Below, piece by piece: positions 1 through 64,000 of a DNA stretch of 64,000 nucleotides. The DNA is from Lachnospiraceae bacterium P6B14 (lineage in GTDB: Bacteria > Bacillota > Clostridia > Lachnospirales > Lachnospiraceae), in the NCBI GenBank assembly GCA_000687695.1, contig JHWZ01000006.1:62001-126000 (forward strand), given 5' to 3'. Below the pieces are notes generated by a model. It was not told the DNA's origin, searched no databases, and was given only the letters and a program-made list of their open reading frames with translations. The first letter of the stretch is position 1; each line of letters starts with the position of its first letter. Position numbers and translations under genes: made by a program.

Positions 1-1016
1 ACGGCAATGAGATTTATCACCTCGGTGTTCAGCTCAAAATCAGGATTTTGCATACGGGAGATGATAAGAAGATCCGATACAAGTCTCTCCATCGTAGCGC
101 ACTCATCCTGGATTCTTTTCAGATACTCTTCACGCTTTTCTTCATTATCAACATATCCTTCCACCAGGGCATCCGCATATCCCTTGGTGACGGTTATGGG
201 TGTTCTTAATTCATGCGATACATTTGAAAAAAAGTCGCGCCTGCTCTGCTCGATACCGGCCCGGTAGTTCTCGGCCTCATCGAGCTGCTCAGCGAGCTCG
301 TCCATCGTATCAGCCAGAGAACCGAGCTCATCATTTCTTATGATGCCCGTGGTTCCGCTGTAATCACCCGCGGCTATCTCCCCCGCGAACTCATCGATAC
401 GAAGGATGGGTCTGACGAGCTGTCTTGAAAAGATCAATGCAAGTATGATGGCGATGAGTCCACCCATTCCCACACACAGAAGCATGTACTTCTGATATTG
501 GAGTACGGTGGCAGATCGCACTGTCATGGGTCCCGTTACCAACACCGCACCTATGACAGTTTTGTTATTGTCATACACCGGTGTGGCTACATGCATCATA
601 TCCGTATCATATATGTCATCATGATCGGTATAGTTTTTTCGTTTGCCGTTAAACGCCTGCTCCAAAATCCCTTCCATCTTTGCAGGCATCTCCATCTGAT
701 CGGGAACCACATTCGTAAACTGATCCTGAAGAGGATTTATTGACTTCGGATTGGAAAAAATCCAAATATCCGTTTTCCTCGAACTGCCGAAATCCTCCAC
801 GGCGGCAAGGTAGTCGGAAAACGTTTCCACATCCTCCGTCTGACTGGCTTTGCCCACCCGGTCCGCTACGGTCTTTGCCAGATCAGTGAGCTGCGTACGA
901 TAGGTTCCGATGATGTTTTTCTGATTAAACCGCGTGAACAAAAGACCGATCAGAAGCGTAAAGGCCACGATCACAACGCCAAAGTATATGAAAACGCGTA
1001 GAAAAATGTGCTTCAT
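1..1016 (-). CDS. Sensor histidine kinase, C-terminal part beyond the window edge
   Basis: Membrane sensor kinase that should phosphorylate the response regulator encoded just upstream of it. The start is ATG at 1016. A first membrane segment lies at about residues 5-26, then an extracytoplasmic sensor region, a second membrane segment near 165-190, and a HAMP-like linker containing RNDELGSLADTMDELAEQL. The H-box reads VSHELRTPI at about residue 265, so the phospho-accepting His is present. The reading frame is still open at base 1, so the ATPase domain is outside the window. The kinase begins 21 nt after the regulator stop codon, consistent with one regulator-kinase operon. The ligand cannot be inferred. 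Confidence 0.93.
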   Translation of the reverse strand, partial: MKHIFLRVFIYFGVVIVAFTLLIGLLFTRFNQKNIIGTYRTQLTDLAKTVADRVGKASQTEDVETFSDYLAAVEDFGSSRKTDIWIFSNPKSINPLQDQFTNVVPDQMEMPAKMEGILEQAFNGKRKNYTDHDDIYDTDMMHVATPVYDNNKTVIGAVLVTGPMTVRSATVLQYQKYMLLCVGMGGLIAIILALIFSRQLVRPILRIDEFAGEIAAGDYSGTTGIIRNDELGSLADTMDELAEQLDEAENYRAGIEQSRRDFFSNVSHELRTPITVTKGYADALVEGYVDNEEKREEYLKRIQDECATMERLVSDLLIISRMQNPDFELNTEVINLIA

Positions 1017-1037
1017 TTAATCCTCGATTTTCAGGTA

Positions 1038-1727
1038 TCAGATCTTGATCTCAAATTTATATCCCAGACCCCAGATAGTCTTTATCTCCCAATCAGGATG
1101 CTCTACCTGATCAAGCTTTGCACGGAGACGCTTGATATGCGAATCCACCGTACGGCTGTCTCCGAAATAATCCTGTCCCCACAGACTGTCCAAAAGGTTA
1201 TCTCTGGTAAATACCTTGCTCGGATTCCCTGCGAGGATCCACATGGTCTCAACCTCTTTTTTCGTCATGGGAAGCTTCTTCGAACCTACATATATTGTAT
1301 AAGCTTCGATATTTATGGTAAGATCTCCGATGTTCAGAACCTTTTTATCCTCGGTGACATCAGCACGTCCCATACGACGGAGTACCGCACGAACACGTGC
1401 CATCACCTCGTTACCCGAGAACGGCTTCACGATATAATCATCCGCTCCAATATCCAACCCCATCACTCTCTCATAGTCTTCGCCCTTGGCCGTGACCAGG
1501 ATGATAGGCACATCCGAATCCTCACGGATCTTCTGGCATACCTTGTAGCCATCCATACCGGGCATCATCACATCAAGAAGAATAACGGCGGGATCTGTCT
1601 TTTTGAACAGGTCTAAAGCCTCGAAGCCATCCTTTGCAACAACCGGTTCAAACCCCTCCTTCGCGACGTAGGTACCGAGAATATCCTGTATATCCTCATT
1701 GTCATCTACGATCAGTATACGCTGCAT
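1038..1727 (-). CDS. OmpR/PhoB-family response regulator
   Basis: A 229-residue DNA-binding response regulator. The receiver domain (about 1-120) has the acidic pair in VDDNED, the phospho-acceptor Asp in LLDVMMPGMDGY and the conserved Lys in VKPF. The C-terminal half is a winged helix (about 130-227) with the family signature VDSHIKRLRAKL. The ATG at 1727 has a good AGGAGG ribosome binding site. It precedes the histidine kinase in the same operon and is divergent from the Ig-like gene at 1940; the shared upstream region holds a pair of near-identical 16-bp direct repeats that could be its binding sites. Confidence 0.95.
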   Translation of the reverse strand: MQRILIVDDNEDIQDILGTYVAKEGFEPVVAKDGFEALDLFKKTDPAVILLDVMMPGMDGYKVCQKIREDSDVPIILVTAKGEDYERVMGLDIGADDYIVKPFSGNEVMARVRAVLRRMGRADVTEDKKVLNIGDLTINIEAYTIYVGSKKLPMTKKEVETMWILAGNPSKVFTRDNLLDSLWGQDYFGDSRTVDSHIKRLRAKLDQVEHPDWEIKTIWGLGYKFEIKI

Positions 1728-1753
1728 ATTCCACCTCCTGAATTTTTTTCAAA

Positions 1754-1883
1754 ATGACTTTATTCTGACACTAAATTGCGACATTTTTATCACACCGATT
1801 CGATATAGTACCATTGTAAACTGAATTTGAAAATATGTCAACGCCATAGATTCCCTTTTTTTCAGAAATGACATAATTCTGAC
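1754..1883. promoter_or_regulatory. Divergent control region with two 16-bp direct repeats
   Basis: Two copies of ATGACnTnATTCTGAC lie at 1754-1769 and 1868-1883, matching at 14 of 16 positions and in the same orientation. One is next to the regulator-kinase operon start and the other next to the Ig-like gene start. OmpR/PhoB-type regulators typically bind direct repeats, so these are candidate operators for the neighbouring regulator. That link is inference. Confidence 0.45.
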
Positions 1884-1939
1884 CAAGTGGCGTGATATCT
1901 TTATACTACCTTAGTAGGAGAGTACAAGGAGGAACTTCT

Positions 1940-2563
1940 ATGAAACGTACTATTCGATCCGTGATAATGTGTGCTTTGCTGGTCTGCATGTTCTTCGCAA
2001 CAGCCGGTGTCAGTAAAGCTGCGGTCAGGAATCCAAGGCTTAATCTTAAAAAACTCAACCTGACCAAATCCACTACATTCACGCTTCGTGTGTATAATCT
2101 TGATGAAGATGTGACCGCATCGTTTAAGTCTTCTGATTCCGATGTGGTGAGGATCGCCAGCACATCAGATGACAAGCGTTCCTGTGTGATCGTCGGAAAA
2201 GCCGTCGGTAAAGCATTCATCAAGGTCACGATCAAGAATAAAGACAAAGTGATCGATACTCTCAAGTGCAGAATCACTGTTTCACCCGTACCTGTGAGTA
2301 TCAAGTTCTCAGATAACTCAGTTACCATGACTGAAGGAAACCAGGGTTACATCGGTTCCATCATAGAGCTGATCATCAAGCCCTATTCCGCAACTGAGCA
2401 GCCCGTATTTGAAAGCAGCAATGAGGACGTTGCCGTGATCAATACACGCGGTCTCATCACGGCACTTGAGCCGGGTACCGCGACCATAACCGCGACCCTG
2501 GTATCCACGGGAAAGAAAGCATCCTTCAAAGTGATCGTTAAGAAGGATCCCAATGACGATTGA
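1940..2563 (+). CDS. Exported protein with bacterial Ig-like (Big_2) domain
   Basis: A 208-residue protein starting at ATG 1940, behind AAGGAGG; the open frame extends upstream but without a usable ribosome site. Residues 1-28 form a signal peptide ending near SKAA. The rest looks like two beta-sandwich segments; the second (about residues 120-205) carries the Big_2 hallmarks FESSNEDVAVINTRGLITAL and PGTATITA. No catalytic motif or anchor was seen, so it is probably a cell-surface or matrix protein. It is divergent from the two-component operon and followed by an intrinsic terminator. Confidence 0.85.
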   Translation: MKRTIRSVIMCALLVCMFFATAGVSKAAVRNPRLNLKKLNLTKSTTFTLRVYNLDEDVTASFKSSDSDVVRIASTSDDKRSCVIVGKAVGKAFIKVTIKNKDKVIDTLKCRITVSPVPVSIKFSDNSVTMTEGNQGYIGSIIELIIKPYSATEQPVFESSNEDVAVINTRGLITALEPGTATITATLVSTGKKASFKVIVKKDPNDD

Positions 2564-2606
2564 ATTTGACAGCCTCCACTGTTCATAAAGATTAGAGAAA
2601 GTCACA

Positions 2607-2650
2607 AAAAGAGCGCCTGATGATATGTCATCGGGTGTTCTTTTTTTCTT
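2607..2650 (+). terminator. Intrinsic terminator of the Ig-like gene
   Basis: A GC-containing hairpin, CGCCTGATGA paired through G-U steps with TCATCGGGTG around a TATG loop, is followed by TTCTTTTTTTCTT. Confidence 0.75.
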
Positions 2651-2677
2651 GATTTTTTCTTTTATGTATGATATACT
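2649..2677 (+). promoter_or_regulatory. Sigma-A-type promoter of the CheX/REC gene
   Basis: TTGATT at 2649-2654, a 17-nt spacer and TATACT at 2672-2677, about 50 nt before the start codon. It lies directly behind the preceding terminator. Confidence 0.6.
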
Positions 2678-2732
2678 GTTACCTGTATGAATTTGAAATA
2701 AATGCATTCATTTCAATGCAAGGAGGATACAC

Positions 2733-4055
2733 ATGTTTGCTGAACTGTTTGGACGCTATCTCGTGGGTGAGAACATAATCGACGCCCCAACACTCGAAAA
2801 GCTTTTGAAGGAGCAGGCAGAGACCAGAGTCAAACTCGGTATGATGGCAGTTGCCGAGGGACTAATTACAGATGACCAGGCTACCGAGATCAATAGGAGA
2901 CAGCAGAAAGAGGATAAGCGCTTCGGTGATATCGCTGTCGAGATGGGTGCACTTACCGACGCTCAGGTTAGCGGTCTTCTCGCCAAGCAGGGAAGCCCTC
3001 ACATGCGATTTATACAGATTCTCGTTGATGAAACAGGAGTCGAGGCTTCTGACATAGACGGATACCTCGAAGGCTTCCGCAAAAAAGAAGGCTTCGATCA
3101 GGCTGAGCTTGATTCGATCAAAGAGGAAAATGTCGGAGGTTATATATCTGCATTCGCTACCTCCTCACAGCCGTATGTATCAAATATCGCGGGACAGGTT
3201 CTCAGAAACATGACCAGATTTGTCTCGAGCGATTTTTATATCGACAAAATCAGAAAGGTCAACGAGGTTCCATATCAGACACTTACTATCCAGCGTTGCC
3301 ATGGTGACCATTCGATTTATATCGGACTTCTCACGGAGAATGGTGATGACGCATTCATCCTTATGGCAAACCACATCACCGGAAAGAAATATGATTCGAT
3401 GACTCCGGAGGTTTATGATGCAGTAGGCGAGTTCATCAACGGTGTCAGCGGTCTGATCACTACCGAGCTCGCGAGTGAGCGTATGCTCATCGAGATCGAC
3501 CCGCAGGCTTTTTACAGCAAGCAGTCCATCAAGGGAAGAGGATATATTCTTCCTATACATATAGAGGGAAAAGAAATCGAACTCTTCGTTTCCGTCGACA
3601 CCGAGGTTAATGTCGGAGAGACAGCGTTGGATGTTCGTGTGAGCGTAAACACCGAAAAATCCGAGGGCGCAGGCTCAGACGGAAAGCCGACGGTAGTTAT
3701 CGTAGACGATTCGGGCTGGTCCAGAACCATCCTTCGAAATCTTCTCGAGAAAAACGGCTTTGCGATCATAGGAGAAGCCGAGGACGGACAGAGAGCTATA
3801 GAGGTTTACAAAGAGCTTCATCCTGATATCATCACTCTCGATATCACCATGCCGGTTTTGGATGGTATCGAGGCACTCAGAGGCATCATGGAATACGATT
3901 CAAATGCAAAGGCAGCCATGATCACCTCCGCAGGTCAGAGAAGCAAGGTTCTCGAATCATTAAAGCTTGGCGCGGAGAAGTTCATCACCAAGCCGTTTGA
4001 CCCGACACTGGTACTTACAGAATTAAAGAGCCTGGTAAAGGACAAGTTCCAGTAA
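2733..4055 (+). CDS. CheX-like phosphatase domain fused to a C-terminal receiver domain
   Basis: A 440-residue cytosolic signalling protein. Residues 1-90 contain two short helical repeats (LGMMAVAEGLITDDQA and FGDIAVEMGALTDAQV) resembling the MshEN fold. Residues about 140-300 look like a CheX/CheC-type domain; VGEFINGVSG supplies the ExxN phosphatase motif. Residues about 320-440 are a receiver domain with VDDS, the Asp in ITLDITMPVLDG and the Lys in ITKPF. CheX proteins dephosphorylate CheY, so a role in chemotaxis or a related phosphorelay is likely, possibly acting on its own receiver. The start is ATG 2733 with AAGGAGG upstream. Confidence 0.88.
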   Translation: MFAELFGRYLVGENIIDAPTLEKLLKEQAETRVKLGMMAVAEGLITDDQATEINRRQQKEDKRFGDIAVEMGALTDAQVSGLLAKQGSPHMRFIQILVDETGVEASDIDGYLEGFRKKEGFDQAELDSIKEENVGGYISAFATSSQPYVSNIAGQVLRNMTRFVSSDFYIDKIRKVNEVPYQTLTIQRCHGDHSIYIGLLTENGDDAFILMANHITGKKYDSMTPEVYDAVGEFINGVSGLITTELASERMLIEIDPQAFYSKQSIKGRGYILPIHIEGKEIELFVSVDTEVNVGETALDVRVSVNTEKSEGAGSDGKPTVVIVDDSGWSRTILRNLLEKNGFAIIGEAEDGQRAIEVYKELHPDIITLDITMPVLDGIEALRGIMEYDSNAKAAMITSAGQRSKVLESLKLGAEKFITKPFDPTLVLTELKSLVKDKFQ

Positions 4056-4086
4056 GCGGACTATAAAACATCGTGTTTTACTTCAT

Positions 4087-4154
4087 CTAAACAAAAAAGA
4101 GGGAACATGAGTGCGAGCACTCTGTTCCCTCTTTTATTGTTTAGTCTCAGTCCG
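4087..4154. repeat. 68-bp palindromic repeat, copy 1, acting as bidirectional terminator
   Basis: A long dyad: AAAAAAGAGGGAAC on one side and GTTCCCTCTTTTATT on the other, around an inner GAGTGC/GCACTC hairpin, so either strand ends in a U-run. The last 15 bases read TAGTCTCAGTCCG and are shared with the copy at 8748-8815. It separates the convergent genes ending at 4055 and 4162. Confidence 0.8.
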
Positions 4155-4161
4155 TTAACGC

Positions 4162-5172
4162 TCAAAACTTTCCTGCATTAGCCGCCTCTTCGATAGAAAC
4201 TGCAACTGCAACGGTTGCACCAACCATCGGGTTGTTACCCATTCCGATGAGACCCATCATCTCAACGTGAGCCGGTACGGATGAAGATCCTGCGAACTGT
4301 GCATCTGAGTGCATACGTCCGAGGGTATCTGTCATACCGTATGAAGCTGGTCCTGCTGCCATGTTGTCCGGGTGAAGTGTACGTCCTGTACCACCACCTG
4401 ATGCAACAGAGAAGTATTTCTTGCCCTGCTCGATGCATTCCTTCTTATATGTACCTGCTACAGGATGCTGGAAACGTGTCGGGTTTGTGGAGTTACCAGT
4501 GATCGATACACCGACGTTCTCCATATGCATGATAGCAACACCTTCCTGAACGTCATCAGCGCCGTAGCACTTAACGGTAGCACGGATTCCGTTTGAGTAA
4601 GCTTTTTCAAACTCAACATTCACCTTTGCTGCCTTGTAGTCGTACTTGGTCTCTACATATGTAAAGCCGTTGATACGGGAAATGATCTGAGCTGCGTCCT
4701 TGCCAAGTCCGTTAAGGATTACGCGAAGAGGCTTTTTACGAACCTTGTTTGCCTTCTCGGCGATTCCGATAGCACCCTCAGCGGCTGCGAATGACTCGTG
4801 ACCTGCGAGGAAGCAGAAGCACTCTGTCTCCTCCTCAAGGAGCATCTTTCCGAGGTTACCATGTCCGAGACCAACCTTGCGGTGATCTGCAACAGAACCC
4901 GGGATGCAGAAGGACTGAAGTCCCTCGCCGATAGCTGCAGCAGCGTCAGCTGCGCGACGTGCTCCCTTCTTGATAGCGATAGCAGCGCCTACTGTGTAAG
5001 CCCAGCATGCATTCTCAAAACAGATAGGCTGGATGCCTTTTACCAGATCATAAACATTCAGTCCGGCATCCTCCGTTATCTTTTTAGCATCCTCGATAGA
5101 AGCAATACCATACTCACCGAGGACCTTGTTAATCTGGTCAATTCTTCTTTCATATGATTCAAACAGTGCCAT
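4162..5172 (-). CDS. GGGtGRT family protein
   Basis: A 336-residue protein of the family named after its glycine-rich signature, visible here as ASGGGTGRTLHPD near residue 265. The fold and reaction are not known to me. The sequence is soluble, with conserved FLAGHESFAAAEGAIGIAEKA, GNSTNPTRFQHP and GMGNNPMVGATVA motifs. It starts at ATG 5172, six bases after the stop of the NifU-like gene, with its ribosome site inside that gene's end; the two are almost certainly translated together. Families with this pairing suggest a shared Fe-S or metal-related job, which is inference. Confidence 0.88.
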   Translation of the reverse strand: MALFESYERRIDQINKVLGEYGIASIEDAKKITEDAGLNVYDLVKGIQPICFENACWAYTVGAAIAIKKGARRAADAAAAIGEGLQSFCIPGSVADHRKVGLGHGNLGKMLLEEETECFCFLAGHESFAAAEGAIGIAEKANKVRKKPLRVILNGLGKDAAQIISRINGFTYVETKYDYKAAKVNVEFEKAYSNGIRATVKCYGADDVQEGVAIMHMENVGVSITGNSTNPTRFQHPVAGTYKKECIEQGKKYFSVASGGGTGRTLHPDNMAAGPASYGMTDTLGRMHSDAQFAGSSSVPAHVEMMGLIGMGNNPMVGATVAVAVSIEEAANAGKF

Positions 5173-5177
5173 AGTGA

Positions 5178-5870
5178 TTACTCCTTTCTCGGATCGATAA
5201 TTTTTGCTGCGTCATCGACACGACCATACTGACCCTTGGCTTTCTCCCAAGCCTCGTTCGGTGTGTCGCCTGCTTTGATGAAATCTGTCATCTTGCCGAG
5301 ATTGACGAACTGGTATCCGATCACCTCGTCATCTGCGTCAAGAGCAAGACCTGTTACATAACCCTCAGCCATCTCTAAGTAACGAACGCCCTTAGCCTTG
5401 GTTGCATACATCGTTCCAACCTGTGAACGAAGTCCTTTTCCGAGATCCTCAAGACCTGCACCTACGGCAAGACCGTCATCAGAGAATGCGCTCTGAGTAC
5501 GTCCGTATACGATCTGCAAGAACAGCTCGCGCATAGCGGTGTTGATCGCGTCACATACAAGGTCTGTATTGAGCGCCTCGAGAATTGTCTTTCCCTGGAG
5601 AACCTCAGCTGCCATAGCTGCTGAGTGAGTCATACCGGAACAACCGATAGTCTCAACCAAAGCCTCCTCGATAACGCCGTCCTTAACGTTCAGCGAAAGC
5701 TTGCAGCAACCCTGCTGCGGAGCGCACCAGCCAATACCATGAGTAAAACCTGAGATGTCTTTGATCTCTTTAGCATGTACCCACTTGCCCTCTTCAGGGA
5801 TCGGAGCAGGCTCATGCTTTGCACCCTTAGCAACCGGGCACATCATTTCAACTTCTTTTGTGTAAATCAT
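5178..5870 (-). CDS. NifU-like iron-sulfur cluster scaffold protein
   Basis: A 230-residue protein with the NifU/IscU-type core. Cys residues stand in GIGWCAPQQGCCKL (near residue 47-55), TIGCSGMTHSAAMAAE (near 78) and LVCDAIN (near 105), the pattern of an Fe-S scaffold. The C-terminal part (about 130-225) is specific to the version paired with GGGtGRT proteins. The start is ATG 5870 behind AAAGGAG. It heads the two-gene operon, with a well-formed promoter at 5918-5946. No SufBC or cysteine desulfurase is adjacent, so it is probably not the housekeeping scaffold. Confidence 0.85.
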   Translation of the reverse strand: MIYTKEVEMMCPVAKGAKHEPAPIPEEGKWVHAKEIKDISGFTHGIGWCAPQQGCCKLSLNVKDGVIEEALVETIGCSGMTHSAAMAAEVLQGKTILEALNTDLVCDAINTAMRELFLQIVYGRTQSAFSDDGLAVGAGLEDLGKGLRSQVGTMYATKAKGVRYLEMAEGYVTGLALDADDEVIGYQFVNLGKMTDFIKAGDTPNEAWEKAKGQYGRVDDAAKIIDPRKE

Positions 5871-5917
5871 TGCAATCTCCTTTCACATAAAATTTTGCGA
5901 ATCACAAACATAGTCAG

Positions 5918-5946
5918 ATTATACAACCTTTTGGGACATTTTTCAA
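5918..5946 (-). promoter_or_regulatory. Promoter of the NifU-like/GGGtGRT operon
   Basis: On the minus strand TTGAAA, a 17-nt spacer and a perfect TATAAT, ending about 48 nt before the ATG at 5870. Confidence 0.75.
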
Positions 5947-5965
5947 CATAAAAATGAAAAAATCC

Positions 5966-5994
5966 TTGCGTTTTCGACTCTTGTATGTTATTAT
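5966..5994 (+). promoter_or_regulatory. Promoter of the Na/Pi cotransporter gene
   Basis: TTGCGT at 5966-5971, a 17-nt spacer and TATTAT at 5989-5994, divergent from the NifU-like promoter. Confidence 0.6.
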
Positions 5995-6089
5995 CCGAAT
6001 TGGTAAGAAAAAGCAGACAAAAGAAAACGCAAAACAGCGCCCGAAAATAGCGAAAAATGGCGCAGAAAGACATTAATGGGGTAGCGTGG

Positions 6090-7733
6090 ATGACTATCTG
6101 GAATGTGTTCAATCTGATGGGAGGGCTTGCTCTCTTCATCTTCGGAATGAATCTTATGAGCGACGGGCTCAAGCTCGCCGCAGGTTCTTATCTTAAAACA
6201 ATCCTTGAAAAACTAACCAAAAATCAGTTCATAGCAATGTGTGTCGGAGCAGGTCTTACTGCACTGATCCAGAGCTCGAATGCTATGTGTGTAATGGTGG
6301 TCGGTTTCGTAGGAGCCGGCATGATGAAGCTGGAGCGAAGCGTCGGAGTACTGATGGGTGCAAAGATCGGTACCACCATCACCGGTCAGCTCATCGCCTT
6401 CAATATATCGGAGATCGCGCCGGTCATCGCTTTCACCGGCGTTGTTATCATAATGATAGTTAAAAAACCGACCTGGAAAAATGTCGGCAACATCATTACA
6501 AGTCTCGGTGTGCTTTTCATCGGTCTCGGAATGATGAGCTCTGCCATGAAACCTTTGGCGAACGAAACATGGTTCCAGGATATACTCGTAGGTGTGTCAA
6601 ATCCGGTTCTTGCGATGTGCGTCGGATTCCTGTTTACGGTTATCATCCAGAGCGCGTCTGCTTCAGTCGGTGTATTGCAGATGATGGTTCTCAACTCCGT
6701 TATCGGATTCGACCAGGCTTTCTATATCATGCTCGGTATGAATATCGGAGCTTCGGTAGCACCGGCTTTGGCATCTATCGGAGGACGTAAGGACGCAAAG
6801 AGGGTTGCGCTCATCGTAGCACTTTTCGAATCGATCGGTATGATACTTTTCATGGTGCTCACAAATGTGTTCCCGCAGATCCTCGAATGGATGGTTGCTT
6901 CATCACCTGACAACCCGTCGAGACAGATAGCGAACGCCAACACTATCTTTAATGTAGTGACAGTGCTCGTGCTCCTGCCGTGCTCGAAGTATCTTGTGAA
7001 GCTGTCAAAGCTTATTGTCCGCGGAGAGGATGCCGAGGAGGAAGGAAACTCACTTCTGTTCATCGATACGTCCGGCTATCAGACCGGAACAGTGCTCCTC
7101 GGACAGATCGACTCTGAGGTAGGTCGTATGCAGCATCTCGCCAGAACAAACCTCGAGGCATCCACGAAGGTATTCTACGAAAAGGATGTTCTGTCCGAAA
7201 AGGACTTCCGCAAAAATGAATCGAACTTAGACTTCCTGAATAAGGAAATAACCAATGCCCTGACCATGACCAATACCCTGAATCTGTCTGCGACAGAGGC
7301 GAACCACGCAGGGCATCTGTATCATATCATAAACGACTTCGAACGAATAGGAGATCATGCCGAGAACATGCTCGGTTATGCTCTCACGATGAAAAAGAAC
7401 AAAGAAAAATTCACCGGCAAAGCACTCAAAGACCTCAAGCAACTTTCAAATGAGGTTTACAAGATATTCGATCTGGCTTGTGAGTATTTCTATGCACCGG
7501 ATGCCGAGACGTACCAGATCATAAATGACATGGAGGAAGGCATCGACGACATGGTCGCAAAGATGCGTAACTCAAATATCAAACGAATCAACAAAGCAAA
7601 GTGCGGAGCCACTGAAGGACTGTATTTCACCGAGATACTTGTAGATCTCGAGCGTATCGGTGACCACTCGATGAACATAGCAAAGTCCGTTAAAAAGTAC
7701 CCCGTATTCAAGCGCGGTGAACGGATGGCATAA
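6090..7733 (+). CDS. Na/Pi cotransporter family protein with PhoU-like C-terminus
   Basis: A 547-residue membrane protein of the NptA/PNaS family, predicted to take up phosphate with sodium. The duplicated Na/Pi motif is visible as GLTALIQSSNAMCVM (about residue 65) and VIIQSASASVGVLQM (about 190), each QSS/QSAS element within membrane segments. About eight hydrophobic segments fill residues 8-310. Residues 340-545 are a PhoU-like helical domain with ERIGDHAENM and ERIGDHSMNIA. I chose ATG 6090 because the family begins just before GGLALFIFGMNLMSDGLK and a GGGG lies at good distance; ATG 6057 would add 11 residues. Confidence 0.92.
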   Translation: MTIWNVFNLMGGLALFIFGMNLMSDGLKLAAGSYLKTILEKLTKNQFIAMCVGAGLTALIQSSNAMCVMVVGFVGAGMMKLERSVGVLMGAKIGTTITGQLIAFNISEIAPVIAFTGVVIIMIVKKPTWKNVGNIITSLGVLFIGLGMMSSAMKPLANETWFQDILVGVSNPVLAMCVGFLFTVIIQSASASVGVLQMMVLNSVIGFDQAFYIMLGMNIGASVAPALASIGGRKDAKRVALIVALFESIGMILFMVLTNVFPQILEWMVASSPDNPSRQIANANTIFNVVTVLVLLPCSKYLVKLSKLIVRGEDAEEEGNSLLFIDTSGYQTGTVLLGQIDSEVGRMQHLARTNLEASTKVFYEKDVLSEKDFRKNESNLDFLNKEITNALTMTNTLNLSATEANHAGHLYHIINDFERIGDHAENMLGYALTMKKNKEKFTGKALKDLKQLSNEVYKIFDLACEYFYAPDAETYQIINDMEEGIDDMVAKMRNSNIKRINKAKCGATEGLYFTEILVDLERIGDHSMNIAKSVKKYPVFKRGERMA

Positions 7734-7774
7734 TAACTGCCAGATATTTTTCATATTTTTTTTCAAAAAAAGGG

Positions 7775-7801
7775 TAAAGTATCCGTAAATGTTTCCGATA
7801 T
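7775..7801 (+). promoter_or_regulatory. Sigma-28 (SigD/FliA-type) flagellar promoter
   Basis: TAAA at 7775-7778, 16 nt, then CCGATAT at 7795-7801. This matches the Bacillus SigD consensus TAAA-N14-16-CCGATAT at every defined position. It implies a leader of about 150 nt before the ATG at 7958. Confidence 0.8.
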
Positions 7802-7957
7802 ATATGTTAGACGAATCGGTCGGATAGCCCTTTTTTGTGTTGTCTGAGATTCGATGGCATAGAAACGTAAACCTACGCCGAGTGCGTGCGGGTCGGCATG
7901 GAGGCCGGACAGCGCATAAGGCTGCAACAGTACGAAAGTACGGAAAGGAAGGAACCT

Positions 7958-8680
7958 ATGGCTGTAAATGGAATTGGCGGCGGACTTTCGGCTTATACGC
8001 AGTATCAGAACATGGCGGCTACAACAAAAAAGACTGATGCGACCAAAACGGCTGATACAGCTGCCGACACGGGCGTTACCGTAGAGTTCTCTGAAGAGGC
8101 TAAGGAGGCTGCTGCTGCGGCAAAGGCTGCCGAGACGGAAACGACCGAGGAAAACAAAGTGGATGAGAAGCAGGCAGCACGCGATGCTCTCATCAAAAGC
8201 CTGAACGAGCAGCTGGATGCACATACCCAGCAGATGCAGAACCTCGTTACTCAGCTTCTCGGAGGAAAACCGCAGGAGAACGGATGGTCGCTTGCAGAGA
8301 CCTACAGAAAACTCGCTGAGGCTGCAGATCCCGAAACGATCGAGCAGGCAAAGAAGGACATCGCCGAGGATGGCGAGTGGGGCGTTGAGAAGACCAGTGA
8401 AAGGATGTTCCAGATGGCAAAAGCTCTCTCAGGTGATGACCCGACAAAGGCAGATGAGATGATCGCTGCAGTTAAGAAGGGACTCAAGCAGGCTACAGAG
8501 GCTTGGGGAGAGGATCTTCCGGACATCTCACAAAAGACTGTTGACGCTACTATCAAAAAGCTTGAGCAGTGGCGCGACGGACTTACAACCAACCAGAACA
8601 GTGCTGATAAGGTTGCAGAGAAGACACAGAGCTATCTGAGCAATCAGGCTCAGGCATACACCATTGCAGGAGTGGCATGA
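7958..8680 (+). CDS. Uncharacterised protein under a sigma-28 promoter, probably motility-linked
   Basis: A 240-residue, Ala/Glu/Lys-rich, mostly helical protein with no signal peptide or membrane segment. I do not recognise the family. The start ATG 7958 has AAGGAAGG upstream; the open frame runs further upstream but lacks a ribosome site. The N-terminus (MAVNGIGGGLSAYTQYQN) and the C-terminus (SYLSNQAQAYTIAGVA) resemble the short aliphatic-polar ends of flagellar secretion substrates, with a charged low-complexity middle. Combined with the upstream sigma-28 promoter, an exported or regulatory flagellar-regulon protein is the best guess; this is inference. Confidence 0.75.
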   Translation: MAVNGIGGGLSAYTQYQNMAATTKKTDATKTADTAADTGVTVEFSEEAKEAAAAAKAAETETTEENKVDEKQAARDALIKSLNEQLDAHTQQMQNLVTQLLGGKPQENGWSLAETYRKLAEAADPETIEQAKKDIAEDGEWGVEKTSERMFQMAKALSGDDPTKADEMIAAVKKGLKQATEAWGEDLPDISQKTVDATIKKLEQWRDGLTTNQNSADKVAEKTQSYLSNQAQAYTIAGVA

Positions 8681-8697
8681 GTGATGGCGGACTGAGT

Positions 8698-8739
8698 GCC
8701 CGCGCAGACTCGGATGCAAAGCATCCTCGTTGCACGGGC
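8698..8739. repeat. Nested hairpin after the motility-linked gene
   Basis: GCCCGCGCA pairs with TGCACGGGC (one mismatch) and encloses a perfect inner stem GGATGC-AAA-GCATCC. There is no U-run, so it may stabilise the transcript rather than end it; the terminator element at 8748 follows. Confidence 0.6.
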
Positions 8740-8747
8740 GCCTTCAC

Positions 8748-8815
8748 CTAAACAAAAAAGAGAGAACCTACGTGCAAGCACGATGTTCTCTCTTTTATTG
8801 TTTAGTCTCAGTCCG
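8748..8815. repeat. 68-bp palindromic repeat, copy 2, acting as bidirectional terminator
   Basis: Same length and flanks as the copy at 4087-4154. About eight differences, several of them paired changes that keep the stem (GAGGGAAC/GTTCCCTC there, GAGAGAAC/GTTCTCTC here). It again lies between two convergent genes and its right end overlaps the stop codon of the gene ending at 8808. Confidence 0.8.
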
Positions 8816-9254
8816 CATCCAGCATCTCTTCAAGTATCCCCGCCGCATATGCAACGAGCTCCGGACACGGACGCTTTTTATAATACTCTTCGGTTCGCTC
8901 CTCGGCATCAGGTCCGGGCTTTACCGATACTCCCTCCAAAAGCTCCCTGCAAAGGATCGAACCATTGTCTTTTTTAAAACGTTCCATGAACTCTCTCACC
9001 AGATGGTAGTGATCATTTTTTTCATCTAATGCTTTCGGATCACCATACCCTTTTACTATTCCCAAAACCATGAGCGCACCGCTGACGCCTCCGCATACTT
9101 CACGCATACGTCCCATGCCGGCACCAAACGATGACGCTATCTTCGCCGATGTCTCCCTGTCGAGTCCTGTCACATCCTCAAATGCACATAACACCGACTG
9201 GGCACAGTTATAGCCCTCAGTAAAAAGATCCTTAGCCACGCTTTTGTGATCCAT
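8808..9254 (-). CDS. C_GCAxxG_C_C family (putative redox) protein
   Basis: A 148-residue small cytosolic protein. The family pattern of spaced cysteines is clear: GYNCAQSV near residue 17, the glycine-rich block SFGAGMGRMREVCGGVSGA near 43-61, LCREL near 101 and PCPELV near 130. The family is presumed redox- or metal-related but has no firm function. The start ATG 9254 lies three bases after the stop of the large EAL protein gene, and its ribosome site AAAGGAG is within that gene's last codons, so the two genes are translationally coupled. Confidence 0.9.
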   Translation of the reverse strand: MDHKSVAKDLFTEGYNCAQSVLCAFEDVTGLDRETSAKIASSFGAGMGRMREVCGGVSGALMVLGIVKGYGDPKALDEKNDHYHLVREFMERFKKDNGSILCRELLEGVSVKPGPDAEERTEEYYKKRPCPELVAYAAGILEEMLDAD

Positions 9255-9257
9255 TAT

Positions 9258-12200
9258 CTACTCCTTTATTTCAATTACTTCATCATTTATCGTATACTTA
9301 CATCTGGCCACATCCAGATCAAGATGCTCCTTGCAGGCTACTGTATCCGCCGGCACCTCTGTTTTTATCTTCACAATTATGTCGGAGTTAGCCAGCTTCA
9401 CAGATGTATCACCGTTTTTGGAGCCGATTATCATGGCATCATGACCATGACCCTCTCCCTTGATCCCCGTGTATGACGTGGTGAGATCAGTATGGCCATT
9501 CAGTGCACCCAGACATGTCGATCTGTCTCCACGTGCGTTGACGGATACCCCCGTACTGTCAAACTCTATCTGGGCCAGGTCCCCATCAACTGTTCCGATA
9601 CATGCTATGGAAGAACCACCTACAAATGTTTTAACTGCACACTTGTAGAACTTTATTCTGGCATTGCCTTTCATCGAGCCGATACAAAGTCCGGATGTAA
9701 GTGAGAACTCAGATGTGAAGGCGCACTCACTGATCCTGAGATCGACATCACCTGTTACGGCTCCGACACCTACACACTTGTTTGAGCTCGCCTCAAGTAA
9801 ATACTTACCACGCTGGATCGATATCTTTCCACCGAGGCCCGAGCCGATACATACACCCTTTTTTCCTGAGGTGTCAATATGCACCTCACCATCCTGATGG
9901 AATACGATTCGTCCGTTTGCGGACTGAAGATCGTTTCCTATACCGAAAAATTCCTCGGAGTCAAGGATGATATTCAGATCACCGGTTCCCTCCAGGGTCA
10001 GCTTTGCTCCCTCGGGAACGCGGATACCACCACGCTTTAACACATTCTCTCCGTGAAGTATCAGAGTCACATCAGCTCCCTCTCCGATATCGATGCACGG
10101 ATGACCTTTTATATTAGTGAAATAAACATTCTCAAATGTCAACACACCGTTAAAGTTCGGTGCTATCCTCATGTTCAGATTCGTAGGCATACCCGGTGCT
10201 CCGGTAAATGTCACATCGCGACATATCGGATTATCCTCACCCACTACGATATCCGAGTAGCCTTCCTTTGTAAGTGTATTTAACGGAACTCTGACCGTAC
10301 GTCCCGCTTTGTATGAACGTCTGGTCAATCCGCCTTCCCGACGTTCCTTAACATACTGCTTCATCTCTTCTTTGATCTTGCCGCCTATCTCCGTGATGAT
10401 CTCAGGAGCAGGCTTCGAGGTATAATAACCCTGTATCAGATCCGCGCCGAGATGTATGACCATACGCAGCTCCTCTGAGGTCTCGACACCCTCAGCCAAA
10501 GCCATGATATCATTGTCATGACAGAAATTGATAATCTCTCTTACGAAGTATTGCTTCTGCGGTCTGTCCTGAATATCACTCAAAAGAGAGCGATCGATCT
10601 TTACATACTCAGGCATGTAACGAAGCAGGTTGGCTATGTTGGAATACCCCGTACCGTAATCATCAACTGCCATCTCTATTTTCTTCTTATGGAAGTAATC
10701 CTTGAGTCTGTCGAGTTCCTCATCGATGACCTCCGCTTCCTCAGTCATCTCCACGACAACATATTTATGAACCTTGTCAAACAGAGCATCCATCTCACTG
10801 TAGACTGACTGGCTGAGTTTGACTCCCGGGATACTGTTGATGAATACCTTTCTTCCGCCAAAAAGCTCCGGACTCTCATCTATCATACTGAGCACATTTA
10901 AAAATGTTGCTTTCTCAACATCGGCGAGACGTCCCATCATACCACTGTATTTTATAATACTTAAAGGAGATACTCTCCTCTCCGTACTTGAGCGCATCAG
11001 CGCCTCAAATCCATATACTTCGCCATCTTCCACTTTTACGATCGGCTGGAAATAGTATGTAAAAAGATTCTCATCGAGAAGCATTTCCACTGTCTCGCAA
11101 TCAGCCTTTTCTTCTCCAGCCAGCTGCTCGATGGCCTGAACCTTTGCGAACTTCCGCGCTTCATTATTTTTCATCTCGGAAATATGCAGAGACGCGGTAC
11201 GTCTCAACGACTCAAAGCTTCTTGATACCTGCTCTATCCACTGACGGTAAACAATATCATATGATCTAATCGGTTCCAGATAGCGAACTACAGCATAACC
11301 GAAACACTCATCCTCATAGAACACCGGAGTAAAGAAATACGCACCGGGCTCATCGTCATCTCCAAGCCCCGGCAAAAGCTCCTTCGTCTCAAATGTATCC
11401 GTCAGATCTACACAACCATCCGCTCCGTCACTGTGATAGCAAACCGCATGGATCATGTATTTGTCGTAGCCATCATTTTTACTGTGGATAGCCTCCTCAT
11501 GATCCAGCTCACCCCATGTGCGCTGCAGGCAAAGATGGAACTCCTTAACATCGTTTATCTGATATGCATAGGTGTATACTGTACTCAAAAATCCCATGAG
11601 GTTGACCTGACTCATCAGATCATCCGCCATGAAATTGTTTATCGAATAGTATCCATCCGTAGAAAGATCTGTTCCCCAGTTCTCACGAATATTCGGGAGT
11701 GGCTGGATCACTCCGTCGTGACAGCCACAGCTCGGTCCGGTCACGATCTCCGCCCTTCCTTTAAACTCCCCGACTTCCTTCCCTTGCATTTTTGCAAGCA
11801 GGTACTCAGCCGCATATATGCCGCATTGTTTCGCGGGAACAATCGCAGACGTGAGAGGTACCGGAGATGTACGTCCCTCCTCCGTGGAATCAAAACCGAC
11901 CACAGCAATATCATCGGGAATATGATATCCCCTTTCGGTCAACGCTTCGCACACACCGATGGCCATCTGGTCATTTGCACATGCGATCGCCTCAGGTATC
12001 CCCGCGTCTCCCGACAGAATCTGATCCACACAAAGCCGACCGCTCCTATACCAGAAATCACCGTAAATAATCCTGTCCTCACGTACCTCGAGCCCATGAT
12101 CCTTCATCGCCTGCTTGTATGCTTCGAGTCGCTGTTTGGCGTGAGGGTGCCATTTTTTACCTGTCAAAAATGCTATGTCGTTGTAGTGATGATCCTCGAT

Positions 12201-12581
12201 GAGATGTGATACTATCTCAAAGATAGGAGTATAACCATCCGTACATACTGAGTCAAAATAAGGACTTGTCTGCTCGATAACAATAACCGGTTTATCGAAA
12301 CCCTCGTGGAGCTCCTCCTCGAGACGTTCTGCTATACCGGTTGACTGGATAGTATCCTTGAGCATAACAACAGACTCAAACAGATTGTAATTAAAAAGAG
12401 AAAAAATATTCGACTCGCCCATCTCACGATCGGCTGTAGACTGGTATTTTCTATACATTGAAAAGACACAAACGTCGTAGTTCTCACGTTGCGTCTGTGA
12501 CAAAAATCCTTCTATAAATCGGCGCTGATACTCTTCATCGGCTTGTCCGACGAGTATCGCTATTCTTTTACGTTTTGCCAA
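9258..12581 (-). CDS. Cytosolic LacI-type sensor, EAL phosphodiesterase and C-terminal beta-helix protein
   Basis: A very large soluble protein (about 1107 residues). Residues 1-300 resemble the ligand-binding part of LacI-type regulators (RIAILVGQADEEYQRRFIEG, AIACANDQMAIGVCEAL, VVGFDSTEEG) but with no helix-turn-helix. A linker sensor region follows. Residues about 510-745 are an EAL domain keeping the key residues in YGFEALMRS, VVEMTEEAE, VDDYGTGYSN, VKIDRSLL and LAEGVET, so c-di-GMP hydrolysis is expected. Residues about 790-1100 show glycine-turn repeats of the GIGS/CIGS type, like a right-handed beta-helix or carbohydrate-binding module. No signal peptide is present. I prefer TTG 12581 (AAAGGA at 7 nt) over ATG 12599, whose only purine-rich stretch touches it. 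Confidence 0.85.
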   Translation of the reverse strand: MAKRKRIAILVGQADEEYQRRFIEGFLSQTQRENYDVCVFSMYRKYQSTADREMGESNIFSLFNYNLFESVVMLKDTIQSTGIAERLEEELHEGFDKPVIVIEQTSPYFDSVCTDGYTPIFEIVSHLIEDHHYNDIAFLTGKKWHPHAKQRLEAYKQAMKDHGLEVREDRIIYGDFWYRSGRLCVDQILSGDAGIPEAIACANDQMAIGVCEALTERGYHIPDDIAVVGFDSTEEGRTSPVPLTSAIVPAKQCGIYAAEYLLAKMQGKEVGEFKGRAEIVTGPSCGCHDGVIQPLPNIRENWGTDLSTDGYYSINNFMADDLMSQVNLMGFLSTVYTYAYQINDVKEFHLCLQRTWGELDHEEAIHSKNDGYDKYMIHAVCYHSDGADGCVDLTDTFETKELLPGLGDDDEPGAYFFTPVFYEDECFGYAVVRYLEPIRSYDIVYRQWIEQVSRSFESLRRTASLHISEMKNNEARKFAKVQAIEQLAGEEKADCETVEMLLDENLFTYYFQPIVKVEDGEVYGFEALMRSSTERRVSPLSIIKYSGMMGRLADVEKATFLNVLSMIDESPELFGGRKVFINSIPGVKLSQSVYSEMDALFDKVHKYVVVEMTEEAEVIDEELDRLKDYFHKKKIEMAVDDYGTGYSNIANLLRYMPEYVKIDRSLLSDIQDRPQKQYFVREIINFCHDNDIMALAEGVETSEELRMVIHLGADLIQGYYTSKPAPEIITEIGGKIKEEMKQYVKERREGGLTRRSYKAGRTVRVPLNTLTKEGYSDIVVGEDNPICRDVTFTGAPGMPTNLNMRIAPNFNGVLTFENVYFTNIKGHPCIDIGEGADVTLILHGENVLKRGGIRVPEGAKLTLEGTGDLNIILDSEEFFGIGNDLQSANGRIVFHQDGEVHIDTSGKKGVCIGSGLGGKISIQRGKYLLEASSNKCVGVGAVTGDVDLRISECAFTSEFSLTSGLCIGSMKGNARIKFYKCAVKTFVGGSSIACIGTVDGDLAQIEFDSTGVSVNARGDRSTCLGALNGHTDLTTSYTGIKGEGHGHDAMIIGSKNGDTSVKLANSDIIVKIKTEVPADTVACKEHLDLDVARCKYTINDEVIEIKE

Positions 12582-12631
12582 TCTATGATCCTTTCTCATT
12601 CCTTTTAACAAGCGCCCTTTGCGCACATTTC

Positions 12632-12660
12632 ATTATAACATATACACAAGTAAAAGGCAA
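12632..12660 (-). promoter_or_regulatory. Promoter of the LacI-type/EAL gene
   Basis: Minus-strand TTGCCT, a 17-nt spacer and perfect TATAAT. Its predicted start near 12625 lies after the GTG at 12626, which argues against that codon as the translation start. Confidence 0.75.
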
Positions 12661-12672
12661 TAGCGCATTTAC

Positions 12673-13893
12673 CTAGTGAATAGTCAATTCGGGGATACTA
12701 TATGAGGTTATCATATCGAGTATCTCATCCGCATCCTGTTCCTTCGTCATGATCGGAAGCTCACGAACGTTATTCGCGGTGATCATGGTTATAACATTTG
12801 TATCTCCGGCGAAGCCGGCTCCTTCGGTTCTTAAATTGTTTGCCACGATCATATCAGCGTTTTTCTTCTCAAGCTTTTTCCTCGCGTTTTCCACGAGGTC
12901 CTCTGTCTCCATGGCAAAACCGCAGATGAACTGACCGGGCTTTTTATTCTCGCCAAGCCACGCCAGTATATCCGTGGTCGGCTTCAGTTCTATGGCAGGA
13001 ACTCCGTCTTCTTTTTTTATCTTTTTATCCGATGTATCCGTCGGAGTATAATCCGCAACTGCAGCTGACTTTATGATGATATCACTGTCGGCGTGATCCT
13101 TTACCGCATTGAACATTTCCTCCGCTGACTCTATATGGATAACGTTGGTTTTTATGGGATCAGGAAGGTCAGTTGTCCCTGATATCAGAGTCACCTCAGC
13201 TCCTCTTCTCATCGCTGCACGCGCAATAGCATAGCCCATCTTTCCGGTAGAGTGGTTGGTGATATAACGAACCGGGTCGATACTCTCCTTCGTAGGGCCT
13301 GCAGTGACTAAGACTTTTTTCCCGGAAAGATCCTTTTTATCTTCTATTGTAAAAAGAAGATGCTCTAACAAAACATCCGTCAATGGAAGCCTGCCCTTAC
13401 CGCTGACTCCGCAGGCAAGTCTACCCTCATCCGGCTCGATTATTTCATATCCGTATTTCTTTAATTTTTCAAGATTATCCTGAAGGATCTCCGACTCATA
13501 CATGCCCGTATTCATAGCCGGCGCAATGAGCTTTTTACAACCCGCAGCCATTATCGTGGTAGTGAGCATATCATTCGCGATACCTCCTGCAATCTTACCG
13601 ATCACATTTGCAGATGCAGGTGCAACCAAAAACGCATCAGCCTTCTGAGCCAGAGAAACGTGCTCAATATTGTAATTAAAATTGCGGTCAAAGGTGTCAA
13701 CCAAACACTTGTGATTTGTAAGTGTTTCAAACGTTATGGGATTGATAAAATTGGTTGCGTTTTTCGTCATTATTACATAGGTATCCACACCCTTTTTTAC
13801 AAGAGTGCTTACCAGATCCGCAATCTTGTACGCGGCGATGGAACCTGTAACCCCGACGATAACCGTTTTATTATTATACTTATTATCAGACAT
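12673..13893 (-). CDS. coaBC: Bifunctional CoaBC (phosphopantothenate-cysteine ligase / PPC decarboxylase)
   Basis: A 406-residue enzyme that joins cysteine to phosphopantothenate and decarboxylates the product to phosphopantetheine. The N-terminal flavin decarboxylase half shows GVTGSIAAYK, the catalytic His in IEHVSLAQ, PAMNTGMYE and the active-site Cys in GRLACGVSG. The C-terminal CTP-dependent ligase half shows AGPTKESIDPVRYITNHSTGKMG and KKEDG. It ends the pantothenate operon, so the whole route from ketoisovalerate to phosphopantetheine is encoded together. ATG 13893 is preceded by GGAGG-like bases. Confidence 0.97.
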   Translation of the reverse strand: MSDNKYNNKTVIVGVTGSIAAYKIADLVSTLVKKGVDTYVIMTKNATNFINPITFETLTNHKCLVDTFDRNFNYNIEHVSLAQKADAFLVAPASANVIGKIAGGIANDMLTTTIMAAGCKKLIAPAMNTGMYESEILQDNLEKLKKYGYEIIEPDEGRLACGVSGKGRLPLTDVLLEHLLFTIEDKKDLSGKKVLVTAGPTKESIDPVRYITNHSTGKMGYAIARAAMRRGAEVTLISGTTDLPDPIKTNVIHIESAEEMFNAVKDHADSDIIIKSAAVADYTPTDTSDKKIKKEDGVPAIELKPTTDILAWLGENKKPGQFICGFAMETEDLVENARKKLEKKNADMIVANNLRTEGAGFAGDTNVITMITANNVRELPIMTKEQDADEILDMITSYSIPELTIH

Positions 13894-13952
13894 AATTTTC
13901 CTCCATATTACCCCTGATACAACCTGTGAATACGAAACTCAGATGTCTCTTG

Positions 13953-14336
13953 TCAACGGATCTGACCGTGAGTTTCCTTATCATCAAGTGATACTATTTG
14001 GTTGTCGTCATCAACAAAAACAACCTTCGGTTTGTGCGTCTTTACTTCTTCTTCCGAAAGCTCACAGTAACACATGATGATCACCTTGTCTCCTACGCTT
14101 ACCTCTCTGGCTGCAGCACCGTTCAGACACACCATCCCGCTGCCACGTTCACCCGTGATAACATAGGTCTCAAATCTGGATCCGTTGTTTACATCCACCA
14201 CCTGTACCTTCTCGTACTCAAGTATGCCTGCCGCCTCCATCAAAAGCGGATCAATGGTGATCGATCCGACATAGTCGAGCTCAGCCTGCACGACCGTGGC
14301 ACGATGGATCTTTCCTTTTAACATATGAAGTACCAT
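13953..14336 (-). CDS. panD: Aspartate 1-decarboxylase PanD (proenzyme)
   Basis: A 127-residue pyruvoyl enzyme making beta-alanine from aspartate. The self-cleavage site Gly-Ser is in YVGSITID at residues 24-25 and the start [11 protein letters not shown] is typical. [15 protein letters not shown] is the conserved central block. ATG 14336 is preceded by GGAGGAAGAACC. It lies between panC and coaBC and supplies one of the two substrates of PanC. Confidence 0.97.
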
Positions 14337-14394
14337 GGTTCTTCCTCCGTTTCTTCCCTTACTGATCTGTTATTTTTTATCAGTATTTTTTTAC

Positions 14395-15246
14395 TTATGC
14401 TTCGTAAATGAAGTTGTCAATAAGTCTTGTCTTTCCGATATATACCGCCACAGCTACAAGCACGGATCCCTCGATAGTATCAATCGGCTCTATGGAATCA
14501 AAGTCAACTGCTTCCACATAATCAATCTTTGCGAGAGGCTCTGCCTCTATAGTCTTGGTGACGATCTCCTTGATAACGGAAGCATTTTTTTCTCCTGCTT
14601 CCACCTTCTGCTTTCCTGCCGAAAGTGCCTTGTTCAGCACGGTTGCTGCCCGGCGCTCCTCGGGTGAAAGATAAGTATTCCTGGAGCTCTTCGCGAGACC
14701 GTCATCCTCTCGTATGATCGGACAGCCTACTATCTCCAGATCAAAGTTTAAGTCACGAACCATGCGTCTGATCACTGCGAGCTGCTGGGCATCCTTTTGT
14801 CCGAAATATGCTCTGTCCGGTCCGACAATATGAAAGAGTTTTGAGCAGACCGTACACACTCCACGAAAATGAGTAGGTCTGGTCTTACCGCAGAGATTCT
14901 TTGTCACATGATCCATATCAACAAATGTACAGAAATCATCCTCATACATATCAGCCGGTTCCGGATGGAAGATCAGATCAGCACCCGTATCCTCACACAG
15001 CTTTGCATCTCTGTCGAGATCTCTCGGATATGTTGCCAGATCCTCGTTCGGTCCGAACTGAATCGGATTTACAAAAACGCTCACTACCGTTTTATCATTC
15101 TGCTCTACCGACTTTTTGATCAGGCTCTGGTGTCCCTCATGAAGGTATCCCATCGTCGGAACAAGCCCTACCGATAAGCCCTGCTTTCTCCATTCCTTTA
15201 CTTTTTTTCTCACCTCATCAGGTGATGACTTAATTTCAATACTCAT
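14395..15246 (-). CDS. panC: Pantothenate synthetase PanC
   Basis: A 283-residue ATP-dependent ligase of pantoate and beta-alanine. The nucleotidyl-transferase signature is present as VPTMGYLHEGHQSLI near residues 29-43, plus FVNPIQFGPNEDLATYPR and YFGQKDAQQLAVI and the KSSRN loop. Its length is normal for the family. It is the third gene of the pan operon, 65 nt after panB. Confidence 0.97.
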   Translation of the reverse strand: MSIEIKSSPDEVRKKVKEWRKQGLSVGLVPTMGYLHEGHQSLIKKSVEQNDKTVVSVFVNPIQFGPNEDLATYPRDLDRDAKLCEDTGADLIFHPEPADMYEDDFCTFVDMDHVTKNLCGKTRPTHFRGVCTVCSKLFHIVGPDRAYFGQKDAQQLAVIRRMVRDLNFDLEIVGCPIIREDDGLAKSSRNTYLSPEERRAATVLNKALSAGKQKVEAGEKNASVIKEIVTKTIEAEPLAKIDYVEAVDFDSIEPIDTIEGSVLVAVAVYIGKTRLIDNFIYEA

Positions 15247-15311
15247 AAAACAAACCTCCTATCATGTAGTGCAGGAAACAGCTGACAGCCGTCAGCGTTT
15301 CCGGACGTCTT

Positions 15312-16145
15312 CTAGTATAGCTTTTCTATTACATCATCATCGATCTTAAACGTATGAGCCTCAGCAGGAAACGCTCCGCTTCCTACCTCATCGATATAAC
15401 CCGCGATCGCTTCTTTCATGATGTCTCCGACCTTCGCATACTGCTTTACAAACTTCGGAACAAAATCAGAATACATTCCAAGCATGTCGGCATAAACAAG
15501 TACCTGTCCATCGCAGCCTGCTCCGGCTCCGATTCCTATGGTCGGGATATGAAGCTTCTCTGTTACCAATGAAGCCAGCTTAGCAGGCACACACTCCATA
15601 ACCACGGCAAATGCTCCTGCTTCCTCGACAGCCAGTGCCTCCTCTATCAGAAGTCTCGCTGCCGCTTCAGTCTTCGCCTGAACCTTAAACCCGCCAAATG
15701 CATTCACAGATTGCGGTGTCATTCCTATATGTGCACACACCGGGATACCGGACTCGGTCATCGCCTTTATCTGAGGACACACTCTGTGTCCGCCCTCAAG
15801 CTTCACCGCGTCGGCTCCGCCTTCCTTCATAAGTCGTCCGGCATTTTTCAATGCCTCCTCTACCGAAACCTGGTATGACATAAACGGCATGTCGATTATG
15901 AGGAGCGCGTTTTTTGCTCCGCGCGATACCGCCGCTCCATGGTGTATCATGTCCTCCATGGTCACCGGTATCGTATCCTCATATCCCAGGACAACGTTTC
16001 CGAGTGAATCTCCCACAAGGATCGAGTTTACCCCGGCCTCGTCGATAAGCTTTGCCGTCGAGTAGTCGTAGGCCGTGAGCATTGTTAGTTTTTTCCCCTC
16101 TTCCTTCGCCTGACGAAATGTCAGTACCGTGTTTTTCTTTCCCAT
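15312..16145 (-). CDS. panB: Ketopantoate hydroxymethyltransferase PanB
   Basis: A 277-residue enzyme converting 2-ketoisovalerate to ketopantoate with methylene-tetrahydrofolate. The metal and substrate motif [13 protein letters not shown], the core block [21 protein letters not shown] and the Glu in VMECVP are all present. I start it at ATG 16145 (AAAGGAAG upstream) rather than the further upstream frame start, which would overlap the previous gene without a ribosome site. Confidence 0.97.
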
Positions 16146-16161
16146 TTTTCTTCCTTTCCGG

Positions 16162-17013
16162 TCAGATCTCACTAGCGAGTATCTGCCTCATAGGTTCGTA
16201 ATCCCTTCCGGGATTCTTTTTGGTGGCTATATCTATAAGACGCACGGCAAGCGGAATATATATCGCCTTCTCCTCCGACGTCATAGCTTCAATATGATGT
16301 CTCACCGTTTCCGAATCGCCACGCTCGATGGGCCCCGTCAGTGCTGCGACCGGACCATTTTTGATCATGGATGACGTGTTCTTTTCGATGAGCGGTGTCA
16401 ATATCCCCACCGCGTCCTCATCCGAAAATCCGCAATCGGAGAGCATGGAAAGACTCATGCCATAAAGTCCTACCATAAGGTTGCTCGCCACACTCGCCGC
16501 GGCATGATAACGCATCTTTTTTTCTCTGTCGATCACAAACACTCTGTGACCCAATCCTTCAAAAAGCGCGCGCATATAATCCACCGCAGACTCGTCGCCT
16601 TCCATGGTAAGCATAGCTGTATGAAGTTGTCGGTAATCGGAAAACTTGTCGCTGAATGCGAACATTGGATGGATGGAAACGCCTGTTGCTCCGGTCGTTT
16701 CGATCCCTTGAAAAAGCATCGATGATAATGACCCACTGAATATCCCTATGATCTTTTCATTGATATCCATGGTTTTGATCTTTTCCCACACCGAAGCTAT
16801 TGCATCATCCGGCGTTGCGATGAAGATCACATCGCTTGACGCAACGATCTCCGAGATAGAACCCGTCGCGCAGGTTTCGACAAAAGTCGCGGCCTCGTCC
16901 GCGCTTTCCCGATTTGTGTCGTAGTACCCCGTGACCGTAACATCCTTCTCCGACAGGTATTTCCCCATCGAGCAGGCCACCTTACCGGCCCCGATAAATC
17001 CTACTTTTTTCAT
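16162..17013 (-). CDS. panG: Rossmann/DUF2520 protein, probable ketopantoate reductase (PanG type)
   Basis: A 283-residue NAD(P)-binding protein: [16 protein letters not shown] at the N-terminus is the dinucleotide motif, and the C-terminal half (about 130-275) matches the helical DUF2520 domain with HPMFAFSD and [13 protein letters not shown]. No panE is present in the operon. PanG, reported in Francisella and Firmicutes as an alternative ketopantoate reductase, fits both the domain type and the position at the head of panB-panC-panD-coaBC. The PanG identity is inferred from that context. ATG 17013 has AGAAGGGGGTG upstream. Confidence 0.8.
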
Positions 17014-17115
17014 GGCCTCACCCCCTTCTCAAAGGGCAGGTCACTCTCATCGTTTGATGCAGTTTCTTCCGAATACCGCTCGTATAAATGAGCATCGATC
17101 TAGCAATGCGTACTT

Positions 17116-17144
17116 ATATTAGCATAAAAAAATGGCTTTGTCAA
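17116..17144 (-). promoter_or_regulatory. Promoter of the pan-coaBC operon
   Basis: Minus-strand perfect TTGACA, a 17-nt spacer and TAATAT. The -35 box sits inside the 3' half of the trpF terminator hairpin, so the two elements share sequence. Confidence 0.85.
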
Positions 17145-17169
17145 CGATTTAACAAAGTCATTTTTATGT
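17126..17169 (-). terminator. Terminator after trpF
   Basis: Hairpin AAATGACTTTGTT paired with GACAAAGCCATTT on the minus strand, followed by a run of seven T. Confidence 0.8.
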
Positions 17170-17171
17170 CA

Positions 17172-17771
17172 TTATTTCGTTCTTCTGGCTATCCTGATAA
17201 AGGCATCCATCTTGTCTCTGTCTTTGCCCCCGTTTGTCTCAACACCGGTGGTCACACTTACCGCGAACGGATGGCAGATTTTTATCGCTTTTTCAAGGTT
17301 GTCCGCAGTCAGACCTCCCGCCAGAAAATACGGTCTGGTGATGCCCTTCATCATCCTCCAGTCAAGAGGAACTCCATTTCCTTTGTCCGAGTAATAAAGG
17401 ATACTGTCAGCGGGACTGTCTACGGCATCCGAGACATCCTGACTCGATTTCACACGGAACCCCTGAATTATCGGTTTATCGGTGAACGCCTTTATCCTCT
17501 CGATCTCACCGGAACCCTCATTCCCATGGAACTCGATGATATCAAATATGTCGTCGTTTGCGGCACTGGCTACTATCTTTGTGTTTTCATTTACAAAAAC
17601 TCCCACAACACGAATATCTCTATCCAACATCTGTCTGAGTTTCTTTGCCTTTTCATACGGGATATAATCGCGATTTTTGAAAAACGTAAAGCTGATGTAC
17701 TCTGGCTTTAATTCATTCACAATCTCCACATCCTCAGGAGATTTTATCCCGCATATCATAACTCTGGCCAT
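17172..17771 (-). CDS. trpF: Phosphoribosylanthranilate isomerase TrpF
   Basis: A 199-residue TIM-barrel enzyme of tryptophan synthesis. The catalytic Cys is in MICGIKSPEDV near residue 7; VVGVFVNEN, EFHGNE, FLAGGLTADNL and the phosphate loop VTTGVETNGGKD follow in family order. It is isolated from other trp genes and lies 26 nt after the chemoreceptor gene, ending in its own terminator, so it is probably co-transcribed with that receptor. The catalytic Asp is less obvious, but the overall match is good. Confidence 0.9.
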   Translation of the reverse strand: MARVMICGIKSPEDVEIVNELKPEYISFTFFKNRDYIPYEKAKKLRQMLDRDIRVVGVFVNENTKIVASAANDDIFDIIEFHGNEGSGEIERIKAFTDKPIIQGFRVKSSQDVSDAVDSPADSILYYSDKGNGVPLDWRMMKGITRPYFLAGGLTADNLEKAIKICHPFAVSVTTGVETNGGKDRDKMDAFIRIARRTK

Positions 17772-17797
17772 GACTTACTCCATTCAGTTACCGTTTA

Positions 17798-19723
17798 CTA
17801 CATTCTTTTTGCAAAAATATCAAGATTGCCTGCGTTTACTTCGTACGTTCCGGTGTCGCGTGTTTTTTCCACCCTGTCTCCATCGTATACCTTGTTCAGC
17901 ATCTCAAGCGGCGTGGATCCCCACAAAACAGGACGCTGCGCGATGGCTGCACTGATCTGTCCATTACGCACATATCCTATGATCTCCTTTGTGAAGTCGA
18001 TCGTAACGAGTTTCAGATCAATCTCGCTATGGAGTCTCAGATACTCGGCCATCTCAGCGCCCCAATCGATGTTGGTCGTGAAGATGAGCTTCAGATCAGG
18101 ATGCTCAGCGAGAAGGTCTTTCACTATACGGTTTACATCATCATTACCCGGACTGCTCTTTACGGCAAACTTGTGAAGTTTAATTCCGGCTGTTTTACCC
18201 ATCTCTTCAATGAATCCGGCAGCTCTGTCTTCGATGGCATCCATCTTTGAATCGCTCCAGATACCTATAGCTGCTTCGCCTTCTCCTCCCATGAGCTTGA
18301 TGGCTGAACGTGCGGCGTTACGTCCGCATTCTTTGTTATCCGTACCTATTATCGATACGTATGGAACTCCATCAATGGCAGACTGCAAAAATACCACCGG
18401 AAGTTTCTCAGAAGATATGCGTTTAACCTGCTCGTCGACATTTCTTCCCGAAACCGGAGATATAACAAGTCCATCGTATTCGTTTGAGTTTACCTTTGAC
18501 AGAAACTCAGTTGCCTCCTTGGCACCGGCTTCACCTCTGCTCTTCGGTGCAAAAATATCAACATCGAAATTAAGGATCTTCGCGGTCTTTTTAGCCTCCT
18601 CTGTTGCAGGATTCCAGAACGGAACATCTATATCCCACATCATAGCGATCTTTTTCCGTCTGTCTTCATCCAGACTCACCTTGATATGCGAATTGACACG
18701 ATCCATCTCGGTGACTTTTTTCTGAAGGTCTCTCGCCATCTGCTTGAGCATGGCAGCCGAGTTGTCCTGCATCATCGTAAGCGAAGCAACCTCCTCGGTT
18801 GTCGCAGATGAGTTCTCCGTGATCTGATGTATGTTATCAATGGAGTTGAGCAGCGAATCCTTTTCGTCCATCATCACGGAAACATCATCGCGGAACTCGC
18901 GCTGTTTGTTTACAAATGTATCTATGGAATCATGGATCCCGTTCATGGTGTCAGTAACCTTATTGACCGTATCCGACTGTCCCTCAAATACCTCCTGCGA
19001 CACATCGAGTGTCTTTTTCAATTCGTCAAGATCCTTTGTTACACTTCCGATAGCCTCGCTGATGGTCTCACTTGTATTGCGGCTCTCATCCGAAAGCTTT
19101 CTAACCTCCTCTGCGACTACGGCAAAGCCTTTTCCGGCTTCACCCGCACGGGCAGCCTCGATGGAAGCGTTCAGTGCAAGGAGATTTGTCTGAGATGTGA
19201 TGCCGTATAAAAGCTTGATAACCTCGTTTATCTCATCCATTCTCTTGGTGAGCTTGTCGATCTCACCTGCGATGGAGTTGATAGCTTCTATATTTCTCTC
19301 CTGAGATTCCTTTAGCTCATCGATGATCTTTTGACCTTCGGAGTTTTCTTCATTCATCGTATGGGCCAGATTGTCCATATCATCAGAGATGACTCCCAGA
19401 TCATCCATCTTTCCGACGATACGATCGATTATGATCATACAATCGCTGACATCCTTGGCCTGGTCCTGAGCGCCGTCCGCGATGGTCAGAGTGGCTTCTT
19501 TTACATTATTCGACGCATCAACCACACCGTCTATCACGCCATCCATCTGACCGGATATGGACATAATTTTGTTGAACTTGCGTCTCACGTCCTCGAAGTA
19601 CTCTCTGTAGTTATGATAGATCCTTGACGCCTGGCTACCATCTTTTTTCAGTTCGGTATCCTCATAATCATACCTCTCGATCAGATTGTAAACAGATGTC
19701 GATCCTTTTGACTTATCCTTCAT
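17798..19723 (-). CDS. Soluble methyl-accepting chemotaxis protein with C-terminal sugar-binding domain
   Basis: A 641-residue protein with no membrane segment. Residues about 50-320 are the chemoreceptor signalling coiled coil with the hairpin tip motif [19 protein letters not shown], which contacts CheA and CheW. Residues about 350-630 are a ribose/LacI-type periplasmic-binding fold ([57 protein letters not shown]). The receptor should therefore read a cytoplasmic ligand. ATG 19723 has GGGAAGGGG 8 nt upstream; the GTG at 19732 touches that site. CCGATAT on the minus strand at 19767-19773 could be a sigma-28 -10 box, but its -35 is poor. Confidence 0.9.
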
Positions 19724-19815
19724 AATACACACCCCTTCCCTTCATGTGGTTGGAATTTATTGTAACATATCGGACGTACTCTCGTCAATCAGAATACTCA
19801 CCTTTTCGATGGTTT

Positions 19816-22185
19816 TTACATACCCATCGCATGCCCTATCAGATTAACCGCTGCTGCAACCAGCCACGCCACGAAGCACTGACGCACAGCAACGTATATC
19901 GCCCATTTGTGTCCGAGTTCTCTTCTGATCGACGCAACAGCCGCCACGCAAGGAGTATACAGAAGGCTAAACACCAGCATGGACGCCGCCGTAAGCGAGC
20001 TGATCGTCGTTGCGAGATCGCCTCCCGGGAAAAGAACCTCCATCGAGGCCACCACGCTTTCCTTAGCCATAACTCCGCTGATAAGCGAGGTAACTATCCT
20101 CCAGTCGCCAAGCCCTGCCGGCCTCATGACAGGCTCGATAAACCCTGCTATGCTTGCCAGCATACTGTCTTTGGCATCCGCCACCATGTTGAATCCGAAA
20201 TCAAAGCTTTGCAAAAACCACACTATGATGGTTGCAATAAGTATTACCGAAAATGCCCTTTGCAAAAAGTCCTTTGCTTTTTCCCACAGAAGCCATACAA
20301 CGTTCTTCGGTCTCGGAATACGATAGTTCGGAAGCTCCATAACAAACGGAGCAGTCTTTCCTTTAAATATTGTTTTTTTATAGATCAGAGCAATTATTAT
20401 TCCGACAATTATACTCAAAAAATAAAGCGCCGTGATAATCCACCATCCCGCGTTCGGGAAAAAAGTATGGATAAAGAAACCATATATCGGAAGCTTGGCC
20501 GTACATGACATGAACGGCGTCAATAGTATAGTCATCTTTCTGTCTCTGGAGCTCGGCAGTGTTCTGGTAGACATGACAGCCGGAACGGTACAGCCAAACC
20601 CTATCAAAAGCGGAACAATACTGCTTCCCGACAACCCTATCTTTCTGAGGATCTTGTCCATAACAAACGCAACTCTTGCGATATAACCACTATCCTCGAG
20701 GACGGAAAGGAAAAAGAACATGGTTACTATTATCGGCAAAAAGCTCAATACACTTCCGACTCCGCCGAATATACCCTTAGATACGAGGCTCTTTACAACA
20801 TCGTTAAGCCCACCTGCTTCCATAGCCTTCATGGTGAGTTCATCCAGAGCATCTATCCCCATCTGCATCAGATCCTGCAAAAATGGACCGATCACCGCAA
20901 ACGTCAAAAAGAATACCAAGGCCATAACGATCACAAACATCGGTATGGCGGTGTACTTTCCGGTGAGAACCCTGTCTATCCTTCTGCTTCTGAGGTGTTC
21001 CTTGCTCTCTACAGGTTTTTTCACGCAGCGGTCTACAACTCTGTATACGTAGGAGAATCGCATCTCAGCTATGGCCGCGTTACGATCAAGTCCTCTTTCG
21101 TTCTCCATCTGAAGAACGATATGCTCCAGCATCTCTTTTTCATTATCGTCAAGCTTGAGTTTTTTTCGGACTCTCTTATCTCCTTCGATAAGCTTTCCGG
21201 CGGCAAAACGTACGGGCAGGTCCTCTCTTTCGGCATGATCTTCGATGAGGTGGATGGTCGCATGCATGCATCTGTGAACCGCTCCTCCATGGTCGTTTGT
21301 CTCGCAGAAGTCCTGCCTGAGCGGAGCCTCCTGATACTTTGCAATATGCACGGCATGGTGAACGAGCTCCTCTATACCCTCGTTCTTTGCCGCAGAGATC
21401 GGAACTACGGGGACACCAAGCATATCCTCCATTGCATTGATATCCACGGATCCGCCGTTTCCCGTCATCTCATCCATCATGTTGAGCGCGACCACCATCG
21501 GGATCCCCATCTCGAGCAGCTGCATCGTCAGATACAGACTTCTCTCAATGGTAGTAACATCAACAATATTAATGATCGCGTGAGGATGCTCTTTAAGAAC
21601 ATAGTTTCTCGATACTATCTCCTCACTCGAATAAGGCGACATGGAGTAGATACCCGGAAGATCCGTGATCCTTGTATTGGGATAACCCTTGATCACGCCG
21701 TCCTTTCGATCGACGGTAACACCGGGAAAGTTTCCGACATGCTGATTTGATCCGGTAAGCTGGTTAAAAAGAGTTGTCTTCCCACTGTTTTGATTGCCAA
21801 CCAGGGCAAATGTCAAACAGGTATCCTCAGGCACAGGATTCTCGGTTTCTTTTTCGTGAAACTTTCCTTCCTCACCGAGACCCGGATGGCTGACCTTCAC
21901 CTCACGCTCTCTTAATGCCTTTCTATCCGAAGCCGCTTCGGGCTTATTTTTTTCCTTATTGGAAACTGTTTTTATCTTTATCTTTTCTGCTTCTCTTAAT
22001 CTGATAGTCAGTTCATATCCGTGGGTCCTTATCTCGATCGGATCTCCCATCGGGGCGAACTGAACCAGGCTGACTGTAGCTCCGGGGATCAATCCCATAT
22101 CGAGAAGATGCTGGCGAAGCTCGCCTTCTCCCTCAACCGTTATTATGCTCGCCGACTGTCCCGGCTTCAGTTCATTAAGTCTCAT
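19816..22185 (-). CDS. feoB: Ferrous iron transporter FeoB with fused FeoA domain
   Basis: A 789-residue GTP-gated Fe(II) uptake protein. Residues 1-75 are a FeoA SH3-like domain (LNELKPGQSASI, LLDMGLIPGATV). The G domain follows with GNQNSGKTTLFNQLTG (G1), DLPGIYSM (G3) and NMMDE (G4), then a helical switch region. About eight membrane segments begin near residue 405, with the Cys-containing pore motif LIGFGCTVPAVMSTRTL. It starts 41 nt after the dus gene in the same direction and is presumably co-transcribed with it from the promoter with a Fur-like box at 23182. Confidence 0.97.
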   Translation of the reverse strand: MRLNELKPGQSASIITVEGEGELRQHLLDMGLIPGATVSLVQFAPMGDPIEIRTHGYELTIRLREAEKIKIKTVSNKEKNKPEAASDRKALREREVKVSHPGLGEEGKFHEKETENPVPEDTCLTFALVGNQNSGKTTLFNQLTGSNQHVGNFPGVTVDRKDGVIKGYPNTRITDLPGIYSMSPYSSEEIVSRNYVLKEHPHAIINIVDVTTIERSLYLTMQLLEMGIPMVVALNMMDEMTGNGGSVDINAMEDMLGVPVVPISAAKNEGIEELVHHAVHIAKYQEAPLRQDFCETNDHGGAVHRCMHATIHLIEDHAEREDLPVRFAAGKLIEGDKRVRKKLKLDDNEKEMLEHIVLQMENERGLDRNAAIAEMRFSYVYRVVDRCVKKPVESKEHLRSRRIDRVLTGKYTAIPMFVIVMALVFFLTFAVIGPFLQDLMQMGIDALDELTMKAMEAGGLNDVVKSLVSKGIFGGVGSVLSFLPIIVTMFFFLSVLEDSGYIARVAFVMDKILRKIGLSGSSIVPLLIGFGCTVPAVMSTRTLPSSRDRKMTILLTPFMSCTAKLPIYGFFIHTFFPNAGWWIITALYFLSIIVGIIIALIYKKTIFKGKTAPFVMELPNYRIPRPKNVVWLLWEKAKDFLQRAFSVILIATIIVWFLQSFDFGFNMVADAKDSMLASIAGFIEPVMRPAGLGDWRIVTSLISGVMAKESVVASMEVLFPGGDLATTISSLTAASMLVFSLLYTPCVAAVASIRRELGHKWAIYVAVRQCFVAWLVAAAVNLIGHAMGM

Positions 22186-22226
22186 TTTCTCACACTTTCC
22201 TATCCGGTTTTTCTCACTGTCAGGTG

Positions 22227-23162
22227 CTATAGCCCCTCTTCGATTCCGCTTATAATATCATTATATTCTTTCAGATGTTTTGTCTTTTTTATTCTCTTGA
22301 ACAGCTTTTCGTCATCCGAAAATGATTCAAAAAGATACCCCCAGATTTCCTTCAGCTTAAACAATACCGGAGTCTCTCCGAACAGTATCTCTTCATATTC
22401 TGCCTGAAGATTTTTAATAAAACCTGTAACTGTTTTTTTATCCTCGTATGAGGACTTCTTTTTTTCATTTCCTGCGAATCCGGGATGAGTCAGATAACCT
22501 CTTCCGATCATCACATGTTCGATCCCTGAGTACTCGTTTTCGATCCTGTTTACGTCTTTCGTTGTAATAATATCTCCGTTATAACAAAGCTTATTTTTGT
22601 CGTTATAATTATCCCATGCATACTTAAAGACTTCGTCGTGAACTTTTCCCTTATACCACTCTTCGCGGGTGCGAAGATGTATTATCAAAAGCTTTACGGG
22701 ATACTTATTATATATATTTAATAACTCATGAAACTCATCCGGATCAGAAAACCCTATCCTGGTTTTAATGGAAATATCTGTCGGGCATTTTTCATAAATA
22801 TTATATAAAAACTCATCGAGCCGATCGGGATGTCTTAGAAACCCTGAACCCTTTCCTTTCGGAACAACGGTTCCTGACGGGCACCCGAGGTTTAAGTTCA
22901 CCTCTTCGTATCCGAGCTCCTTCATATGTGTCGCTGCCTGCACAAACTCATCCGCTTTTGTAGTCATGATCTGCGGTATGAGTTTAATGCCGGGATTATT
23001 CTCCGGCATGATGTCAAAAAGCTCCTTCTTTTTCATGATCCCGCCATCACGGGTTGTCACGAAGGGCGTATAGTACGCATCGACCCCTCCGAACCATTTA
23101 TCATAGGTGCGCCTGAATACGTGGTTTGTGATCCCCTCGAGCGGCGCAAAATAGTACTTCAT
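22227..23162 (-). CDS. dus: tRNA-dihydrouridine synthase family protein
   Basis: A 311-residue FMN enzyme reducing uridines in the tRNA D-loop. The N-terminal FAPLEGITNHVFRR, the active-site Cys in NLNLGCPSGTVVPKGKGSG, TRIGF, IHLRTREEWYKG and MIGRGYL form the Dus core. It heads an apparent operon with feoAB, an unusual pairing, and its 5' region carries a Fur-like palindrome. The specificity (DusA/B/C type) cannot be settled. Confidence 0.93.
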   Translation of the reverse strand: MKYYFAPLEGITNHVFRRTYDKWFGGVDAYYTPFVTTRDGGIMKKKELFDIMPENNPGIKLIPQIMTTKADEFVQAATHMKELGYEEVNLNLGCPSGTVVPKGKGSGFLRHPDRLDEFLYNIYEKCPTDISIKTRIGFSDPDEFHELLNIYNKYPVKLLIIHLRTREEWYKGKVHDEVFKYAWDNYNDKNKLCYNGDIITTKDVNRIENEYSGIEHVMIGRGYLTHPGFAGNEKKKSSYEDKKTVTGFIKNLQAEYEEILFGETPVLFKLKEIWGYLFESFSDDEKLFKRIKKTKHLKEYNDIISGIEEGL

Positions 23163-23181
23163 CTGTTTTCCTCATATTCTT

Positions 23182-23194
23182 AATGATAATCATT
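23182..23194. promoter_or_regulatory. Fur-like box in the dus-feoAB leader
   Basis: AATGATAATCATT is a perfect 6-1-6 palindrome and is the core of the classical Fur box. It lies downstream of the -10 at 23209-23214 and 20 nt before the dus start codon, where a bound repressor would block transcription. Confidence 0.7.
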
Positions 23195-23208
23195 TCCCAC
23201 AGTTGTAT

Positions 23209-23237
23209 ATTATAACGCATTTTTCCAAAAATGACAA
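23209..23237 (-). promoter_or_regulatory. Promoter of dus-feoAB
   Basis: Minus-strand TTGTCA, a 17-nt spacer and a perfect TATAAT, directly upstream of the Fur-like box. Confidence 0.8.
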
Positions 23238-23264
23238 GTAATGACGTATAATACGCGGCTTTTC

Positions 23265-23294
23265 TTTACATCTTATGTGTTTTTGTGCTATAAT
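23265..23294 (+). promoter_or_regulatory. Promoter of dtd
   Basis: TTTACA, an 18-nt spacer and a perfect TATAAT, about 40 nt before the start codon. Confidence 0.7.
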
Positions 23295-23333
23295 GCTTCC
23301 TGCAACACATTTTATTATAGGAGATGATCGATC

Positions 23334-23783
23334 ATGAAATTTGTAATCCAGGTTGTATCAAAGGCCTCTGTCGAGGTAGAAGGAAAAACAGTCGGAAGTA
23401 TAGATAAAGGCTTTCTCGTGCTGGTCGGTATCGGTCAGAACGACACAAAAGAAATAGCTGATAAGATGCTTGACAAGCTGATCAAGCTCCGCATCTTTGA
23501 CGATGAAAACGGCAAAACAAATCTGAGCCTTGCGGATGTAGAAGGCTCACTTCTTATGGTTTCTCAGTTCACGCTTTACGCTAACTGTAAAAAGGGCAAC
23601 CGCCCCAGCTTTACTGACGCCGGTGCCCCGGACATGTCCGAAGAACTCTATGATTATATCTGTGATCAGTGCGCCACACGCGTTCCCAAAGTCGAGCGTG
23701 GGATATTCGGTGCAGACATGAAGGTATCTCTCGTAAACGAGGGACCATTTACCGTGATCCTTGATTCGGATCAGATCATGTAA
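23334..23783 (+). CDS. dtd: D-aminoacyl-tRNA deacylase
   Basis: A 149-residue enzyme that removes D-amino acids (and Gly) mischarged on tRNA. The family motifs [17 protein letters not shown] near residue 78 and [11 protein letters not shown] near residue 135 are intact; the Thr/Pro of the latter form the cross-subunit active site. ATG 23334 is preceded by TAGGAG. It converges on the kinase gene with only four bases between stop codons, so the transcripts must overlap. Confidence 0.97.
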
Positions 23784-23787
23784 CAGA

Positions 23788-25107
23788 TCACACCTGTAAT
23801 ATCAGGTTGACGCAGAAGGTTTTCCCGTCAACCTTTATATTCATCGTTCCCTTCATGCGTTCAGCTGTGGCCTTTACGGATCGTAATCCGATACCATGAC
23901 CTGTTCTTTCTGATTTTGGTAATCCGTCACGCCCCCAGTTTATCCTTCCATAAAAGGTGTTCTCCACACTGAGTCCCATCATTTCATCAGAGATCATCTG
24001 AGCTACAGCTATGATCTCCTTTTCGCCGGACACATCCGAGGTCTCTCTTACCGCATTTTCCAAAAGGTTTCCGAGCACCGTACAGATCTCGTACTCCTCC
24101 AACGGCAGTTCTTCGGGGAGATTGAGAACAAAACGCGTACTTATCCCTTTCTCATCCGCGATATCTTTATAGTATGTCACCACAGCATCAATAGCATTAT
24201 TCGCGCAGAACCGTTCCGGCGACTCTCCCATCTGACTGTTAATATGATGTATACAGTCGGCGAGCTTTTCGTATTCCTTATCTGCCACATAGCTGTTTAT
24301 AAGGAGGACCTGCTGGCGAAAATCATGTCTGAGCGCCCGTGAAGCATTATAATACTCACTGAACTCCCGGTATCTCTTTTTCTCCATCAAAAGCATTTCG
24401 TTTTCCTGTTGGGTTTTGGTATTCTCTCTGTTTTTCCTCTCCATCCACCATGCGATATAGAACACTCCGCAAATAACTAAGGGAAGGATGGAAACCAGCA
24501 CGATCCCTATGGCGCGCGCTCGAAACAGGATCAGATTTCTCGGATCAGTGGGTATCAGCCAATAAAAGAATGCCGTCAAAACAACCGGCAGTATAAAGAT
24601 CTTTTTCCATATTTTTTCCAAAAGAACATCTTCCAAAAGGTACGGTATCCATGTAAACAGAGCTCTGAAAAACAAAGCAAAAATAACAACAAAAACTCCA
24701 AAACAAATTAGCGAAGATGAAGCAGCAAACAGATCCGTTTCTCCTTCTGTCGCCATTTTTTTTGCTTCTATGGGCGCACTTAAATATACCGTATACATAG
24801 TGCAAAAACTTCCGAGCATCATGGCAATAAAAAAGCAAAAAAGCTTTTTAAAGATATCCCCTTTTACCAGAAACAGATATGCGATCATAAACAACGGGAG
24901 AGAGGGTATCAATACCTGATTTGTACTCAGTCCGTAAATCGAACAGATAAATGCACAAACAACGGAATATATTATTATAACTATACCGCTTATTGAAAAT
25001 ACGAATGCACAATTAAATCTTGTATTGTTTCTCATCGGAATATATGCAAAGAATGCTACGGGAAGCACAACTATGAACTCAAGAAAATATCTGAATAACA
25101 CATCCAT
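23788..25107 (-). CDS. LytS/AgrC-type membrane histidine kinase
   Basis: A 439-residue kinase with about six N-terminal membrane segments (residues 1-215). It has the His in RALRHDFRQQ, the N-box LGNLLENAVRE and the G-box RTGHGIGLRSV of the GHKL/HATPase_c_5 type. It is 20 nt downstream of a LytTR response regulator and forms a two-component pair with it. Such pairs in Clostridia often read peptides or cell-envelope state, but no signal peptide gene was seen nearby. ATG 25107 has GAGGAG upstream. Confidence 0.92.
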   Translation of the reverse strand: MDVLFRYFLEFIVVLPVAFFAYIPMRNNTRFNCAFVFSISGIVIIIYSVVCAFICSIYGLSTNQVLIPSLPLFMIAYLFLVKGDIFKKLFCFFIAMMLGSFCTMYTVYLSAPIEAKKMATEGETDLFAASSSLICFGVFVVIFALFFRALFTWIPYLLEDVLLEKIWKKIFILPVVLTAFFYWLIPTDPRNLILFRARAIGIVLVSILPLVICGVFYIAWWMERKNRENTKTQQENEMLLMEKKRYREFSEYYNASRALRHDFRQQVLLINSYVADKEYEKLADCIHHINSQMGESPERFCANNAIDAVVTYYKDIADEKGISTRFVLNLPEELPLEEYEICTVLGNLLENAVRETSDVSGEKEIIAVAQMISDEMMGLSVENTFYGRINWGRDGLPKSERTGHGIGLRSVKATAERMKGTMNIKVDGKTFCVNLILQV

Positions 25108-25127
25108 TTATAATTCTCCTCGGGCTT

Positions 25128-25856
25128 CTACGCCCACATGCCCTGTTTCATATGATCGATACGGTACTGCGAAAACTGCATCTTTAACGCCTGTTTATCT
25201 CTGGTCCTAAACGGAAATACGACATCGTTTTTCATCCTGACGCCGTCGTCCTCCAGATAAACCGCATGATCCATATTTATATATACTCCGCGATTGCAAA
25301 AAAGAAAGCAGGAATGTATCTCCAGCTTTTCCGAGATACCCGTAAATGTGTCTATACATCTGATAGGTTCCTCATCATCATCCAGATCTATCATTACATT
25401 GTGCCTGTCTGATACAACGGAAATAATTCGGTCAATCGGGAGCCTCAGTTCACCGTATGCAACTTTTATTGATATCTCCGGCACTGTCTGCGCGAACACT
25501 TTTTTCGCTTCGCTGAGTACCTTTCCTATTCTTTCTTTTTTACATGGTTTCACAACGTAATCAAACGGATGAACCGGGAAAGCATCAAACGCATACTCCT
25601 TAGAGGTTGTCTGAAAAATGATCAGAACGTGAGGATCTGTTTCTCTGACTTTTTTTGCAAGTTCGATACCATCCATCCCTTCCATCTGTATATCCAGGAA
25701 TAAAATATGAAACCGTCCGGGCATAAGTTCATTAAGCAGGCTTTCAGCATCGGAAAAGGTGTCAATATCCGAGGATTTGTCAAGGGATGATAAAATATCC
25801 TTCATACGCTTAAGATCATCTGCATTGTCATCCACTACAGCTATACTAAAGCTCAT
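25128..25856 (-). CDS. LytTR-family response regulator
   Basis: A 242-residue regulator. The receiver domain (about 1-120) has VVDDNAD, the Asp in LFLDIQMEGMDGIEL and the Lys in VVKPCKKE. A LytTR DNA-binding domain (about 135-235) follows with DRIISVVSDRHNVMI. I start it at ATG 25856 behind GAGGTGAT; the frame extends upstream through a terminator hairpin and is not coding there. It is the first gene of the regulator-kinase operon. Confidence 0.93.
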   Translation of the reverse strand: MSFSIAVVDDNADDLKRMKDILSSLDKSSDIDTFSDAESLLNELMPGRFHILFLDIQMEGMDGIELAKKVRETDPHVLIIFQTTSKEYAFDAFPVHPFDYVVKPCKKERIGKVLSEAKKVFAQTVPEISIKVAYGELRLPIDRIISVVSDRHNVMIDLDDDEEPIRCIDTFTGISEKLEIHSCFLFCNRGVYINMDHAVYLEDDGVRMKNDVVFPFRTRDKQALKMQFSQYRIDHMKQGMWA

Positions 25857-25893
25857 GATATGATCACCTCTCTTTCCGTAAACATATCCTATT

Positions 25894-25930
25894 ATACATA
25901 AAAACCCTTGCACAGGCAAGGGTTTTTACA
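25894..25930 (-). terminator. Terminator after the acidic-tail lipoprotein gene
   Basis: AAAAACCCTTGC-ACA-GGCAAGGGTTTTT, a perfect stem with A/T flanks that can work on both strands; it lies between the lipoprotein stop at 25982 and the regulator start. Confidence 0.85.
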
Positions 25931-25981
25931 TATTCTATAACGTATTCAATATCAAAACAACTTTCTACTCACGGGATCGGA

Positions 25982-26563
25982 TTACTCCTCTTCTTCCTCA
26001 GACTCCTCATCCTCTGCAGTCTCATCCTCAGCAGCCTCATCTTCTGTAGCCTCGTCTTCAGAATCGTCAACCTCTTCTTCAGCTACTTCAGAGTCGTCCT
26101 CTGCAGGCTCCTCTGCTTCAGAAGCATCATCAGCCGGAGCTGCTTCAATATTTCCTGTACCCTTCTTCATTACGTATGTAAGAGTACTTCCGTCCGAGTT
26201 TTTCATTGCGAATGTGAGTGTTCCTGCATCCTTGTCATACTTTACAGAAGCGAATACATCACTCTGGCCCTTCTGCTTAAGCTCGAATCCGTTTGACTTA
26301 AGATCCATGTCAAACTCAATAGTTCCTGTAACATTTGAAGATGTAAGAGTTTTGTCATCTTTGATTGTCCAGTTTGTAACAGCTGCCTCTGTCGGAACAC
26401 CGAGAGATGCTGCATAATCTGCTACAGCCTGTCCGTTGATGGTATCAGCAGTCCAATCACCCTTGATATCATCGATGGAAATAGCTCCACATCCTACAAG
26501 ACATACACATGAAAGTACGCCTGCGATCAGCATGATGCCAATCTTCTTTACCATTGCCTTCAT
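25982..26563 (-). CDS. Lipoprotein with a long acidic C-terminal tail
   Basis: A 193-residue exported lipoprotein. The signal peptide ends in the lipobox CLVGC near residue 25. Residues 30-135 form a small beta-rich domain (IKGDWTADTINGQAVADY, GTLTFAMKNSDGSTLTYV). The last 50 residues are almost only Glu, Asp, Ala and Ser, a repetitive acidic tail. I do not recognise a function. ATG 26563 has AAGGAGGAAGG upstream. It appears monocistronic, with a terminator behind it. Confidence 0.85.
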   Translation of the reverse strand: MKAMVKKIGIMLIAGVLSCVCLVGCGAISIDDIKGDWTADTINGQAVADYAASLGVPTEAAVTNWTIKDDKTLTSSNVTGTIEFDMDLKSNGFELKQKGQSDVFASVKYDKDAGTLTFAMKNSDGSTLTYVMKKGTGNIEAAPADDASEAEEPAEDDSEVAEEEVDDSEDEATEDEAAEDETAEDEESEEEEE

Positions 26564-26695
26564 ATTACCTTCCTCCTTTTACTAACGCCTTTCTTTATGA
26601 CGTATTTTGTATCCGAGGTGAGAGTCTACACTATATCTTCCGATTCGTCAACATTTTCCGCACGAACGACGCTCATTTTGCACGAATGACATCGA

Positions 26696-27346
26696 TCACT
26701 TTCTGACCTTCTTTGAAAGCAGGTTTCCGGCGCCCTGTGTTAGCATAACCATTATGATAAGAATGGTCACTGTAGTCCAAAGCACATCCGTCTGATATCT
26801 GTAGTAGCCGTACTGGAGTGCCAAAGCACCCAGGCCGCCTCCACCTATGACTCCTGCCATAGCGGAGTAGCCAAGTACAGTTGCGACGTTTATGGCTCCG
26901 CCCAGAAGGAGAGATGGCGTAGCCTCAGGTAATATAAAATGAATTATTACATATATAGGTGATGCACCCATCGAGACCGCCGCCTCGATTATACCGGGCT
27001 GAACCTCACACAGTGATGACTCAACCATCCTCGCAACGATCGGAATAGCTCCGATCGTCAGAGGAACTATGGTCGCTACCGTACCGATGGAGGAACCGGT
27101 TATAAATCTTGTGAAAGGAATGAATAAAACCAGAAGGATCAAAAATGGTAACGACCTGAATATATTAACGATCAATCCGATGACAAAGTTCACCGGCCTG
27201 TTCTCAAGTATCCTGTCTTTCGCCGTAGCATACAGGATTATACCCAGCGGGAGTCCGATGATGTACGCAAATAATGCTCCAAAAAAAGTCATCTCGAGAG
27301 TTTCAAGAATACCGTTTAGTATTGCGTCAATTATATACTCACTCAT
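26696..27346 (-). CDS. metI: Methionine ABC transporter permease MetI
   Basis: A 216-residue inner-membrane permease with five to six hydrophobic segments and the EAA-loop region PGIIEAAVSMGASPIYVI that contacts the ATPase. Its start overlaps the end of metN by 8 nt, so the two are translationally coupled. Together with MetN and MetQ it forms a D/L-methionine importer. Confidence 0.95.
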   Translation of the reverse strand: MSEYIIDAILNGILETLEMTFFGALFAYIIGLPLGIILYATAKDRILENRPVNFVIGLIVNIFRSLPFLILLVLFIPFTRFITGSSIGTVATIVPLTIGAIPIVARMVESSLCEVQPGIIEAAVSMGASPIYVIIHFILPEATPSLLLGGAINVATVLGYSAMAGVIGGGGLGALALQYGYYRYQTDVLWTTVTILIIMVMLTQGAGNLLSKKVRK

Positions 27347-28346
27347 CTCTATCCACCTCCTGAACCCCGAGTCCTTTGTCAGTGAAATACCGAATGATCA
27401 ACTCATGGTCATCCTTCTCAGGTGGTAACTCGATAACCATCTGTCCGTATCCTATACCTCCGACACTTCTGGTATTCGCACTGAGGATATTTACTTTCTT
27501 TCCCGTATCCTCTACCAAATTGGATATAAACGGTTTGCTTGCCGAAAGCCCATCAAAAACAAGTCGTATCAGGCGACTGCTTTTAGTTGACGGATCAAAC
27601 GGGTTACTTGGGAACACAAGCTTTTTGGCAGAAGCGGATTTAGGGGCCTGAAATACCTGCTTAACCTCTCCGACCTCAGCCAGATTCCCTTCATCAATAA
27701 TAGCGACTCTGTCGCATATCTTTTCAACCACTGACATCTCATGCGTGATGATAACGATAGTCAGTTTTCTCTTTTCATTTATCTCTTTTAACAGATCCAA
27801 TATTTCTCCGGTGATCTTCGGATCAAGCGCACTCGTTGCCTCATCACAGAGTAGTACCTTCGGGTCCGCAGCGAGAGCTCTGGCTATCGCAACGCGTTGC
27901 TTCTGACCACCTGACAGTCTCGTTGGATACTCATTTTTCTTTTCCTCGAGTCCTACTATCCGGAGCATCTCGAGAGCCTTTTTCTTTCGCTCTGCACGTG
28001 GCAGTCCTGCGATCTTTAACGGCTGCATCACGTTTTCTATTACACTTCTTTGCTGAAGGAGATTAAAGCTCTGGAATATCATTGCGATAGATCTTCTCGC
28101 CTTACGAAGTTCTGCGGGGCTTAAGTTCCCGAGATCCTGTCCGTAAAAACTGACAGATCCCGCGGATACATCCTCAAGACGATTCAGCGTACGTACCAGT
28201 GTAGATTTTCCTGCACCGCTCATACCGATGATTCCGAAAATCTCACCTTCCTCTATCTCAAGGCTTACATCCTTCAGAGCATGAAAGCCCTTGCCGTTGT
28301 TATTATATATTTTTGATACTTTATCCAGCTTAAATACAGCAGACAC
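27339..28346 (-). CDS. metN: Methionine ABC transporter ATP-binding protein MetN
   Basis: A 335-residue ABC ATPase with Walker A GMSGAGKST, the Q-loop in MIFQSFNLL, the signature LSGGQKQRVAIARAL, Walker B VLLCDEATSALD and the switch His in ITHEM. The C-terminal 90 residues are the NIL domain, which binds methionine and mediates feedback inhibition. I prefer GTG 28346, 9 nt from AAGGAG, over ATG 28355, which touches that site. A tRNA-like element ends 17 nt before ATG 28355. Confidence 0.95.
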   Translation of the reverse strand: MSAVFKLDKVSKIYNNNGKGFHALKDVSLEIEEGEIFGIIGMSGAGKSTLVRTLNRLEDVSAGSVSFYGQDLGNLSPAELRKARRSIAMIFQSFNLLQQRSVIENVMQPLKIAGLPRAERKKKALEMLRIVGLEEKKNEYPTRLSGGQKQRVAIARALAADPKVLLCDEATSALDPKITGEILDLLKEINEKRKLTIVIITHEMSVVEKICDRVAIIDEGNLAEVGEVKQVFQAPKSASAKKLVFPSNPFDPSTKSSRLIRLVFDGLSASKPFISNLVEDTGKKVNILSANTRSVGGIGYGQMVIELPPEKDDHELIIRYFTDKGLGVQEVDRDE

Positions 28347-28372
28347 AGCTTTCATCTCCTTTCAAATAATAA

Positions 28373-28443
28373 TGACGCCGGTTGGATTCGAACCAACGAT
28401 TTTCAACTTATGAAGTCTATGCCATTCCCCCGGCGACAGCGTC
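28373..28443 (-). tRNA. tRNA-like gene with CAU anticodon loop (atypical or decayed tRNA-Met)
   Basis: A 71-nt element folds as a cloverleaf: acceptor GACGCTG/CGGCGTC (7 bp with one G-U), U8, a short D-arm GCC...GGC with a G-rich loop, an anticodon loop TTCATAA reading CAU, and a perfect T-arm GTTGG-TTCGAAT-CCAAC. The discriminator is A and CCA is not encoded, as for the tRNA-Pro in this window. Oddities: an A-G mismatch and G-U pair in the anticodon stem, no A14, and a small D-loop. It could be a specialised tRNA-Met, a pseudo-tRNA or a processing or regulatory element. It lies between adh and metN. Confidence 0.55.
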
Positions 28444-28463
28444 ACAAACATGCATGGCATGTT

Positions 28464-29624
28464 CTAAATCGCGAGTCTCAGCACCTTTACAAAACTCTTT
28501 TCATCCAATGGTTCATAATGCCCCACCGGACCATTTTTAGTTGCTCTTTTTGCCATGATATCGAAATCCTTATCGTCAATACCAAGCTCTGTGAGCGTCG
28601 TTTTTAATCCCAGCTTTTTGAAAAATGCCTCGAGCTCCTCTGAGAGCTTATATGCTCTTTCTTTCTCCGTGTAGTCATACGGGTCAGCTCCGTAGACTCT
28701 GCTTGCGAGTAGCGCAAGTCTCCATGGCTTTTTCTCTGCCATGTATTTTGTCCATGCAACAAACACAACTGCCATTCCCTCTCCATGGGTGATACCGTAC
28801 TGAGCTGAAAGCTCATGTTCGATACGATGTGATCCCCAGTCGGCACGTCTGCCGGCATCAAGGAAATTGTTGTGTGCCACACTGGCGAGCCACTGTATCT
28901 CGGCTCTGGCATTGATATCATGCAAATCCGCCTGCAATCGGTCCGCATTTAATAATAATGCCTTTATCGCCCCTTCGATCAGATAGTCCGTAGTATCTGA
29001 GTTCTTTTCATCAGAGAAATACCTCTCCAAAAGATGCGCCAACACATCGGCCACTCCGACGAAGGTCTGATACGCGGGAAGCCCCGCGGTAAATCTCGGA
29101 TTCATGATCGCGAACTTCGGGATGATCCGGTCATCCTCGAAACCAAGCTTCCACTCACCGCTCGACAGTATAGCCGCATTCGATGTTTCTGATCCGCTTG
29201 ACGCCGTCGTGGCGATCACTCCGATAGGAAGGACCTGCTCGGGCGAGACTCCTTTTTCAAAGAAATCCCACACATCCCCATCGTAGGGGATACCCAGAGC
29301 CACTGCCTTTGCGGTATCGATGGAGCTTCCTCCACCGACCGCCAGGACAAAGTCCACCTTATCTTTCTTTCCTTTATCAACCAAATCTCTTACAAGTTCG
29401 ATGGTCGGATTCGGTACTACATTTCCGTTTTCGCTAAAAAATATCCCGAGCTCATCCACCGCTTCTTTTATAACGGAATATATTCCGAGATCCTTGATGA
29501 AGTCTCCGCTATAAACCAGCAGAAGCGACTTCACTTTATAGGAAGCGAGAAGGTCCTTTATACTCTTTTCACTTTCTTCTCCAAAAACTATTTTTGCCGG
29601 ATTATAATACTCAAAACCAATCAT
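28464..29624 (-). CDS. Iron-containing alcohol dehydrogenase (BdhA-like)
   Basis: A 386-residue NAD(P)-dependent group III alcohol dehydrogenase. The cofactor loop AVGGGSSIDTAKAVA is near residue 95; metal ligands are visible in VGVADVLAHLLERYF, HRIEHELSAQYGITHGEGMA. The best general match is the butanol/aldehyde reductase type. It lies within the metQ-...-metN-metI cluster, 69 nt after metQ, with no own terminator or clear promoter between, so it is probably co-transcribed. Its link with methionine uptake is unclear; methional or thiol-derived aldehydes are only a speculation. Confidence 0.93.
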   Translation of the reverse strand: MIGFEYYNPAKIVFGEESEKSIKDLLASYKVKSLLLVYSGDFIKDLGIYSVIKEAVDELGIFFSENGNVVPNPTIELVRDLVDKGKKDKVDFVLAVGGGSSIDTAKAVALGIPYDGDVWDFFEKGVSPEQVLPIGVIATTASSGSETSNAAILSSGEWKLGFEDDRIIPKFAIMNPRFTAGLPAYQTFVGVADVLAHLLERYFSDEKNSDTTDYLIEGAIKALLLNADRLQADLHDINARAEIQWLASVAHNNFLDAGRRADWGSHRIEHELSAQYGITHGEGMAVVFVAWTKYMAEKKPWRLALLASRVYGADPYDYTEKERAYKLSEELEAFFKKLGLKTTLTELGIDDKDFDIMAKRATKNGPVGHYEPLDEKSFVKVLRLAI

Positions 29625-29693
29625 CGTTATCCTCCAAATATCATTTGTTCACGTGGTTATTCTTTACAAATGCATCAGATTATGTAAGCTTTT

Positions 29694-30581
29694 TTACTGG
29701 AGCGGAACTACCGCACCATCATATTTACCGTTAATGAAATCTGAGATTTCCTTGCTCTGCAGAACCTCTACGAGAGTCTTGATCGCAGGATCATCCTTCT
29801 TTGCCGGTGATGTTGCGATGATGTTTCCGTAAGTTTTAGCAGCGAGTCCGTCATTTGCCTCTACCGCAAGCGCTTCCTTCACATGAAGGCCACCCTCGAT
29901 AGCGTAGTTACCATTGATGACTGCTACGTCTACATCAGGAAGTGCGTTTACAAGCTGCTCCGGAGCGAGCTCCTTGAACTCGATGTTCTTCGGATTCTCA
30001 ACGATATCCTCTACAGTTGCTTCGATGCCTGCATCATCCTTAAGCTTGAGGATACCCTCCTGTGCGAGCAGAAGGAGAGCTCTCGCCTCGTTTGTAACGT
30101 TGTTCGGTACAGCTACGACCGCACCCTTCGGAAGGTCCTTAAGGTCCTTTGTCTTGCCCGCATAGATTCCAAACGGCTCATAGTGGATAGCACCTACTGA
30201 TACCAGATCGGATCCGTTCTCCTCGTTGAACTGATCAAGATAAGGAACATGCTGGAAATAGTTCGCGTCAAGGCTTCCCTCGATAACGCCCGTATTCGGT
30301 GTTACCGAATCCTCAAGCTGTACTACCTCAAGCTCGATTCCCTTGTCAGCAAGTATCGGCTTAGCCTGCTCCAGGATCTCCGAGTGCGGAGTGATATTTG
30401 CTCCTACTGTAAGCTTTGTTGTTTCTGTCGGTGCAGCATCCTGTGTCTGCTCCTCTGCGTTTGGTGTTGCCTTTGTTGACGCTGAAGCGCCGTCTGTTGT
30501 TCCGCATCCTACAAGTGAGAATGCCAATGTGAATGAAAGTACTCCTGCTACAATGTTTTTAATAAAAGTCTTATTTGTCAT
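29694..30581 (-). CDS. metQ: Methionine-binding lipoprotein MetQ
   Basis: A 295-residue NlpA/MetQ-type solute-binding protein. The signal peptide ends in the lipobox SLVGC near residue 26, followed by a Thr/Ala-rich linker. The mature part has LTVGANITPHSEILEQA, DANYFQHVPYLDQF and VAVPNNVTNEARAL, all typical. It is the first structural gene behind a leader peptide and intrinsic terminator (30695-30871). Confidence 0.95.
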   Translation of the reverse strand: MTNKTFIKNIVAGVLSFTLAFSLVGCGTTDGASASTKATPNAEEQTQDAAPTETTKLTVGANITPHSEILEQAKPILADKGIELEVVQLEDSVTPNTGVIEGSLDANYFQHVPYLDQFNEENGSDLVSVGAIHYEPFGIYAGKTKDLKDLPKGAVVAVPNNVTNEARALLLLAQEGILKLKDDAGIEATVEDIVENPKNIEFKELAPEQLVNALPDVDVAVINGNYAIEGGLHVKEALAVEANDGLAAKTYGNIIATSPAKKDDPAIKTLVEVLQSKEISDFINGKYDGAVVPLQ

Positions 30582-30694
30582 GATAAACCTCTCTTTCTGA
30601 AGTCATTTTGACTTCCTTTCCTTCTTTATGGACTATAGTTTCATTTATGATAAATCCTTTGGCGCATTCCGGATCTGCGCCTGGGATATTATCC

Positions 30695-30728
30695 GCAAAA
30701 AAATTGCCCGGGACTCCTCTTCCCGGGC
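30695..30728 (-). terminator. Attenuator terminator in the metQ leader
   Basis: On the minus strand GCCCGGG-AAGAGGAGT-CCCGGGC followed by AATTTTTTT, between the leader peptide stop and metQ. Its 5' arm with the following AA (CCCGGGAA, plus coordinates 30720-30727) is the exact complement of TTCCCGGG within the leader peptide gene (30808-30815), giving a possible 8-bp antiterminator. Confidence 0.85.
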
Positions 30729-30751
30729 TTACATTTGATATGGCAAACAAC

Positions 30752-30871
30752 TCATGGTTTTATAAGGCGCACGGATAATAAACCGAACGCCCCGGCCATA
30801 TCACTTCCCCGGGAACCAAGCATTCGACTGCACATGGTTTCACACATCATCATTTTCATCATGTCGGTCAT
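30752..30871 (-). CDS. Met/Cys-rich leader peptide of the metQ operon
   Basis: A 39-codon open frame starting at ATG 30871, with AGGAGG 8 nt upstream. Nine of its 25 first residues are Met (runs at residues 4-5 and 7-9) and two are Cys; residues 10-17 read CETMCSRM. The second part is MAGAFGLLSVR. A homologous peptide lies before the transsulfuration operon (33811-33936), with the same start context and the same CET.C.RM, SR.S and MAGAFGL.SVR blocks, and a one-codon indel that keeps frame. With the terminator behind it, this is a classical attenuation leader sensing Met and perhaps Cys supply. The encoded peptide and the RNA structure are both conserved, so a pure RNA switch remains possible. 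Confidence 0.8.
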   Translation of the reverse strand: MTDMMKMMMCETMCSRMLGSRGSDMAGAFGLLSVRLIKP

Positions 30872-30903
30872 AATCCGCACCTCCTTTTCTCTAGGTTGGT
30901 ATT

Positions 30904-30932
30904 ATCATATCATACGGTATGCTTTTTGTAAA
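30904..30932 (-). promoter_or_regulatory. Promoter of the metQ leader and operon
   Basis: Minus-strand TTTACA, a 17-nt spacer and TATGAT, about 30 nt before the leader peptide start. Confidence 0.75.
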
Positions 30933-30955
30933 TTACGTGGATTTAATCATCAGCG

Positions 30956-30970
30956 ATAAGCAATACTTAT
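30956..30970. promoter_or_regulatory. LysR-type dyad upstream of the metQ promoter
   Basis: ATAAG-N5-CTTAT (extended GATAAG...CTTATC), 22 nt upstream of the -35 box, the usual place for a LysR activator. Its end overlaps the stop codon of the preceding gene. Shared with 34020-34034 and 36385-36399. Confidence 0.6.
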
Positions 30971-31533
30971 CACGGCTCAATCCTGATATTCTCTCTCCAT
31001 GTTGCAGGCTTGAACTCTCCCTTGAGCGGAAGGAGTCTCTCGTCCACATCCACACCGAGAACTGAGTTGAAATTGTTTGTTGCCTGCATCTGCGCACCGA
31101 AACCGACGATGATGATGATCTCGGTATCGGTATAGTATTTTCTGAGTCCGTCAAGAAGCTCATCGGAAACCTTTGTGGGATCTTTTACGATCTGCGCTCC
31201 GAGCTGCTGAAGAAGCTTCTCGTTCTCCTCGAGAACAAGGTTTGCAGGATCAAGTCCAAGCTCTTTTAAGTCACTGATGAAGAACAGTGAGCAGAGCTGA
31301 CATCCGTTTGTGGTAGATACGGAATGTGCATAAATGGTTGCTGCACGCTGACCTACTGTTTTCTCAAGAGATGCCCAGCTGTCATACCATCCCATGAATG
31401 CGAGATATGTACCATAGTCCTGAAGCATAACAAGCTTCATGTTTGTGATCTTTCCTTTTGAATTCAGATCATCATAAGCTGCCTTTGACTGAGGATCAAG
31501 CTCCTCCGGTGTTTTAAGATTTACTCTTGCCAT
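30970..31533 (-). CDS. Carboxymuconolactone decarboxylase (AhpD-like) family protein
   Basis: A 187-residue helical protein of the CMD/AhpD superfamily. The redox motif is CQLC near residue 99 within TTNGCQLCSLFFISDLKELG, the CxxC typical of AhpD-type alkylhydroperoxidases, although the proton-relay His usually following is replaced. It is the last gene of the transsulfuration operon, 63 nt after the cysteine synthase-like gene. A role in thiol-linked redox is plausible but unproven. ATG 31533 has AAAGGAG upstream. Confidence 0.88.
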   Translation of the reverse strand: MARVNLKTPEELDPQSKAAYDDLNSKGKITNMKLVMLQDYGTYLAFMGWYDSWASLEKTVGQRAATIYAHSVSTTNGCQLCSLFFISDLKELGLDPANLVLEENEKLLQQLGAQIVKDPTKVSDELLDGLRKYYTDTEIIIIVGFGAQMQATNNFNSVLGVDVDERLLPLKGEFKPATWRENIRIEP

Positions 31534-31596
31534 TTTTATTATCTCCTTTCAATTTTGATTGTTATTTTTTTATATGAAAGCTTCTTATACAAAGCT

Positions 31597-32505
31597 TTAC
31601 ATAACTGTTTTATATAAGCCTTTACTTAAGTAACGATCGCCTCTGTCCGGGAAAATAGTAACTATATTTCCGTGATCGATCTCATCTGCCAGCTTAAGGC
31701 TTGCGGCGAGTGCCGCACCCGATGATGAGCCCGCAAGGATACCTTCTTTTTTTGCAAGAAGTCTGGATGCTTCGAATGCTTCATCATCGTTTATTTTTAT
31801 CACCTTATCTACCAAAGATATATCCATGGTGTCGGCGATAAAATCATTTCCTATTCCCTCTATATCATAGTCATGATGCTCACCTCCGCCTATGGTGGAT
31901 CCTTCAGGATCGGCAAGTACTCCTATGATATCAGGATTCTTTTCTTTTAAGTATTTTACTACTCCCGAGAACGTCCCACCGCTGCCGGCTCCCGCAACCA
32001 GATAGTCAATCTGACCGTCGAGCTGCTCATATATCTCAGGTCCGGTAGTCTCGTAGTGAGCCAGAGGATTTGCCGGATTTCTGAACTGTCTTAATGATAT
32101 CGCACCCTCGGTATTTTTGAGGATCTCTTCTGCCTTTTCCTCAGCGCCGAGCATTCCTGCCTCCCTCGGTGTGTGGATGATATCAGCTCCCAGTGCTCGC
32201 ATGATCTGCTGTTTTTCTTCGGAAAACTTCAAAGGCACCGTAAAGATCACTCTGTAACCCTGATTGAGCGCCGCTACTGCTATCCCGATACCGGTGTTGC
32301 CGGCTGTGGCATCAACTATCGTTCCGCCCTTTTTCAAAACCCCGCGCTTGACCGCATCATCTACCATGTACATCCCGACACGATCCTTTACACTTCCTGC
32401 AGGGTTCATCAGTTCCAGCTTTGCGAAAAGATTTACCCCTTCTTTTATATCCATGTGATTTATTTTGAGTACCGGAGTATGTCCTATCATACTCCGGATG
32501 TCCAT
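31597..32505 (-). CDS. Cysteine synthase / cystathionine beta-synthase family enzyme
   Basis: A 302-residue PLP enzyme of the CysK/CysM/MccA group. The Schiff-base Lys is in NPAGSVKDRVGMY near residue 37, with the phosphate loop GAGSGGTFSGV and the ATAGNTG substrate loop. I start it at ATG 32505 (GGAGG 5 nt upstream), which puts the family start DIRSMIGHTPVLKI in place; ATG 32517 is an alternative. Next to a cystathionine lyase/synthase-like gene, it resembles the MccA-MccB reverse transsulfuration pair of Bacillus, but ordinary OAS sulfhydrylase activity is equally possible. A perfect 10-bp inverted repeat spans codons near its start. Confidence 0.92.
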   Translation of the reverse strand: MDIRSMIGHTPVLKINHMDIKEGVNLFAKLELMNPAGSVKDRVGMYMVDDAVKRGVLKKGGTIVDATAGNTGIGIAVAALNQGYRVIFTVPLKFSEEKQQIMRALGADIIHTPREAGMLGAEEKAEEILKNTEGAISLRQFRNPANPLAHYETTGPEIYEQLDGQIDYLVAGAGSGGTFSGVVKYLKEKNPDIIGVLADPEGSTIGGGEHHDYDIEGIGNDFIADTMDISLVDKVIKINDDEAFEASRLLAKKEGILAGSSSGAALAASLKLADEIDHGNIVTIFPDRGDRYLSKGLYKTVM

Positions 32506-32534
32506 ATGTACCTCCATAACTGTCACCTTTCCGA

Positions 32535-33692
32535 TCAGCTCTTAGCTGATGCCTTGATTGCCTGCTCGAGATCTTTTATCAGGTCATCCGCATCCTCGAT
32601 GCCGACTGATAATCTTATCAGCTCATCAACGATACCGACTTTTTTTCTGATATCTGCAGGTATAGCCGCGTGCGTCATGCTCGCGGGGTGACAGACTAAG
32701 GACTCCACTCCACCCAGGCTCTCGGCCAGGGTAACAAGCTTGAGATTTTTGAAAAATGCCTTGTAGTCATACTTTTCATCAAGCACAAATGATATCATCG
32801 CGCCCGGACCGTCGGCCTGTTTTTTTTGAGTTTCATAACCCGGATCAGACTTAAGTCCCGGAAAATAAACCTTGCTTACATAGCCGCTGTTTTGCAACCA
32901 CTCAGCGATCTTAACCGCATTCTCCACATGTCGGTCCATCCTGACTCCGAGAGTTTTTATTCCTCTGATGACCAGGAAGCTGTCCCATGGTCCGAGAACT
33001 CCACCGATGGAGTTCTGAAGGTAGTAAAGACGATCGGCCAAGGCCTTATCCTTCAGAGCTACGAGACCCGATACCGTGTCGGAGTGTCCTCCGAGATACT
33101 TCGTTCCGCTGTGAAGCACGATGTCCGCACCGAGATCAAGTGGTCTTTGCAGATACGGTGTTAAAAATGTATTATCAACTATAACTAACTTCCCATGCTT
33201 GTGTGCGACCTTTGATACCGCCTCGATATCCGTTACGGTCAGGAGCGGGTTAGCCGGGGTCTCAATGTATACGGCAACCACGCTCTCATCGATCGCATCT
33301 TCCACGAGATCAGTCCGGGAGGAATCGACTATCTCGTATGTTATTCCAAAGTTCTTGAACACATTGTCAAGAATCCTGAATGTCCCTCCGTAAATGTTAT
33401 CCGATACGACCAGCTTGTCTCCCTCTTTGAATAGAGAAAGAACTGTGTTGATCGCCGCGAGTCCCGATGCGAATGCAAGTCCGTATTCACCATGCTCGAG
33501 ATCCGCTATCAGTTTTTCGAGAGCTGCTCTGGTCGGATTTCCTGTTCGGGAGTATTCCCAACCTCCTCTAAGCTCTCCCAGACCATCCTGCTTGTATGTT
33601 GAGGTCTGGTATACCGGAACGCTGACCGCGCCCGTCGTTTCATCTCCATCTATCCCTCCGTGAATCAGAAGGGAGTTAATATGTAAGCTCAT
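32535..33692 (-). CDS. Cystathionine gamma-synthase/lyase family PLP enzyme
   Basis: A 385-residue trans-sulfuration enzyme. The PLP Lys is in LHSGTKYLGGHSD near residue 195; WEYSRTGNPTR, ASGLAAI, VDNTFLTPYLQRPLDLGAD and SLGGVESLVCHPASMTHA complete the family pattern. Sequence alone does not separate MetB, MccB or MetC roles. ATG 33692 is 8 nt from AAGGAG; the ATG at 33698 is too close to that site. It is the first structural gene behind the second leader peptide. Confidence 0.94.
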   Translation of the reverse strand: MSLHINSLLIHGGIDGDETTGAVSVPVYQTSTYKQDGLGELRGGWEYSRTGNPTRAALEKLIADLEHGEYGLAFASGLAAINTVLSLFKEGDKLVVSDNIYGGTFRILDNVFKNFGITYEIVDSSRTDLVEDAIDESVVAVYIETPANPLLTVTDIEAVSKVAHKHGKLVIVDNTFLTPYLQRPLDLGADIVLHSGTKYLGGHSDTVSGLVALKDKALADRLYYLQNSIGGVLGPWDSFLVIRGIKTLGVRMDRHVENAVKIAEWLQNSGYVSKVYFPGLKSDPGYETQKKQADGPGAMISFVLDEKYDYKAFFKNLKLVTLAESLGGVESLVCHPASMTHAAIPADIRKKVGIVDELIRLSVGIEDADDLIKDLEQAIKASAKS

Positions 33693-33762
33693 AGTCATTC
33701 TCCTTTCTTAGGCGTGAGCCACATACATGCTCGGATTCTTCAGCTATGCTCACACCTTTCAC

Positions 33763-33794
33763 ACAAAATATGCCCGGGTGGGTGACCCGGGCAA
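33763..33794 (-). terminator. Attenuator terminator in the transsulfuration leader
   Basis: Minus-strand GCCCGGGT-CACCC-ACCCGGGC followed by ATATTTTGTG. The 5' arm GCCCGGG can instead pair with CCCGGGC inside the leader peptide gene (plus coordinates 33872-33878), an antiterminator arrangement parallel to the metQ leader. The U-run is weaker. Confidence 0.75.
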
Positions 33795-33810
33795 GTAGCA
33801 AGATTATGGC

Positions 33811-33936
33811 TTAACAACATCGTTTGATGATCGAGCGCACGGAAGATAAACCGAACGCCCCAGCCATACTCGCCCGGGAATCCTGCATTCGACAGCAAGT
33901 GGTTTCACATGTTTTCATAAACATCGAAGCGGTCAT
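33811..33936 (-). CDS. Met/Cys-rich leader peptide of the transsulfuration operon
   Basis: A 41-codon open frame starting at ATG 33936 with GAGGAGGTGCGGAAT upstream, the same start context as the metQ leader. Residues 10-17 read CETTCCRM and the C-terminal part is MAGAFGLSSVR, ending with Cys-Cys. It is richer in Cys and poorer in Met than its homologue, matching a cysteine-linked operon. Alignment needs one codon gap and is otherwise ungapped to residue 38. A terminator follows. The role as attenuation peptide is inference from layout. Confidence 0.8.
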   Translation of the reverse strand: MTASMFMKTCETTCCRMQDSRASMAGAFGLSSVRSIIKRCC

Positions 33937-33967
33937 ATTCCGCACCTCCTCTCTTCAAACTGCTATA

Positions 33968-33996
33968 ATCCTAGCATGTTACTAGGAATATGTCAA
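33968..33996 (-). promoter_or_regulatory. Promoter of the transsulfuration leader and operon
   Basis: Minus-strand perfect TTGACA, a 17-nt spacer and TAGGAT. The spacer contains a CCTA-N9-TAGG dyad (33970-33986). Confidence 0.75.
33970..33986. promoter_or_regulatory. CCTA-N9-TAGG dyad, copy 1
   Basis: On the minus strand CCTAGTAACATGCTAGG, between the -35 and -10 boxes. A similar 17-mer lies in the MetE-like gene promoter at 35284-35300. The position suits a repressor; the binding protein is unknown. Confidence 0.4.
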
Positions 33997-34019
33997 TTAT
34001 ACCATTTTTATCGTCGGCG

Positions 34020-34034
34020 ATAAGCAAAGTTTAT
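34020..34034. promoter_or_regulatory. LysR-type dyad upstream of the transsulfuration promoter
   Basis: ATAAG-N5-TTTAT (extended GATAAG...TTTATC), again exactly 22 nt upstream of the -35 box, as at the metQ promoter. Confidence 0.6.
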
Positions 34035-34103
34035 CACAACAAAGCCCGGACAGATGATCAATTATGATCATCCATCCGGGCTTTACGATTTCCCGAGTCT
34101 CTT

Positions 34104-35222
34104 TTACTTGCCCCACACTTCCTCGGCGATCTCCTTAACAAGCTTCAGCTTTGCCCACTGCTCATCCTCAGTAAGCTTGTTGCCGATCTCACAGGAAGCG
34201 AATCCGCACTGCGGGCTTAAGCACAGTCTGTCAAGTGGCACATATTTTGCTGCTTCTTTGATTCTTGCGATCACTGCTTCCTTATCTTCGAGGGCAGGAG
34301 TCTTTGTCGTGATCAATCCGAGCACTACCTTTTTATCCTCAGACACCTTTGCCAAAGGCTCAAATCCACCTGATCTCTCATCATCATACTCAAGGAAGAG
34401 AGCGTTGACATTTTCTCTTGCAAATACATGATCTGCTACTGTGTCATAGGCTCCGCTCGTAAAGTAAGTTGAGTGATAGTTTCCTCTGCAGATATGAGAG
34501 TTGATGATCATGTCATCAGGCTTTCCTTCGAGTGCAAGGTTATTTACCTTTAACAGCTGATCCTTCACCTCCTCGATATCGATACCGAGTGATTTGTATC
34601 TGAGCTTCGCGGCATCTCCCACGATAGCACCCCATGTACAATCATCGAGCTGAAGGTTTCTGCAGCCTGCATCATAAAACTGCTTTATCACATCCTGATA
34701 AGCCTTTCCGATATCCTCGATCAGCTCATCATTTGTAGGATAAAACTTCCTGGTAGTCTCGAAGTTTGCAGGAACGATCATCTGCTGGAATGTCTGAGCC
34801 GGTGCCGGAATAGTGTATTTGGCTACGGTATTCTCATCCTCAAACTGCTTCAAGAACTTGAAGTACTCAACAAAAGGATGTGGCTTTGCTTTTATTTTTC
34901 CAACCAGATATGTGTCATCGAGAACTGCCAACTCATCATTAAACGGAACTCCGTTTCCCGTAGCCTCATGCTCGACTACCTCGAATCCCCACATGAAATC
35001 CAAATGCCAGAAGCTTCTGCGGAACTCGCCGTCTGTTATCACGTGATAACCTAACTCTTTCTGTTTAGCGACAACCTTTGTTATCTCATCGTTTACTACC
35101 TTATCAAACTCGGCTTCACTTATCTTCCTTGCCTGGAAAGAAGCCTTTGCGTCTTTGAGAGCCTGCGGTCTCAAAAAGCTACCGACAAAATCATAGCGAT
35201 ATGGTGTTTTTATTGTGCTCAT
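34104..35222 (-). CDS. Cobalamin-independent methionine synthase family protein (short MetE/YxjG-like)
   Basis: A 372-residue protein equivalent to the catalytic half of MetE, like Bacillus YxjG/YxjH. Zinc-site residues are visible as INSHICRGN (His-x-Cys) near residue 237, a Glu in FLEYDDERSG and a Cys in LSPQCGFAS near residue 340. QLDDCTWGAIVGD is also typical. It should methylate homocysteine, but the methyl donor of short forms is not certain. It is divergent from a LysR gene and has its own promoter with a CCTA-N9-TAGG dyad. Confidence 0.92.
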   Translation of the reverse strand: MSTIKTPYRYDFVGSFLRPQALKDAKASFQARKISEAEFDKVVNDEITKVVAKQKELGYHVITDGEFRRSFWHLDFMWGFEVVEHEATGNGVPFNDELAVLDDTYLVGKIKAKPHPFVEYFKFLKQFEDENTVAKYTIPAPAQTFQQMIVPANFETTRKFYPTNDELIEDIGKAYQDVIKQFYDAGCRNLQLDDCTWGAIVGDAAKLRYKSLGIDIEEVKDQLLKVNNLALEGKPDDMIINSHICRGNYHSTYFTSGAYDTVADHVFARENVNALFLEYDDERSGGFEPLAKVSEDKKVVLGLITTKTPALEDKEAVIARIKEAAKYVPLDRLCLSPQCGFASCEIGNKLTEDEQWAKLKLVKEIAEEVWGK

Positions 35223-35275
35223 CTTTCTTCCTCCTTGTCATCGTATGCTTTACAACAAGATTCATTATGGCTATG

Positions 35276-35304
35276 ATTATAATCCTACTGTTTCACTAGG
35301 TAAA
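35276..35304 (-). promoter_or_regulatory. Promoter of the MetE-like gene
   Basis: Minus-strand TTTACC, a 17-nt spacer and a perfect TATAAT. An 18-bp perfect palindrome GTAAAATATATATTTTAC (35300-35317) overlaps and extends upstream of the -35 box. Confidence 0.75.
35284..35300. promoter_or_regulatory. CCTA-N9-TAGG dyad, copy 2
   Basis: On the minus strand CCTAGTGAAACAGTAGG, within the promoter spacer of the MetE-like gene; same length and ends as the copy at 33970-33986. Confidence 0.4.
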
Positions 35305-35327
35305 ATATATATTTTACATGATTTACT

Positions 35328-35342
35328 ATAGATTTTTTCTAT
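35328..35342. promoter_or_regulatory. ATAGA-N5-TCTAT dyad before the first LysR gene
   Basis: A 15-bp dyad of the T-N11-A type used by LysR proteins, in the divergent region between the MetE-like gene and the LysR gene; candidate autoregulatory site. Confidence 0.45.
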
Positions 35343-35390
35343 GGAACATGATATATTATAACCATTATCTATGAAAGCGAGGCTATGCCC

Positions 35391-36287
35391 ATGACGCTCA
35401 AACAACTCAGATACGTGGTGACTGTCGCCGACACAGGGAACATAACGGAAGCAGCAAAGAAGCTTTTTATCGCTCAGCCGAGCCTGACCTCAGCCATACA
35501 TGAACTGGAGAATGAATACAGCATCAGCATATTTTTGCGATCAAACAAGGGAATCGAGATCACTCCGGAGGGCGATGAGTTTCTCGGCTACGCCAGACAG
35601 GTTCTCGCACAGACTAACCTGATAGAAGAAAGATATACGGGCTCGTCTGTAGGAAGGCAACGCTTCTGTGTGTCCTCACAACACTATTCTTTTGTCGTTG
35701 AAGCTTTCGTAAAACTGCTGAAAGAACTTGATGAGGATAAATATGAATTCCATATGAGAGAGACACAGACGTATGAGATCATCGATGATGTCGCTCACCA
35801 TCGAAGCGAGATCGGTGTGCTATACCTGAACCGCTTCAACGAAACGGTGATCAGAAAAACACTGCGTGATAACTCGCTGAGCTTTAATACTTTATTTACC
35901 GCAAAGCCACACGTGTTCATCGGTAAAAATAATCCGCTCGCAAAAAAGAGAGCTCTGACACCGGAAGATCTCAAACCTTTTCCGAGGCTCTCCTATGAGC
36001 AGGGCTCTCACAATGCTTTTTATTTTTCTGAAGAAATACTGAGCACCCTCGACAGCGACAAGGATCTGGTCGTCTGTGACAGAGCCACTCTTTTTAACAT
36101 GCTTATCGGACTGAACGGTTACACGATATGCAGCGGCGTGATAAACGAAGAACTGAACGGACCGAATATCATCGCAAAGCCGCTGAAGATTGACGACTAT
36201 ATGGAAATCGTATACATACTCCCGACGTCTATCCGCCCATCGCAGATCACTGTGAGATACATAGATATACTGAAGAGTTTGGTTTAA
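35391..36287 (+). CDS. LysR-family transcriptional regulator (first)
   Basis: A 298-residue regulator with an N-terminal winged helix (TLKQLRYVVTVADTGNITEAA, AQPSLTSAIHELENEYSISIF, TPEGDEFL) and a C-terminal effector-binding domain (about 90-295). I take ATG 35391, 8-9 nt from GCGAGG, over ATG 35385. It is divergent from the MetE-like gene. LysR proteins of the CysB/CmbR/MetR kind control sulfur amino acid genes in many bacteria, and the context suggests the same here. It is about the same length as, and clearly related to, the next LysR gene. Confidence 0.93.
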   Translation: MTLKQLRYVVTVADTGNITEAAKKLFIAQPSLTSAIHELENEYSISIFLRSNKGIEITPEGDEFLGYARQVLAQTNLIEERYTGSSVGRQRFCVSSQHYSFVVEAFVKLLKELDEDKYEFHMRETQTYEIIDDVAHHRSEIGVLYLNRFNETVIRKTLRDNSLSFNTLFTAKPHVFIGKNNPLAKKRALTPEDLKPFPRLSYEQGSHNAFYFSEEILSTLDSDKDLVVCDRATLFNMLIGLNGYTICSGVINEELNGPNIIAKPLKIDDYMEIVYILPTSIRPSQITVRYIDILKSLV

Positions 36288-36348
36288 ACCAAAGCTTGTT
36301 TCATCACTGACTCTGATGGACCGTCGTAAAGTCGGCTCATTTTTATGC

Positions 36349-36377
36349 TTGACAATCCCCTCAATCGAATATAGAAT
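36349..36377 (+). promoter_or_regulatory. Promoter of the second LysR gene
   Basis: Perfect TTGACA, a 17-nt spacer and TAGAAT; the start site would fall just before the dyad at 36385. Confidence 0.8.
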
Positions 36378-36384
36378 ATCCGTT

Positions 36385-36399
36385 ATAAGAAAAACTTAT
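36385..36399. promoter_or_regulatory. LysR-type dyad at the start site of the second LysR gene
   Basis: ATAAG-N5-CTTAT, downstream of the -10 box and 15 nt before the start codon, where binding should repress; consistent with autorepression. Confidence 0.6.
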
Positions 36400-36413
36400 C
36401 GGAGGGGATAAAC

Positions 36414-37322
36414 TTGAATATCAATCAGATCAAATATGTACTTACCATAGCCGGTTCCTCATCAATGCGAGAGGCATCTACCAAGCTTTTTGTATCTCAA
36501 CCTGCGCTTTCATCAAGCATCAGAGAGCTGGAGGACGAGCTTGGTATCCTTATTTTTGAAAGAACCAATAAAGGAATCTCTCTGACCGACGAAGGAAGAG
36601 AGTTCGTCGAGTATGCGAAGAAGGCGGTTGGCCAATACGAGATACTAGAGGACAGATATCTCTCCGGAGACAGCAGCAAGGAGCGATTCTCAGTTTCCAC
36701 GCAGCATTATAATTTTGCCATAAAAGCATTTACTACCGTGATAAAAGATGCCGATCCGGAAGAGTTTATTTTTTCCATACACGAGACAAAAACAAGAGAG
36801 GTCCTCGAGGATGTACGCACTATGAAAAGCGAGGTCGGGATCGTATCCTTCTCGGGAGCAAATGAAACTCTGATCAAAAAGCTTTTCAAGGAATACCAGC
36901 TTGAGTTCACTCCTCTTATGCGACGTGAAACCTATGCTTATGTATGGAAGGATCACGAGTTTGCGGGAAGAAAGACCATCTCTCTCGATGACCTGAAGGA
37001 CTACCCCTGTGTATCATTTGATCAGAGTGACGACAGCAATCTGTATCTGACCGAGGAAGCGATGGCGGACTATGATTTCAAAAAAATGATCCGCTCGGAC
37101 GATCGTGCGACTACTATGGAGATCATCGCAGAGCTCGGCGGATACTCCATCGGCTCCGGTATGCTCGCGGAGAAAGACTCTACTTTACAGGGACTCGTTT
37201 CCATAAAACTTGAGGAAGAGGATCCGCTCACGATCGGATATATAGTCAGAAAGGGAAGCGAGCTTTCATCCTATGGGGAGGCATATATCAAAGAACTGTT
37301 AGAATATAAAGAAGATATATAA
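36414..37322 (+). CDS. LysR-family transcriptional regulator (second)
   Basis: A 302-residue LysR protein starting at TTG 36414, which is 6 nt behind GGAGGGG; the first residues NINQIKYVLTIAGSSSMREA give the normal family start, so the rare start is credible. The DNA-binding domain has SQPALSSSIRELEDELGILIF and TDEGREFVEYA. The effector domain fills the rest. It carries the dyad shared with the metQ and transsulfuration promoters in its own promoter, so it is the best candidate for the regulator of those operons. Confidence 0.93.
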   Translation: MNINQIKYVLTIAGSSSMREASTKLFVSQPALSSSIRELEDELGILIFERTNKGISLTDEGREFVEYAKKAVGQYEILEDRYLSGDSSKERFSVSTQHYNFAIKAFTTVIKDADPEEFIFSIHETKTREVLEDVRTMKSEVGIVSFSGANETLIKKLFKEYQLEFTPLMRRETYAYVWKDHEFAGRKTISLDDLKDYPCVSFDQSDDSNLYLTEEAMADYDFKKMIRSDDRATTMEIIAELGGYSIGSGMLAEKDSTLQGLVSIKLEEEDPLTIGYIVRKGSELSSYGEAYIKELLEYKEDI

Positions 37323-37326
37323 TAAA

Positions 37327-37359
37327 GCTGCGGGAAGTGCGAAAGTCACTGCCCGCAGC
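37327..37359. terminator. Hairpin between the convergent LysR and peptidase genes
   Basis: GCTGCGGG...CCCGCAGC with an inner AGTG/CACT stem. On the minus strand it is followed by TTTATTATATAT; on the plus strand no U-run is present. Confidence 0.6.
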
Positions 37360-37371
37360 CGATACGTATCA

Positions 37372-39747
37372 TTACTTTACAACGACCGTTATTGTTTTTG
37401 TTGTAGTTTTTTTGCTTGAAGATGTTTCTTTTGCAGCGATACGGAATTGATATTTTCCGGCCGGTGCATTCTTCTTAAGTGTAATGGTCGTACTCTTTAT
37501 AGTGAGCATTTTTTTGCCTGTTTTCGGAGTACTTACTACACTGAGACTGAGTTTGGCTTTCGGACTTACCTTTACGGTAAACTTTTGAGCCTTTTTATTG
37601 ACTTTCGATTTTTTAACCTTGAGTGTTACGCTTTTCTTTACGGCATCCTTTGAACTGATCTTTATGCTTGCATTTGCTTTATGACCGAATGCCTTGATCG
37701 GGAAGTTATCAATCTGGAAGGAGTCCTTTGTGATAGATTCTCCAAACGCCATCTGCATACCAGCTTCGTTCGGCCCCCAAATGGCATCAGAAATTTGATC
37801 TCTGAGAGTGCTGATATCTCCCCATCCTTCTCCATTAGATACAAAGCTTTCTCCGGGGTTAATCACTCCCTTGATCTTCAACGGTGCCACACCCACGCCT
37901 AACGGTATCAGTTCTTTATAAACATCACTGTTTTTATCGTCATCTTTGTAGTGCTCAGAGATCACAACAGAGTATTTTTCTCCCTTTTTAACCGGAATAT
38001 CTTTTTTCAGTTCAATCCTTTGGTATCCGGCATAAAGGAAAATCTCCATACCATCTATTACCTTTGTGCCCGAAAGAGGATCAGACGGATCCTTAAGGTT
38101 AGTATAGATCGCATAATCTACATATGTTCCGGGAGTATTTGTAGCCATCCCGATTGAATACAGATTAGTACTCTGCTCTGAGGTAAATACGTTTGCCATC
38201 ATTGACTTCTGTGTGGGATCCGCTTTTGCCCCAATTTCATCCATACTCATATAGGTATTCGCGGGAAGCAGATCATACTGAGCTATCGTAGTTTCGCCTA
38301 TAGCTTTTTGTTCTTTTTCTGAGTAGAAGCAATATGACTCCGCTCCGCTAACAGACGTATCAAAGTATGAGAGGTAAAAATAACCCGTACCATCAATTCC
38401 CCAATCTCTCGCTACCTGGCCGTCAAGTGATCCCCAGCTGTTCTTGATGATAAATGCACCATCTTCCGGAGGGGTACTGCCCTCAACAGTTTTTCCTCCC
38501 ACCGTTCTTGTGAAATTTTCTTTGGGATAATTATCATCATAGCCCACTACACAAACCGCATGATTTGCTTGTTTATAATCATTGGTATACTGTGCCCAAT
38601 TCGTCGTGTTCATATATCCTTTGTCACCAAGCACATCCCCCGGTCTTGACTGATCCGCATAATATGATAATACTACTCCGTGGCCGTTTTTCAATTCATT
38701 CTTTATGCTCCATCTCGTATCTTCATTGTTTGTAAAAAGGCCCATTTTAGTGCCGATAGGAGTCTGCATGATACGGCTTTCTTTCATAAGCAATCTGCCG
38801 CCGCCAAGGCGGTATTCATCGTTCACCGGAAGCCTCCAATCGTCAAACTTCGCATAGCTTTCTATATCATCATAACTACCCGGGAGAAGTTTTTCCTCAT
38901 AAACGCTGTCAAACCACTCTTTGAAAACCATACCGTCCTTGTAACCGGACTGCTTCATTATCGCTAACATTTGAGGATCATTCATTAAATACAGATTGTA
39001 AAAATCTTTATAATCGTATTCTTTTCTGGCAGCCTTCGCCTCATCGGACTCATTTTTATCAGTAGTGATCCATCCGTGCATTCCTTTATACTGATATGGC
39101 TGATCATCGACAGCACCGTAGTTTTTGGCCCATCCCTTTACAGTATCCGTTTCCCTTTTAGGTCCCTGACCGGACATAAAAAAGTTTGAACCGCAATTCA
39201 GCGTCGTGGCTCCGAAATCATAGCATGCGTTTTTGTTATCCTTTTCTATTTCTGATGGATCAAATCCCTCTCCGACCTGAGACGACGGAATGATCCCCGA
39301 TTTCACATCATCATTGGTAATACCGTGATAGTAGTACCATGCGAAATCTTTTTCGGAAAGATCTATTATTTCATTTTTTGTTCCGGCAGGTGTACCGAGG
39401 TTGTTCTCAAATAAGTATGAAATCTCGGCAGCAGACTGAATACCAAAAGCCCAACAGGTACCGAACGGGTTCTGGAATTTAACCGGAGTCACATAGTTTT
39501 CGCCTTTTCCGTCTCCATCCTTATCATAGTCGCGCAGATCAACTTTTGCAGGTAAAACCGAAGCTTCTTCCTTTAACTGTTTTTCTACGCTTTTTGACAT
39601 CGCTTTGTTATCTGATAAAAAAGCGATCTTCCCTTCCTTTGCCTGCGCATTCGCCGTCGGAGTATCTACACCGGATGCAGTGAATCCCATGGCAAAAGCA
39701 AGTGCTATAGCTACAGTTTTCTTAAACTTAAAAACCTTTTTTTCCAT
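37372..39747 (-). CDS. Secreted C1 (papain-like) peptidase with C-terminal surface domains
   Basis: A 791-residue exported cysteine protease. The signal peptide (about 1-33) ends near TANAQA. The catalytic Cys is in NPFGTCWAFGIQSAAE near residue 100, the His in NHAVCVVGYDD near 395 and the Asn in IIKNSWGSLDG near 435. Just before the Cys is DYDKDGDGKGENYVTPV, a calcium-loop-like insertion. A lectin-like beta domain follows, then a Lys-rich Ig-like tail (about 700-791). ATG 39747 is 9 nt from GGAGG; ATG 39753 is closer than optimal. It is divergent from the aldo/keto reductase gene. Confidence 0.9.
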   Translation of the reverse strand: MEKKVFKFKKTVAIALAFAMGFTASGVDTPTANAQAKEGKIAFLSDNKAMSKSVEKQLKEEASVLPAKVDLRDYDKDGDGKGENYVTPVKFQNPFGTCWAFGIQSAAEISYLFENNLGTPAGTKNEIIDLSEKDFAWYYYHGITNDDVKSGIIPSSQVGEGFDPSEIEKDNKNACYDFGATTLNCGSNFFMSGQGPKRETDTVKGWAKNYGAVDDQPYQYKGMHGWITTDKNESDEAKAARKEYDYKDFYNLYLMNDPQMLAIMKQSGYKDGMVFKEWFDSVYEEKLLPGSYDDIESYAKFDDWRLPVNDEYRLGGGRLLMKESRIMQTPIGTKMGLFTNNEDTRWSIKNELKNGHGVVLSYYADQSRPGDVLGDKGYMNTTNWAQYTNDYKQANHAVCVVGYDDNYPKENFTRTVGGKTVEGSTPPEDGAFIIKNSWGSLDGQVARDWGIDGTGYFYLSYFDTSVSGAESYCFYSEKEQKAIGETTIAQYDLLPANTYMSMDEIGAKADPTQKSMMANVFTSEQSTNLYSIGMATNTPGTYVDYAIYTNLKDPSDPLSGTKVIDGMEIFLYAGYQRIELKKDIPVKKGEKYSVVISEHYKDDDKNSDVYKELIPLGVGVAPLKIKGVINPGESFVSNGEGWGDISTLRDQISDAIWGPNEAGMQMAFGESITKDSFQIDNFPIKAFGHKANASIKISSKDAVKKSVTLKVKKSKVNKKAQKFTVKVSPKAKLSLSVVSTPKTGKKMLTIKSTTITLKKNAPAGKYQFRIAAKETSSSKKTTTKTITVVVK

Positions 39748-39784
39748 CAGCATTGCCCTCCTTGAATCGATAGTATTACTAGAG

Positions 39785-39813
39785 AGTTTATCATTTTCGG
39801 GCGGGATTGTCAA
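39785..39813 (-). promoter_or_regulatory. Promoter of the C1 peptidase gene
   Basis: Minus-strand TTGACA, a 17-nt spacer and TAAACT. Confidence 0.6.
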
Positions 39814-39823
39814 TCGATGTTGC

Positions 39824-39852
39824 TTGACAACATATGTGATTCGATATAATAT
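39824..39852 (+). promoter_or_regulatory. Promoter of the aldo/keto reductase-mnmA unit
   Basis: TTGACA, a 17-nt spacer and TAATAT; its -35 box is 10 bp from the -35 box of the divergent peptidase promoter. Confidence 0.8.
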
Positions 39853-39915
39853 GAATACATAGTGTTTTTCGACTGTTTAATCAGAATCAATCATCGTGTA
39901 GCAGGAGGTGTGCCT

Positions 39916-41094
39916 ATGAACTACCGCGAGGACAAGCACGGCGAACCGATATCCCTTCTCGGATTCGGTTGCATGCGTTTTACAAAAAAGGGAAACAGTA
40001 TTGACCTTGACAAGGCAGAGTCTGAACTTCGTGCCGCCATCGATGCTGGTGTAAACTATCTCGATACCGCTTACATTTATCCCGGTAGCGAGGTGGCTCT
40101 CGGCGAGATCCTTTCCCGTACCGGTCTTCGAGACAAGGTAAACATCGCGACAAAACTTCCGGGATATATGATAAAAAGCACGAAGTCTATCGAGAAGCAT
40201 TTTCAGGAACAGCTTTCGAGACTAAAAACAGATCATATCGACTACTATCTGATGCACATGCTCACTGACCTGCAAAGTTGGGAGAAGCTTTGTGCATTGG
40301 GCATAAAAGATTGGATCGATGAGAAAAAGAAATCCGGTGCGATCAGAAATATCGGCTTCTCTTTCCACGGAAACTCGGATAGATTTTTACAGATCCTCGA
40401 TGCGTATGACTGGGAGTTCTGTCAGATACAGTATAACTATCTGGATGAAACAACCCAGGCCGGAGTGATCGGACTCAAGGCCGCTGCCGAAAAAGGTATC
40501 CCCGTTATCATCATGGAACCTCTGCGTGGCGGAAAGCTCGTAAACATGCTCCCGAAAAAAGCAAAAGAAATAATAGATAATGATCCTAAAAAGAGAACTC
40601 CTGCAGAGCTCGCTCTCAGGTGGCTATGGAACCAACCCGAGGTCACATGCGTCCTTTCGGGAATGAACTCCATAGAGATGGTCGAGGAAAACTGCCGTAT
40701 CGCATCTGAGGTTCAGGCAGGAGAGTTTACCGATGAAGACTTCGAGATGATAGATCGCATACGAGAGAGTATCCGCGAGATCACAAAGGTCGGATGTACC
40801 GCGTGCGGCTACTGCATGCCATGTCCGCAGGGAGTTGATATCCCGGCAGCGTTCCGTTATTATAATGAAACGATGATCAGTGGAAAGAAGAGTGCGCGCT
40901 TCGAGTACGCACAGTCAGTCGGAATAAGAAAAGAAAAATCCTTCCCGACTCAGTGCATAGGCTGTGGTAAGTGTGAGAGCCACTGCCCGCAGGGCATCTC
41001 GATCATACAGGAACTGAAAAACGCGAACAAAGCACTCCGTCCGTGGTATATAAAGATAGGCACTGCAGTCGCAAGTCGATTCATGTTAAAATAA
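39916..41094 (+). CDS. Aldo/keto reductase with C-terminal 4Fe-4S ferredoxin domain
   Basis: A 392-residue oxidoreductase. The N-terminal barrel (1-285) has GFGCMRF, the catalytic block YLDTAYIYPGSEVALG, the catalytic Lys in ATKLPG, and the His in LMHMLTD. The C-terminus has two cysteine clusters, CTACGYCMPCPQGV near residue 295 and CIGCGKCESHCPQGI near 352, for one or two 4Fe-4S clusters. The physiological substrate is unknown. ATG 39916 has AGGAGG 7 nt upstream; it is 19 nt before mnmA. Confidence 0.94.
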   Translation: MNYREDKHGEPISLLGFGCMRFTKKGNSIDLDKAESELRAAIDAGVNYLDTAYIYPGSEVALGEILSRTGLRDKVNIATKLPGYMIKSTKSIEKHFQEQLSRLKTDHIDYYLMHMLTDLQSWEKLCALGIKDWIDEKKKSGAIRNIGFSFHGNSDRFLQILDAYDWEFCQIQYNYLDETTQAGVIGLKAAAEKGIPVIIMEPLRGGKLVNMLPKKAKEIIDNDPKKRTPAELALRWLWNQPEVTCVLSGMNSIEMVEENCRIASEVQAGEFTDEDFEMIDRIRESIREITKVGCTACGYCMPCPQGVDIPAAFRYYNETMISGKKSARFEYAQSVGIRKEKSFPTQCIGCGKCESHCPQGISIIQELKNANKALRPWYIKIGTAVASRFMLK

Positions 41095-41113
41095 ACGAAG
41101 GGAATAATACACT

Positions 41114-42175
41114 ATGGCTAGAGTTGTCGTCGGAATGTCCGGCGGTGTAGATAGCGCGGTTGCCGCCTATCTTCTTAAGATAGCCGGTCACGAGGTGATC
41201 GGATTGACTCTCAGAAACTGGGTCGCCGCAGACGGATCGGAAAGCCGCTGTTGCGAGATTGATGAGGCCAGGCAGGTTTCTGATGTTCTTGGAATACCCT
41301 ATTATGTTCAGAATTGTTTTTCGGAATTTGACGAGCATGTGATCACGCCGTTTATCGATGACTATCTGAACGGAAGAACTCCGAACCCCTGCGTGATCTG
41401 CAACCGTGCAGTCAAGTGGAAGGGGATGCTCGCCTTCGCGAGACAACAGCAGGCGGACTATGTCGCCACCGGTCATTATGCTTCGGTCGTTCAGCTTAAA
41501 AACGGAAGATATACAGTGCAGGCCAATCCGCTAAATAAAAAGGATCAGACTTATATGCTCTACCGTCTGACACAGGAGCAGCTGGCAGTAACGCTGATGC
41601 CTTTGGGAAAACTAAATAAAGATGAGGTACGTGATATCGCTGATAAAGCAGGTCTTCCCGTAGCTAAAAAGGCGGATTCGTTGGAGCTTTGTTTCGTTCC
41701 GGATGATGACTATGCACGGTATATCGAAGAAAACGCAAAAACCCCCGTGCCCGGTGAAGGTAATTACGTAAACAAAGACGGACAGATACTAGGCACCCAC
41801 AAAGGGATTACTCACTATACTATCGGACAGCGTAAAGGTCTCGGCATAGCACTCGGGGAACGTACTTTTGTAACAGAACTTCGTCCCGATACAAACGAGG
41901 TTGTGTTGGGCAAAGAGACCGATCTGCTCCGTGACACCGTCCTGTGCCACGATGTGAACTTCCAAAGTATCCCACCGATGAATCCGGGTGAAAATATCCG
42001 ATGTCGGGCAAAAATCCGCTACCATCATCAGGCTACGGATGCCGAGATCATGATGACGGATCAGGGCGATCTGCAAATACACTTTGATGAACCGGTAAAA
42101 GCGGCCACACCGGGACAGTCAGCGGTCTTTTATGATGATAATAACTACGTGATAGGTGGAGGAATAATCAATTAA
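41114..42175 (+). CDS. mnmA: tRNA-specific 2-thiouridylase MnmA
   Basis: A 353-residue enzyme that thiolates the wobble uridine of Lys, Glu and Gln tRNAs. The ATP pyrophosphatase loop is GMSGGVDSAVAAYLL near residue 7; the catalytic cysteines are in PNPCVICNRAVKW near residue 97 and DSLELCFVPDDDY near residue 195. GHYA and TIGQRKGLGI are also conserved. It is followed by a strong terminator. Confidence 0.96.
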   Translation: MARVVVGMSGGVDSAVAAYLLKIAGHEVIGLTLRNWVAADGSESRCCEIDEARQVSDVLGIPYYVQNCFSEFDEHVITPFIDDYLNGRTPNPCVICNRAVKWKGMLAFARQQQADYVATGHYASVVQLKNGRYTVQANPLNKKDQTYMLYRLTQEQLAVTLMPLGKLNKDEVRDIADKAGLPVAKKADSLELCFVPDDDYARYIEENAKTPVPGEGNYVNKDGQILGTHKGITHYTIGQRKGLGIALGERTFVTELRPDTNEVVLGKETDLLRDTVLCHDVNFQSIPPMNPGENIRCRAKIRYHHQATDAEIMMTDQGDLQIHFDEPVKAATPGQSAVFYDDNNYVIGGGIIN

Positions 42176-42177
42176 AA

Positions 42178-42212
42178 AACAGGCAGATCTTCATGATCTG
42201 CCTGTTTTATTG
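42178..42212 (+). terminator. Terminator after mnmA
   Basis: AACAGGCAGATC-TTCAT-GATCTGCCTGTT followed by TTATT; the A-rich 5' flank lets it serve the opposite strand too. Confidence 0.85.
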
Positions 42213-42228
42213 TGGGCATTATTGATCA

Positions 42229-43137
42229 TTAATCATCTAACTTTATCCCTGCGAACAGACTTGCCAGTCCGCCGCCTTCATCCTCATCATGATACTCGAG
42301 CGGATCATGCTCCTCATCATCAAGCTCGGGGGCATCGCCCTCGACGGCCTGCTTCATACTCAGGCGAATCTTTCCTTCATCTACCGAAAGAACCTTGACC
42401 TTTACACGATCACCATACTTTACAACCTCTTTAGGTGATTTTAAAAACTTGTTTGTTATCTCCGAGATATGAACAAGTCCGGTCAGATCATCTCCGATAT
42501 CCACGAAACAACCGTAGGGCTCTATCCGTACAACTTCTCCCTCAGTGATATATCCTTTTTGCAAAGCATTTATCTTTTTATCGTGTGCGGCAGCAGCGAG
42601 CTCCCGCTCTACTTCCTTCGCGGAGAGCACCAGCTTATCCTTTTCAGGATCGCAGGTTATCACGACAACCTGAAGGGTTTTTCCCACGAACTCATCCACA
42701 TCCTCAACATAATCAAGCGCCAGCTGAGATGCAGGGATAAAAGCACGCTGCCCTTCAACGTAAGTGATCACGCCTCCGTTTACGGATGTCTGCACCTTTA
42801 CCTTGAATACCTCGTGAGTATCCATCGCTTCCTTCAGTTTTTCCCAAGCGCTGTCTCTGACTGCTTCTCTTCTGGAAAGCAAAACCCTTCCCTTTCCGTC
42901 ATCAGAATCCAGGACAATAGCCGTGATAGGATCACCCGTACGCAGCTCATCCATCGCATGAAAGCTCGGATCATCACTGTACTCATCCGGCATGATCACA
43001 CCTTGGGAGAAGGTGTTTAAGTCAACCAAAACTTCTTCTTCCTCCACGCTGATGATCGTTCCATGCACGATGTCCCCTTCGCGAAATCGTTGTAAGGACG
43101 CGTTTATCTCGTCCTCAAAGTCTGCCATTGTTTCCAT
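42229..43137 (-). CDS. S1 RNA-binding domain protein (ribosomal protein S1-like)
   Basis: A 302-residue protein with three S1 (OB-fold) repeats at about residues 17-85, 100-170 and 190-262, the last with VVRIEPYGCFVDIGDDLTGLVHISEI as the clearest (only part quoted motif-like elements: GCFVDIG, GLVHISEI). It should bind mRNA at the ribosome, as S1-type proteins of low-GC bacteria do. The C-terminal tail is acidic. I start it at ATG 43137 behind GGAGG; the frame extends upstream through a hairpin without a ribosome site. Confidence 0.88.
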   Translation of the reverse strand: METMADFEDEINASLQRFREGDIVHGTIISVEEEEVLVDLNTFSQGVIMPDEYSDDPSFHAMDELRTGDPITAIVLDSDDGKGRVLLSRREAVRDSAWEKLKEAMDTHEVFKVKVQTSVNGGVITYVEGQRAFIPASQLALDYVEDVDEFVGKTLQVVVITCDPEKDKLVLSAKEVERELAAAAHDKKINALQKGYITEGEVVRIEPYGCFVDIGDDLTGLVHISEITNKFLKSPKEVVKYGDRVKVKVLSVDEGKIRLSMKQAVEGDAPELDDEEHDPLEYHDEDEGGGLASLFAGIKLDD

Positions 43138-43153
43138 TTTTTTCCTCCAAAAT

Positions 43154-43187
43154 ATAAACAGACGCCCCGGAGTATATCCGAGACGCC
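43154..43187 (-). terminator. Terminator or attenuator between the BI-1 gene and the S1 gene
   Basis: Minus-strand GGCGTCTCGG pairs with CCGGGGCGTC (three G-U pairs) and is followed by TGTTTATATTTT. It lies 17 nt before the S1-gene ribosome site, so read-through control is possible. Confidence 0.6.
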
Positions 43188-43244
43188 CTTGCCTCATCGC
43201 TTATTATACTACCATAAGCTGCGAACGTTGTCAATAAAAAACAA

Positions 43245-43973
43245 TCAGTCATCACTCACGATACGAAGAATATCCAAGAACAGATTGATGATGTCAACGT
43301 AAAGTGATGTTGCAAAAAGAACCGCATTCTTTGCAGTCGGTGTAGCCTCCTGTGCCTTTGCCCAATCGTATCCGATAAAGCCCGAGAAGATGATGGCTGA
43401 TACCACACTGATCCATGTCGGATATGTACCTGTTACCAAAAGCATGATGACTTCCGTGATGATCACTCCTATCAGAGCGACAAACAGAACTCTTCCGATT
43501 TTTTTAAACATATCCTGCCAAAGTGTTCCGAGTAAAAGCATCAATGCCGTAACAATAGTCGTTACCAAAAATGCCTCGAGTACGATCTGCGGCATATACA
43601 TGCTCACGATCATAGCAAGCGTGATACCGAAGCCTACAACCAAAATATTGTAACCGACAAAACTGATGACAGGGTTCTTTGCTACATGCACTATGATGCA
43701 TCCGACGATGACCATGGCGAGATAGATCAAAATGTATACCCACTTGTTCTGAAAAGCGGCTGTGATCTGATCTCCGAAAAACATACAGATCGCCGTATCC
43801 AGTCCGACACCCCAAAGAACAATAAATCCGATGATCAGGTTATACGCTCTGCGCGAGATCGTACCCGTCTCACTCATAACCGCCTCAGCCGCAGTGTGCG
43901 TAGCGGCGCTCGCCCCTTGCATCACCTGCTCATATAAAGGCTGCTCTGCAGTCTGTCCATTATTCTGATTCAT
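43245..43973 (-). CDS. Bax inhibitor-1/YccA family membrane protein
   Basis: A 242-residue integral membrane protein with seven hydrophobic segments from about residue 43 to the end and the family end WAKAQEATPTAKNAVLFATSLYVDIINLFLDILRI (motif core ATSLYVDIINLFL). BI-1 proteins are pH-sensitive calcium-leak or membrane-protein quality-control factors; the bacterial role is uncertain. ATG 43973 follows GGAGAG; the further upstream ATG at 43991 overlaps that site. Confidence 0.92.
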   Translation of the reverse strand: MNQNNGQTAEQPLYEQVMQGASAATHTAAEAVMSETGTISRRAYNLIIGFIVLWGVGLDTAICMFFGDQITAAFQNKWVYILIYLAMVIVGCIIVHVAKNPVISFVGYNILVVGFGITLAMIVSMYMPQIVLEAFLVTTIVTALMLLLGTLWQDMFKKIGRVLFVALIGVIITEVIMLLVTGTYPTWISVVSAIIFSGFIGYDWAKAQEATPTAKNAVLFATSLYVDIINLFLDILRIVSDD

Positions 43974-44049
43974 TATACTCTCCTTTCCCATAAAACATAT
44001 TTACATGGTGAATTATAGCACATTCTTTCAATATATGTAAAGATGTTTT

Positions 44050-45414
44050 TTACTTCTCAAGTAGTGCCACAGTCTCGACGTGTCTGGTCTGCCAGAACTG
44101 ATCGACAACACACCCCCTCTTCAAAGAGTAACCGTACTCCGAAAGTCTGTCGATATCACGAGCAAGTGTCGCCGGATCACAACTGACGTAGACTATGCGT
44201 GATGGTGACGCTTTACCTATGGCAGTGATCAGCTTTTCATCGCAGCCTTTTCGTGGCGGATCGACGACTACAACATCAGGAAGATCTATGTTCGTGTTTT
44301 CCATCGCCGCATCTATAACATCCTCCGCTGCCCCGCAGATAAACTCCGCATTATCAATACCGTTTATCTTTGCATTTTCTTTTGCATTTTTAATAGCCTG
44401 CTCTACTATCTCCACTCCGATTACTTCCTTCGCTTTTTTTGATAAAAATAAGCTGATGGTACCTATCCCGCAGTAAAGATCCCAAACCACTTCGTCACCA
44501 CCAAGCGAAGCATATTCCAGTGCTTTATCATAAAGCTTTCCCGTAATATAAGAGTTTACCTGATAAAATGATTCCGGCGCTATACGGAATAAAACATCAC
44601 CTATTTTATCCTCGATATATAACGGTCCTTCGACCATTTCAAATGACTCCCCAAGTATTACATTGGTTTCTTTTTTATTATAATTAATACATATACTTGT
44701 TACATTTTTTATTTCTTTTATTTTGCTTATTATATCTTCCACGTCCGCAGTTTTTTTAAATACAACAAGGCATACCATGGTCTGTCCTGTTGCCGCTGCC
44801 GTACGGATATACAGATGTCTGATATCCTCTGTCAGATCGATATTATCTTCTACTACCTTCTTTATTTCATTTATGATCGGTTGCTGTATCACACACTCGT
44901 CACATGGAATTATATCATGTGATCTGGCTGCATAAAATCCTATTACTCTTTTTCCTTCTTTATTTTTTCCGATCGGGAATTGTGCCTTGTTTCTATAGTG
45001 CCACGGTTCATCCTCACAACCTATAGACTCTAACAACGGGACGACAACTCCTCCTATCCTCTCAAGGCATTCCTTCACACGTCCTATCTTGAATCCAAGC
45101 TGAGCTTCATAGGACATGTGCTGCAGCTCACATCCTCCACACCTTTTCGCTACGGGACACACCGGCTCTACGCGATCAGGTGATGGCGTAATTACAGACA
45201 ATAAACGCGCGTAACCGTAGTTCTTTTTTGTTTTGGTCACCACAACTCTTACCTTTTCGCCCGGAAGAGCTCCCGACACAAAAAGGGTATAGCCATCAAT
45301 ATGACTGATACCCTCCCCGGAGTTCCCGAAGGACTCTATTTTAATCTCATATTCCTGATTCTTTTTAACTTCCACCATACGCGCTCTTTCTGTCTCTGAT
45401 TCCGGATTACTCAT
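44050..45414 (-). CDS. rlmD: 23S rRNA (uracil-5-)-methyltransferase RlmD/RumA family
   Basis: A 454-residue SAM-dependent RNA methyltransferase. A TRAM domain occupies about residues 12-75, then an Fe-S cysteine cluster (CPVAKRCGGCELQHM near 95). The methyltransferase domain has DLYCGIGTISLFL, VVVDPPRKGCD and the catalytic Cys in IVYVSCDPATLARD. The ATG at 45414 overlaps the stop of the preceding gene (ATGAGTAA), so initiation is coupled. It could equally be the RlmCD type that modifies two uridines. Confidence 0.93.
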   Translation of the reverse strand: MSNPESETERARMVEVKKNQEYEIKIESFGNSGEGISHIDGYTLFVSGALPGEKVRVVVTKTKKNYGYARLLSVITPSPDRVEPVCPVAKRCGGCELQHMSYEAQLGFKIGRVKECLERIGGVVVPLLESIGCEDEPWHYRNKAQFPIGKNKEGKRVIGFYAARSHDIIPCDECVIQQPIINEIKKVVEDNIDLTEDIRHLYIRTAAATGQTMVCLVVFKKTADVEDIISKIKEIKNVTSICINYNKKETNVILGESFEMVEGPLYIEDKIGDVLFRIAPESFYQVNSYITGKLYDKALEYASLGGDEVVWDLYCGIGTISLFLSKKAKEVIGVEIVEQAIKNAKENAKINGIDNAEFICGAAEDVIDAAMENTNIDLPDVVVVDPPRKGCDEKLITAIGKASPSRIVYVSCDPATLARDIDRLSEYGYSLKRGCVVDQFWQTRHVETVALLEK

Positions 45415-46357
45415 CTTTTGAATGAGTCTGTCTGATATTGCTGTCAAGCAATCTGTTGAAACCGAGCCAACCCATATCATCTTTAGCACCGTCCAAAGCC
45501 TCTGTCATCGTCTGAAGCTTTGCGTCGGTATTATCCGCGATGTGAAGGGCGAGTGCCTCAATGATTCCGGGTGTTTTCGGCGATCCGAACTCGAGCTTTC
45601 CATGATGAGCGAGGATACAGTGGATGAGCTCCGCACGAAGCTCTGAAGGAAATCCGGTTATATCCTCACATGCGTTCTCAATAAGTCTCGCCCCGATATA
45701 GATATGTCCTAAAAGGTTTCCTTCATCCGAATAATCATTCTCCGGAAAATCAGTAAGCTCATACACCTTCCCCATATCATGAAGAAGTGATGCGGTGATC
45801 AAAAGATCTCTGTTTATCCTCGGATACTGTTTCGTATACAACTCGCACAGTCTCGTCACTGCCAGTGTATGCTCAACCAGTCCACCCATAAAAGAATGGT
45901 GAACACTCTTTGCTGCGGAGTGAGCCTTGAACCTCTTTAAGAAGTCTGTATCCTCGACAAAATATTTCTTTAATAGCTGACCGAGATATGGATTTTTTAC
46001 ACTGTTTACAAACCCGATAAACTCTGTCATCATAGCATCCATATCCTTGCTTGTACAAGGAATATAGTCTGCGGGATCATACTCACCTTCGTCGGCTACA
46101 CGTACCCTGTTTACGTTTACCTGGAGATTGCCCTGGAAGCTGGTAACGGTTCCTTCGCACGCAATGTAATTCATGGAATCAAACTCGGCGATAGCCGCAG
46201 TGAGCTCCCATATTTTTGCATCGATAGTTCCTGTTTTATCCTGCAGGATAAGCGAATAATATGTCTTCCCCGCTTTCGTTTTCAGTATTTGTTTCTGCTT
46301 GCAAAGATAAACTCCGGTAAACTTGTTTCCTTCTCTATAATCAGATAAATAATACAT
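45407..46357 (-). CDS. 3'-5' exoribonuclease YhaM family protein
   Basis: A 316-residue protein with an N-terminal OB-fold (KQKQILKTKAGKTYYSLIL, DAKIWEL) and an HD phosphohydrolase domain (HHSFMGGLVEHTLAV near residue 155, LLHDMGKVYEL near 198, AHHGKLEFGSPKTP). YhaM proteins degrade RNA and single-stranded DNA from the 3' end. ATG 46357, behind GGAGGATTAGT, gives the family start MYYLSDYREG. An in-frame GTG at 46489, also with GGAGG 5 nt upstream, would add a 44-residue His/Cys-rich extension that passes through four hairpins. Confidence 0.92.
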   Translation of the reverse strand: MYYLSDYREGNKFTGVYLCKQKQILKTKAGKTYYSLILQDKTGTIDAKIWELTAAIAEFDSMNYIACEGTVTSFQGNLQVNVNRVRVADEGEYDPADYIPCTSKDMDAMMTEFIGFVNSVKNPYLGQLLKKYFVEDTDFLKRFKAHSAAKSVHHSFMGGLVEHTLAVTRLCELYTKQYPRINRDLLITASLLHDMGKVYELTDFPENDYSDEGNLLGHIYIGARLIENACEDITGFPSELRAELIHCILAHHGKLEFGSPKTPGIIEALALHIADNTDAKLQTMTEALDGAKDDMGWLGFNRLLDSNIRQTHSKDE

Positions 46358-46370
46358 ACTAATCCTCCAC

Positions 46371-46491
46371 GACGAGCACTTGTGCGAGTCACCGCATGCG
46401 TGCTTTCGGCACGCATGTCGGATCAAAGGCTGTTTGGGCTCGTCACAAACAGCCGTGTGAAAAATCAGCATATCAATGTGATTTTTCACAC
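46371..46491. repeat. Four consecutive stem-loops before yhaM
   Basis: 46371-46390 GAC-GA-GCAC-TT-GTGC-GA-GTC; 46395-46417 CATGCGTGC-5 nt-GCACGCATG; 46428-46454 GGCTGTTTG-9 nt-CAAACAGCC; 46455-46491 a perfect 13-bp stem GTGTGAAAAATCA/TGATTTTTCACAC with an 11-nt loop. The last two touch. None has a U-run. They fill the leader between the 7TM-GGDEF-EAL gene and yhaM. Confidence 0.7.
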
Positions 46492-46521
46492 TAACCTCCG
46501 CCACACACATGATGTTTACGT

Positions 46522-48870
46522 TTAACTCTCTCTCATGATGCGCCCACCGCCGGTACGCATATATCTCTCCTCAAACTCCGCAACCGGCACTGCTCTGGAA
46601 TAGTAATACCCCTGAAACATATCACATCCGATGCCGGACAAAAACTGAAGCTGTTCTTTCGTTTCGACGCCCTCTGTAATAACAGGAAGCTTTAGGCGTT
46701 TTGCCAATGATATAATAGACTTCAATATCTCTTTGGCCTTTTCCTCTTCTCTTGTTTTTTCGAGGAATACCATATCGATCTTTATCACATCAAGAGGAAT
46801 ATCTTTAAGCATATTTAACGAAGAGAACCCGTTTCCAAAATCATCCATCTCCACGATGAACCCGTGCTCACGAAGACTGTAAATAGCTTCTATCCTTCGC
46901 TTTGCATCATACATCATGGTGTGTTCCGTGATCTCAAGTCTGAGCTTTTTCGGATCCACCTCGTACTTTTCTGTCAGCTCTACGAAAACCTCCACGACAT
47001 CAATAAAGAAGAAATCAACCGGTGAGATGTTTACCGATACATACAGATCATCCCATCCCTGTTTCTCCCATTGTTTTACGATCTTACATGCCTTCTCCCA
47101 CATGTATTGATCAACTCTGACAATATAACCATTCTTCTCAAGAGTAGGCAAAAATCTCTTTGGCCTCAGGAATCCTTCCGTCGGATGCATCCATCTTGCC
47201 AAAAGCTCGACTCCACAGATCGTTCCGTCTACAGTTACCTGAGGTTGTACGTAACCAAGTATCTGCTCCTCCTCAAGTCCCGCATCAATAGAACCTGCTA
47301 TTCTCTGCTCCCAAAGGATATTCTCTCGCAGGTTTACATCATAATACGCAACTCTCTTCTGCATATCATTTTTGATAGTTGCCAATGCCATCGTCGCACG
47401 GTCAAACATTACCGACGGAGGAATACGTCTATCTGAAACCTCGTATACCCCTACATGGATTATGATAGGATAGAACATATCCTTCTCTTTATCCATATCG
47501 GATTTGACTCTCATGACACCCTCTTCAAAAATCTCCTCGCGGAAGTTCTTTCTGTTCATGATCAAGCCGAATTTATCTCCTCCAATACGTCCATATATCG
47601 TATCATCGGATGCATTGGCTCTTATCTGATTTGCGAGATTTATAAGGATCTCATCACCGGTTTTTCGACCGTATATGTCATTCACCATCTTGAATCCCTT
47701 GATATCAGACGTGACAACAACATAACGCTGATCAGGATTCTCTATCAAAAGTTTTTCAATACGTGAGAACATATAATCCGCGTTATAGATACCGGTAAGA
47801 CTGTCATGTGTGGCCTGATAACGCTCCTTATCAATTCGTCTCTGTTCCTCAGTCCTATCCTTGACCGCTAAAAATGAACCAGCCGTGCGTCCTTTTTTAT
47901 CATTGATCTTTTGGAATTCAATATCATAAGTGTATTTCTCCCCTTCTACGGTAAAGTTTCTGACACACTGGAAGTATCCCTCCATAAGAATATCTTCGAT
48001 ATCGACTTCGCCATTTGTGATAACTTCTTTTGCATAATTCCATACTCCGTCCATGGCAGCTTCCGATTCGATACTCCTCCCATTCATCTCGTAAAGCTCT
48101 TTTGCACGACGGTTCACTAATATACATTTATAATTATCATCAAAGAAGAAAATTGCCTCGGTTATGTTTGTCACAACCTCGCTTAACATCCGGTATGTTG
48201 CAATATACGGCTTGTACTCGATCGCAAAAAAGTAGATCAAAATAGCCATCGTCAGATAACTGATCATGGAGTACTCAAGTACTGATTTGTTCAGTATGTA
48301 ATACATTTCCCACACCGCAACAACGATGATCGAGAACTCGATAACGAAATACTTCTCGCGGTAAAGCACCGATGTTTTTACGATCTTTACGATCATTACT
48401 ATCATACATGCGGCAACTATAGCATATGAGAATCCCAGATGTATATAATGATACCAAAGCGACGCATATTTGAAGTATATGCTTCCACCCTCCAGTGTCA
48501 CCTGCTCCATTTTGAAACAATGATGAAGTAACGGATTTAAGAATACCAATACCGTATCGATTCCGGCAAGGAATCCTACCAGTCTCTCCCACTTTGTCCT
48601 TCTGTAAGAATAATCACAATACTCCGCACAGAATCTGAGCATGTACACGAGCATCCAGTTCGTGCTTACAAAATAGCATGCGTAGCCCCAACCACCTACG
48701 GTCGCATTCGGCGAAAAAAGAATCAGCACATTTGACGCAACGGGAAATAAGGCCGATACCATCAGTTGAAACATAACTTTTGATATCGGCTTCTTGCTCT
48801 TTTTGGTGCGGAACATACAGAAGAACAGCACCAACGTTAGTATGCTTAGTATGGTTATAAATGTAATCAT
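46522..48870 (-). CDS. Seven-TM sensor with PAS, degenerate GGDEF and intact EAL domains
   Basis: A 782-residue membrane c-di-GMP enzyme. Seven hydrophobic segments fill residues 1-225, then a PAS domain (about 230-345). The GGDEF domain (about 360-515) has GGDKF in place of GGDEF, suggesting loss of cyclase activity or a GTP-binding role. The EAL domain (about 525-770) keeps its key residues: GVELLARW, YVSVNISPVDF, LRLEITEHT, VEMDDFGNGFSS, DVIKIDM, ITEGVET and FQGYYYS. Phosphodiesterase activity is expected. ATG 48870 comes 2 nt after the tRNA-Pro 3' end with no ribosome site, so translation may be leaderless after tRNA processing. A longer frame runs back into the tRNA and is not coding. 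Confidence 0.9.
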   Translation of the reverse strand: MITFITILSILTLVLFFCMFRTKKSKKPISKVMFQLMVSALFPVASNVLILFSPNATVGGWGYACYFVSTNWMLVYMLRFCAEYCDYSYRRTKWERLVGFLAGIDTVLVFLNPLLHHCFKMEQVTLEGGSIYFKYASLWYHYIHLGFSYAIVAACMIVMIVKIVKTSVLYREKYFVIEFSIIVVAVWEMYYILNKSVLEYSMISYLTMAILIYFFAIEYKPYIATYRMLSEVVTNITEAIFFFDDNYKCILVNRRAKELYEMNGRSIESEAAMDGVWNYAKEVITNGEVDIEDILMEGYFQCVRNFTVEGEKYTYDIEFQKINDKKGRTAGSFLAVKDRTEEQRRIDKERYQATHDSLTGIYNADYMFSRIEKLLIENPDQRYVVVTSDIKGFKMVNDIYGRKTGDEILINLANQIRANASDDTIYGRIGGDKFGLIMNRKNFREEIFEEGVMRVKSDMDKEKDMFYPIIIHVGVYEVSDRRIPPSVMFDRATMALATIKNDMQKRVAYYDVNLRENILWEQRIAGSIDAGLEEEQILGYVQPQVTVDGTICGVELLARWMHPTEGFLRPKRFLPTLEKNGYIVRVDQYMWEKACKIVKQWEKQGWDDLYVSVNISPVDFFFIDVVEVFVELTEKYEVDPKKLRLEITEHTMMYDAKRRIEAIYSLREHGFIVEMDDFGNGFSSLNMLKDIPLDVIKIDMVFLEKTREEEKAKEILKSIISLAKRLKLPVITEGVETKEQLQFLSGIGCDMFQGYYYSRAVPVAEFEERYMRTGGGRIMRES

Positions 48871-48872
48871 AA

Positions 48873-48946
48873 TCGGGATGACCGGATTTGAACCGACGAC
48901 CTCTTGACCCCCAGTCAAGCGCGCTACCAAACTACGCCACATCCCG
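48873..48946 (-). tRNA. tRNA-Pro (GGG)
   Basis: A 74-nt cloverleaf: acceptor CGGGATG/CATCCCG with discriminator A, D-arm GGCG...CGC with A14 and GG, anticodon stem CTTGA/TCAAG with loop CTGGGGG (anticodon GGG) and T-arm TCGTCGGTTCAAATCCGGT-like with G-U pairs. CCA is not encoded. The promoter at 48975-49003 drives it, and the EAL gene follows directly. Confidence 0.93.
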
Positions 48947-48974
48947 AAAGCGCCCTTCGTTCCGACGGACTTTC

Positions 48975-49003
48975 ATTTTACCACCAAAACCGCCTCTTGT
49001 CAA
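48975..49003 (-). promoter_or_regulatory. Promoter of tRNA-Pro and the following sensor gene
   Basis: Minus-strand perfect TTGACA, a 17-nt spacer and TAAAAT, about 30 nt before the tRNA 5' end. Bases 49004-49163 upstream hold no recognisable gene. Confidence 0.8.
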
Positions 49004-49163
49004 GGTTTTACGCTGATTTCCGCCGGAAGAGTCATCATCCGGCCTCGACCGAAAACTAATAAACCCCATCCTGAAACCCATATAGTTGAGAGCGCACGCT
49101 GGGATGATCCTTAACCATAACATTTATCAAAATGAGATCATCACTGACCATAGTTTTTATTTA

Positions 49164-50507
49164 TTATAACCCTGTCATATCAATTTGAATATGCGAGTTC
49201 TTTAGTTTGCTGTTTCGAATCAGCCCGGCCATATAGATGGGCAGATAGGCTATCCTTTCATCTACTTCAACGTTGGAGTTTGACAAAACAATAGCCTTTG
49301 ATATATATGGCTCCTCTCTTTGCATGATATGGTTTAGGGCTCGATGGCTCCGATACTTTTTCCCGGATTTAACCTCTATAGGAATGCATGCGCCATCACA
49401 TTCTACAATAAAATCTACCTCACCCAGTTTAGAATCCTTGTAATAATATGGAGTAGTCCCTGCTGATTCAAGAAGCACTGCTACCGCGTTTTCAAACATA
49501 GCACCATAGTTTATATCTTTTTCATGATTCAAAATCTTTAGTTTTACCTCGTCCGAATAATACGATGTCAACAGCCCAACATCGTTCATAAATAGCTTAA
49601 ACAAGTTGCTTGTCTTACTCTGAAGGAATGGTACCGTTGTTTCCGCAACTCCATACACGGGTATCGCGACCCCGGCGTCTTTCAACCACAAAAAACTGTT
49701 TTCATATCTATCAAATTTAAATTGTTTATCTAAATCCGAAAACACGAATCGCTTGTTTTGCATGTTTAATTCACTCGGAATCAAATCATAGATCGTGACC
49801 AGCTTCAGTCTTTTTTCTTTTTCATACTTTGTAAAATCTCTTTTATAAAGATTAACTATATCTTTATGAACAACTGAAACATCATTCAGATCATGCGTTT
49901 CTACATATGACTGAACAGCCTGCGGCATACCGCCGATTATCAAGTATAAATGAAATAGATCAATCAATTTGTCGTGAATAAAACCATCAACGGGTTCCTT
50001 CTTCTCAAAGCACTCGATAATCTGGTTCCAGGTGTCCGCATGTCCACCGAGCGCCATCAGGAATTCTTCAAAATCAAGCGGATACATCGTTGTTTCATGC
50101 AAATATCCCACCGGTGCAGAACGAAAACTGTTCAATTCTATCCCAAGAAGGGATCCCGAAAATACATACGTATACTTGTTTTCATCAATAAGGAATTTCA
50201 TCAGCGTAAGTGCATCGTCTGCCTCCTGTATCTCATCAAAAAACAAAATGCTGCTTTCGGGAATGGCTTTTCCCGCAATGAGTTGAAGCTTTTGAATAAA
50301 ATCCGATGCATCCTTGGCACCATCAAATAATGTACATACTTCCTGCTGCTCAATTAAGTTGAACTCGAAAAATGGCCTGCCGGTTTCCTCAGATATTTTG
50401 CGGATCAAGAATGTTTTCCCGACCTGTCGGGCTCCGTCAACCAGAAGAGCCTGTTTTTTCTGCGAAATATACTCCTCCAGTTCACCTTCGTGTTTTCTTG
50501 CAAGCAT
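49164..50507 (-). CDS. AAA ATPase with DUF4143 domain
   Basis: A 447-residue protein of the AAA_14/DUF4143 family. Walker A is LVDGARQVGKTFLIR near residue 22, Walker B ILFFDEIQEAD near residue 87, and a sensor-type FSGSLLGIEL at about 115. The C-terminal DUF4143 part (about 215-430) contains a nuclease-like element GEVDFIVE...IPIEVKSGK, the D-(E/Q)xK pattern of the PD-(D/E)xK fold. The function is unknown; such genes are common, strain-variable and often single. ATG 50507 is behind GGAGGGATTAGT. Confidence 0.92.
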   Translation of the reverse strand: MLARKHEGELEEYISQKKQALLVDGARQVGKTFLIRKISEETGRPFFEFNLIEQQEVCTLFDGAKDASDFIQKLQLIAGKAIPESSILFFDEIQEADDALTLMKFLIDENKYTYVFSGSLLGIELNSFRSAPVGYLHETTMYPLDFEEFLMALGGHADTWNQIIECFEKKEPVDGFIHDKLIDLFHLYLIIGGMPQAVQSYVETHDLNDVSVVHKDIVNLYKRDFTKYEKEKRLKLVTIYDLIPSELNMQNKRFVFSDLDKQFKFDRYENSFLWLKDAGVAIPVYGVAETTVPFLQSKTSNLFKLFMNDVGLLTSYYSDEVKLKILNHEKDINYGAMFENAVAVLLESAGTTPYYYKDSKLGEVDFIVECDGACIPIEVKSGKKYRSHRALNHIMQREEPYISKAIVLSNSNVEVDERIAYLPIYMAGLIRNSKLKNSHIQIDMTGL

Positions 50508-50551
50508 ACTAATCCCTCCATCAATTACCTCATTTATAGCTGCATGCCTGC

Positions 50552-50580
50552 ATTATACCAATTTTCGTCGTTTTTGTCAA
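50552..50580 (-). promoter_or_regulatory. Promoter of the DUF4143 ATPase gene
   Basis: Minus-strand perfect TTGACA, a 17-nt spacer and perfect TATAAT. The 33-bp repeats begin at the base next to the -35 box. Confidence 0.85.
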
Positions 50581-50674
50581 ATTTTGCCCGATTTTCGCGC
50601 ATATATTCTGGCATTTTTGCCCGATTTTCGCGCATATATTCTGGCATTTTTGCCCGATTTTCGCGCATATGTTC
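50581..50674. repeat. 33-bp tandem repeats, about 2.9 copies, upstream of the ATPase promoter
   Basis: Copies at 50581-50612, 50613-50645 and 50646-50674. Each contains TTTTGCCCGATTTTCGCGC and the first two end in ATATATTCTGGC. They are almost identical. Each has a partial dyad CGA-TTT-TCG. The place next to the -35 suggests binding sites for a regulator in phase on the DNA. Confidence 0.85.
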
Positions 50675-50709
50675 ATTTGTGCAGTAAACTTTTTCACTTC
50701 ATCGTTTTC

Positions 50710-50850
50710 TTGGTTTTCAACAAATCAAACCTACATCTACGCCACGCGCTATGACAGCTTTTCAAAAACAACATACGTGTCGTCGTTGTATGTCCCATCT
50801 TCATTTACCAGTGTCGAACCGTAGTAGTCATGCCTGTCTTCATCATTCAT
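50710..50850. repeat. 141-bp direct duplication, copy 1
   Basis: Matches 53715-53855 with about two differences. The second copy is the 3' end of the lipoprotein gene ending at 53754. Confidence 0.9.
50749..50850 (-). pseudogene. Truncated duplicate of the 53754 lipoprotein (last 33 codons)
   Basis: The frame reads MNDEDRHDYYGS to FEKLS and equals the last 33 residues of the lipoprotein encoded at 53754-54575. It has GGAGGTAA just before its ATG. The intact gene's start has GGAGGTAAATCAATCATGAAG, here GGAGGTAAATGAATGATGAAG, so a whole copy seems to have lost its body by recombination between these similar sequences. A 33-residue product could still be made, but it is probably a remnant. Confidence 0.75.
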
Positions 50851-50863
50851 TTACCTCCATTGA

Positions 50864-51046
50864 TTATTTGATTATCTGCACCGCACGCTCAGCGTCTTTT
50901 TCAGAAACAAAAATGTCGTATCCTTCCAAGGACATACCTGCTTTGATTGTAAATACACTTCCCGCACCCGACTCCATCCTGTAGCACGGAATCCCGGCAC
51001 TTTTTAGCCTCGCCAGTATGGTTTCTGCATCAACAAGCGTAGCCAC
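50864..51046 (-). CDS. Small DUF2007-like protein
   Basis: A 60-residue protein with the pattern of DUF2007 (putative signal-transducing domain): AETILARLKSAGIPCYRM, a Gly-rich middle and YDIFVSEKDAERAVQIIK. It starts at GTG 51046, one base after the stop of the large lipoprotein gene (TAATGTG), with GAGG upstream, so translation is coupled. The function is unknown. Confidence 0.7.
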   Translation of the reverse strand: MATLVDAETILARLKSAGIPCYRMESGAGSVFTIKAGMSLEGYDIFVSEKDAERAVQIIK

Positions 51047-51047
51047 A

Positions 51048-52808
51048 TTAAACCTCGTAACATTTGGTGACCACCTGACACTTCCCGTCTTTAACTTTGA
51101 TCAAAAACGGCAGTCCGAAACAGGTCGGCTCACAGTAGTGCGGAGCATCTTTCATCTCGTGGTCGCGGATTTTTAATTCCTTTTTCACATACCGGCGGAA
51201 TTGCTTGGATGTAACCCTCGATAAAAGCTCGAGACCATCCGAACCGTATTTCCCGTTATAAATATTGTACTTTGTATCCGACGTAAGTGACACGCTCATC
51301 TCCGGACCGACACCTATCATGCCCACTATGATGCTGTCATCGGGCTCCTCCCCCTCTTTTTCAACATATATGTCTTCCTTCGGCACTGCATTACGAAATG
51401 TCAGCCTGTCCCCGGACAAACCCGTCACCATGACCGACGCGCGGTATTCATCCCTAAAGATATACTCATAGGTATCCTCTTTTTTATTAAACGCAGGATC
51501 CGGATCGGTTTCAACATCCTTTCCGCCGTATTCATAGAACAAAAGATCAGTCAGTCTGCCATTGCCGCATTCAAACGCGTCCTCAGTATTTATCACGGTA
51601 TAGAACTTCGCACCGGCTTTATTAAGGTACCACGCTATGTCAGTCTTAGGATATGTATCCGACATGTCATCATCCGTATCCGTGCTTGTCAGATCAGCTA
51701 CTTTCATGTATACAAAATGCCTGAACTCATCGATTCTACCTGCCAGGTTCTCCACGTATTCATGCTTGGTCAGTTTGTTTTCTTCCACGTCAAACTCATA
51801 CAAAATCCCTTTATTTCTGCAGCCCAGGTAGACCTTATCTCCGTTTGCAGTCGCATATGTTTCCGTATAGTCATCTCCCTGTGTTGCCTCACAGCCTATC
51901 GCCTTTCGGTCCAGGGTTCTGTACATCCTGTGTTCTTTTTTATCATAGACAAAAACACCCTTATAGCAGGTCACGATAAGTCGATCCTCGTCTACAAAAA
52001 TGATCTCCGGCATATCAGATCCCCATGGATCTTTATCAGTCACCTTAACTTCCGTGACCGGGACGACCTGTTCTGTCTCTGTCAGAAACGGATTTACGTT
52101 TTCATTTACAAACGCCGTTTCATCACTGAAAACTGCGTTATTCTCGCGGTATTCCCCTGCGATTCCATCATATGAAGTGTAGTAAACCGTACGTTCATTG
52201 GTCTTAAATATCGGAGAAAAACCGTCGTTATTGGCGGTGATCATCATCTCATTTCCTTTATGATCCAACAACACACGGAGCTTCCCCTCACTATCCACAG
52301 AATAGAATCGGTATTCATAGTAGTTGCTGCTTAGACGATTTCCAAGCGCGAAATCATAAAGTCCGTCTTTATTGTAATCAGTCACGCCGAGTTCAAAATC
52401 TTTGTAGAAATAATTTGTACGATTTCCCATTATCTCATAAAGGGCACTGTCTCTACGCTCATTACCCTGATATACATCAATGTAATACTCTCCCTCATAC
52501 ATTCCATCGAGGGGAGAAATGTTTTCAACAAACTTCTTTGCATCTCCTGAGTAGATGTAAACCGTAAAGTCTCCTACATCCTGCTTACAAAAATACTCCT
52601 CCGGCGGTGGCACCTGCTCGAGTTCTGCCACTCTCGTGTCCTCCTCCGCTGCCGCCTCCGACACCGCCTGTCCGCTCGCAGCCACTGATTCCGCACCCGG
52701 TGTCACGTTATTTTTATCTGACCCTTCTGATGCTCCACACCCGGCAAGTGAAGCAATCATCACCACTGCTATGCCTATCATGGCTACTTTCCTTTTATGT
52801 ATTCTCAT
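51048..52808 (-). CDS. Large lipoprotein of unknown function
   Basis: A 586-residue exported lipoprotein. ATG 52808 (AGGAGAAGG upstream) starts a signal peptide ending in the lipobox SLAGC near residue 24. A Ser/Ala/Glu-rich linker follows, then a mostly beta, acidic domain with repeated hydrophobic-aromatic strands (NKVYLGCRNKGILYEFDV, VDEDRLIVTCYKGVFVYD) that resemble propeller blades. I do not recognise the family. It lies in a cluster of four small exported proteins on the same strand. Confidence 0.8.
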   Translation of the reverse strand: MRIHKRKVAMIGIAVVMIASLAGCGASEGSDKNNVTPGAESVAASGQAVSEAAAEEDTRVAELEQVPPPEEYFCKQDVGDFTVYIYSGDAKKFVENISPLDGMYEGEYYIDVYQGNERRDSALYEIMGNRTNYFYKDFELGVTDYNKDGLYDFALGNRLSSNYYEYRFYSVDSEGKLRVLLDHKGNEMMITANNDGFSPIFKTNERTVYYTSYDGIAGEYRENNAVFSDETAFVNENVNPFLTETEQVVPVTEVKVTDKDPWGSDMPEIIFVDEDRLIVTCYKGVFVYDKKEHRMYRTLDRKAIGCEATQGDDYTETYATANGDKVYLGCRNKGILYEFDVEENKLTKHEYVENLAGRIDEFRHFVYMKVADLTSTDTDDDMSDTYPKTDIAWYLNKAGAKFYTVINTEDAFECGNGRLTDLLFYEYGGKDVETDPDPAFNKKEDTYEYIFRDEYRASVMVTGLSGDRLTFRNAVPKEDIYVEKEGEEPDDSIIVGMIGVGPEMSVSLTSDTKYNIYNGKYGSDGLELLSRVTSKQFRRYVKKELKIRDHEMKDAPHYCEPTCFGLPFLIKVKDGKCQVVTKCYEV

Positions 52809-52866
52809 AGTCCTTCTCCTAAAAACTGTTGTTAAAAGTATCAAAAAAACCGATTCAGCGTATTTT

Positions 52867-53634
52867 TCATAAACTGACAGTCTTCAGTATATTCCTAAGC
52901 ATAGTCTCCAGTTCGGATATGCTTTTCGCCGAATACGCCTTACCATCGATCCAGACATACTTATCTATCAGTATCTCAGTTTGCTTATCATTACCATTTT
53001 CATCTGCGCCATACAAAGACAACCGTATTTCCGCTTTCTCCGGCTTTTCCTTTCCATCTGTCAAGCGCAGCTCCTGTCTCTCAAGCGCGCCCAGGATCCT
53101 CTCCTGATCATAACTCCCATCCGGATCGTCATACCCGACAGATACCGTTTTATCTCCCACCGTCAGGTCGATCCTGTCATAGTTTGTTTCCAGGCGGGGC
53201 TTTTTATCATATCGATTAAAGAGCTCTCTCGCTAATGCCTGATATCGCCCATCATCCGCATATCTAGCCCCATCATAATCAAACGAATCATAATACATCT
53301 CAAATCGGCTACACGATTCCGAATCATCTTCTTTCGCACTCTCATGGTAGAAACACAATTCATACGCGCAACAACCGTCACCCCTGTCCCAATTAAAAAA
53401 ATATCTGGTGAACGTTATATCATCAAGTCGTTTTATTGTATCGACTATGACTGTATCATCTGTGATTTCCACCGCCTCTTCAGGATTTCCATACAGCTGA
53501 ATCTCGATCCGGCTCACATCCCCAGTGTCCATGAGTTCCGACAGATGTAGCGGAGTATGCGTAAAAATAACAAGCCACGCAACAGGAATTGCGATCACAA
53601 CGCATATGACAGCTATCTTGAGGTTCATCTTCAT
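52867..53634 (-). CDS. Membrane-anchored protein of unknown function
   Basis: A 255-residue protein with one N-terminal membrane segment (IAVICVVIAIPVAWLVIFT, residues 7-25) and no lipobox, so it is probably anchored with the rest outside. The external part is acidic, with many Asp and Tyr residues, and Cys pairs at GDGCCAYELC. ATG 53634 has GAGGAGGGATGA upstream. It lies 58 nt before the large lipoprotein gene and is probably co-transcribed with it. Confidence 0.75.
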   Translation of the reverse strand: MKMNLKIAVICVVIAIPVAWLVIFTHTPLHLSELMDTGDVSRIEIQLYGNPEEAVEITDDTVIVDTIKRLDDITFTRYFFNWDRGDGCCAYELCFYHESAKEDDSESCSRFEMYYDSFDYDGARYADDGRYQALARELFNRYDKKPRLETNYDRIDLTVGDKTVSVGYDDPDGSYDQERILGALERQELRLTDGKEKPEKAEIRLSLYGADENGNDKQTEILIDKYVWIDGKAYSAKSISELETMLRNILKTVSL

Positions 53635-53714
53635 GGCTCATCCCTCCTCGATGAAATCTTCCTCTCATATAGTATAACAAACGAGATGACCGAATCTCTA
53701 CAACATCATTCAAA

Positions 53715-53855
53715 TTGGTTTTCACCAAATCAAACCTACATCTACGCCACGCGCTATGACAGCTTTTCAAAAACAACATACGTGTCGTCATTGTATGTCC
53801 CATCTTCATTTACCAGTGTCGAACCGTAGTAGTCATGCCTGTCTTCATCATTCAT
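53715..53855. repeat. 141-bp direct duplication, copy 2
   Basis: Partner of 50710-50850, offset 3005 bp; includes the last 33 codons of the 53754 lipoprotein and about 39 bp after its stop. Confidence 0.9.
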
Positions 53856-54575
53856 ATCTTTGATGGCGATCTTATCCTTTGATATCTTGTCCTCTCCACC
53901 ATGGTAAACCGAGTAAACCGTATGCGTAAGCTTCTTTTTGTTTAGGTAAAAACCATCAATCTCCTCCATCTCACCTTTTCCGTCCTTCACGGTGAGCTTT
54001 CTGGAAGAGTGATGGAACCCTCCGATCACATACCCATCGGATACAAGAAGCGGATACCCCGAGCCTGTACTGTTGATATAACCGATATACTCAACTTTCT
54101 CTTTATCATAATTATATGCATACATATACGCATGGGCAGAATTCATGTGCTTTTCCTGTTCCCCTGTGTCTCCACCTATTATCGAGTCAGTGACCAGAAG
54201 CACGGGCATCCCCGCATCCACTATAGCGATATAGTCTCCTGCAGGATTCTTCTTATCATGCGGGGTTAACTCCGCTGCGAATTCACGATACACCTTTTCC
54301 AGAAACTCTCTGTCATCTTTCTCATCTTTGGCATCTGATACCTTTGTGTCAACATCGCTTGCTGCTCCTGCTCCGGATACGACTTCCGCACTTGGCGCAG
54401 GCGTTTCAAACATGGCCTCCGGTCCGTAAACACACTCAGGCTCGTTATCTTCGACACTGATATCCGGACCATAAACGGCCGGGATGTCATTATCCTCAGC
54501 TCTACATCCGGCAAGCGTAAAGATTGTCGTCGCCGCTACACCTATCATAGCTGCTTTTCTTGGATCTATCTTCAT
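53754..54575 (-). CDS. Lipoprotein of unknown function
   Basis: A 273-residue exported lipoprotein with lipobox TLAGC near residue 24. An acidic linker carries a repeated VYGPD/VYGPE element. The folded part (about 95-273) has YIAIVDAGMPVLLVTDSIIGG and GYPLLVSDGYVIGGFHHSS. I do not recognise it. ATG 54575 has GGAGGTAAAT upstream. Its leader resembles that of the 586-residue lipoprotein (KRKVAMIG / RKAAMIG), suggesting related membrane targeting. The 3' end is duplicated at 50749-50850. Confidence 0.8.
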   Translation of the reverse strand: MKIDPRKAAMIGVAATTIFTLAGCRAEDNDIPAVYGPDISVEDNEPECVYGPEAMFETPAPSAEVVSGAGAASDVDTKVSDAKDEKDDREFLEKVYREFAAELTPHDKKNPAGDYIAIVDAGMPVLLVTDSIIGGDTGEQEKHMNSAHAYMYAYNYDKEKVEYIGYINSTGSGYPLLVSDGYVIGGFHHSSRKLTVKDGKGEMEEIDGFYLNKKKLTHTVYSVYHGGEDKISKDKIAIKDMNDEDRHDYYGSTLVNEDGTYNDDTYVVFEKLS

Positions 54576-54670
54576 GATTGATTTACCTCCATTTCACTGA
54601 TATCACAAGCATCATCGCCAGAACGATTGCTATCATCCTTCTCATCATTTTTAATGTCATCACCTACAAT

Positions 54671-55201
54671 TTACACCTTTCTTGCTTTATATGTGCCTTT
54701 ATCACTCAAGTATATTTCAATTTTTCCATATACAGCTGCTTTATGACGTGTAGCAATTATTGTAGTGCTATCCTTAATTGACTGACCTTCCATCGGTGAC
54801 CAATATATATCCTCATCTTTTTTATAAGCATGCGTTTTTCCCAAGTCTTTAGTCTTTCCTGTTTTCTGGTTCCACTTTATCAACTCCCCCTGCGAACACG
54901 TAAGTTTTACTTCATCTTCGTAATTCTCAGGCTCATCCCAAAAGACGATGATCGGGAACCCGGGCATGGAGCTCATTGCAGGATCGTATTCAAGAGATTC
55001 AAGCCCCTCAGTAGCAGTCTCTTCGACAGCACTCTCACTCGCCGCCTGATCGCTTGTAGCATCAACCACTTCCGGTTCGGTATCATTATTTTTTTCACTC
55101 GCTCCGCATCCGTTCAGCATCAAAAGTGAACTCACTATCATCAGGATGAACGCTACGCCAAATGTGATAAATACCTTCTTTTCATACGCTGTCAGCTTCA
55201 T
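54671..55201 (-). CDS. Small lipoprotein of unknown function
   Basis: A 176-residue exported protein with a hydrophobic segment (residues 10-30) ending in LMLNGC, a lipobox-like Cys. The linker is Glu/Ala/Ser-rich and the folded part is about 110 residues (GFPIIVFWDEPENYEDEVKL). ATG 55201 has GGAGGAAAG upstream. It lies 31 nt after the large surface-protein gene and belongs to the same cluster. Confidence 0.75.
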   Translation of the reverse strand: MKLTAYEKKVFITFGVAFILMIVSSLLMLNGCGASEKNNDTEPEVVDATSDQAASESAVEETATEGLESLEYDPAMSSMPGFPIIVFWDEPENYEDEVKLTCSQGELIKWNQKTGKTKDLGKTHAYKKDEDIYWSPMEGQSIKDSTTIIATRHKAAVYGKIEIYLSDKGTYKARKV

Positions 55202-55232
55202 CTTCGCTTTCCTCCATTCTGTGGGATCATCC

Positions 55233-58028
55233 TCACCTCAGCTCGCACGCCCCCAGCTTCCATGCCATCACGCCACCGCCAATGTCGGTGCCTTTCAGTG
55301 TAATCTCTATATGATCACTCACTCCGTCATTGCACTGAACCGAAACCTTTTTCTCAGTGGCGGAAACATCCTCTGTTTTACTTACAATTCCGTCATCATC
55401 ATACTTAACGAAACAATCAAAGTTGTTCTCGTGGATGAACTCCGCGATCACTTGGTCGGGATCCAGCCAATCCGTGTGGTGACCGTTCTTTAACTCAGCT
55501 ATCTCTTCCGCCGTGAAACTCGGGTCAGGCTTCAGATTTTTAATAGTATTGATTAGTCTTCTGGGGCTGAGCTTCTTTACCGAAAGATTATTCTCCCCGC
55601 CGATCAACAGATATTCATTTATCATACCATCCTTATAGGTATCTTTGATGTCCTTTAGCCACTCCCTGGAGATACTTACAGTCAGTCCTTCACCCTGACC
55701 TGCCACGTCCAAGTCGATCACGGCCATTATCTCAAACATCTTACCATTATCATCAAATATCGGGAAATAATATATGTCATCCGGCTTATTTACCGTACGA
55801 TCTTCCTCATCGATTATCACAAATGGCGACCCCAGTTTTGTTTTATTTGTATACTTGATACGAGTCTCTTCTTCGTCGCCATCATCTAAAAGATCTTCCG
55901 TACCACGTAACCCCTCAAGAGTATCCTTGGCATACGCCTCTACCGCCTGCGGTACTATCGGATCACCCTCAAAGCCTATATTCTTTCCTTCCTTCCAGAC
56001 AAAAAACTTGCATTTATATGTCTTAGATTTGTACTTCGCTTTTATGGTCACTTCGCCATCCGTAAGAGTCTTTACAGTCGCTTTTCCATTTTTCTTGTTA
56101 TAGCTTACCTTTGCTACAGAGGTATCGGAAGACGACCAGCTCACCTTTCCGTAATCCTTCTTTTTCAGATTCTTCAAATAAAGTGTACTCTTTTTCCCGC
56201 ATTGCATAGAGAGAGCTACATTGTTTATTTCTATCTTCTTTTTAGCCTCGGATTCCTCCTCTTCCCACTCCCATTTAGTCGTAAACGTCCCGTGGAAACC
56301 GGCCTTCCTGAGCATCTTTATAAATCTCTTTTTATGCTTTGGCGGAACGATCGCCTTAGCTGTTTTAGGCACTCCCTTAAACGCATTTTTTCCTATGCTC
56401 TTTAAGTTCGTAGCATATTTAAGATCTATGCTCTTTAGTGCGGTGCAACCGCAAAAAGCATTTTTACCGATCTTTTTCAGTTTCACATTGTATTCACCCT
56501 CAAGGTCGTTACCTATTCTTACCTCTTTCAGTTTCTTGTCATTTTTAAATACACCATCCTTGATCTCTGTCACGAGATACTTTCTACCATAGATATTTAC
56601 AGGGGAACCAAGAGTAACATATTTCTTACCCTTTTTCGCCTTCAGAAGCTTCACTCCACCCATCGAACTCGTCGAGTCAACATATTTTGTAACCTGATAA
56701 GTGTACCCGTCGATCGTTTTTTTCACACCTTTTTTTACCGCTACCATGTAAAAAAATACCGACTCACGGCTTGACGCGCCCGATCCCATATTGTCTCCGG
56801 TGATGTACATCTTCATAGAGGTCGGGCCGTCCCATGTAGGTGTGATCTTTACTTCATATCCGTTAACACCATCGCCCGTAATATCCTTTACCTTCTCACA
56901 TTTAAAGCAGTCATCCCAGTCGCCATGGTACGCTGACTCGAAATGTATATCCTCCCACGCCACGGCGTGATCGGTAAGTATATAATAATTCTTTGGCTTT
57001 TCATTTTTTAGATACGCCTCTGAGATGAAGCTTTTTTCACTCCTTTCCGGCGCGGAGTAGAGACCTATTGCGGGCAGCCCAACAGTGAAGTCAAGGTCAT
57101 AACTCTTCGCTCCGTCCGAGTAGCGAATGATATAATCCCCGCATGCATCCTCACCGGAGTAAACTACTTTCATCACACCGATAAGCTTTCCTACTTCCGT
57201 GTGATAATGCTGCTCCAGTTTTACCTTGTCCGATACAGTCTTTCCGTCCTTCTCATACACAGTGAGTTTTGAAGCATCTTCTATGGTGATGAGCTCATCT
57301 CCGTTCCACACGGCAAAAGACATAAGAGCGTTCGGCGCCGGCGCACAAAAACCGTTTTGTTTCCCGTAGTCGGATCTTCCGAGATCGAAATACAGGCGCC
57401 CTGCTACAGTGTCTTCCTTCACCTTTTCAAAAATATACTGACTGTAACACGTATCGTATTTATCGCATGCGTTCAGTCCTTCATCAACAAAATCGATACT
57501 AAGCGGCGATCCAAAATAGCTATCCCATTCACTTTCGCCATTCGGGTATTTTTCCTTGATTTCAAATATCGGCTCCAGTTTTAAATAATCATATCCGCAG
57601 GCTCCCGTAATCTCCACTTCAAACAGGTATTGTTCTTCTTCCTTTGCATTGAGATTTTTCACTTTTATTGTGCTGCCTACGACCTTATCAGTGACATCGT
57701 TCTCATGCCTGTCTTTTACCGTGAGCACCTTTCCGTCTGACAGAGGACGATATTTACTATAATCGCTGTTCTTCATCAAAAGATATATCTTTTTGGTGGA
57801 ACCCGACAGCATATCCATCCTGTAGTATCTGTACGCACTTGTATTCTCAGACTCCTTAACCGGCTTTACAATCTGTTTTGTACACGCCTCGTCAAGGTAG
57901 AAAAATACTCCCGAGCCCCCATATGGGACGTCGTCCTCGTCCGCCTTTGCCACCTGCACCGGCATGATACCAAGCAGCATCACCAGCACCAGTAAAAATG
58001 CTCCGACTCTCTTTGATCTCATCTTCAT
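55233..58028 (-). CDS. Large secreted protein with BspA-type LRR and Ig-like domains
   Basis: A 931-residue exported protein. ATG 58028 (GGAGG 8 nt upstream) begins a signal peptide that ends near VAKADE. The first 450 residues are acidic beta-rich sequence. Residues about 495-590 contain BspA-like (LRR_5) repeats: IKDGVFKNDKKLKEVRIG, IGKNAFCGCTALKSIDL and IGKNAFKGVP. A Big_2-like region follows near 615-700 (GKKSTLYLKN, SWSSSDTSVAKV, GEVTIKAKY). The C-terminal 220 residues are unassigned. It is probably a surface or adhesion protein. The frame extends upstream without a ribosome site. Confidence 0.88.
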   Translation of the reverse strand: MKMRSKRVGAFLLVLVMLLGIMPVQVAKADEDDVPYGGSGVFFYLDEACTKQIVKPVKESENTSAYRYYRMDMLSGSTKKIYLLMKNSDYSKYRPLSDGKVLTVKDRHENDVTDKVVGSTIKVKNLNAKEEEQYLFEVEITGACGYDYLKLEPIFEIKEKYPNGESEWDSYFGSPLSIDFVDEGLNACDKYDTCYSQYIFEKVKEDTVAGRLYFDLGRSDYGKQNGFCAPAPNALMSFAVWNGDELITIEDASKLTVYEKDGKTVSDKVKLEQHYHTEVGKLIGVMKVVYSGEDACGDYIIRYSDGAKSYDLDFTVGLPAIGLYSAPERSEKSFISEAYLKNEKPKNYYILTDHAVAWEDIHFESAYHGDWDDCFKCEKVKDITGDGVNGYEVKITPTWDGPTSMKMYITGDNMGSGASSRESVFFYMVAVKKGVKKTIDGYTYQVTKYVDSTSSMGGVKLLKAKKGKKYVTLGSPVNIYGRKYLVTEIKDGVFKNDKKLKEVRIGNDLEGEYNVKLKKIGKNAFCGCTALKSIDLKYATNLKSIGKNAFKGVPKTAKAIVPPKHKKRFIKMLRKAGFHGTFTTKWEWEEEESEAKKKIEINNVALSMQCGKKSTLYLKNLKKKDYGKVSWSSSDTSVAKVSYNKKNGKATVKTLTDGEVTIKAKYKSKTYKCKFFVWKEGKNIGFEGDPIVPQAVEAYAKDTLEGLRGTEDLLDDGDEEETRIKYTNKTKLGSPFVIIDEEDRTVNKPDDIYYFPIFDDNGKMFEIMAVIDLDVAGQGEGLTVSISREWLKDIKDTYKDGMINEYLLIGGENNLSVKKLSPRRLINTIKNLKPDPSFTAEEIAELKNGHHTDWLDPDQVIAEFIHENNFDCFVKYDDDGIVSKTEDVSATEKKVSVQCNDGVSDHIEITLKGTDIGGGVMAWKLGACELR

Positions 58029-58170
58029 CTCGATATCCTCCTGTTTCAAATCAATTTCGTAACCCCAATATCCCCCGCTCTTCCATCTCTTTAATCCACT
58101 CATCCGTCCGTTGATCCTACTCAAGCTCATATCCTACTAATTATAACAACCGAACTCACTAAATCCCTAC

Positions 58171-58205
58171 AAAAAAATCGCGGGTGTGCCCTACACACCC
58201 ACGAC
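58171..58205 (-). terminator. Second terminator after gpmA
   Basis: Minus-strand GTGGGTGTG-TAGGG-CACACCCGC followed by a run of seven T. Confidence 0.8.
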
Positions 58206-58269
58206 CCTATTATATCACAACATTGATAATATGCAAACGCTTACCGCACGAAAAGACAAAAAACCGTCA

Positions 58270-58321
58270 CGAAAAGCAAAAACCCTTGAGTTTTCGTGCT
58301 TTTCACGATCCCTCAAGGGTT
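58270..58321 (-). terminator. First terminator after gpmA
   Basis: Minus-strand AACCCTTGAG pairs with CTCAAGGGTT and encloses a second stem TCGTG/CACGA; TTTTTGCTTTTC follows. Confidence 0.85.
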
Positions 58322-58344
58322 GTAAACGTTTCTATTGAAATGTA

Positions 58345-59088
58345 TTATTTCTTTCCCTGGTTTGCTACTGCATCCATCTTTGCCTTCAGTGCTTCCTGGT
58401 CGCCAAGGTAGTAGCTCTTGATAACATTGAAGTTGTCATCGAACTCGTATACAAGCGGTACTCCTGTCGGGATATTTACCTCGAGGATCTGCTCCGGTGT
58501 CATGTTATCGAAATACTTAACAAGTGCACGAAGTGAGTTTCCGTGAGCGGCGATGATAACACGCTTGCCTGCCTCCATGTCTTTTTTGATAACTTCCTCG
58601 AAGAAAGGAACTGCTCTCTCGATAGTAGTCTCAAGTGACTCATTGAGCGGAAGAACTGACGGATCTACGTCACGGAACATATCCTGATTCTTCGGTGCTC
58701 TCTCATCATCAGGCTCAAGTGCCGGCGGCTTTACATCGAAGGAACGACGCCAGATCTTTACCTGATCCTCACCGTACTTCTCAGCTGTCTCTGACTTGTT
58801 CATGCCCTGAAGCGCACCGTAGTGACGCTCGTTGAGCTTCCATGTCTTGTGAACAGGGAGCCACGCTCTGTCCATCTCATCAAGAATATGATTCAGTGTG
58901 TGGATAGCTCTCTTGAGATATGAGGTGTAGCATACGTCGAAGTCGTAACCCTCGTTCTTAAGGGTTATACCTGCCTGCTTAGCCTCCTCGTGTCCCTTCT
59001 CGGAAAGGTCTACATCCTTCCAACCGGTGAAGAGGTTGAGCTTGTTCCACTCACTCTCGCCATGTCTTACCAAAACTAATTTCATCAT
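58345..59088 (-). CDS. gpmA: 2,3-bisphosphoglycerate-dependent phosphoglycerate mutase
   Basis: A 247-residue glycolytic enzyme. The phospho-His is in [18 protein letters not shown] near residue 10; [16 protein letters not shown] and [13 protein letters not shown] carry the other catalytic residues. Two adjacent ATG codons (59088 and 59085) share the GGAGG site. It is apparently monocistronic, with double terminators. Confidence 0.97.
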
Positions 59089-59212
59089 GGGTAACTTCCT
59101 CCATTTTTATTTTATTGTTACAGAAGCGCGTAATCCGCTTTTCTGCAGTACTCTTTCGCCATCAAACGACAGCATAAATAATGTAACATAATTTTACTTT
59201 TTCGTCAATGTT

Positions 59213-61063
59213 TTATTCCACAGTAACGCTCTTTGCGAGATTTCTCGGTTTATCGACATCAAGTCCCCTTGCCACAGCCAGGTAATAACCGAGTAACTGC
59301 AATGCAACTATCGCAACACTTGTCGTGAAATGCTCATCCGTCTTCGGCACGTAAACCGTGAAGTTCGCCGTATCCTCGAGGTCATAGGAGCCGTAAGTCG
59401 TGAGTCCCATCAGATATGCTCCTCGACTCTGTACCTCTACCATATTTGATATCAGCTTTTCATATAATGTGGACTGAGTCGCCACGCCTATCACGAGTAC
59501 CCCGTCCTCGATAAGGCTTATCGTTCCGTGCTTAAGCTCTCCTGCCGCATAAGCCTCAGAATGCACATAGGATATCTCCTTCATCTTCAGCGATCCCTCA
59601 AGGCAGATCGCATAGTCTATCCCTCTTCCGATGAAGAACACATCTTTGGCATTTGCAAACTTGGCTGCAAACCACTGCAATCGTTCCTTATCCTCAATTA
59701 CCTTTTCTATTTTTGTCGGGATGGTGAGCATGTCTGCGATGAGTTCATTTACTCTGCTGTCATCTATCATGTCTCTCACACGACCGAACTGTATCGCCAA
59801 AAGGTAATTCACTATAAGCTGTGTTGAATACGCCTTTGTCGTAGCGACAGCGATCTCAGGACCCGCAAGCGTGTAGCAGACATAATCCGCCTCTCTGGCA
59901 ATGGATGATCCCACTACATTAACAATAGCAAGCGTCGGTATTCCCTTATCCTTTGCCTCTCGGAGAGCCGCAAGGGAATCCGCAGTCTCACCGGACTGGC
60001 TGATGATGATCACCAGGGCATCTTTATCCAGGATCGGATTGCGATATCTGAACTCGGACGCCAGCTCAACCCTCACGGGAATCCTCGCCAGGTCCTCAAA
60101 TACATACTGCGCCGTTACGCCGACATGATACGCCGACCCGCATGCTACGATATGTATTGCGGAACAATTTTTAATAAGATCATCGGTAATACCGCATTCA
60201 GTAAGATTAACCTTGTAATCCCCCTCTTCTCCCGTGATAAAAGAACGTATCGTATCCTCGACGACCTTCGGCTGCTCGTGGATCTCCTTCATCATGAAAT
60301 GCTCGTAGCCGCCCTTCTCGGCAGCCTCGGTATCCCACTCGATCTCCTCGACTTTTTTCTCAACTTCGTCACCGTTAAGGTCGAAGAATGTCACGCCGTC
60401 CTTTGTCACGCGACCCATCTCAAGGTTTCCGATATACTGAACCTTTCTCGTATACTTGAGGATGGCAGGGACATCGGATGCGATGAAGTTCTCTCCCTCA
60501 CCGAGTCCGAGGATCATCGGGCTGTCCTTCCTGGCCACGTAGATCTCGCCCGGATAATCGGCAAACATCACAACAAGCGCATACGAACCTCTGACGCGGA
60601 CCATTGTCTTTGCAAGCGCATCTATCGGTCCCATGTTGTACTTCTTGTAATAATAATCAATAAGCTTGATCACAACCTCCGTATCAGTCTCGGAGTAAAA
60701 CTTGTAATCATGACGCAAAAGCTTTTCCTGAAGCTCCTTGTAGTTCTCAATGATCCCGTTATGTACACCAACCACATTGTCATCATCAGTATGATGCGGA
60801 TGTGCGTTGATCTTTGACGGCTCGCCGTGCGTTGCCCATCTGGTATGTCCGATACCGCACTGTCCCTTTACCGAATCTCCTCCATTTGTCTTTTCGGAAA
60901 GGACAGCAAGCTTGCCCTGTGATTTTACGATCGTAGGCTTGTCCTCGCCGTCACGTACCGCGATACCCGCAGAGTCATAACCTCTGTATTCGAGCTTTGC
61001 AAGTCCCTCCAAAAGGATAGGCGCCGCCTTTTTCCCTCCTATATATCCGACTATTCCACACAT
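59213..61063 (-). CDS. glmS: Glutamine-fructose-6-phosphate aminotransferase GlmS
   Basis: A 616-residue enzyme making glucosamine-6-phosphate for cell wall synthesis. The N-terminal amidotransferase starts with the catalytic Cys directly after Met (MCGIVGYIG) and has RGYDSAGIA, HTRWATHGEP and HNGIIENYKEL. Two SIS domains follow (SQSGETADSLAALREA, LGRG-type FIGRGIDYAICLEGSLK) and end in PRNLAKSVTVE. ATG 61063 is behind AGGAGG. The promoter predicts a leader of about 35 nt, too short for a glmS ribozyme. Confidence 0.98.
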   Translation of the reverse strand: MCGIVGYIGGKKAAPILLEGLAKLEYRGYDSAGIAVRDGEDKPTIVKSQGKLAVLSEKTNGGDSVKGQCGIGHTRWATHGEPSKINAHPHHTDDDNVVGVHNGIIENYKELQEKLLRHDYKFYSETDTEVVIKLIDYYYKKYNMGPIDALAKTMVRVRGSYALVVMFADYPGEIYVARKDSPMILGLGEGENFIASDVPAILKYTRKVQYIGNLEMGRVTKDGVTFFDLNGDEVEKKVEEIEWDTEAAEKGGYEHFMMKEIHEQPKVVEDTIRSFITGEEGDYKVNLTECGITDDLIKNCSAIHIVACGSAYHVGVTAQYVFEDLARIPVRVELASEFRYRNPILDKDALVIIISQSGETADSLAALREAKDKGIPTLAIVNVVGSSIAREADYVCYTLAGPEIAVATTKAYSTQLIVNYLLAIQFGRVRDMIDDSRVNELIADMLTIPTKIEKVIEDKERLQWFAAKFANAKDVFFIGRGIDYAICLEGSLKMKEISYVHSEAYAAGELKHGTISLIEDGVLVIGVATQSTLYEKLISNMVEVQSRGAYLMGLTTYGSYDLEDTANFTVYVPKTDEHFTTSVAIVALQLLGYYLAVARGLDVDKPRNLAKSVTVE

Positions 61064-61105
61064 AATAGGATTCCTCCTGCTCATTTTTTCAAAAAACCAA
61101 TTTTC

Positions 61106-61134
61106 ATTATACACTCTTTTTAGTGTTTTTTCAA
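61106..61134 (-). promoter_or_regulatory. Promoter of glmS
   Basis: Minus-strand TTGAAA, a 17-nt spacer and a perfect TATAAT. Confidence 0.8.
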
Positions 61135-61160
61135 TAAAAATCACTTATTTTTGCTCAAAC

Positions 61161-61190
61161 TTGCTTTTTTTACCGCTTCTATGGTATACT
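61161..61190 (+). promoter_or_regulatory. Promoter of the potassium channel gene
   Basis: TTGCTT, an 18-nt spacer and TATACT, divergent from glmS. Confidence 0.55.
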
Positions 61191-61243
61191 GTAGCTGTAT
61201 TTGATAACTGATCAACCTGCCTGAGTAGGGAGGATACGAAGAT

Positions 61244-62203
61244 ATGAAACAGTTCAGACGAAGAGTATTTGAGATAATCCAGCTCGGAAACAAAGAAGAC
61301 AAACCGAGCTGTGCCTGCGATTATATTATCGTTATCACCATCCTTTTAAACCTCGCTATCCTTATCATAAATACATTCGAGTTTTCGAACAGTATTCAGG
61401 TGTATCTGAACATCACCGAAGCAGTCACTGTTGTTATTTTTATTGTTGAATACATTCTTAGGATCTTTACCGCCGATTTTCTGTTCCCAAACAGGGGGCC
61501 TATAGAATCGCGAATATACTTCATTTTTTCTTTGGAAGGTCTTATCGACCTTTTGGCATTATTACCTTATTTCCTGCTGATGCTGCCTTCCGGTATAGTA
61601 GCATTCCGTATACTCAGGGTGTTCAGAGTTTTTCATCTGTTCAGGATCAATACACAATACGATGCGTTTAACGTCGTCATCGATGTACTCAGAGATAAAA
61701 AGGAACAGATCTTTTCGTCCGTGCTGCTCATATTTATACTGATGCTGGCTTCATCCGTTGCGATTTACTCTCTCGAACACGAAGCTCAGCCGGAAGCTTT
61801 TTCAAATGCATTCTCAGGCATGTGGTGGTCAGTGTCTACGCTGCTTACCGTGGGATACGGCGACATCTACCCCATAACCATAGCGGGACGAGTATTTACC
61901 ATAATCACTGCATTTTTGGGAGTCGGTATGGTCGCTATCCCAACAGGTATTATTTCCGCGGGCTTCGTGGAGAGATACACCAGACTGAAATCCCTGACCG
62001 GTGACATCGCCGGTGAAAATATGCGCCTCTCCGTAATCAACTTAGAAAGCGATCATCCGTGGGTCGGCAGGCGTGTACGCGATCTCGATCTGAAAACCGA
62101 TTCCATACTTGTATGTATAGTCCGCGATGGAAAGCCGATAGTACCAAAAGGAAACACTATGATCCACGCGGATGATATGATAACTCTTTTTGAAAAACAA
62201 TAA
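61244..62203 (+). CDS. Voltage-gated-type potassium channel with RCK C-domain
   Basis: A 319-residue six-TM channel. An S4-like segment has spaced arginines (FRILRVFRVFHLFRI near residue 122) and the selectivity filter is TLLTVGYGDIYP near residue 200. The C-terminal 70 residues are a TrkA_C/RCK_C-like ligand-binding domain (HPWVGRRVRDLDL, HADDMITLFEK). It should conduct K+ under voltage or ligand control. ATG 61244 has GGGAGG 12 nt upstream. Confidence 0.93.
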   Translation: MKQFRRRVFEIIQLGNKEDKPSCACDYIIVITILLNLAILIINTFEFSNSIQVYLNITEAVTVVIFIVEYILRIFTADFLFPNRGPIESRIYFIFSLEGLIDLLALLPYFLLMLPSGIVAFRILRVFRVFHLFRINTQYDAFNVVIDVLRDKKEQIFSSVLLIFILMLASSVAIYSLEHEAQPEAFSNAFSGMWWSVSTLLTVGYGDIYPITIAGRVFTIITAFLGVGMVAIPTGIISAGFVERYTRLKSLTGDIAGENMRLSVINLESDHPWVGRRVRDLDLKTDSILVCIVRDGKPIVPKGNTMIHADDMITLFEKQ

Positions 62204-62245
62204 GCACAAAATCATATACAAAACTATCGAGAGGAACATCGAAAA

Positions 62246-64000
62246 TTGAAGGTAAGTGTGATCATCAGCTATAAAAACGAGATGCCTTTCATCTCTGATT
62301 GCATGAACAGCCTTGAAGACCAGACAGAAAAGGACTTTGAGGCTATAGTGGTTTGCGCTCACACGGCGCACGCCGATGCTGATGTTATCCGCAACATGGA
62401 CGTTTCATTTCCACTTCAGGTGATCGAGCTACCTGAGGACAAGGACGGACCTGCCGCCGCAAAAAATGAAGGCATTCGAGCAAGCCGCGGCGAATACGTC
62501 TTTTTTTTGGATTCCGATGATTATATCCTGTCTGAAACTTTTTGTGAACTCATCAGATTATCAGACGGAAAAGACATTGTGGCCGGTGATATAAAAAGAA
62601 CCTGGAAAAACAGACTGCACTTACTAAATGGCATGAAGGATAACTCTGCTCTCTGTCCGACAGAAACCGCGGATATAGCCTCCGCACTCTCCAATATCCT
62701 GACCTCCCACATGGTACTGACCGGCATCAAAGCAACAGGATTATTAATTCGCCGTGAGTTTATCCTAAAGCATAGTATAATGTTTGACGAAAGCTACATC
62801 TACTACACCGAAATCCCGTTTGTAGCTCAGCTTCTCGTCAATGCCCAACGCTGCGTGCACATTTCTTATCCGTTCTATTTCAAACGCCTTCATCAGGATC
62901 CCGTATATCATCCTTCATTAAACCAAACCATGAAAACTCACGTCAGACTGACGGAAGCCTTACGCGCTTATATTGACACAAAAAAAATAACAGAAAAGAC
63001 CACTCCATCCTGCGAGGCAGAATACGATGCTCTTTTCATCAGATTTTACGTACAAAGAATAACCCGTTTTTTTATAAAGGACAATGCGGAAAACAAGTCG
63101 GAAGTATTTAAAAAAGCCAAAGAATGCTTTTCTCTGATATCCGAAGACGCGCTTAAAAATGCCAAGCATTATCACCATATGATCATAAAATACTCATTAC
63201 GTCATACTCTTGATAAAACCATAAAACGAATTCGTATGCACACTCTCAGGCAACAGGGATTAAGATACTTTCATGATTGGAAACGTATAAAACAGTTTAT
63301 ATACAGACATGTTTTTTTGAATCGATCCATGAATGATGATGCTTTTTTGTTTGAGAGTTTTTTCGGAAAAAGCTACTCAGACAGTCCCAAATATATATTC
63401 GAGTATATTTGCAAAAACAACCCCGGAAAATACAAATATATATGGGTCAGAGATAAAAAGAAAAAACTTGATATCCCCTATCCCGTAAAACAGGTAAAAA
63501 GAGGCTCACTAAAGTACATGAGGGCCATGGCCTGCTCAAAATATTATATTACAAATATCAGACAACCCATGTTCTTTGTCAAAAGACCGGGGGCCGTATT
63601 GCTGGAGACATGGCACGGAACACCGTTAAAAAGGCTGGGCTTTGATATCGATGAAGCCGTGTTCGGAACGCCCAGATACAAGATCAATTTTAAGCTGCAA
63701 TCCGGGCAGTGGGATTACCTTATCTCACCAAATGAGTTTTGCTCTGAAACATTTCCTCACTGCTTTGCATACGATGGAAAACTTCTGAATACAGGATATC
63801 CCAGAAACGATATACTCTATCTGCCGCCGAATGAGAGAACAAAACTAACCTGTAACATAAAAAACGAACTAAGTATTCCCGCTGATAAAAAAGTTATCCT
63901 TTACGCTCCCACATGGCGTGATGACAGAAAGCTTTCCGAAAAGGAATACGAGTTTTCTTTGGAACTCGATCTCATACGCATGAGAGAACGGCTGGGAGAT
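62246..64000 (+). CDS. Bifunctional glycosyltransferase 2 / CDP-glycerol glycerophosphotransferase, 3' end outside window
   Basis: At least 585 residues, still open at the window end. It starts at TTG 62246, behind GAGAGG, with the typical GT2 opening KVSVIISYKNEMPFISDCM; the DXD-type motif FFLDSDDY is near residue 95 and PAAAKNEGIRASRGEY before it. From about residue 350 the sequence changes to the TagB/TagF type: AMACSKYYITN, LLETWHGTPLKRLG, YLISPNEFCSE, GYPRNDILY and VILYAPTWRDD. The product should add sugar and polyol-phosphate units to a wall polymer at the inner membrane face. It lies 42 nt after the channel gene. Confidence 0.92.
   Translation, partial: MKVSVIISYKNEMPFISDCMNSLEDQTEKDFEAIVVCAHTAHADADVIRNMDVSFPLQVIELPEDKDGPAAAKNEGIRASRGEYVFFLDSDDYILSETFCELIRLSDGKDIVAGDIKRTWKNRLHLLNGMKDNSALCPTETADIASALSNILTSHMVLTGIKATGLLIRREFILKHSIMFDESYIYYTEIPFVAQLLVNAQRCVHISYPFYFKRLHQDPVYHPSLNQTMKTHVRLTEALRAYIDTKKITEKTTPSCEAEYDALFIRFYVQRITRFFIKDNAENKSEVFKKAKECFSLISEDALKNAKHYHHMIIKYSLRHTLDKTIKRIRMHTLRQQGLRYFHDWKRIKQFIYRHVFLNRSMNDDAFLFESFFGKSYSDSPKYIFEYICKNNPGKYKYIWVRDKKKKLDIPYPVKQVKRGSLKYMRAMACSKYYITNIRQPMFFVKRPGAVLLETWHGTPLKRLGFDIDEAVFGTPRYKINFKLQSGQWDYLISPNEFCSETFPHCFAYDGKLLNTGYPRNDILYLPPNERTKLTCNIKNELSIPADKKVILYAPTWRDDRKLSEKEYEFSLELDLIRMRERLGD

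Follow-up and report, generated by a model that had tools for sequence, protein, structure and literature searches.

The window, a 64,000-nucleotide stretch of DNA, carries two homologous leaders on its minus strand, each very likely a ribosome-mediated transcription attenuator whose signal is charged tRNA-Cys, possibly together with tRNA-Met. This reading draws on comparison with related leaders, among which an open frame, Cys codons, two covarying pairings (B:E and C:D), a further complementarity that lies mostly at one place (A:C), terminators and, mostly, downstream sulfur genes recur. That the position of the ribosome on Met or Cys codons chooses between terminator and antiterminator, as a first-pass annotation had suggested, is supported in this comparative sense by the frame, the spacing of the Cys codons, the covarying antiterminator and the genes that follow.

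The two leaders of the window

Both open reading frames lie where the first-pass annotation had placed them, each with a AGGAGGTG Shine-Dalgarno sequence. The homology it described also holds up, as the peptides are 63% identical with a single one-codon gap and the DNA is 76% identical over 83 nt and 91% over another 34 nt. A covariance model (R1), trained without the window on 10 leaders from other genomes, matched only these two leaders in the 64 kb at E<=10, which is evidently more than chance. Searches of Pfam and NCBIfam left the leaders and their peptides without a match.

30752..30871, minus strand: leader 1 ORF, 39 codons, ahead of metQ (R1 match 30700-30834, 63.7 bits, E 2.1e-14)
30878..30885, minus strand: leader 1 Shine-Dalgarno sequence, AGGAGGTG
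30830..30832, minus strand: leader 1 control Cys codon, TGC of MCSRM, from the sequence
33811..33936, minus strand: leader 2 ORF, 41 codons, ahead of the cystathionine-enzyme gene (R1 match 33766-33899, 56.6 bits, E 1.3e-12)
33943..33950, minus strand: leader 2 Shine-Dalgarno sequence, AGGAGGTG
33892..33897, minus strand: leader 2 tandem Cys codons, TGC TGT of CCRM, from the sequence
29694..30581, minus strand: metQ-type gene behind leader 1 (best NCBIfam match, below the NCBI cut-off)
27339-28355: metN-type gene farther downstream of leader 1 (best NCBIfam match, below cut-off)
26696-27346: metI-type gene farther downstream of leader 1 (best NCBIfam match, above cut-off)
32535..33698, minus strand: cystathionine gamma-synthase/lyase-type enzyme, first after leader 2 (best NCBIfam match, below single-enzyme cut-offs)
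31597..32526, minus strand: cysteine synthase/cystathionine beta-synthase-type PLP enzyme, second after leader 2 (NCBIfam, just below the cysKM cut-off)

The proposed RNA elements are as follows.

30820..30827, minus strand: leader 1 element A, CRM codons, can pair with C
30795..30815, minus strand: leader 1 element B, SR..MA codons, antiterminator 5' half (30807-30815 and 30795-30803)
30783..30790, minus strand: leader 1 element C, GAFG codons, can pair with A or D
30767..30774, minus strand: leader 1 element D, SVR codons
30720..30744, minus strand: leader 1 element E, GCCATATCA (30736-30744) and terminator 5' arm (30720-30728)
30706..30728, minus strand: leader 1 predicted intrinsic terminator (E:F), 8 bp, with U tract
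33885..33892, minus strand: leader 2 element A
33862..33879, minus strand: leader 2 element B, SRASMAG codons
33851..33858, minus strand: leader 2 element C
33835..33842, minus strand: leader 2 element D
33785..33811, minus strand: leader 2 element E, AGCCATA (33805-33811) and terminator 5' arm (33785-33795)
33771..33793, minus strand: leader 2 predicted intrinsic terminator (E:F), 9 bp

Antiterminator pairings of 8 bp and 7 bp had been predicted; they exist, but their size was underestimated. Leader 1 can form UUCCCGGG:CCCGGGAA (8 bp) and UGAUAUGGC:GCCAUAUCA (9 bp), and leader 2 CCCGGGCGAG:CUUGCCCGGG (10 bp, one G-U) and UAUGGCU:AGCCAUA (7 bp). The terminator segments fold at -17.2 (leader 1) and -18.4 kcal/mol (leader 2), with 0 of 200 shuffles as low for either, and the scanned stretch holds 7 terminator-like sites against 3.0 expected. 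Without masking, leader 1 folds best into the antiterminator, and the optimal fold of leader 2 contains the terminator. When a stalled ribosome is modelled, the terminator is lower by 2.3 kcal/mol in leader 1 and the antiterminator by 1.5 kcal/mol in leader 2. With the ribosome at the stop codon, the model of leader 2 retains C:D and does not switch, D lying about 20 nt upstream of the stop.

A leader family ahead of sulfur genes

A search of Lachnospiraceae genomes for related small frames, which the first-pass annotation had called for, returned 63 R1 sites in 47 of 397 genomes, mostly before sulfur genes, a count that takes in the window's genome and the ten leaders used for training. The module occurs in 43 of 334 genera sampled from the host family. 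It is also present in further families of the host class and in a few genomes from other classes of the phylum; the sole other same-genus genome searched (G108) gave no match. Judged by its distribution across sequences, the leader system is a family spanning the host's family and other Clostridia and no local oddity. We found no description of it in the open-access PMC literature, though subscription papers may contain one.

Leader sites stand mostly before metY, cystathionine-enzyme, cysK, cystine/methionine-uptake and metK genes. For 131 leaders, the first downstream ORF belonged to a metY/cystathionine-enzyme cluster in 70 cases and to a cystine/methionine binding-protein cluster in 40, with cysK, metN-type and metK genes also present; cysS was not among the named cluster representatives of downstream genes. 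Some downstream genes have no obvious sulfur role (a cyclase-family protein, a Pfam-less protein, an SDR enzyme and PepT-like peptidases).

The sample was enlarged by a pattern scan that gave 80 loci, 79 of which match a second model (R2) and at least six of which repeat known leaders. From 81 R2 matches we removed L164, cut by a contig end, and both L122 rows, tandem copies with a masked stretch; one pattern hit, L118 (Ruegeria), is a chance match. The resulting 141 rows came to 135 once identical leaders were removed. Counts over 132 leaders exclude L091 and L093, in which no CRM anchor was found, and L092, whose anchor is misplaced (an 18-nt insertion by eye), and upstream counts cover the 130 leaders with sufficient sequence. 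The scan pattern itself dictates CC/CR, ATG and the B core in the leaders it brought in, so residue counts at these positions use only the 60 R1-found leaders. The leaders share descent, and the shuffle controls below ignore this kinship.

Codons, pairings and rival explanations

Frameshifts in homologues, named beforehand as an outcome that would contradict a translated leader, were looked for in part: the 12 codons before the CRM methionine contain no in-frame stop in 132 of 132 de-duplicated leaders, against stops at 54 and 46 sites in the other frames. A start codon with a Shine-Dalgarno sequence of at least 5 nt, open to CRM, lies in 48 of the 60 R1-found leaders (2 and 1 in the other frames). 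The family core reads M-C-C-R-M-xx-S-R-A. Among these 60, 48 have Cys at -2 and 49 have it at -3 (a further 10 have Met), and 54 have at least two Cys among the 8 codons before the CRM Met; the Cys mean over those codons is 2.47, versus 1.28 and 0.12 in the other frames, although R1 favours such sites because it includes that stretch. Short ORFs or early stops are seen in a few leaders (L005/L033 ends after AFD, L079 after SRAQK).

The Met or Cys codons had been placed upstream of the pairing segment. Those with fitting geometry are the Cys codons directly before CGA-AUG, and not the Met-rich start of leader 1. A ribosome halted at these Cys codons would be just far enough upstream to leave the antiterminator free. 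It is possible, though in our view rather doubtful, that within the same attenuation leader 1 responds mainly to methionine and that mixed C/M leaders are dual sensors. Leader 1 has its Met-rich run and a metQ-type gene behind it, and Met averages 1.65 of the 8 codons before the CRM Met across the 60 leaders, some of which alternate C and M. However, the codons rightly spaced from B are mainly Cys, even ahead of metQ genes, and a ribosome stalled at the CRM Met would mask some of B, a state in which the model prefers the terminator (B:E above the 3' hairpin in just 38 of 132 leaders).

The covariance analysis that the first-pass annotation had proposed revealed strong covariation between the SRA..MAG segment (B) and the terminator 5' arm (E). 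In an unfitted MAFFT alignment (A6) of 61 of the 63 R1 leaders, from which the shortest matches (L077 and L079) were excluded, 85.5% of B:E cells are paired, compared with 79.9% when shuffled and 30-50% when slid. Double-sided changes fill 54 cells against 16.9 in shuffles (0 of 500 reach this number), and two pairs swap from G-C to A-U in 11 and 9 sequences. Pairing of B with its own E averages -19.3 kcal/mol and with a swapped partner -16.3 (0 of 10000 permutations), and is singly better in 42 of 63 leaders; per-site ranks in this test are poor because a fixed window truncated E where terminators are short. For C:D, 40 double-changed cells contrast with 21.3 in shuffles (0 of 500), but the number of pairs with a double change shows no excess (301 of 500 shuffles reach it), and the 70.4% of cells paired is nearly equalled by a slide of -2 (69.3%). 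The GAFG codons (C) are complementary to the CRM codons (A) or the SVR codons (D). A:C has a mean energy of -8.7 kcal/mol versus -6.5 shuffled, is under the shuffled mean in 99 of 132 leaders and has its best position at an offset of 31-34 in 72 of 132, with z < -2 in only 43 of 132; it yields little covariation because A is nearly invariant. U tracts and terminator 3' arms are present in the family alignment.

Strong covariation within and outside the ORF, together with the near invariance of A (CGA in 54 of 60 leaders), is also what a pure RNA switch would offer, be it a riboswitch or a T-box-like element with an incidental ORF. We regard this as very unlikely. Neither leader has an Rfam match at the gathering threshold, and a relaxed threshold gave only six weak ones (best E 0.22). 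Frame, Shine-Dalgarno sequence and Cys/Met codons are conserved although the N-terminal part varies, and the Cys codons vary between TGT and TGC or turn into ATG among leaders, as expected if the encoded amino acid matters. The T-box model (RF00230) has no match at either leader, and the SAM riboswitch model (RF00162) none at either leader or anywhere in the window's genome. One T-box-like match lies elsewhere in that genome, at 92.5 bits slightly under the cut-off of 93. We rejected the idea that the leaders replace SAM riboswitches, since 310 of 397 family genomes carry RF00162, as do 32 of the 47 leader genomes (Fisher p 0.09).

MAGAFGL.SVR had been suggested to act as an arrest peptide. 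A nascent MAGAFGL.SVR (or CRM) chain that stalls the ribosome and senses a metabolite would fit the residues conserved between the two window leaders and the family-wide conservation of CRM..SRA. Yet this explanation is extremely improbable and finds no support, because the conserved downstream residues overlap the pairing elements and change along with the pairs, which are kept (R to Q, CGG to CAG; A to T, GCA to ACA), because MAGAF is entirely missing from several homologues, and because at -12 to -6 before the CRM methionine no residue exceeds 27%. RNA pairing accounts for most of the conservation of MAGAFGL.SVR.

It is highly improbable that the terminators are constitutive, the ORFs junk and sulfur control exerted at the promoter only, by an Rrf2-type repressor and a LysR-type regulator. 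Candidate sites for such control are present in the window:

30904..30932, minus strand: leader 1 promoter-like TTTACA-17-TATGAT, consensus match only (10/12 positions)
33968..33996, minus strand: leader 2 promoter-like TTGACA-17-TAGGAT, consensus match only (10/12 positions)
33970..33986, minus strand: CCTA-N9-TAGG palindrome inside the leader 2 promoter, proposed Rrf2/CymR-like operator
30955..30972, minus strand: TGATA-N9-TATC dyad upstream of leader 1, proposed CmbR-like LysR site
34019..34036, minus strand: TGATA-N9-TATC dyad upstream of leader 2

Promoter-like sites are not in excess (8 in the scanned stretch, 6.0 expected). Leader 1 lacks the CCTA-N9-TAGG palindrome. In the family, 89 of 130 members have it upstream (0.1 expected), and in the consensus it spans the -35; the TGATA-N9-TATC dyad or its mirror form precedes 19 of 130 (0.24 expected). 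Promoter control alone leaves the antiterminator covariation, the open frame and the Cys codons unexplained, and attenuation can coexist with it. The palindrome suggests a second regulatory layer upstream of the leaders.

Proposed mechanism and known systems

In the attenuation mechanism that we propose, the small ORF would be translated during leader transcription, with A, B, C and D within it and E and F (the terminator hairpin and its upstream neighbour) around or after the stop codon. When Cys-tRNA is scarce, the ribosome would stall at the Cys codons, covering A and leaving B free; C:D and B:E would then pair, no terminator would form and the sulfur genes would be transcribed. When Cys-tRNA is plentiful, the ribosome would advance and A:C would pair, placing B in a hairpin loop. 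Alternatively, the moving ribosome may cover B during synthesis of E. Either way, E:F would form and transcription would stop. The stalling, its influence on termination and the off-state kinetics are what we infer.

Folding models of ribosome positions bear on these steps. Before E exists, a stall at Cys gives 8.0 C:D pairs (masking A forces A:C to 0), and a ribosome at the stop gives 5.9 A:C and 2.1 C:D pairs. The antiterminator energy is below that of the terminator in 116 of 132 stalled leaders. B:E pairs exceed those of the 3' hairpin in 99 of 132 leaders with no ribosome and in 72 with the ribosome at the stop, where, before F exists, B:E (at least 6 core pairs) still forms in 119. As modelled, equilibrium folding supports the stalled state and leaves the 'off' state unexplained.

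The trp, his and phe attenuators of E. coli combine control codons in a short ORF, exclusive hairpins, a terminator and ribosome position as the sensor, all of which are proposed here. In the window family, however, the antiterminator strand is inside the ORF, 3' of the codons, E lies about 98 nt past the CRM Met (median), and one homologous module stands ahead of many operons. Leader-peptide attenuators are considered rare in Firmicutes (PMC2965389). Cys leader peptides have reportedly been the subject of mycobacterial work by Canestrari.

Ribosome-mediated attenuation has also been proposed for the uORFC-8-2 motif upstream of cysS in Rhodobacterales, in which a uORF carrying tandem Cys codons is combined with an intrinsic terminator (Brewer et al. 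2021, PMC8632094). By the description in that source, it is set apart by its occurrence in Alphaproteobacteria, its restriction to cysS and its two-stem structure with the Cys codons in stem 1. In Actinobacteria, too, short ORFs with runs of Cys codons precede cys operons (Seliverstov et al. 2005, PMC1262725); as outlined in that paper, the Cys codons lie near the stop, and Mycobacterium has no conserved terminator, Rho being proposed, whereas the window family has intrinsic terminators and a covarying antiterminator. The His leader peptides before hisS/hisZ (Naville and Gautheret 2010, PMC2965389) share leader-peptide attenuation in Firmicutes against the usual T-box rule but, as described there, involve another amino acid and other genes. 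In Clostridium perfringens, Cys T-boxes and S-boxes resemble the window family in gene class and termination logic, with premature termination relieved by cysteine shortage; those sensors, by the account given, are tRNA- or SAM-binding RNAs, and ours would be a translated ORF (PMC2940859). The same account allows that other cysteine-control mechanisms may exist beside T-boxes in clostridia (PMC2940859).

We think it likely that a single homologous leader-peptide module serves as a regulon-wide sulfur sensor in Clostridia, reading both amino acids through mixed Cys/Met runs ahead of ten or more classes of genes (metY, cystathionine enzymes, cysK, cystine and methionine uptake, metK, a sulfopropanediol dehydratase-type enzyme and others) and often coupled to an Rrf2-type operator over the -35. 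Such a module, spread vertically or horizontally, would correspond to S-box and Cys T-box RNAs but work through translation. The covariance model is usable for annotating sulfur genes, and the leaders form a comparative set for studying how ribosome position shapes RNA folding. Leader-peptide attenuators are usually viewed as short-lived, convergent, single-operon devices, but in this case a single recognisable module, whose RNA covaries and whose codon sensor is conserved, spans many genera, and it may be one way in which gut and rumen Clostridia exert cysteine control.

The two window leaders and their relatives

Two open reading frames on the minus strand of the window, of 39 codons (leader 1) and 41 codons (leader 2), encode peptides that align with 63% identity and a single one-codon gap. 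Both have a promoter-like site, a AGGAGGTG Shine-Dalgarno sequence and a terminator. By best NCBIfam hits, several of them under NCBI's own cut-offs, leader 2 precedes a cystathionine gamma-synthase/lyase-type gene and then a cysteine-synthase-type gene, and leader 1 precedes metQ, an iron alcohol dehydrogenase-like gene, a tRNA-Met gene, metN and metI.

30752-30871 (-), leader 1
33811-33936 (-), leader 2
28372-28444 (-), tRNA-Met gene, CAT anticodon, inside the metQ ... metN-metI row behind leader 1

A peptide search with a two-row query over 299 genomes of the host family yielded a few clear relatives; the 76 genomes reported at E up to 1 were mostly weak and were left unused. R1, a covariance model built from an alignment of ten clear relatives with the window left out, matched nothing inside the window but leader 1 and leader 2. 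Over 397 family genomes it gave 63 matches in 47 genomes and 43 of 334 genera, counts that include the ten leaders used for training as well as the genome of the window. A pattern scan of named genomes returned at least 120 stretches, with 80 loci among the matches listed, and R2, a second model from 61 leaders, matched 79 of these 80; this is not an independent test, because at least six of the 79 duplicate leaders found before, such leaders were in the training set of R2, and part of the match is dictated by the pattern itself. The independent part at these loci is the reading frame and the gene context. Across the class R2 matched 14 of 391 genomes (12 outside the host family), and across the phylum 5 of 398 (3 outside the class).

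Among the matches listed, the named relatives carry the labels Lachnospiraceae or other Clostridia and come mostly from metagenome assemblies; two records, Lachnospiraceae bacterium AC2029 and XBB2008, are not marked as metagenome bins. Two leaders, L117 and L166, lie on contigs labelled Phascolarctobacterium and Eggerthellaceae, which could reflect either horizontal transfer or mis-binning. At another locus (L122:1047-1199) the leader start and core are duplicated in tandem at a distance of 127 nt, and part of the first reading frame is masked.

Control codons, pairing and the proposed switch

Over the 12 codons before the methionine of the conserved CRM residues, none of 132 leaders has an in-frame stop, compared to 54 and 46 in the other frames. 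A start codon with a Shine-Dalgarno sequence is open to CRM in 48 of the 60 R1-found leaders (2 and 1 in the other frames). Counting codons back from that methionine, 48 of these 60 have Cys at -2 and 49 have it at -3, although R1 includes the Cys-codon stretch and is biased toward sites having it. The control codons TGT, TGC and ATG replace one another across leaders, in runs such as MCMCRM, MCCMWMCCRM and CCMCMCRM, and N-terminal residues vary across the family. Cys is also among the last three residues in 22 of 60 leaders, often as CGATGT ahead of the stop, possibly a second checkpoint or a stop-codon hairpin.

In an alignment not fitted to structure, the SRA..MAG codons (B) pair with E, the terminator 5' arm plus its upstream neighbour. 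The main helix is paired in 93.3% of cells and the second in 69.5%, 54 cells are changed on both sides versus 16.9 in shuffles, and pairing is lost when the partner is slid. The GAFG codons (C) pair with the SVR codons (D), with 40 double-changed cells versus 21.3 in shuffles, and two further measures of this pairing are weak. C is complementary to the CRM codons (A) too; in 72 of 132 leaders the best match falls at offset 31-34, and in 99 of 132 the A:C energy is under the mean of the shuffles. A:C and C:D are mutually exclusive, and A:C would place B in a loop.

The leading edge of a ribosome lies about 13 nt past the first A-site base, and B begins 8-9 nt downstream of the first base of the CRM AUG. 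A ribosome whose A site is at the -2 Cys codon would shield A and reach to within 1-2 nt of B; one with its A site at the AUG would shield half of B. We propose that a ribosome stalled on Cys codons may free B for the B:E antiterminator, allowing the sulfur genes to be read. Modelling with ribosome footprints set by hand agrees with this geometry: a Cys stall allows C:D, and in 116 of 132 leaders the antiterminator has the lower energy; a Met stall favours the terminator. B:E still forms in many leaders under equilibrium folding without starvation, and leader 1 folded unmasked is the antiterminator. The off state would have to be set by kinetics, with either A:C forming first or a ribosome sitting over B as E emerges. 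In the stalled state of leader 1, energies slightly favour the terminator, and with the ribosome at the stop codon of leader 2 the A:C/C:D switch is absent in the model.

A putative operator at the promoters

The palindrome CCTA-N9-TAGG lies upstream in 89 of 130 leaders, where shuffles expect 0.1, and in 36 of the 60 R1-found leaders. The half-sites occur at spacings 8, 7 and 5 in 3, 1 and 1 leaders, respectively, and at none of the remaining spacings tried upstream of the 130. The consensus, ACCTATTGACATAGTAGG, includes TTGACA, with a conserved TA at the expected start of the -10 element. A divergent gene beside one leader encodes an Rrf2 protein (PF02082, E 2.8e-33), the family to which the cysteine repressor CymR belongs. 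CymR is known from Bacillus and Staphylococcus, as described in excerpts of PMC2940859.

The palindrome occurs at 8 places in the whole genome and twice in the window (0.35 expected; 4 of 100 shuffles give two), and it is absent at leader 1.

Leader 2 promoter, CCTA-N9-TAGG palindrome
34041-34084, strong inverted repeat (20 nt, 4-nt loop) lying between metE and the leader 2 promoter, possibly the terminator of metE
34104-35222 (-), metE
35284-35300, second CCTA-N9-TAGG palindrome, between metE and the LysR gene
35385 (+), LysR gene, on the other side of the second palindrome

The location of the second site suggests that metE is under the same putative repressor as leader 2. A further motif, TGATA-N9-TATC, is found at both window leaders (4 in the window versus 0.85 expected) and is close to the S. 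pneumoniae CmbR operator GYGATAAAAAWWAYTTATMAC, as it appears in excerpts of PMC5131005.

Downstream genes and known systems

A first downstream reading frame of at least 80 codons is present for 131 of 135 leaders, with genes assigned on cluster representatives. The largest cluster (70 of 131) comprises OAH/OAS sulfhydrylase and cystathionine enzymes, and the second (40 of 131) cystine-type and MetQ-type binding proteins. Small groups follow (4 glutathione-transferase-like, 3 cysK, 2 metN-type, 2 PepT-like peptidases, 2 amino-acid permeases), along with 8 single genes, e.g. metK, a LysR regulator and a (2S)-3-sulfopropanediol dehydratase-type protein; one of the eight (at L141) looks spurious. 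Some binding proteins behind leaders fuse a cystine/basic-amino-acid-type domain and a MetQ/NlpA domain in one chain:

L074:1162-2988, fused binding protein
L050:2-1441, fused binding protein
L163:2089-3783, fused binding protein

Leaders at L052, L067, L076 and L090 precede a protein cluster with a glutathione S-transferase C-terminal domain (PF13410; domain tested on L076 only). The dehydratase-type glycyl radical enzyme (L041:1736-3145) scores 780 bits on a partial protein against an NCBI cut-off of 1000, and its leader would link the sensor to organosulfonate sulfur.

By covariance model, the leaders are neither T-boxes nor SAM riboswitches. Of 397 family genomes, 310 carry SAM riboswitches, mostly a single copy among the matches listed; the window's own genome has none, and one T-box-like match just under the cut-off. 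We found no description of this Cys-codon leader family in the open-access literature. The nearest published cases, each as far as excerpts of the source describe it, are tandem-Cys uORFs before cysS in Rhodobacterales (PMC8632094), Cys leaders of Actinobacteria (PMC1262725) and His leaders in Firmicutes (PMC2965389). With most of the anatomy of a classical attenuator in place, these leaders appear to work like one, and regulation of the sulfur genes behind them is predicted from their sequence.
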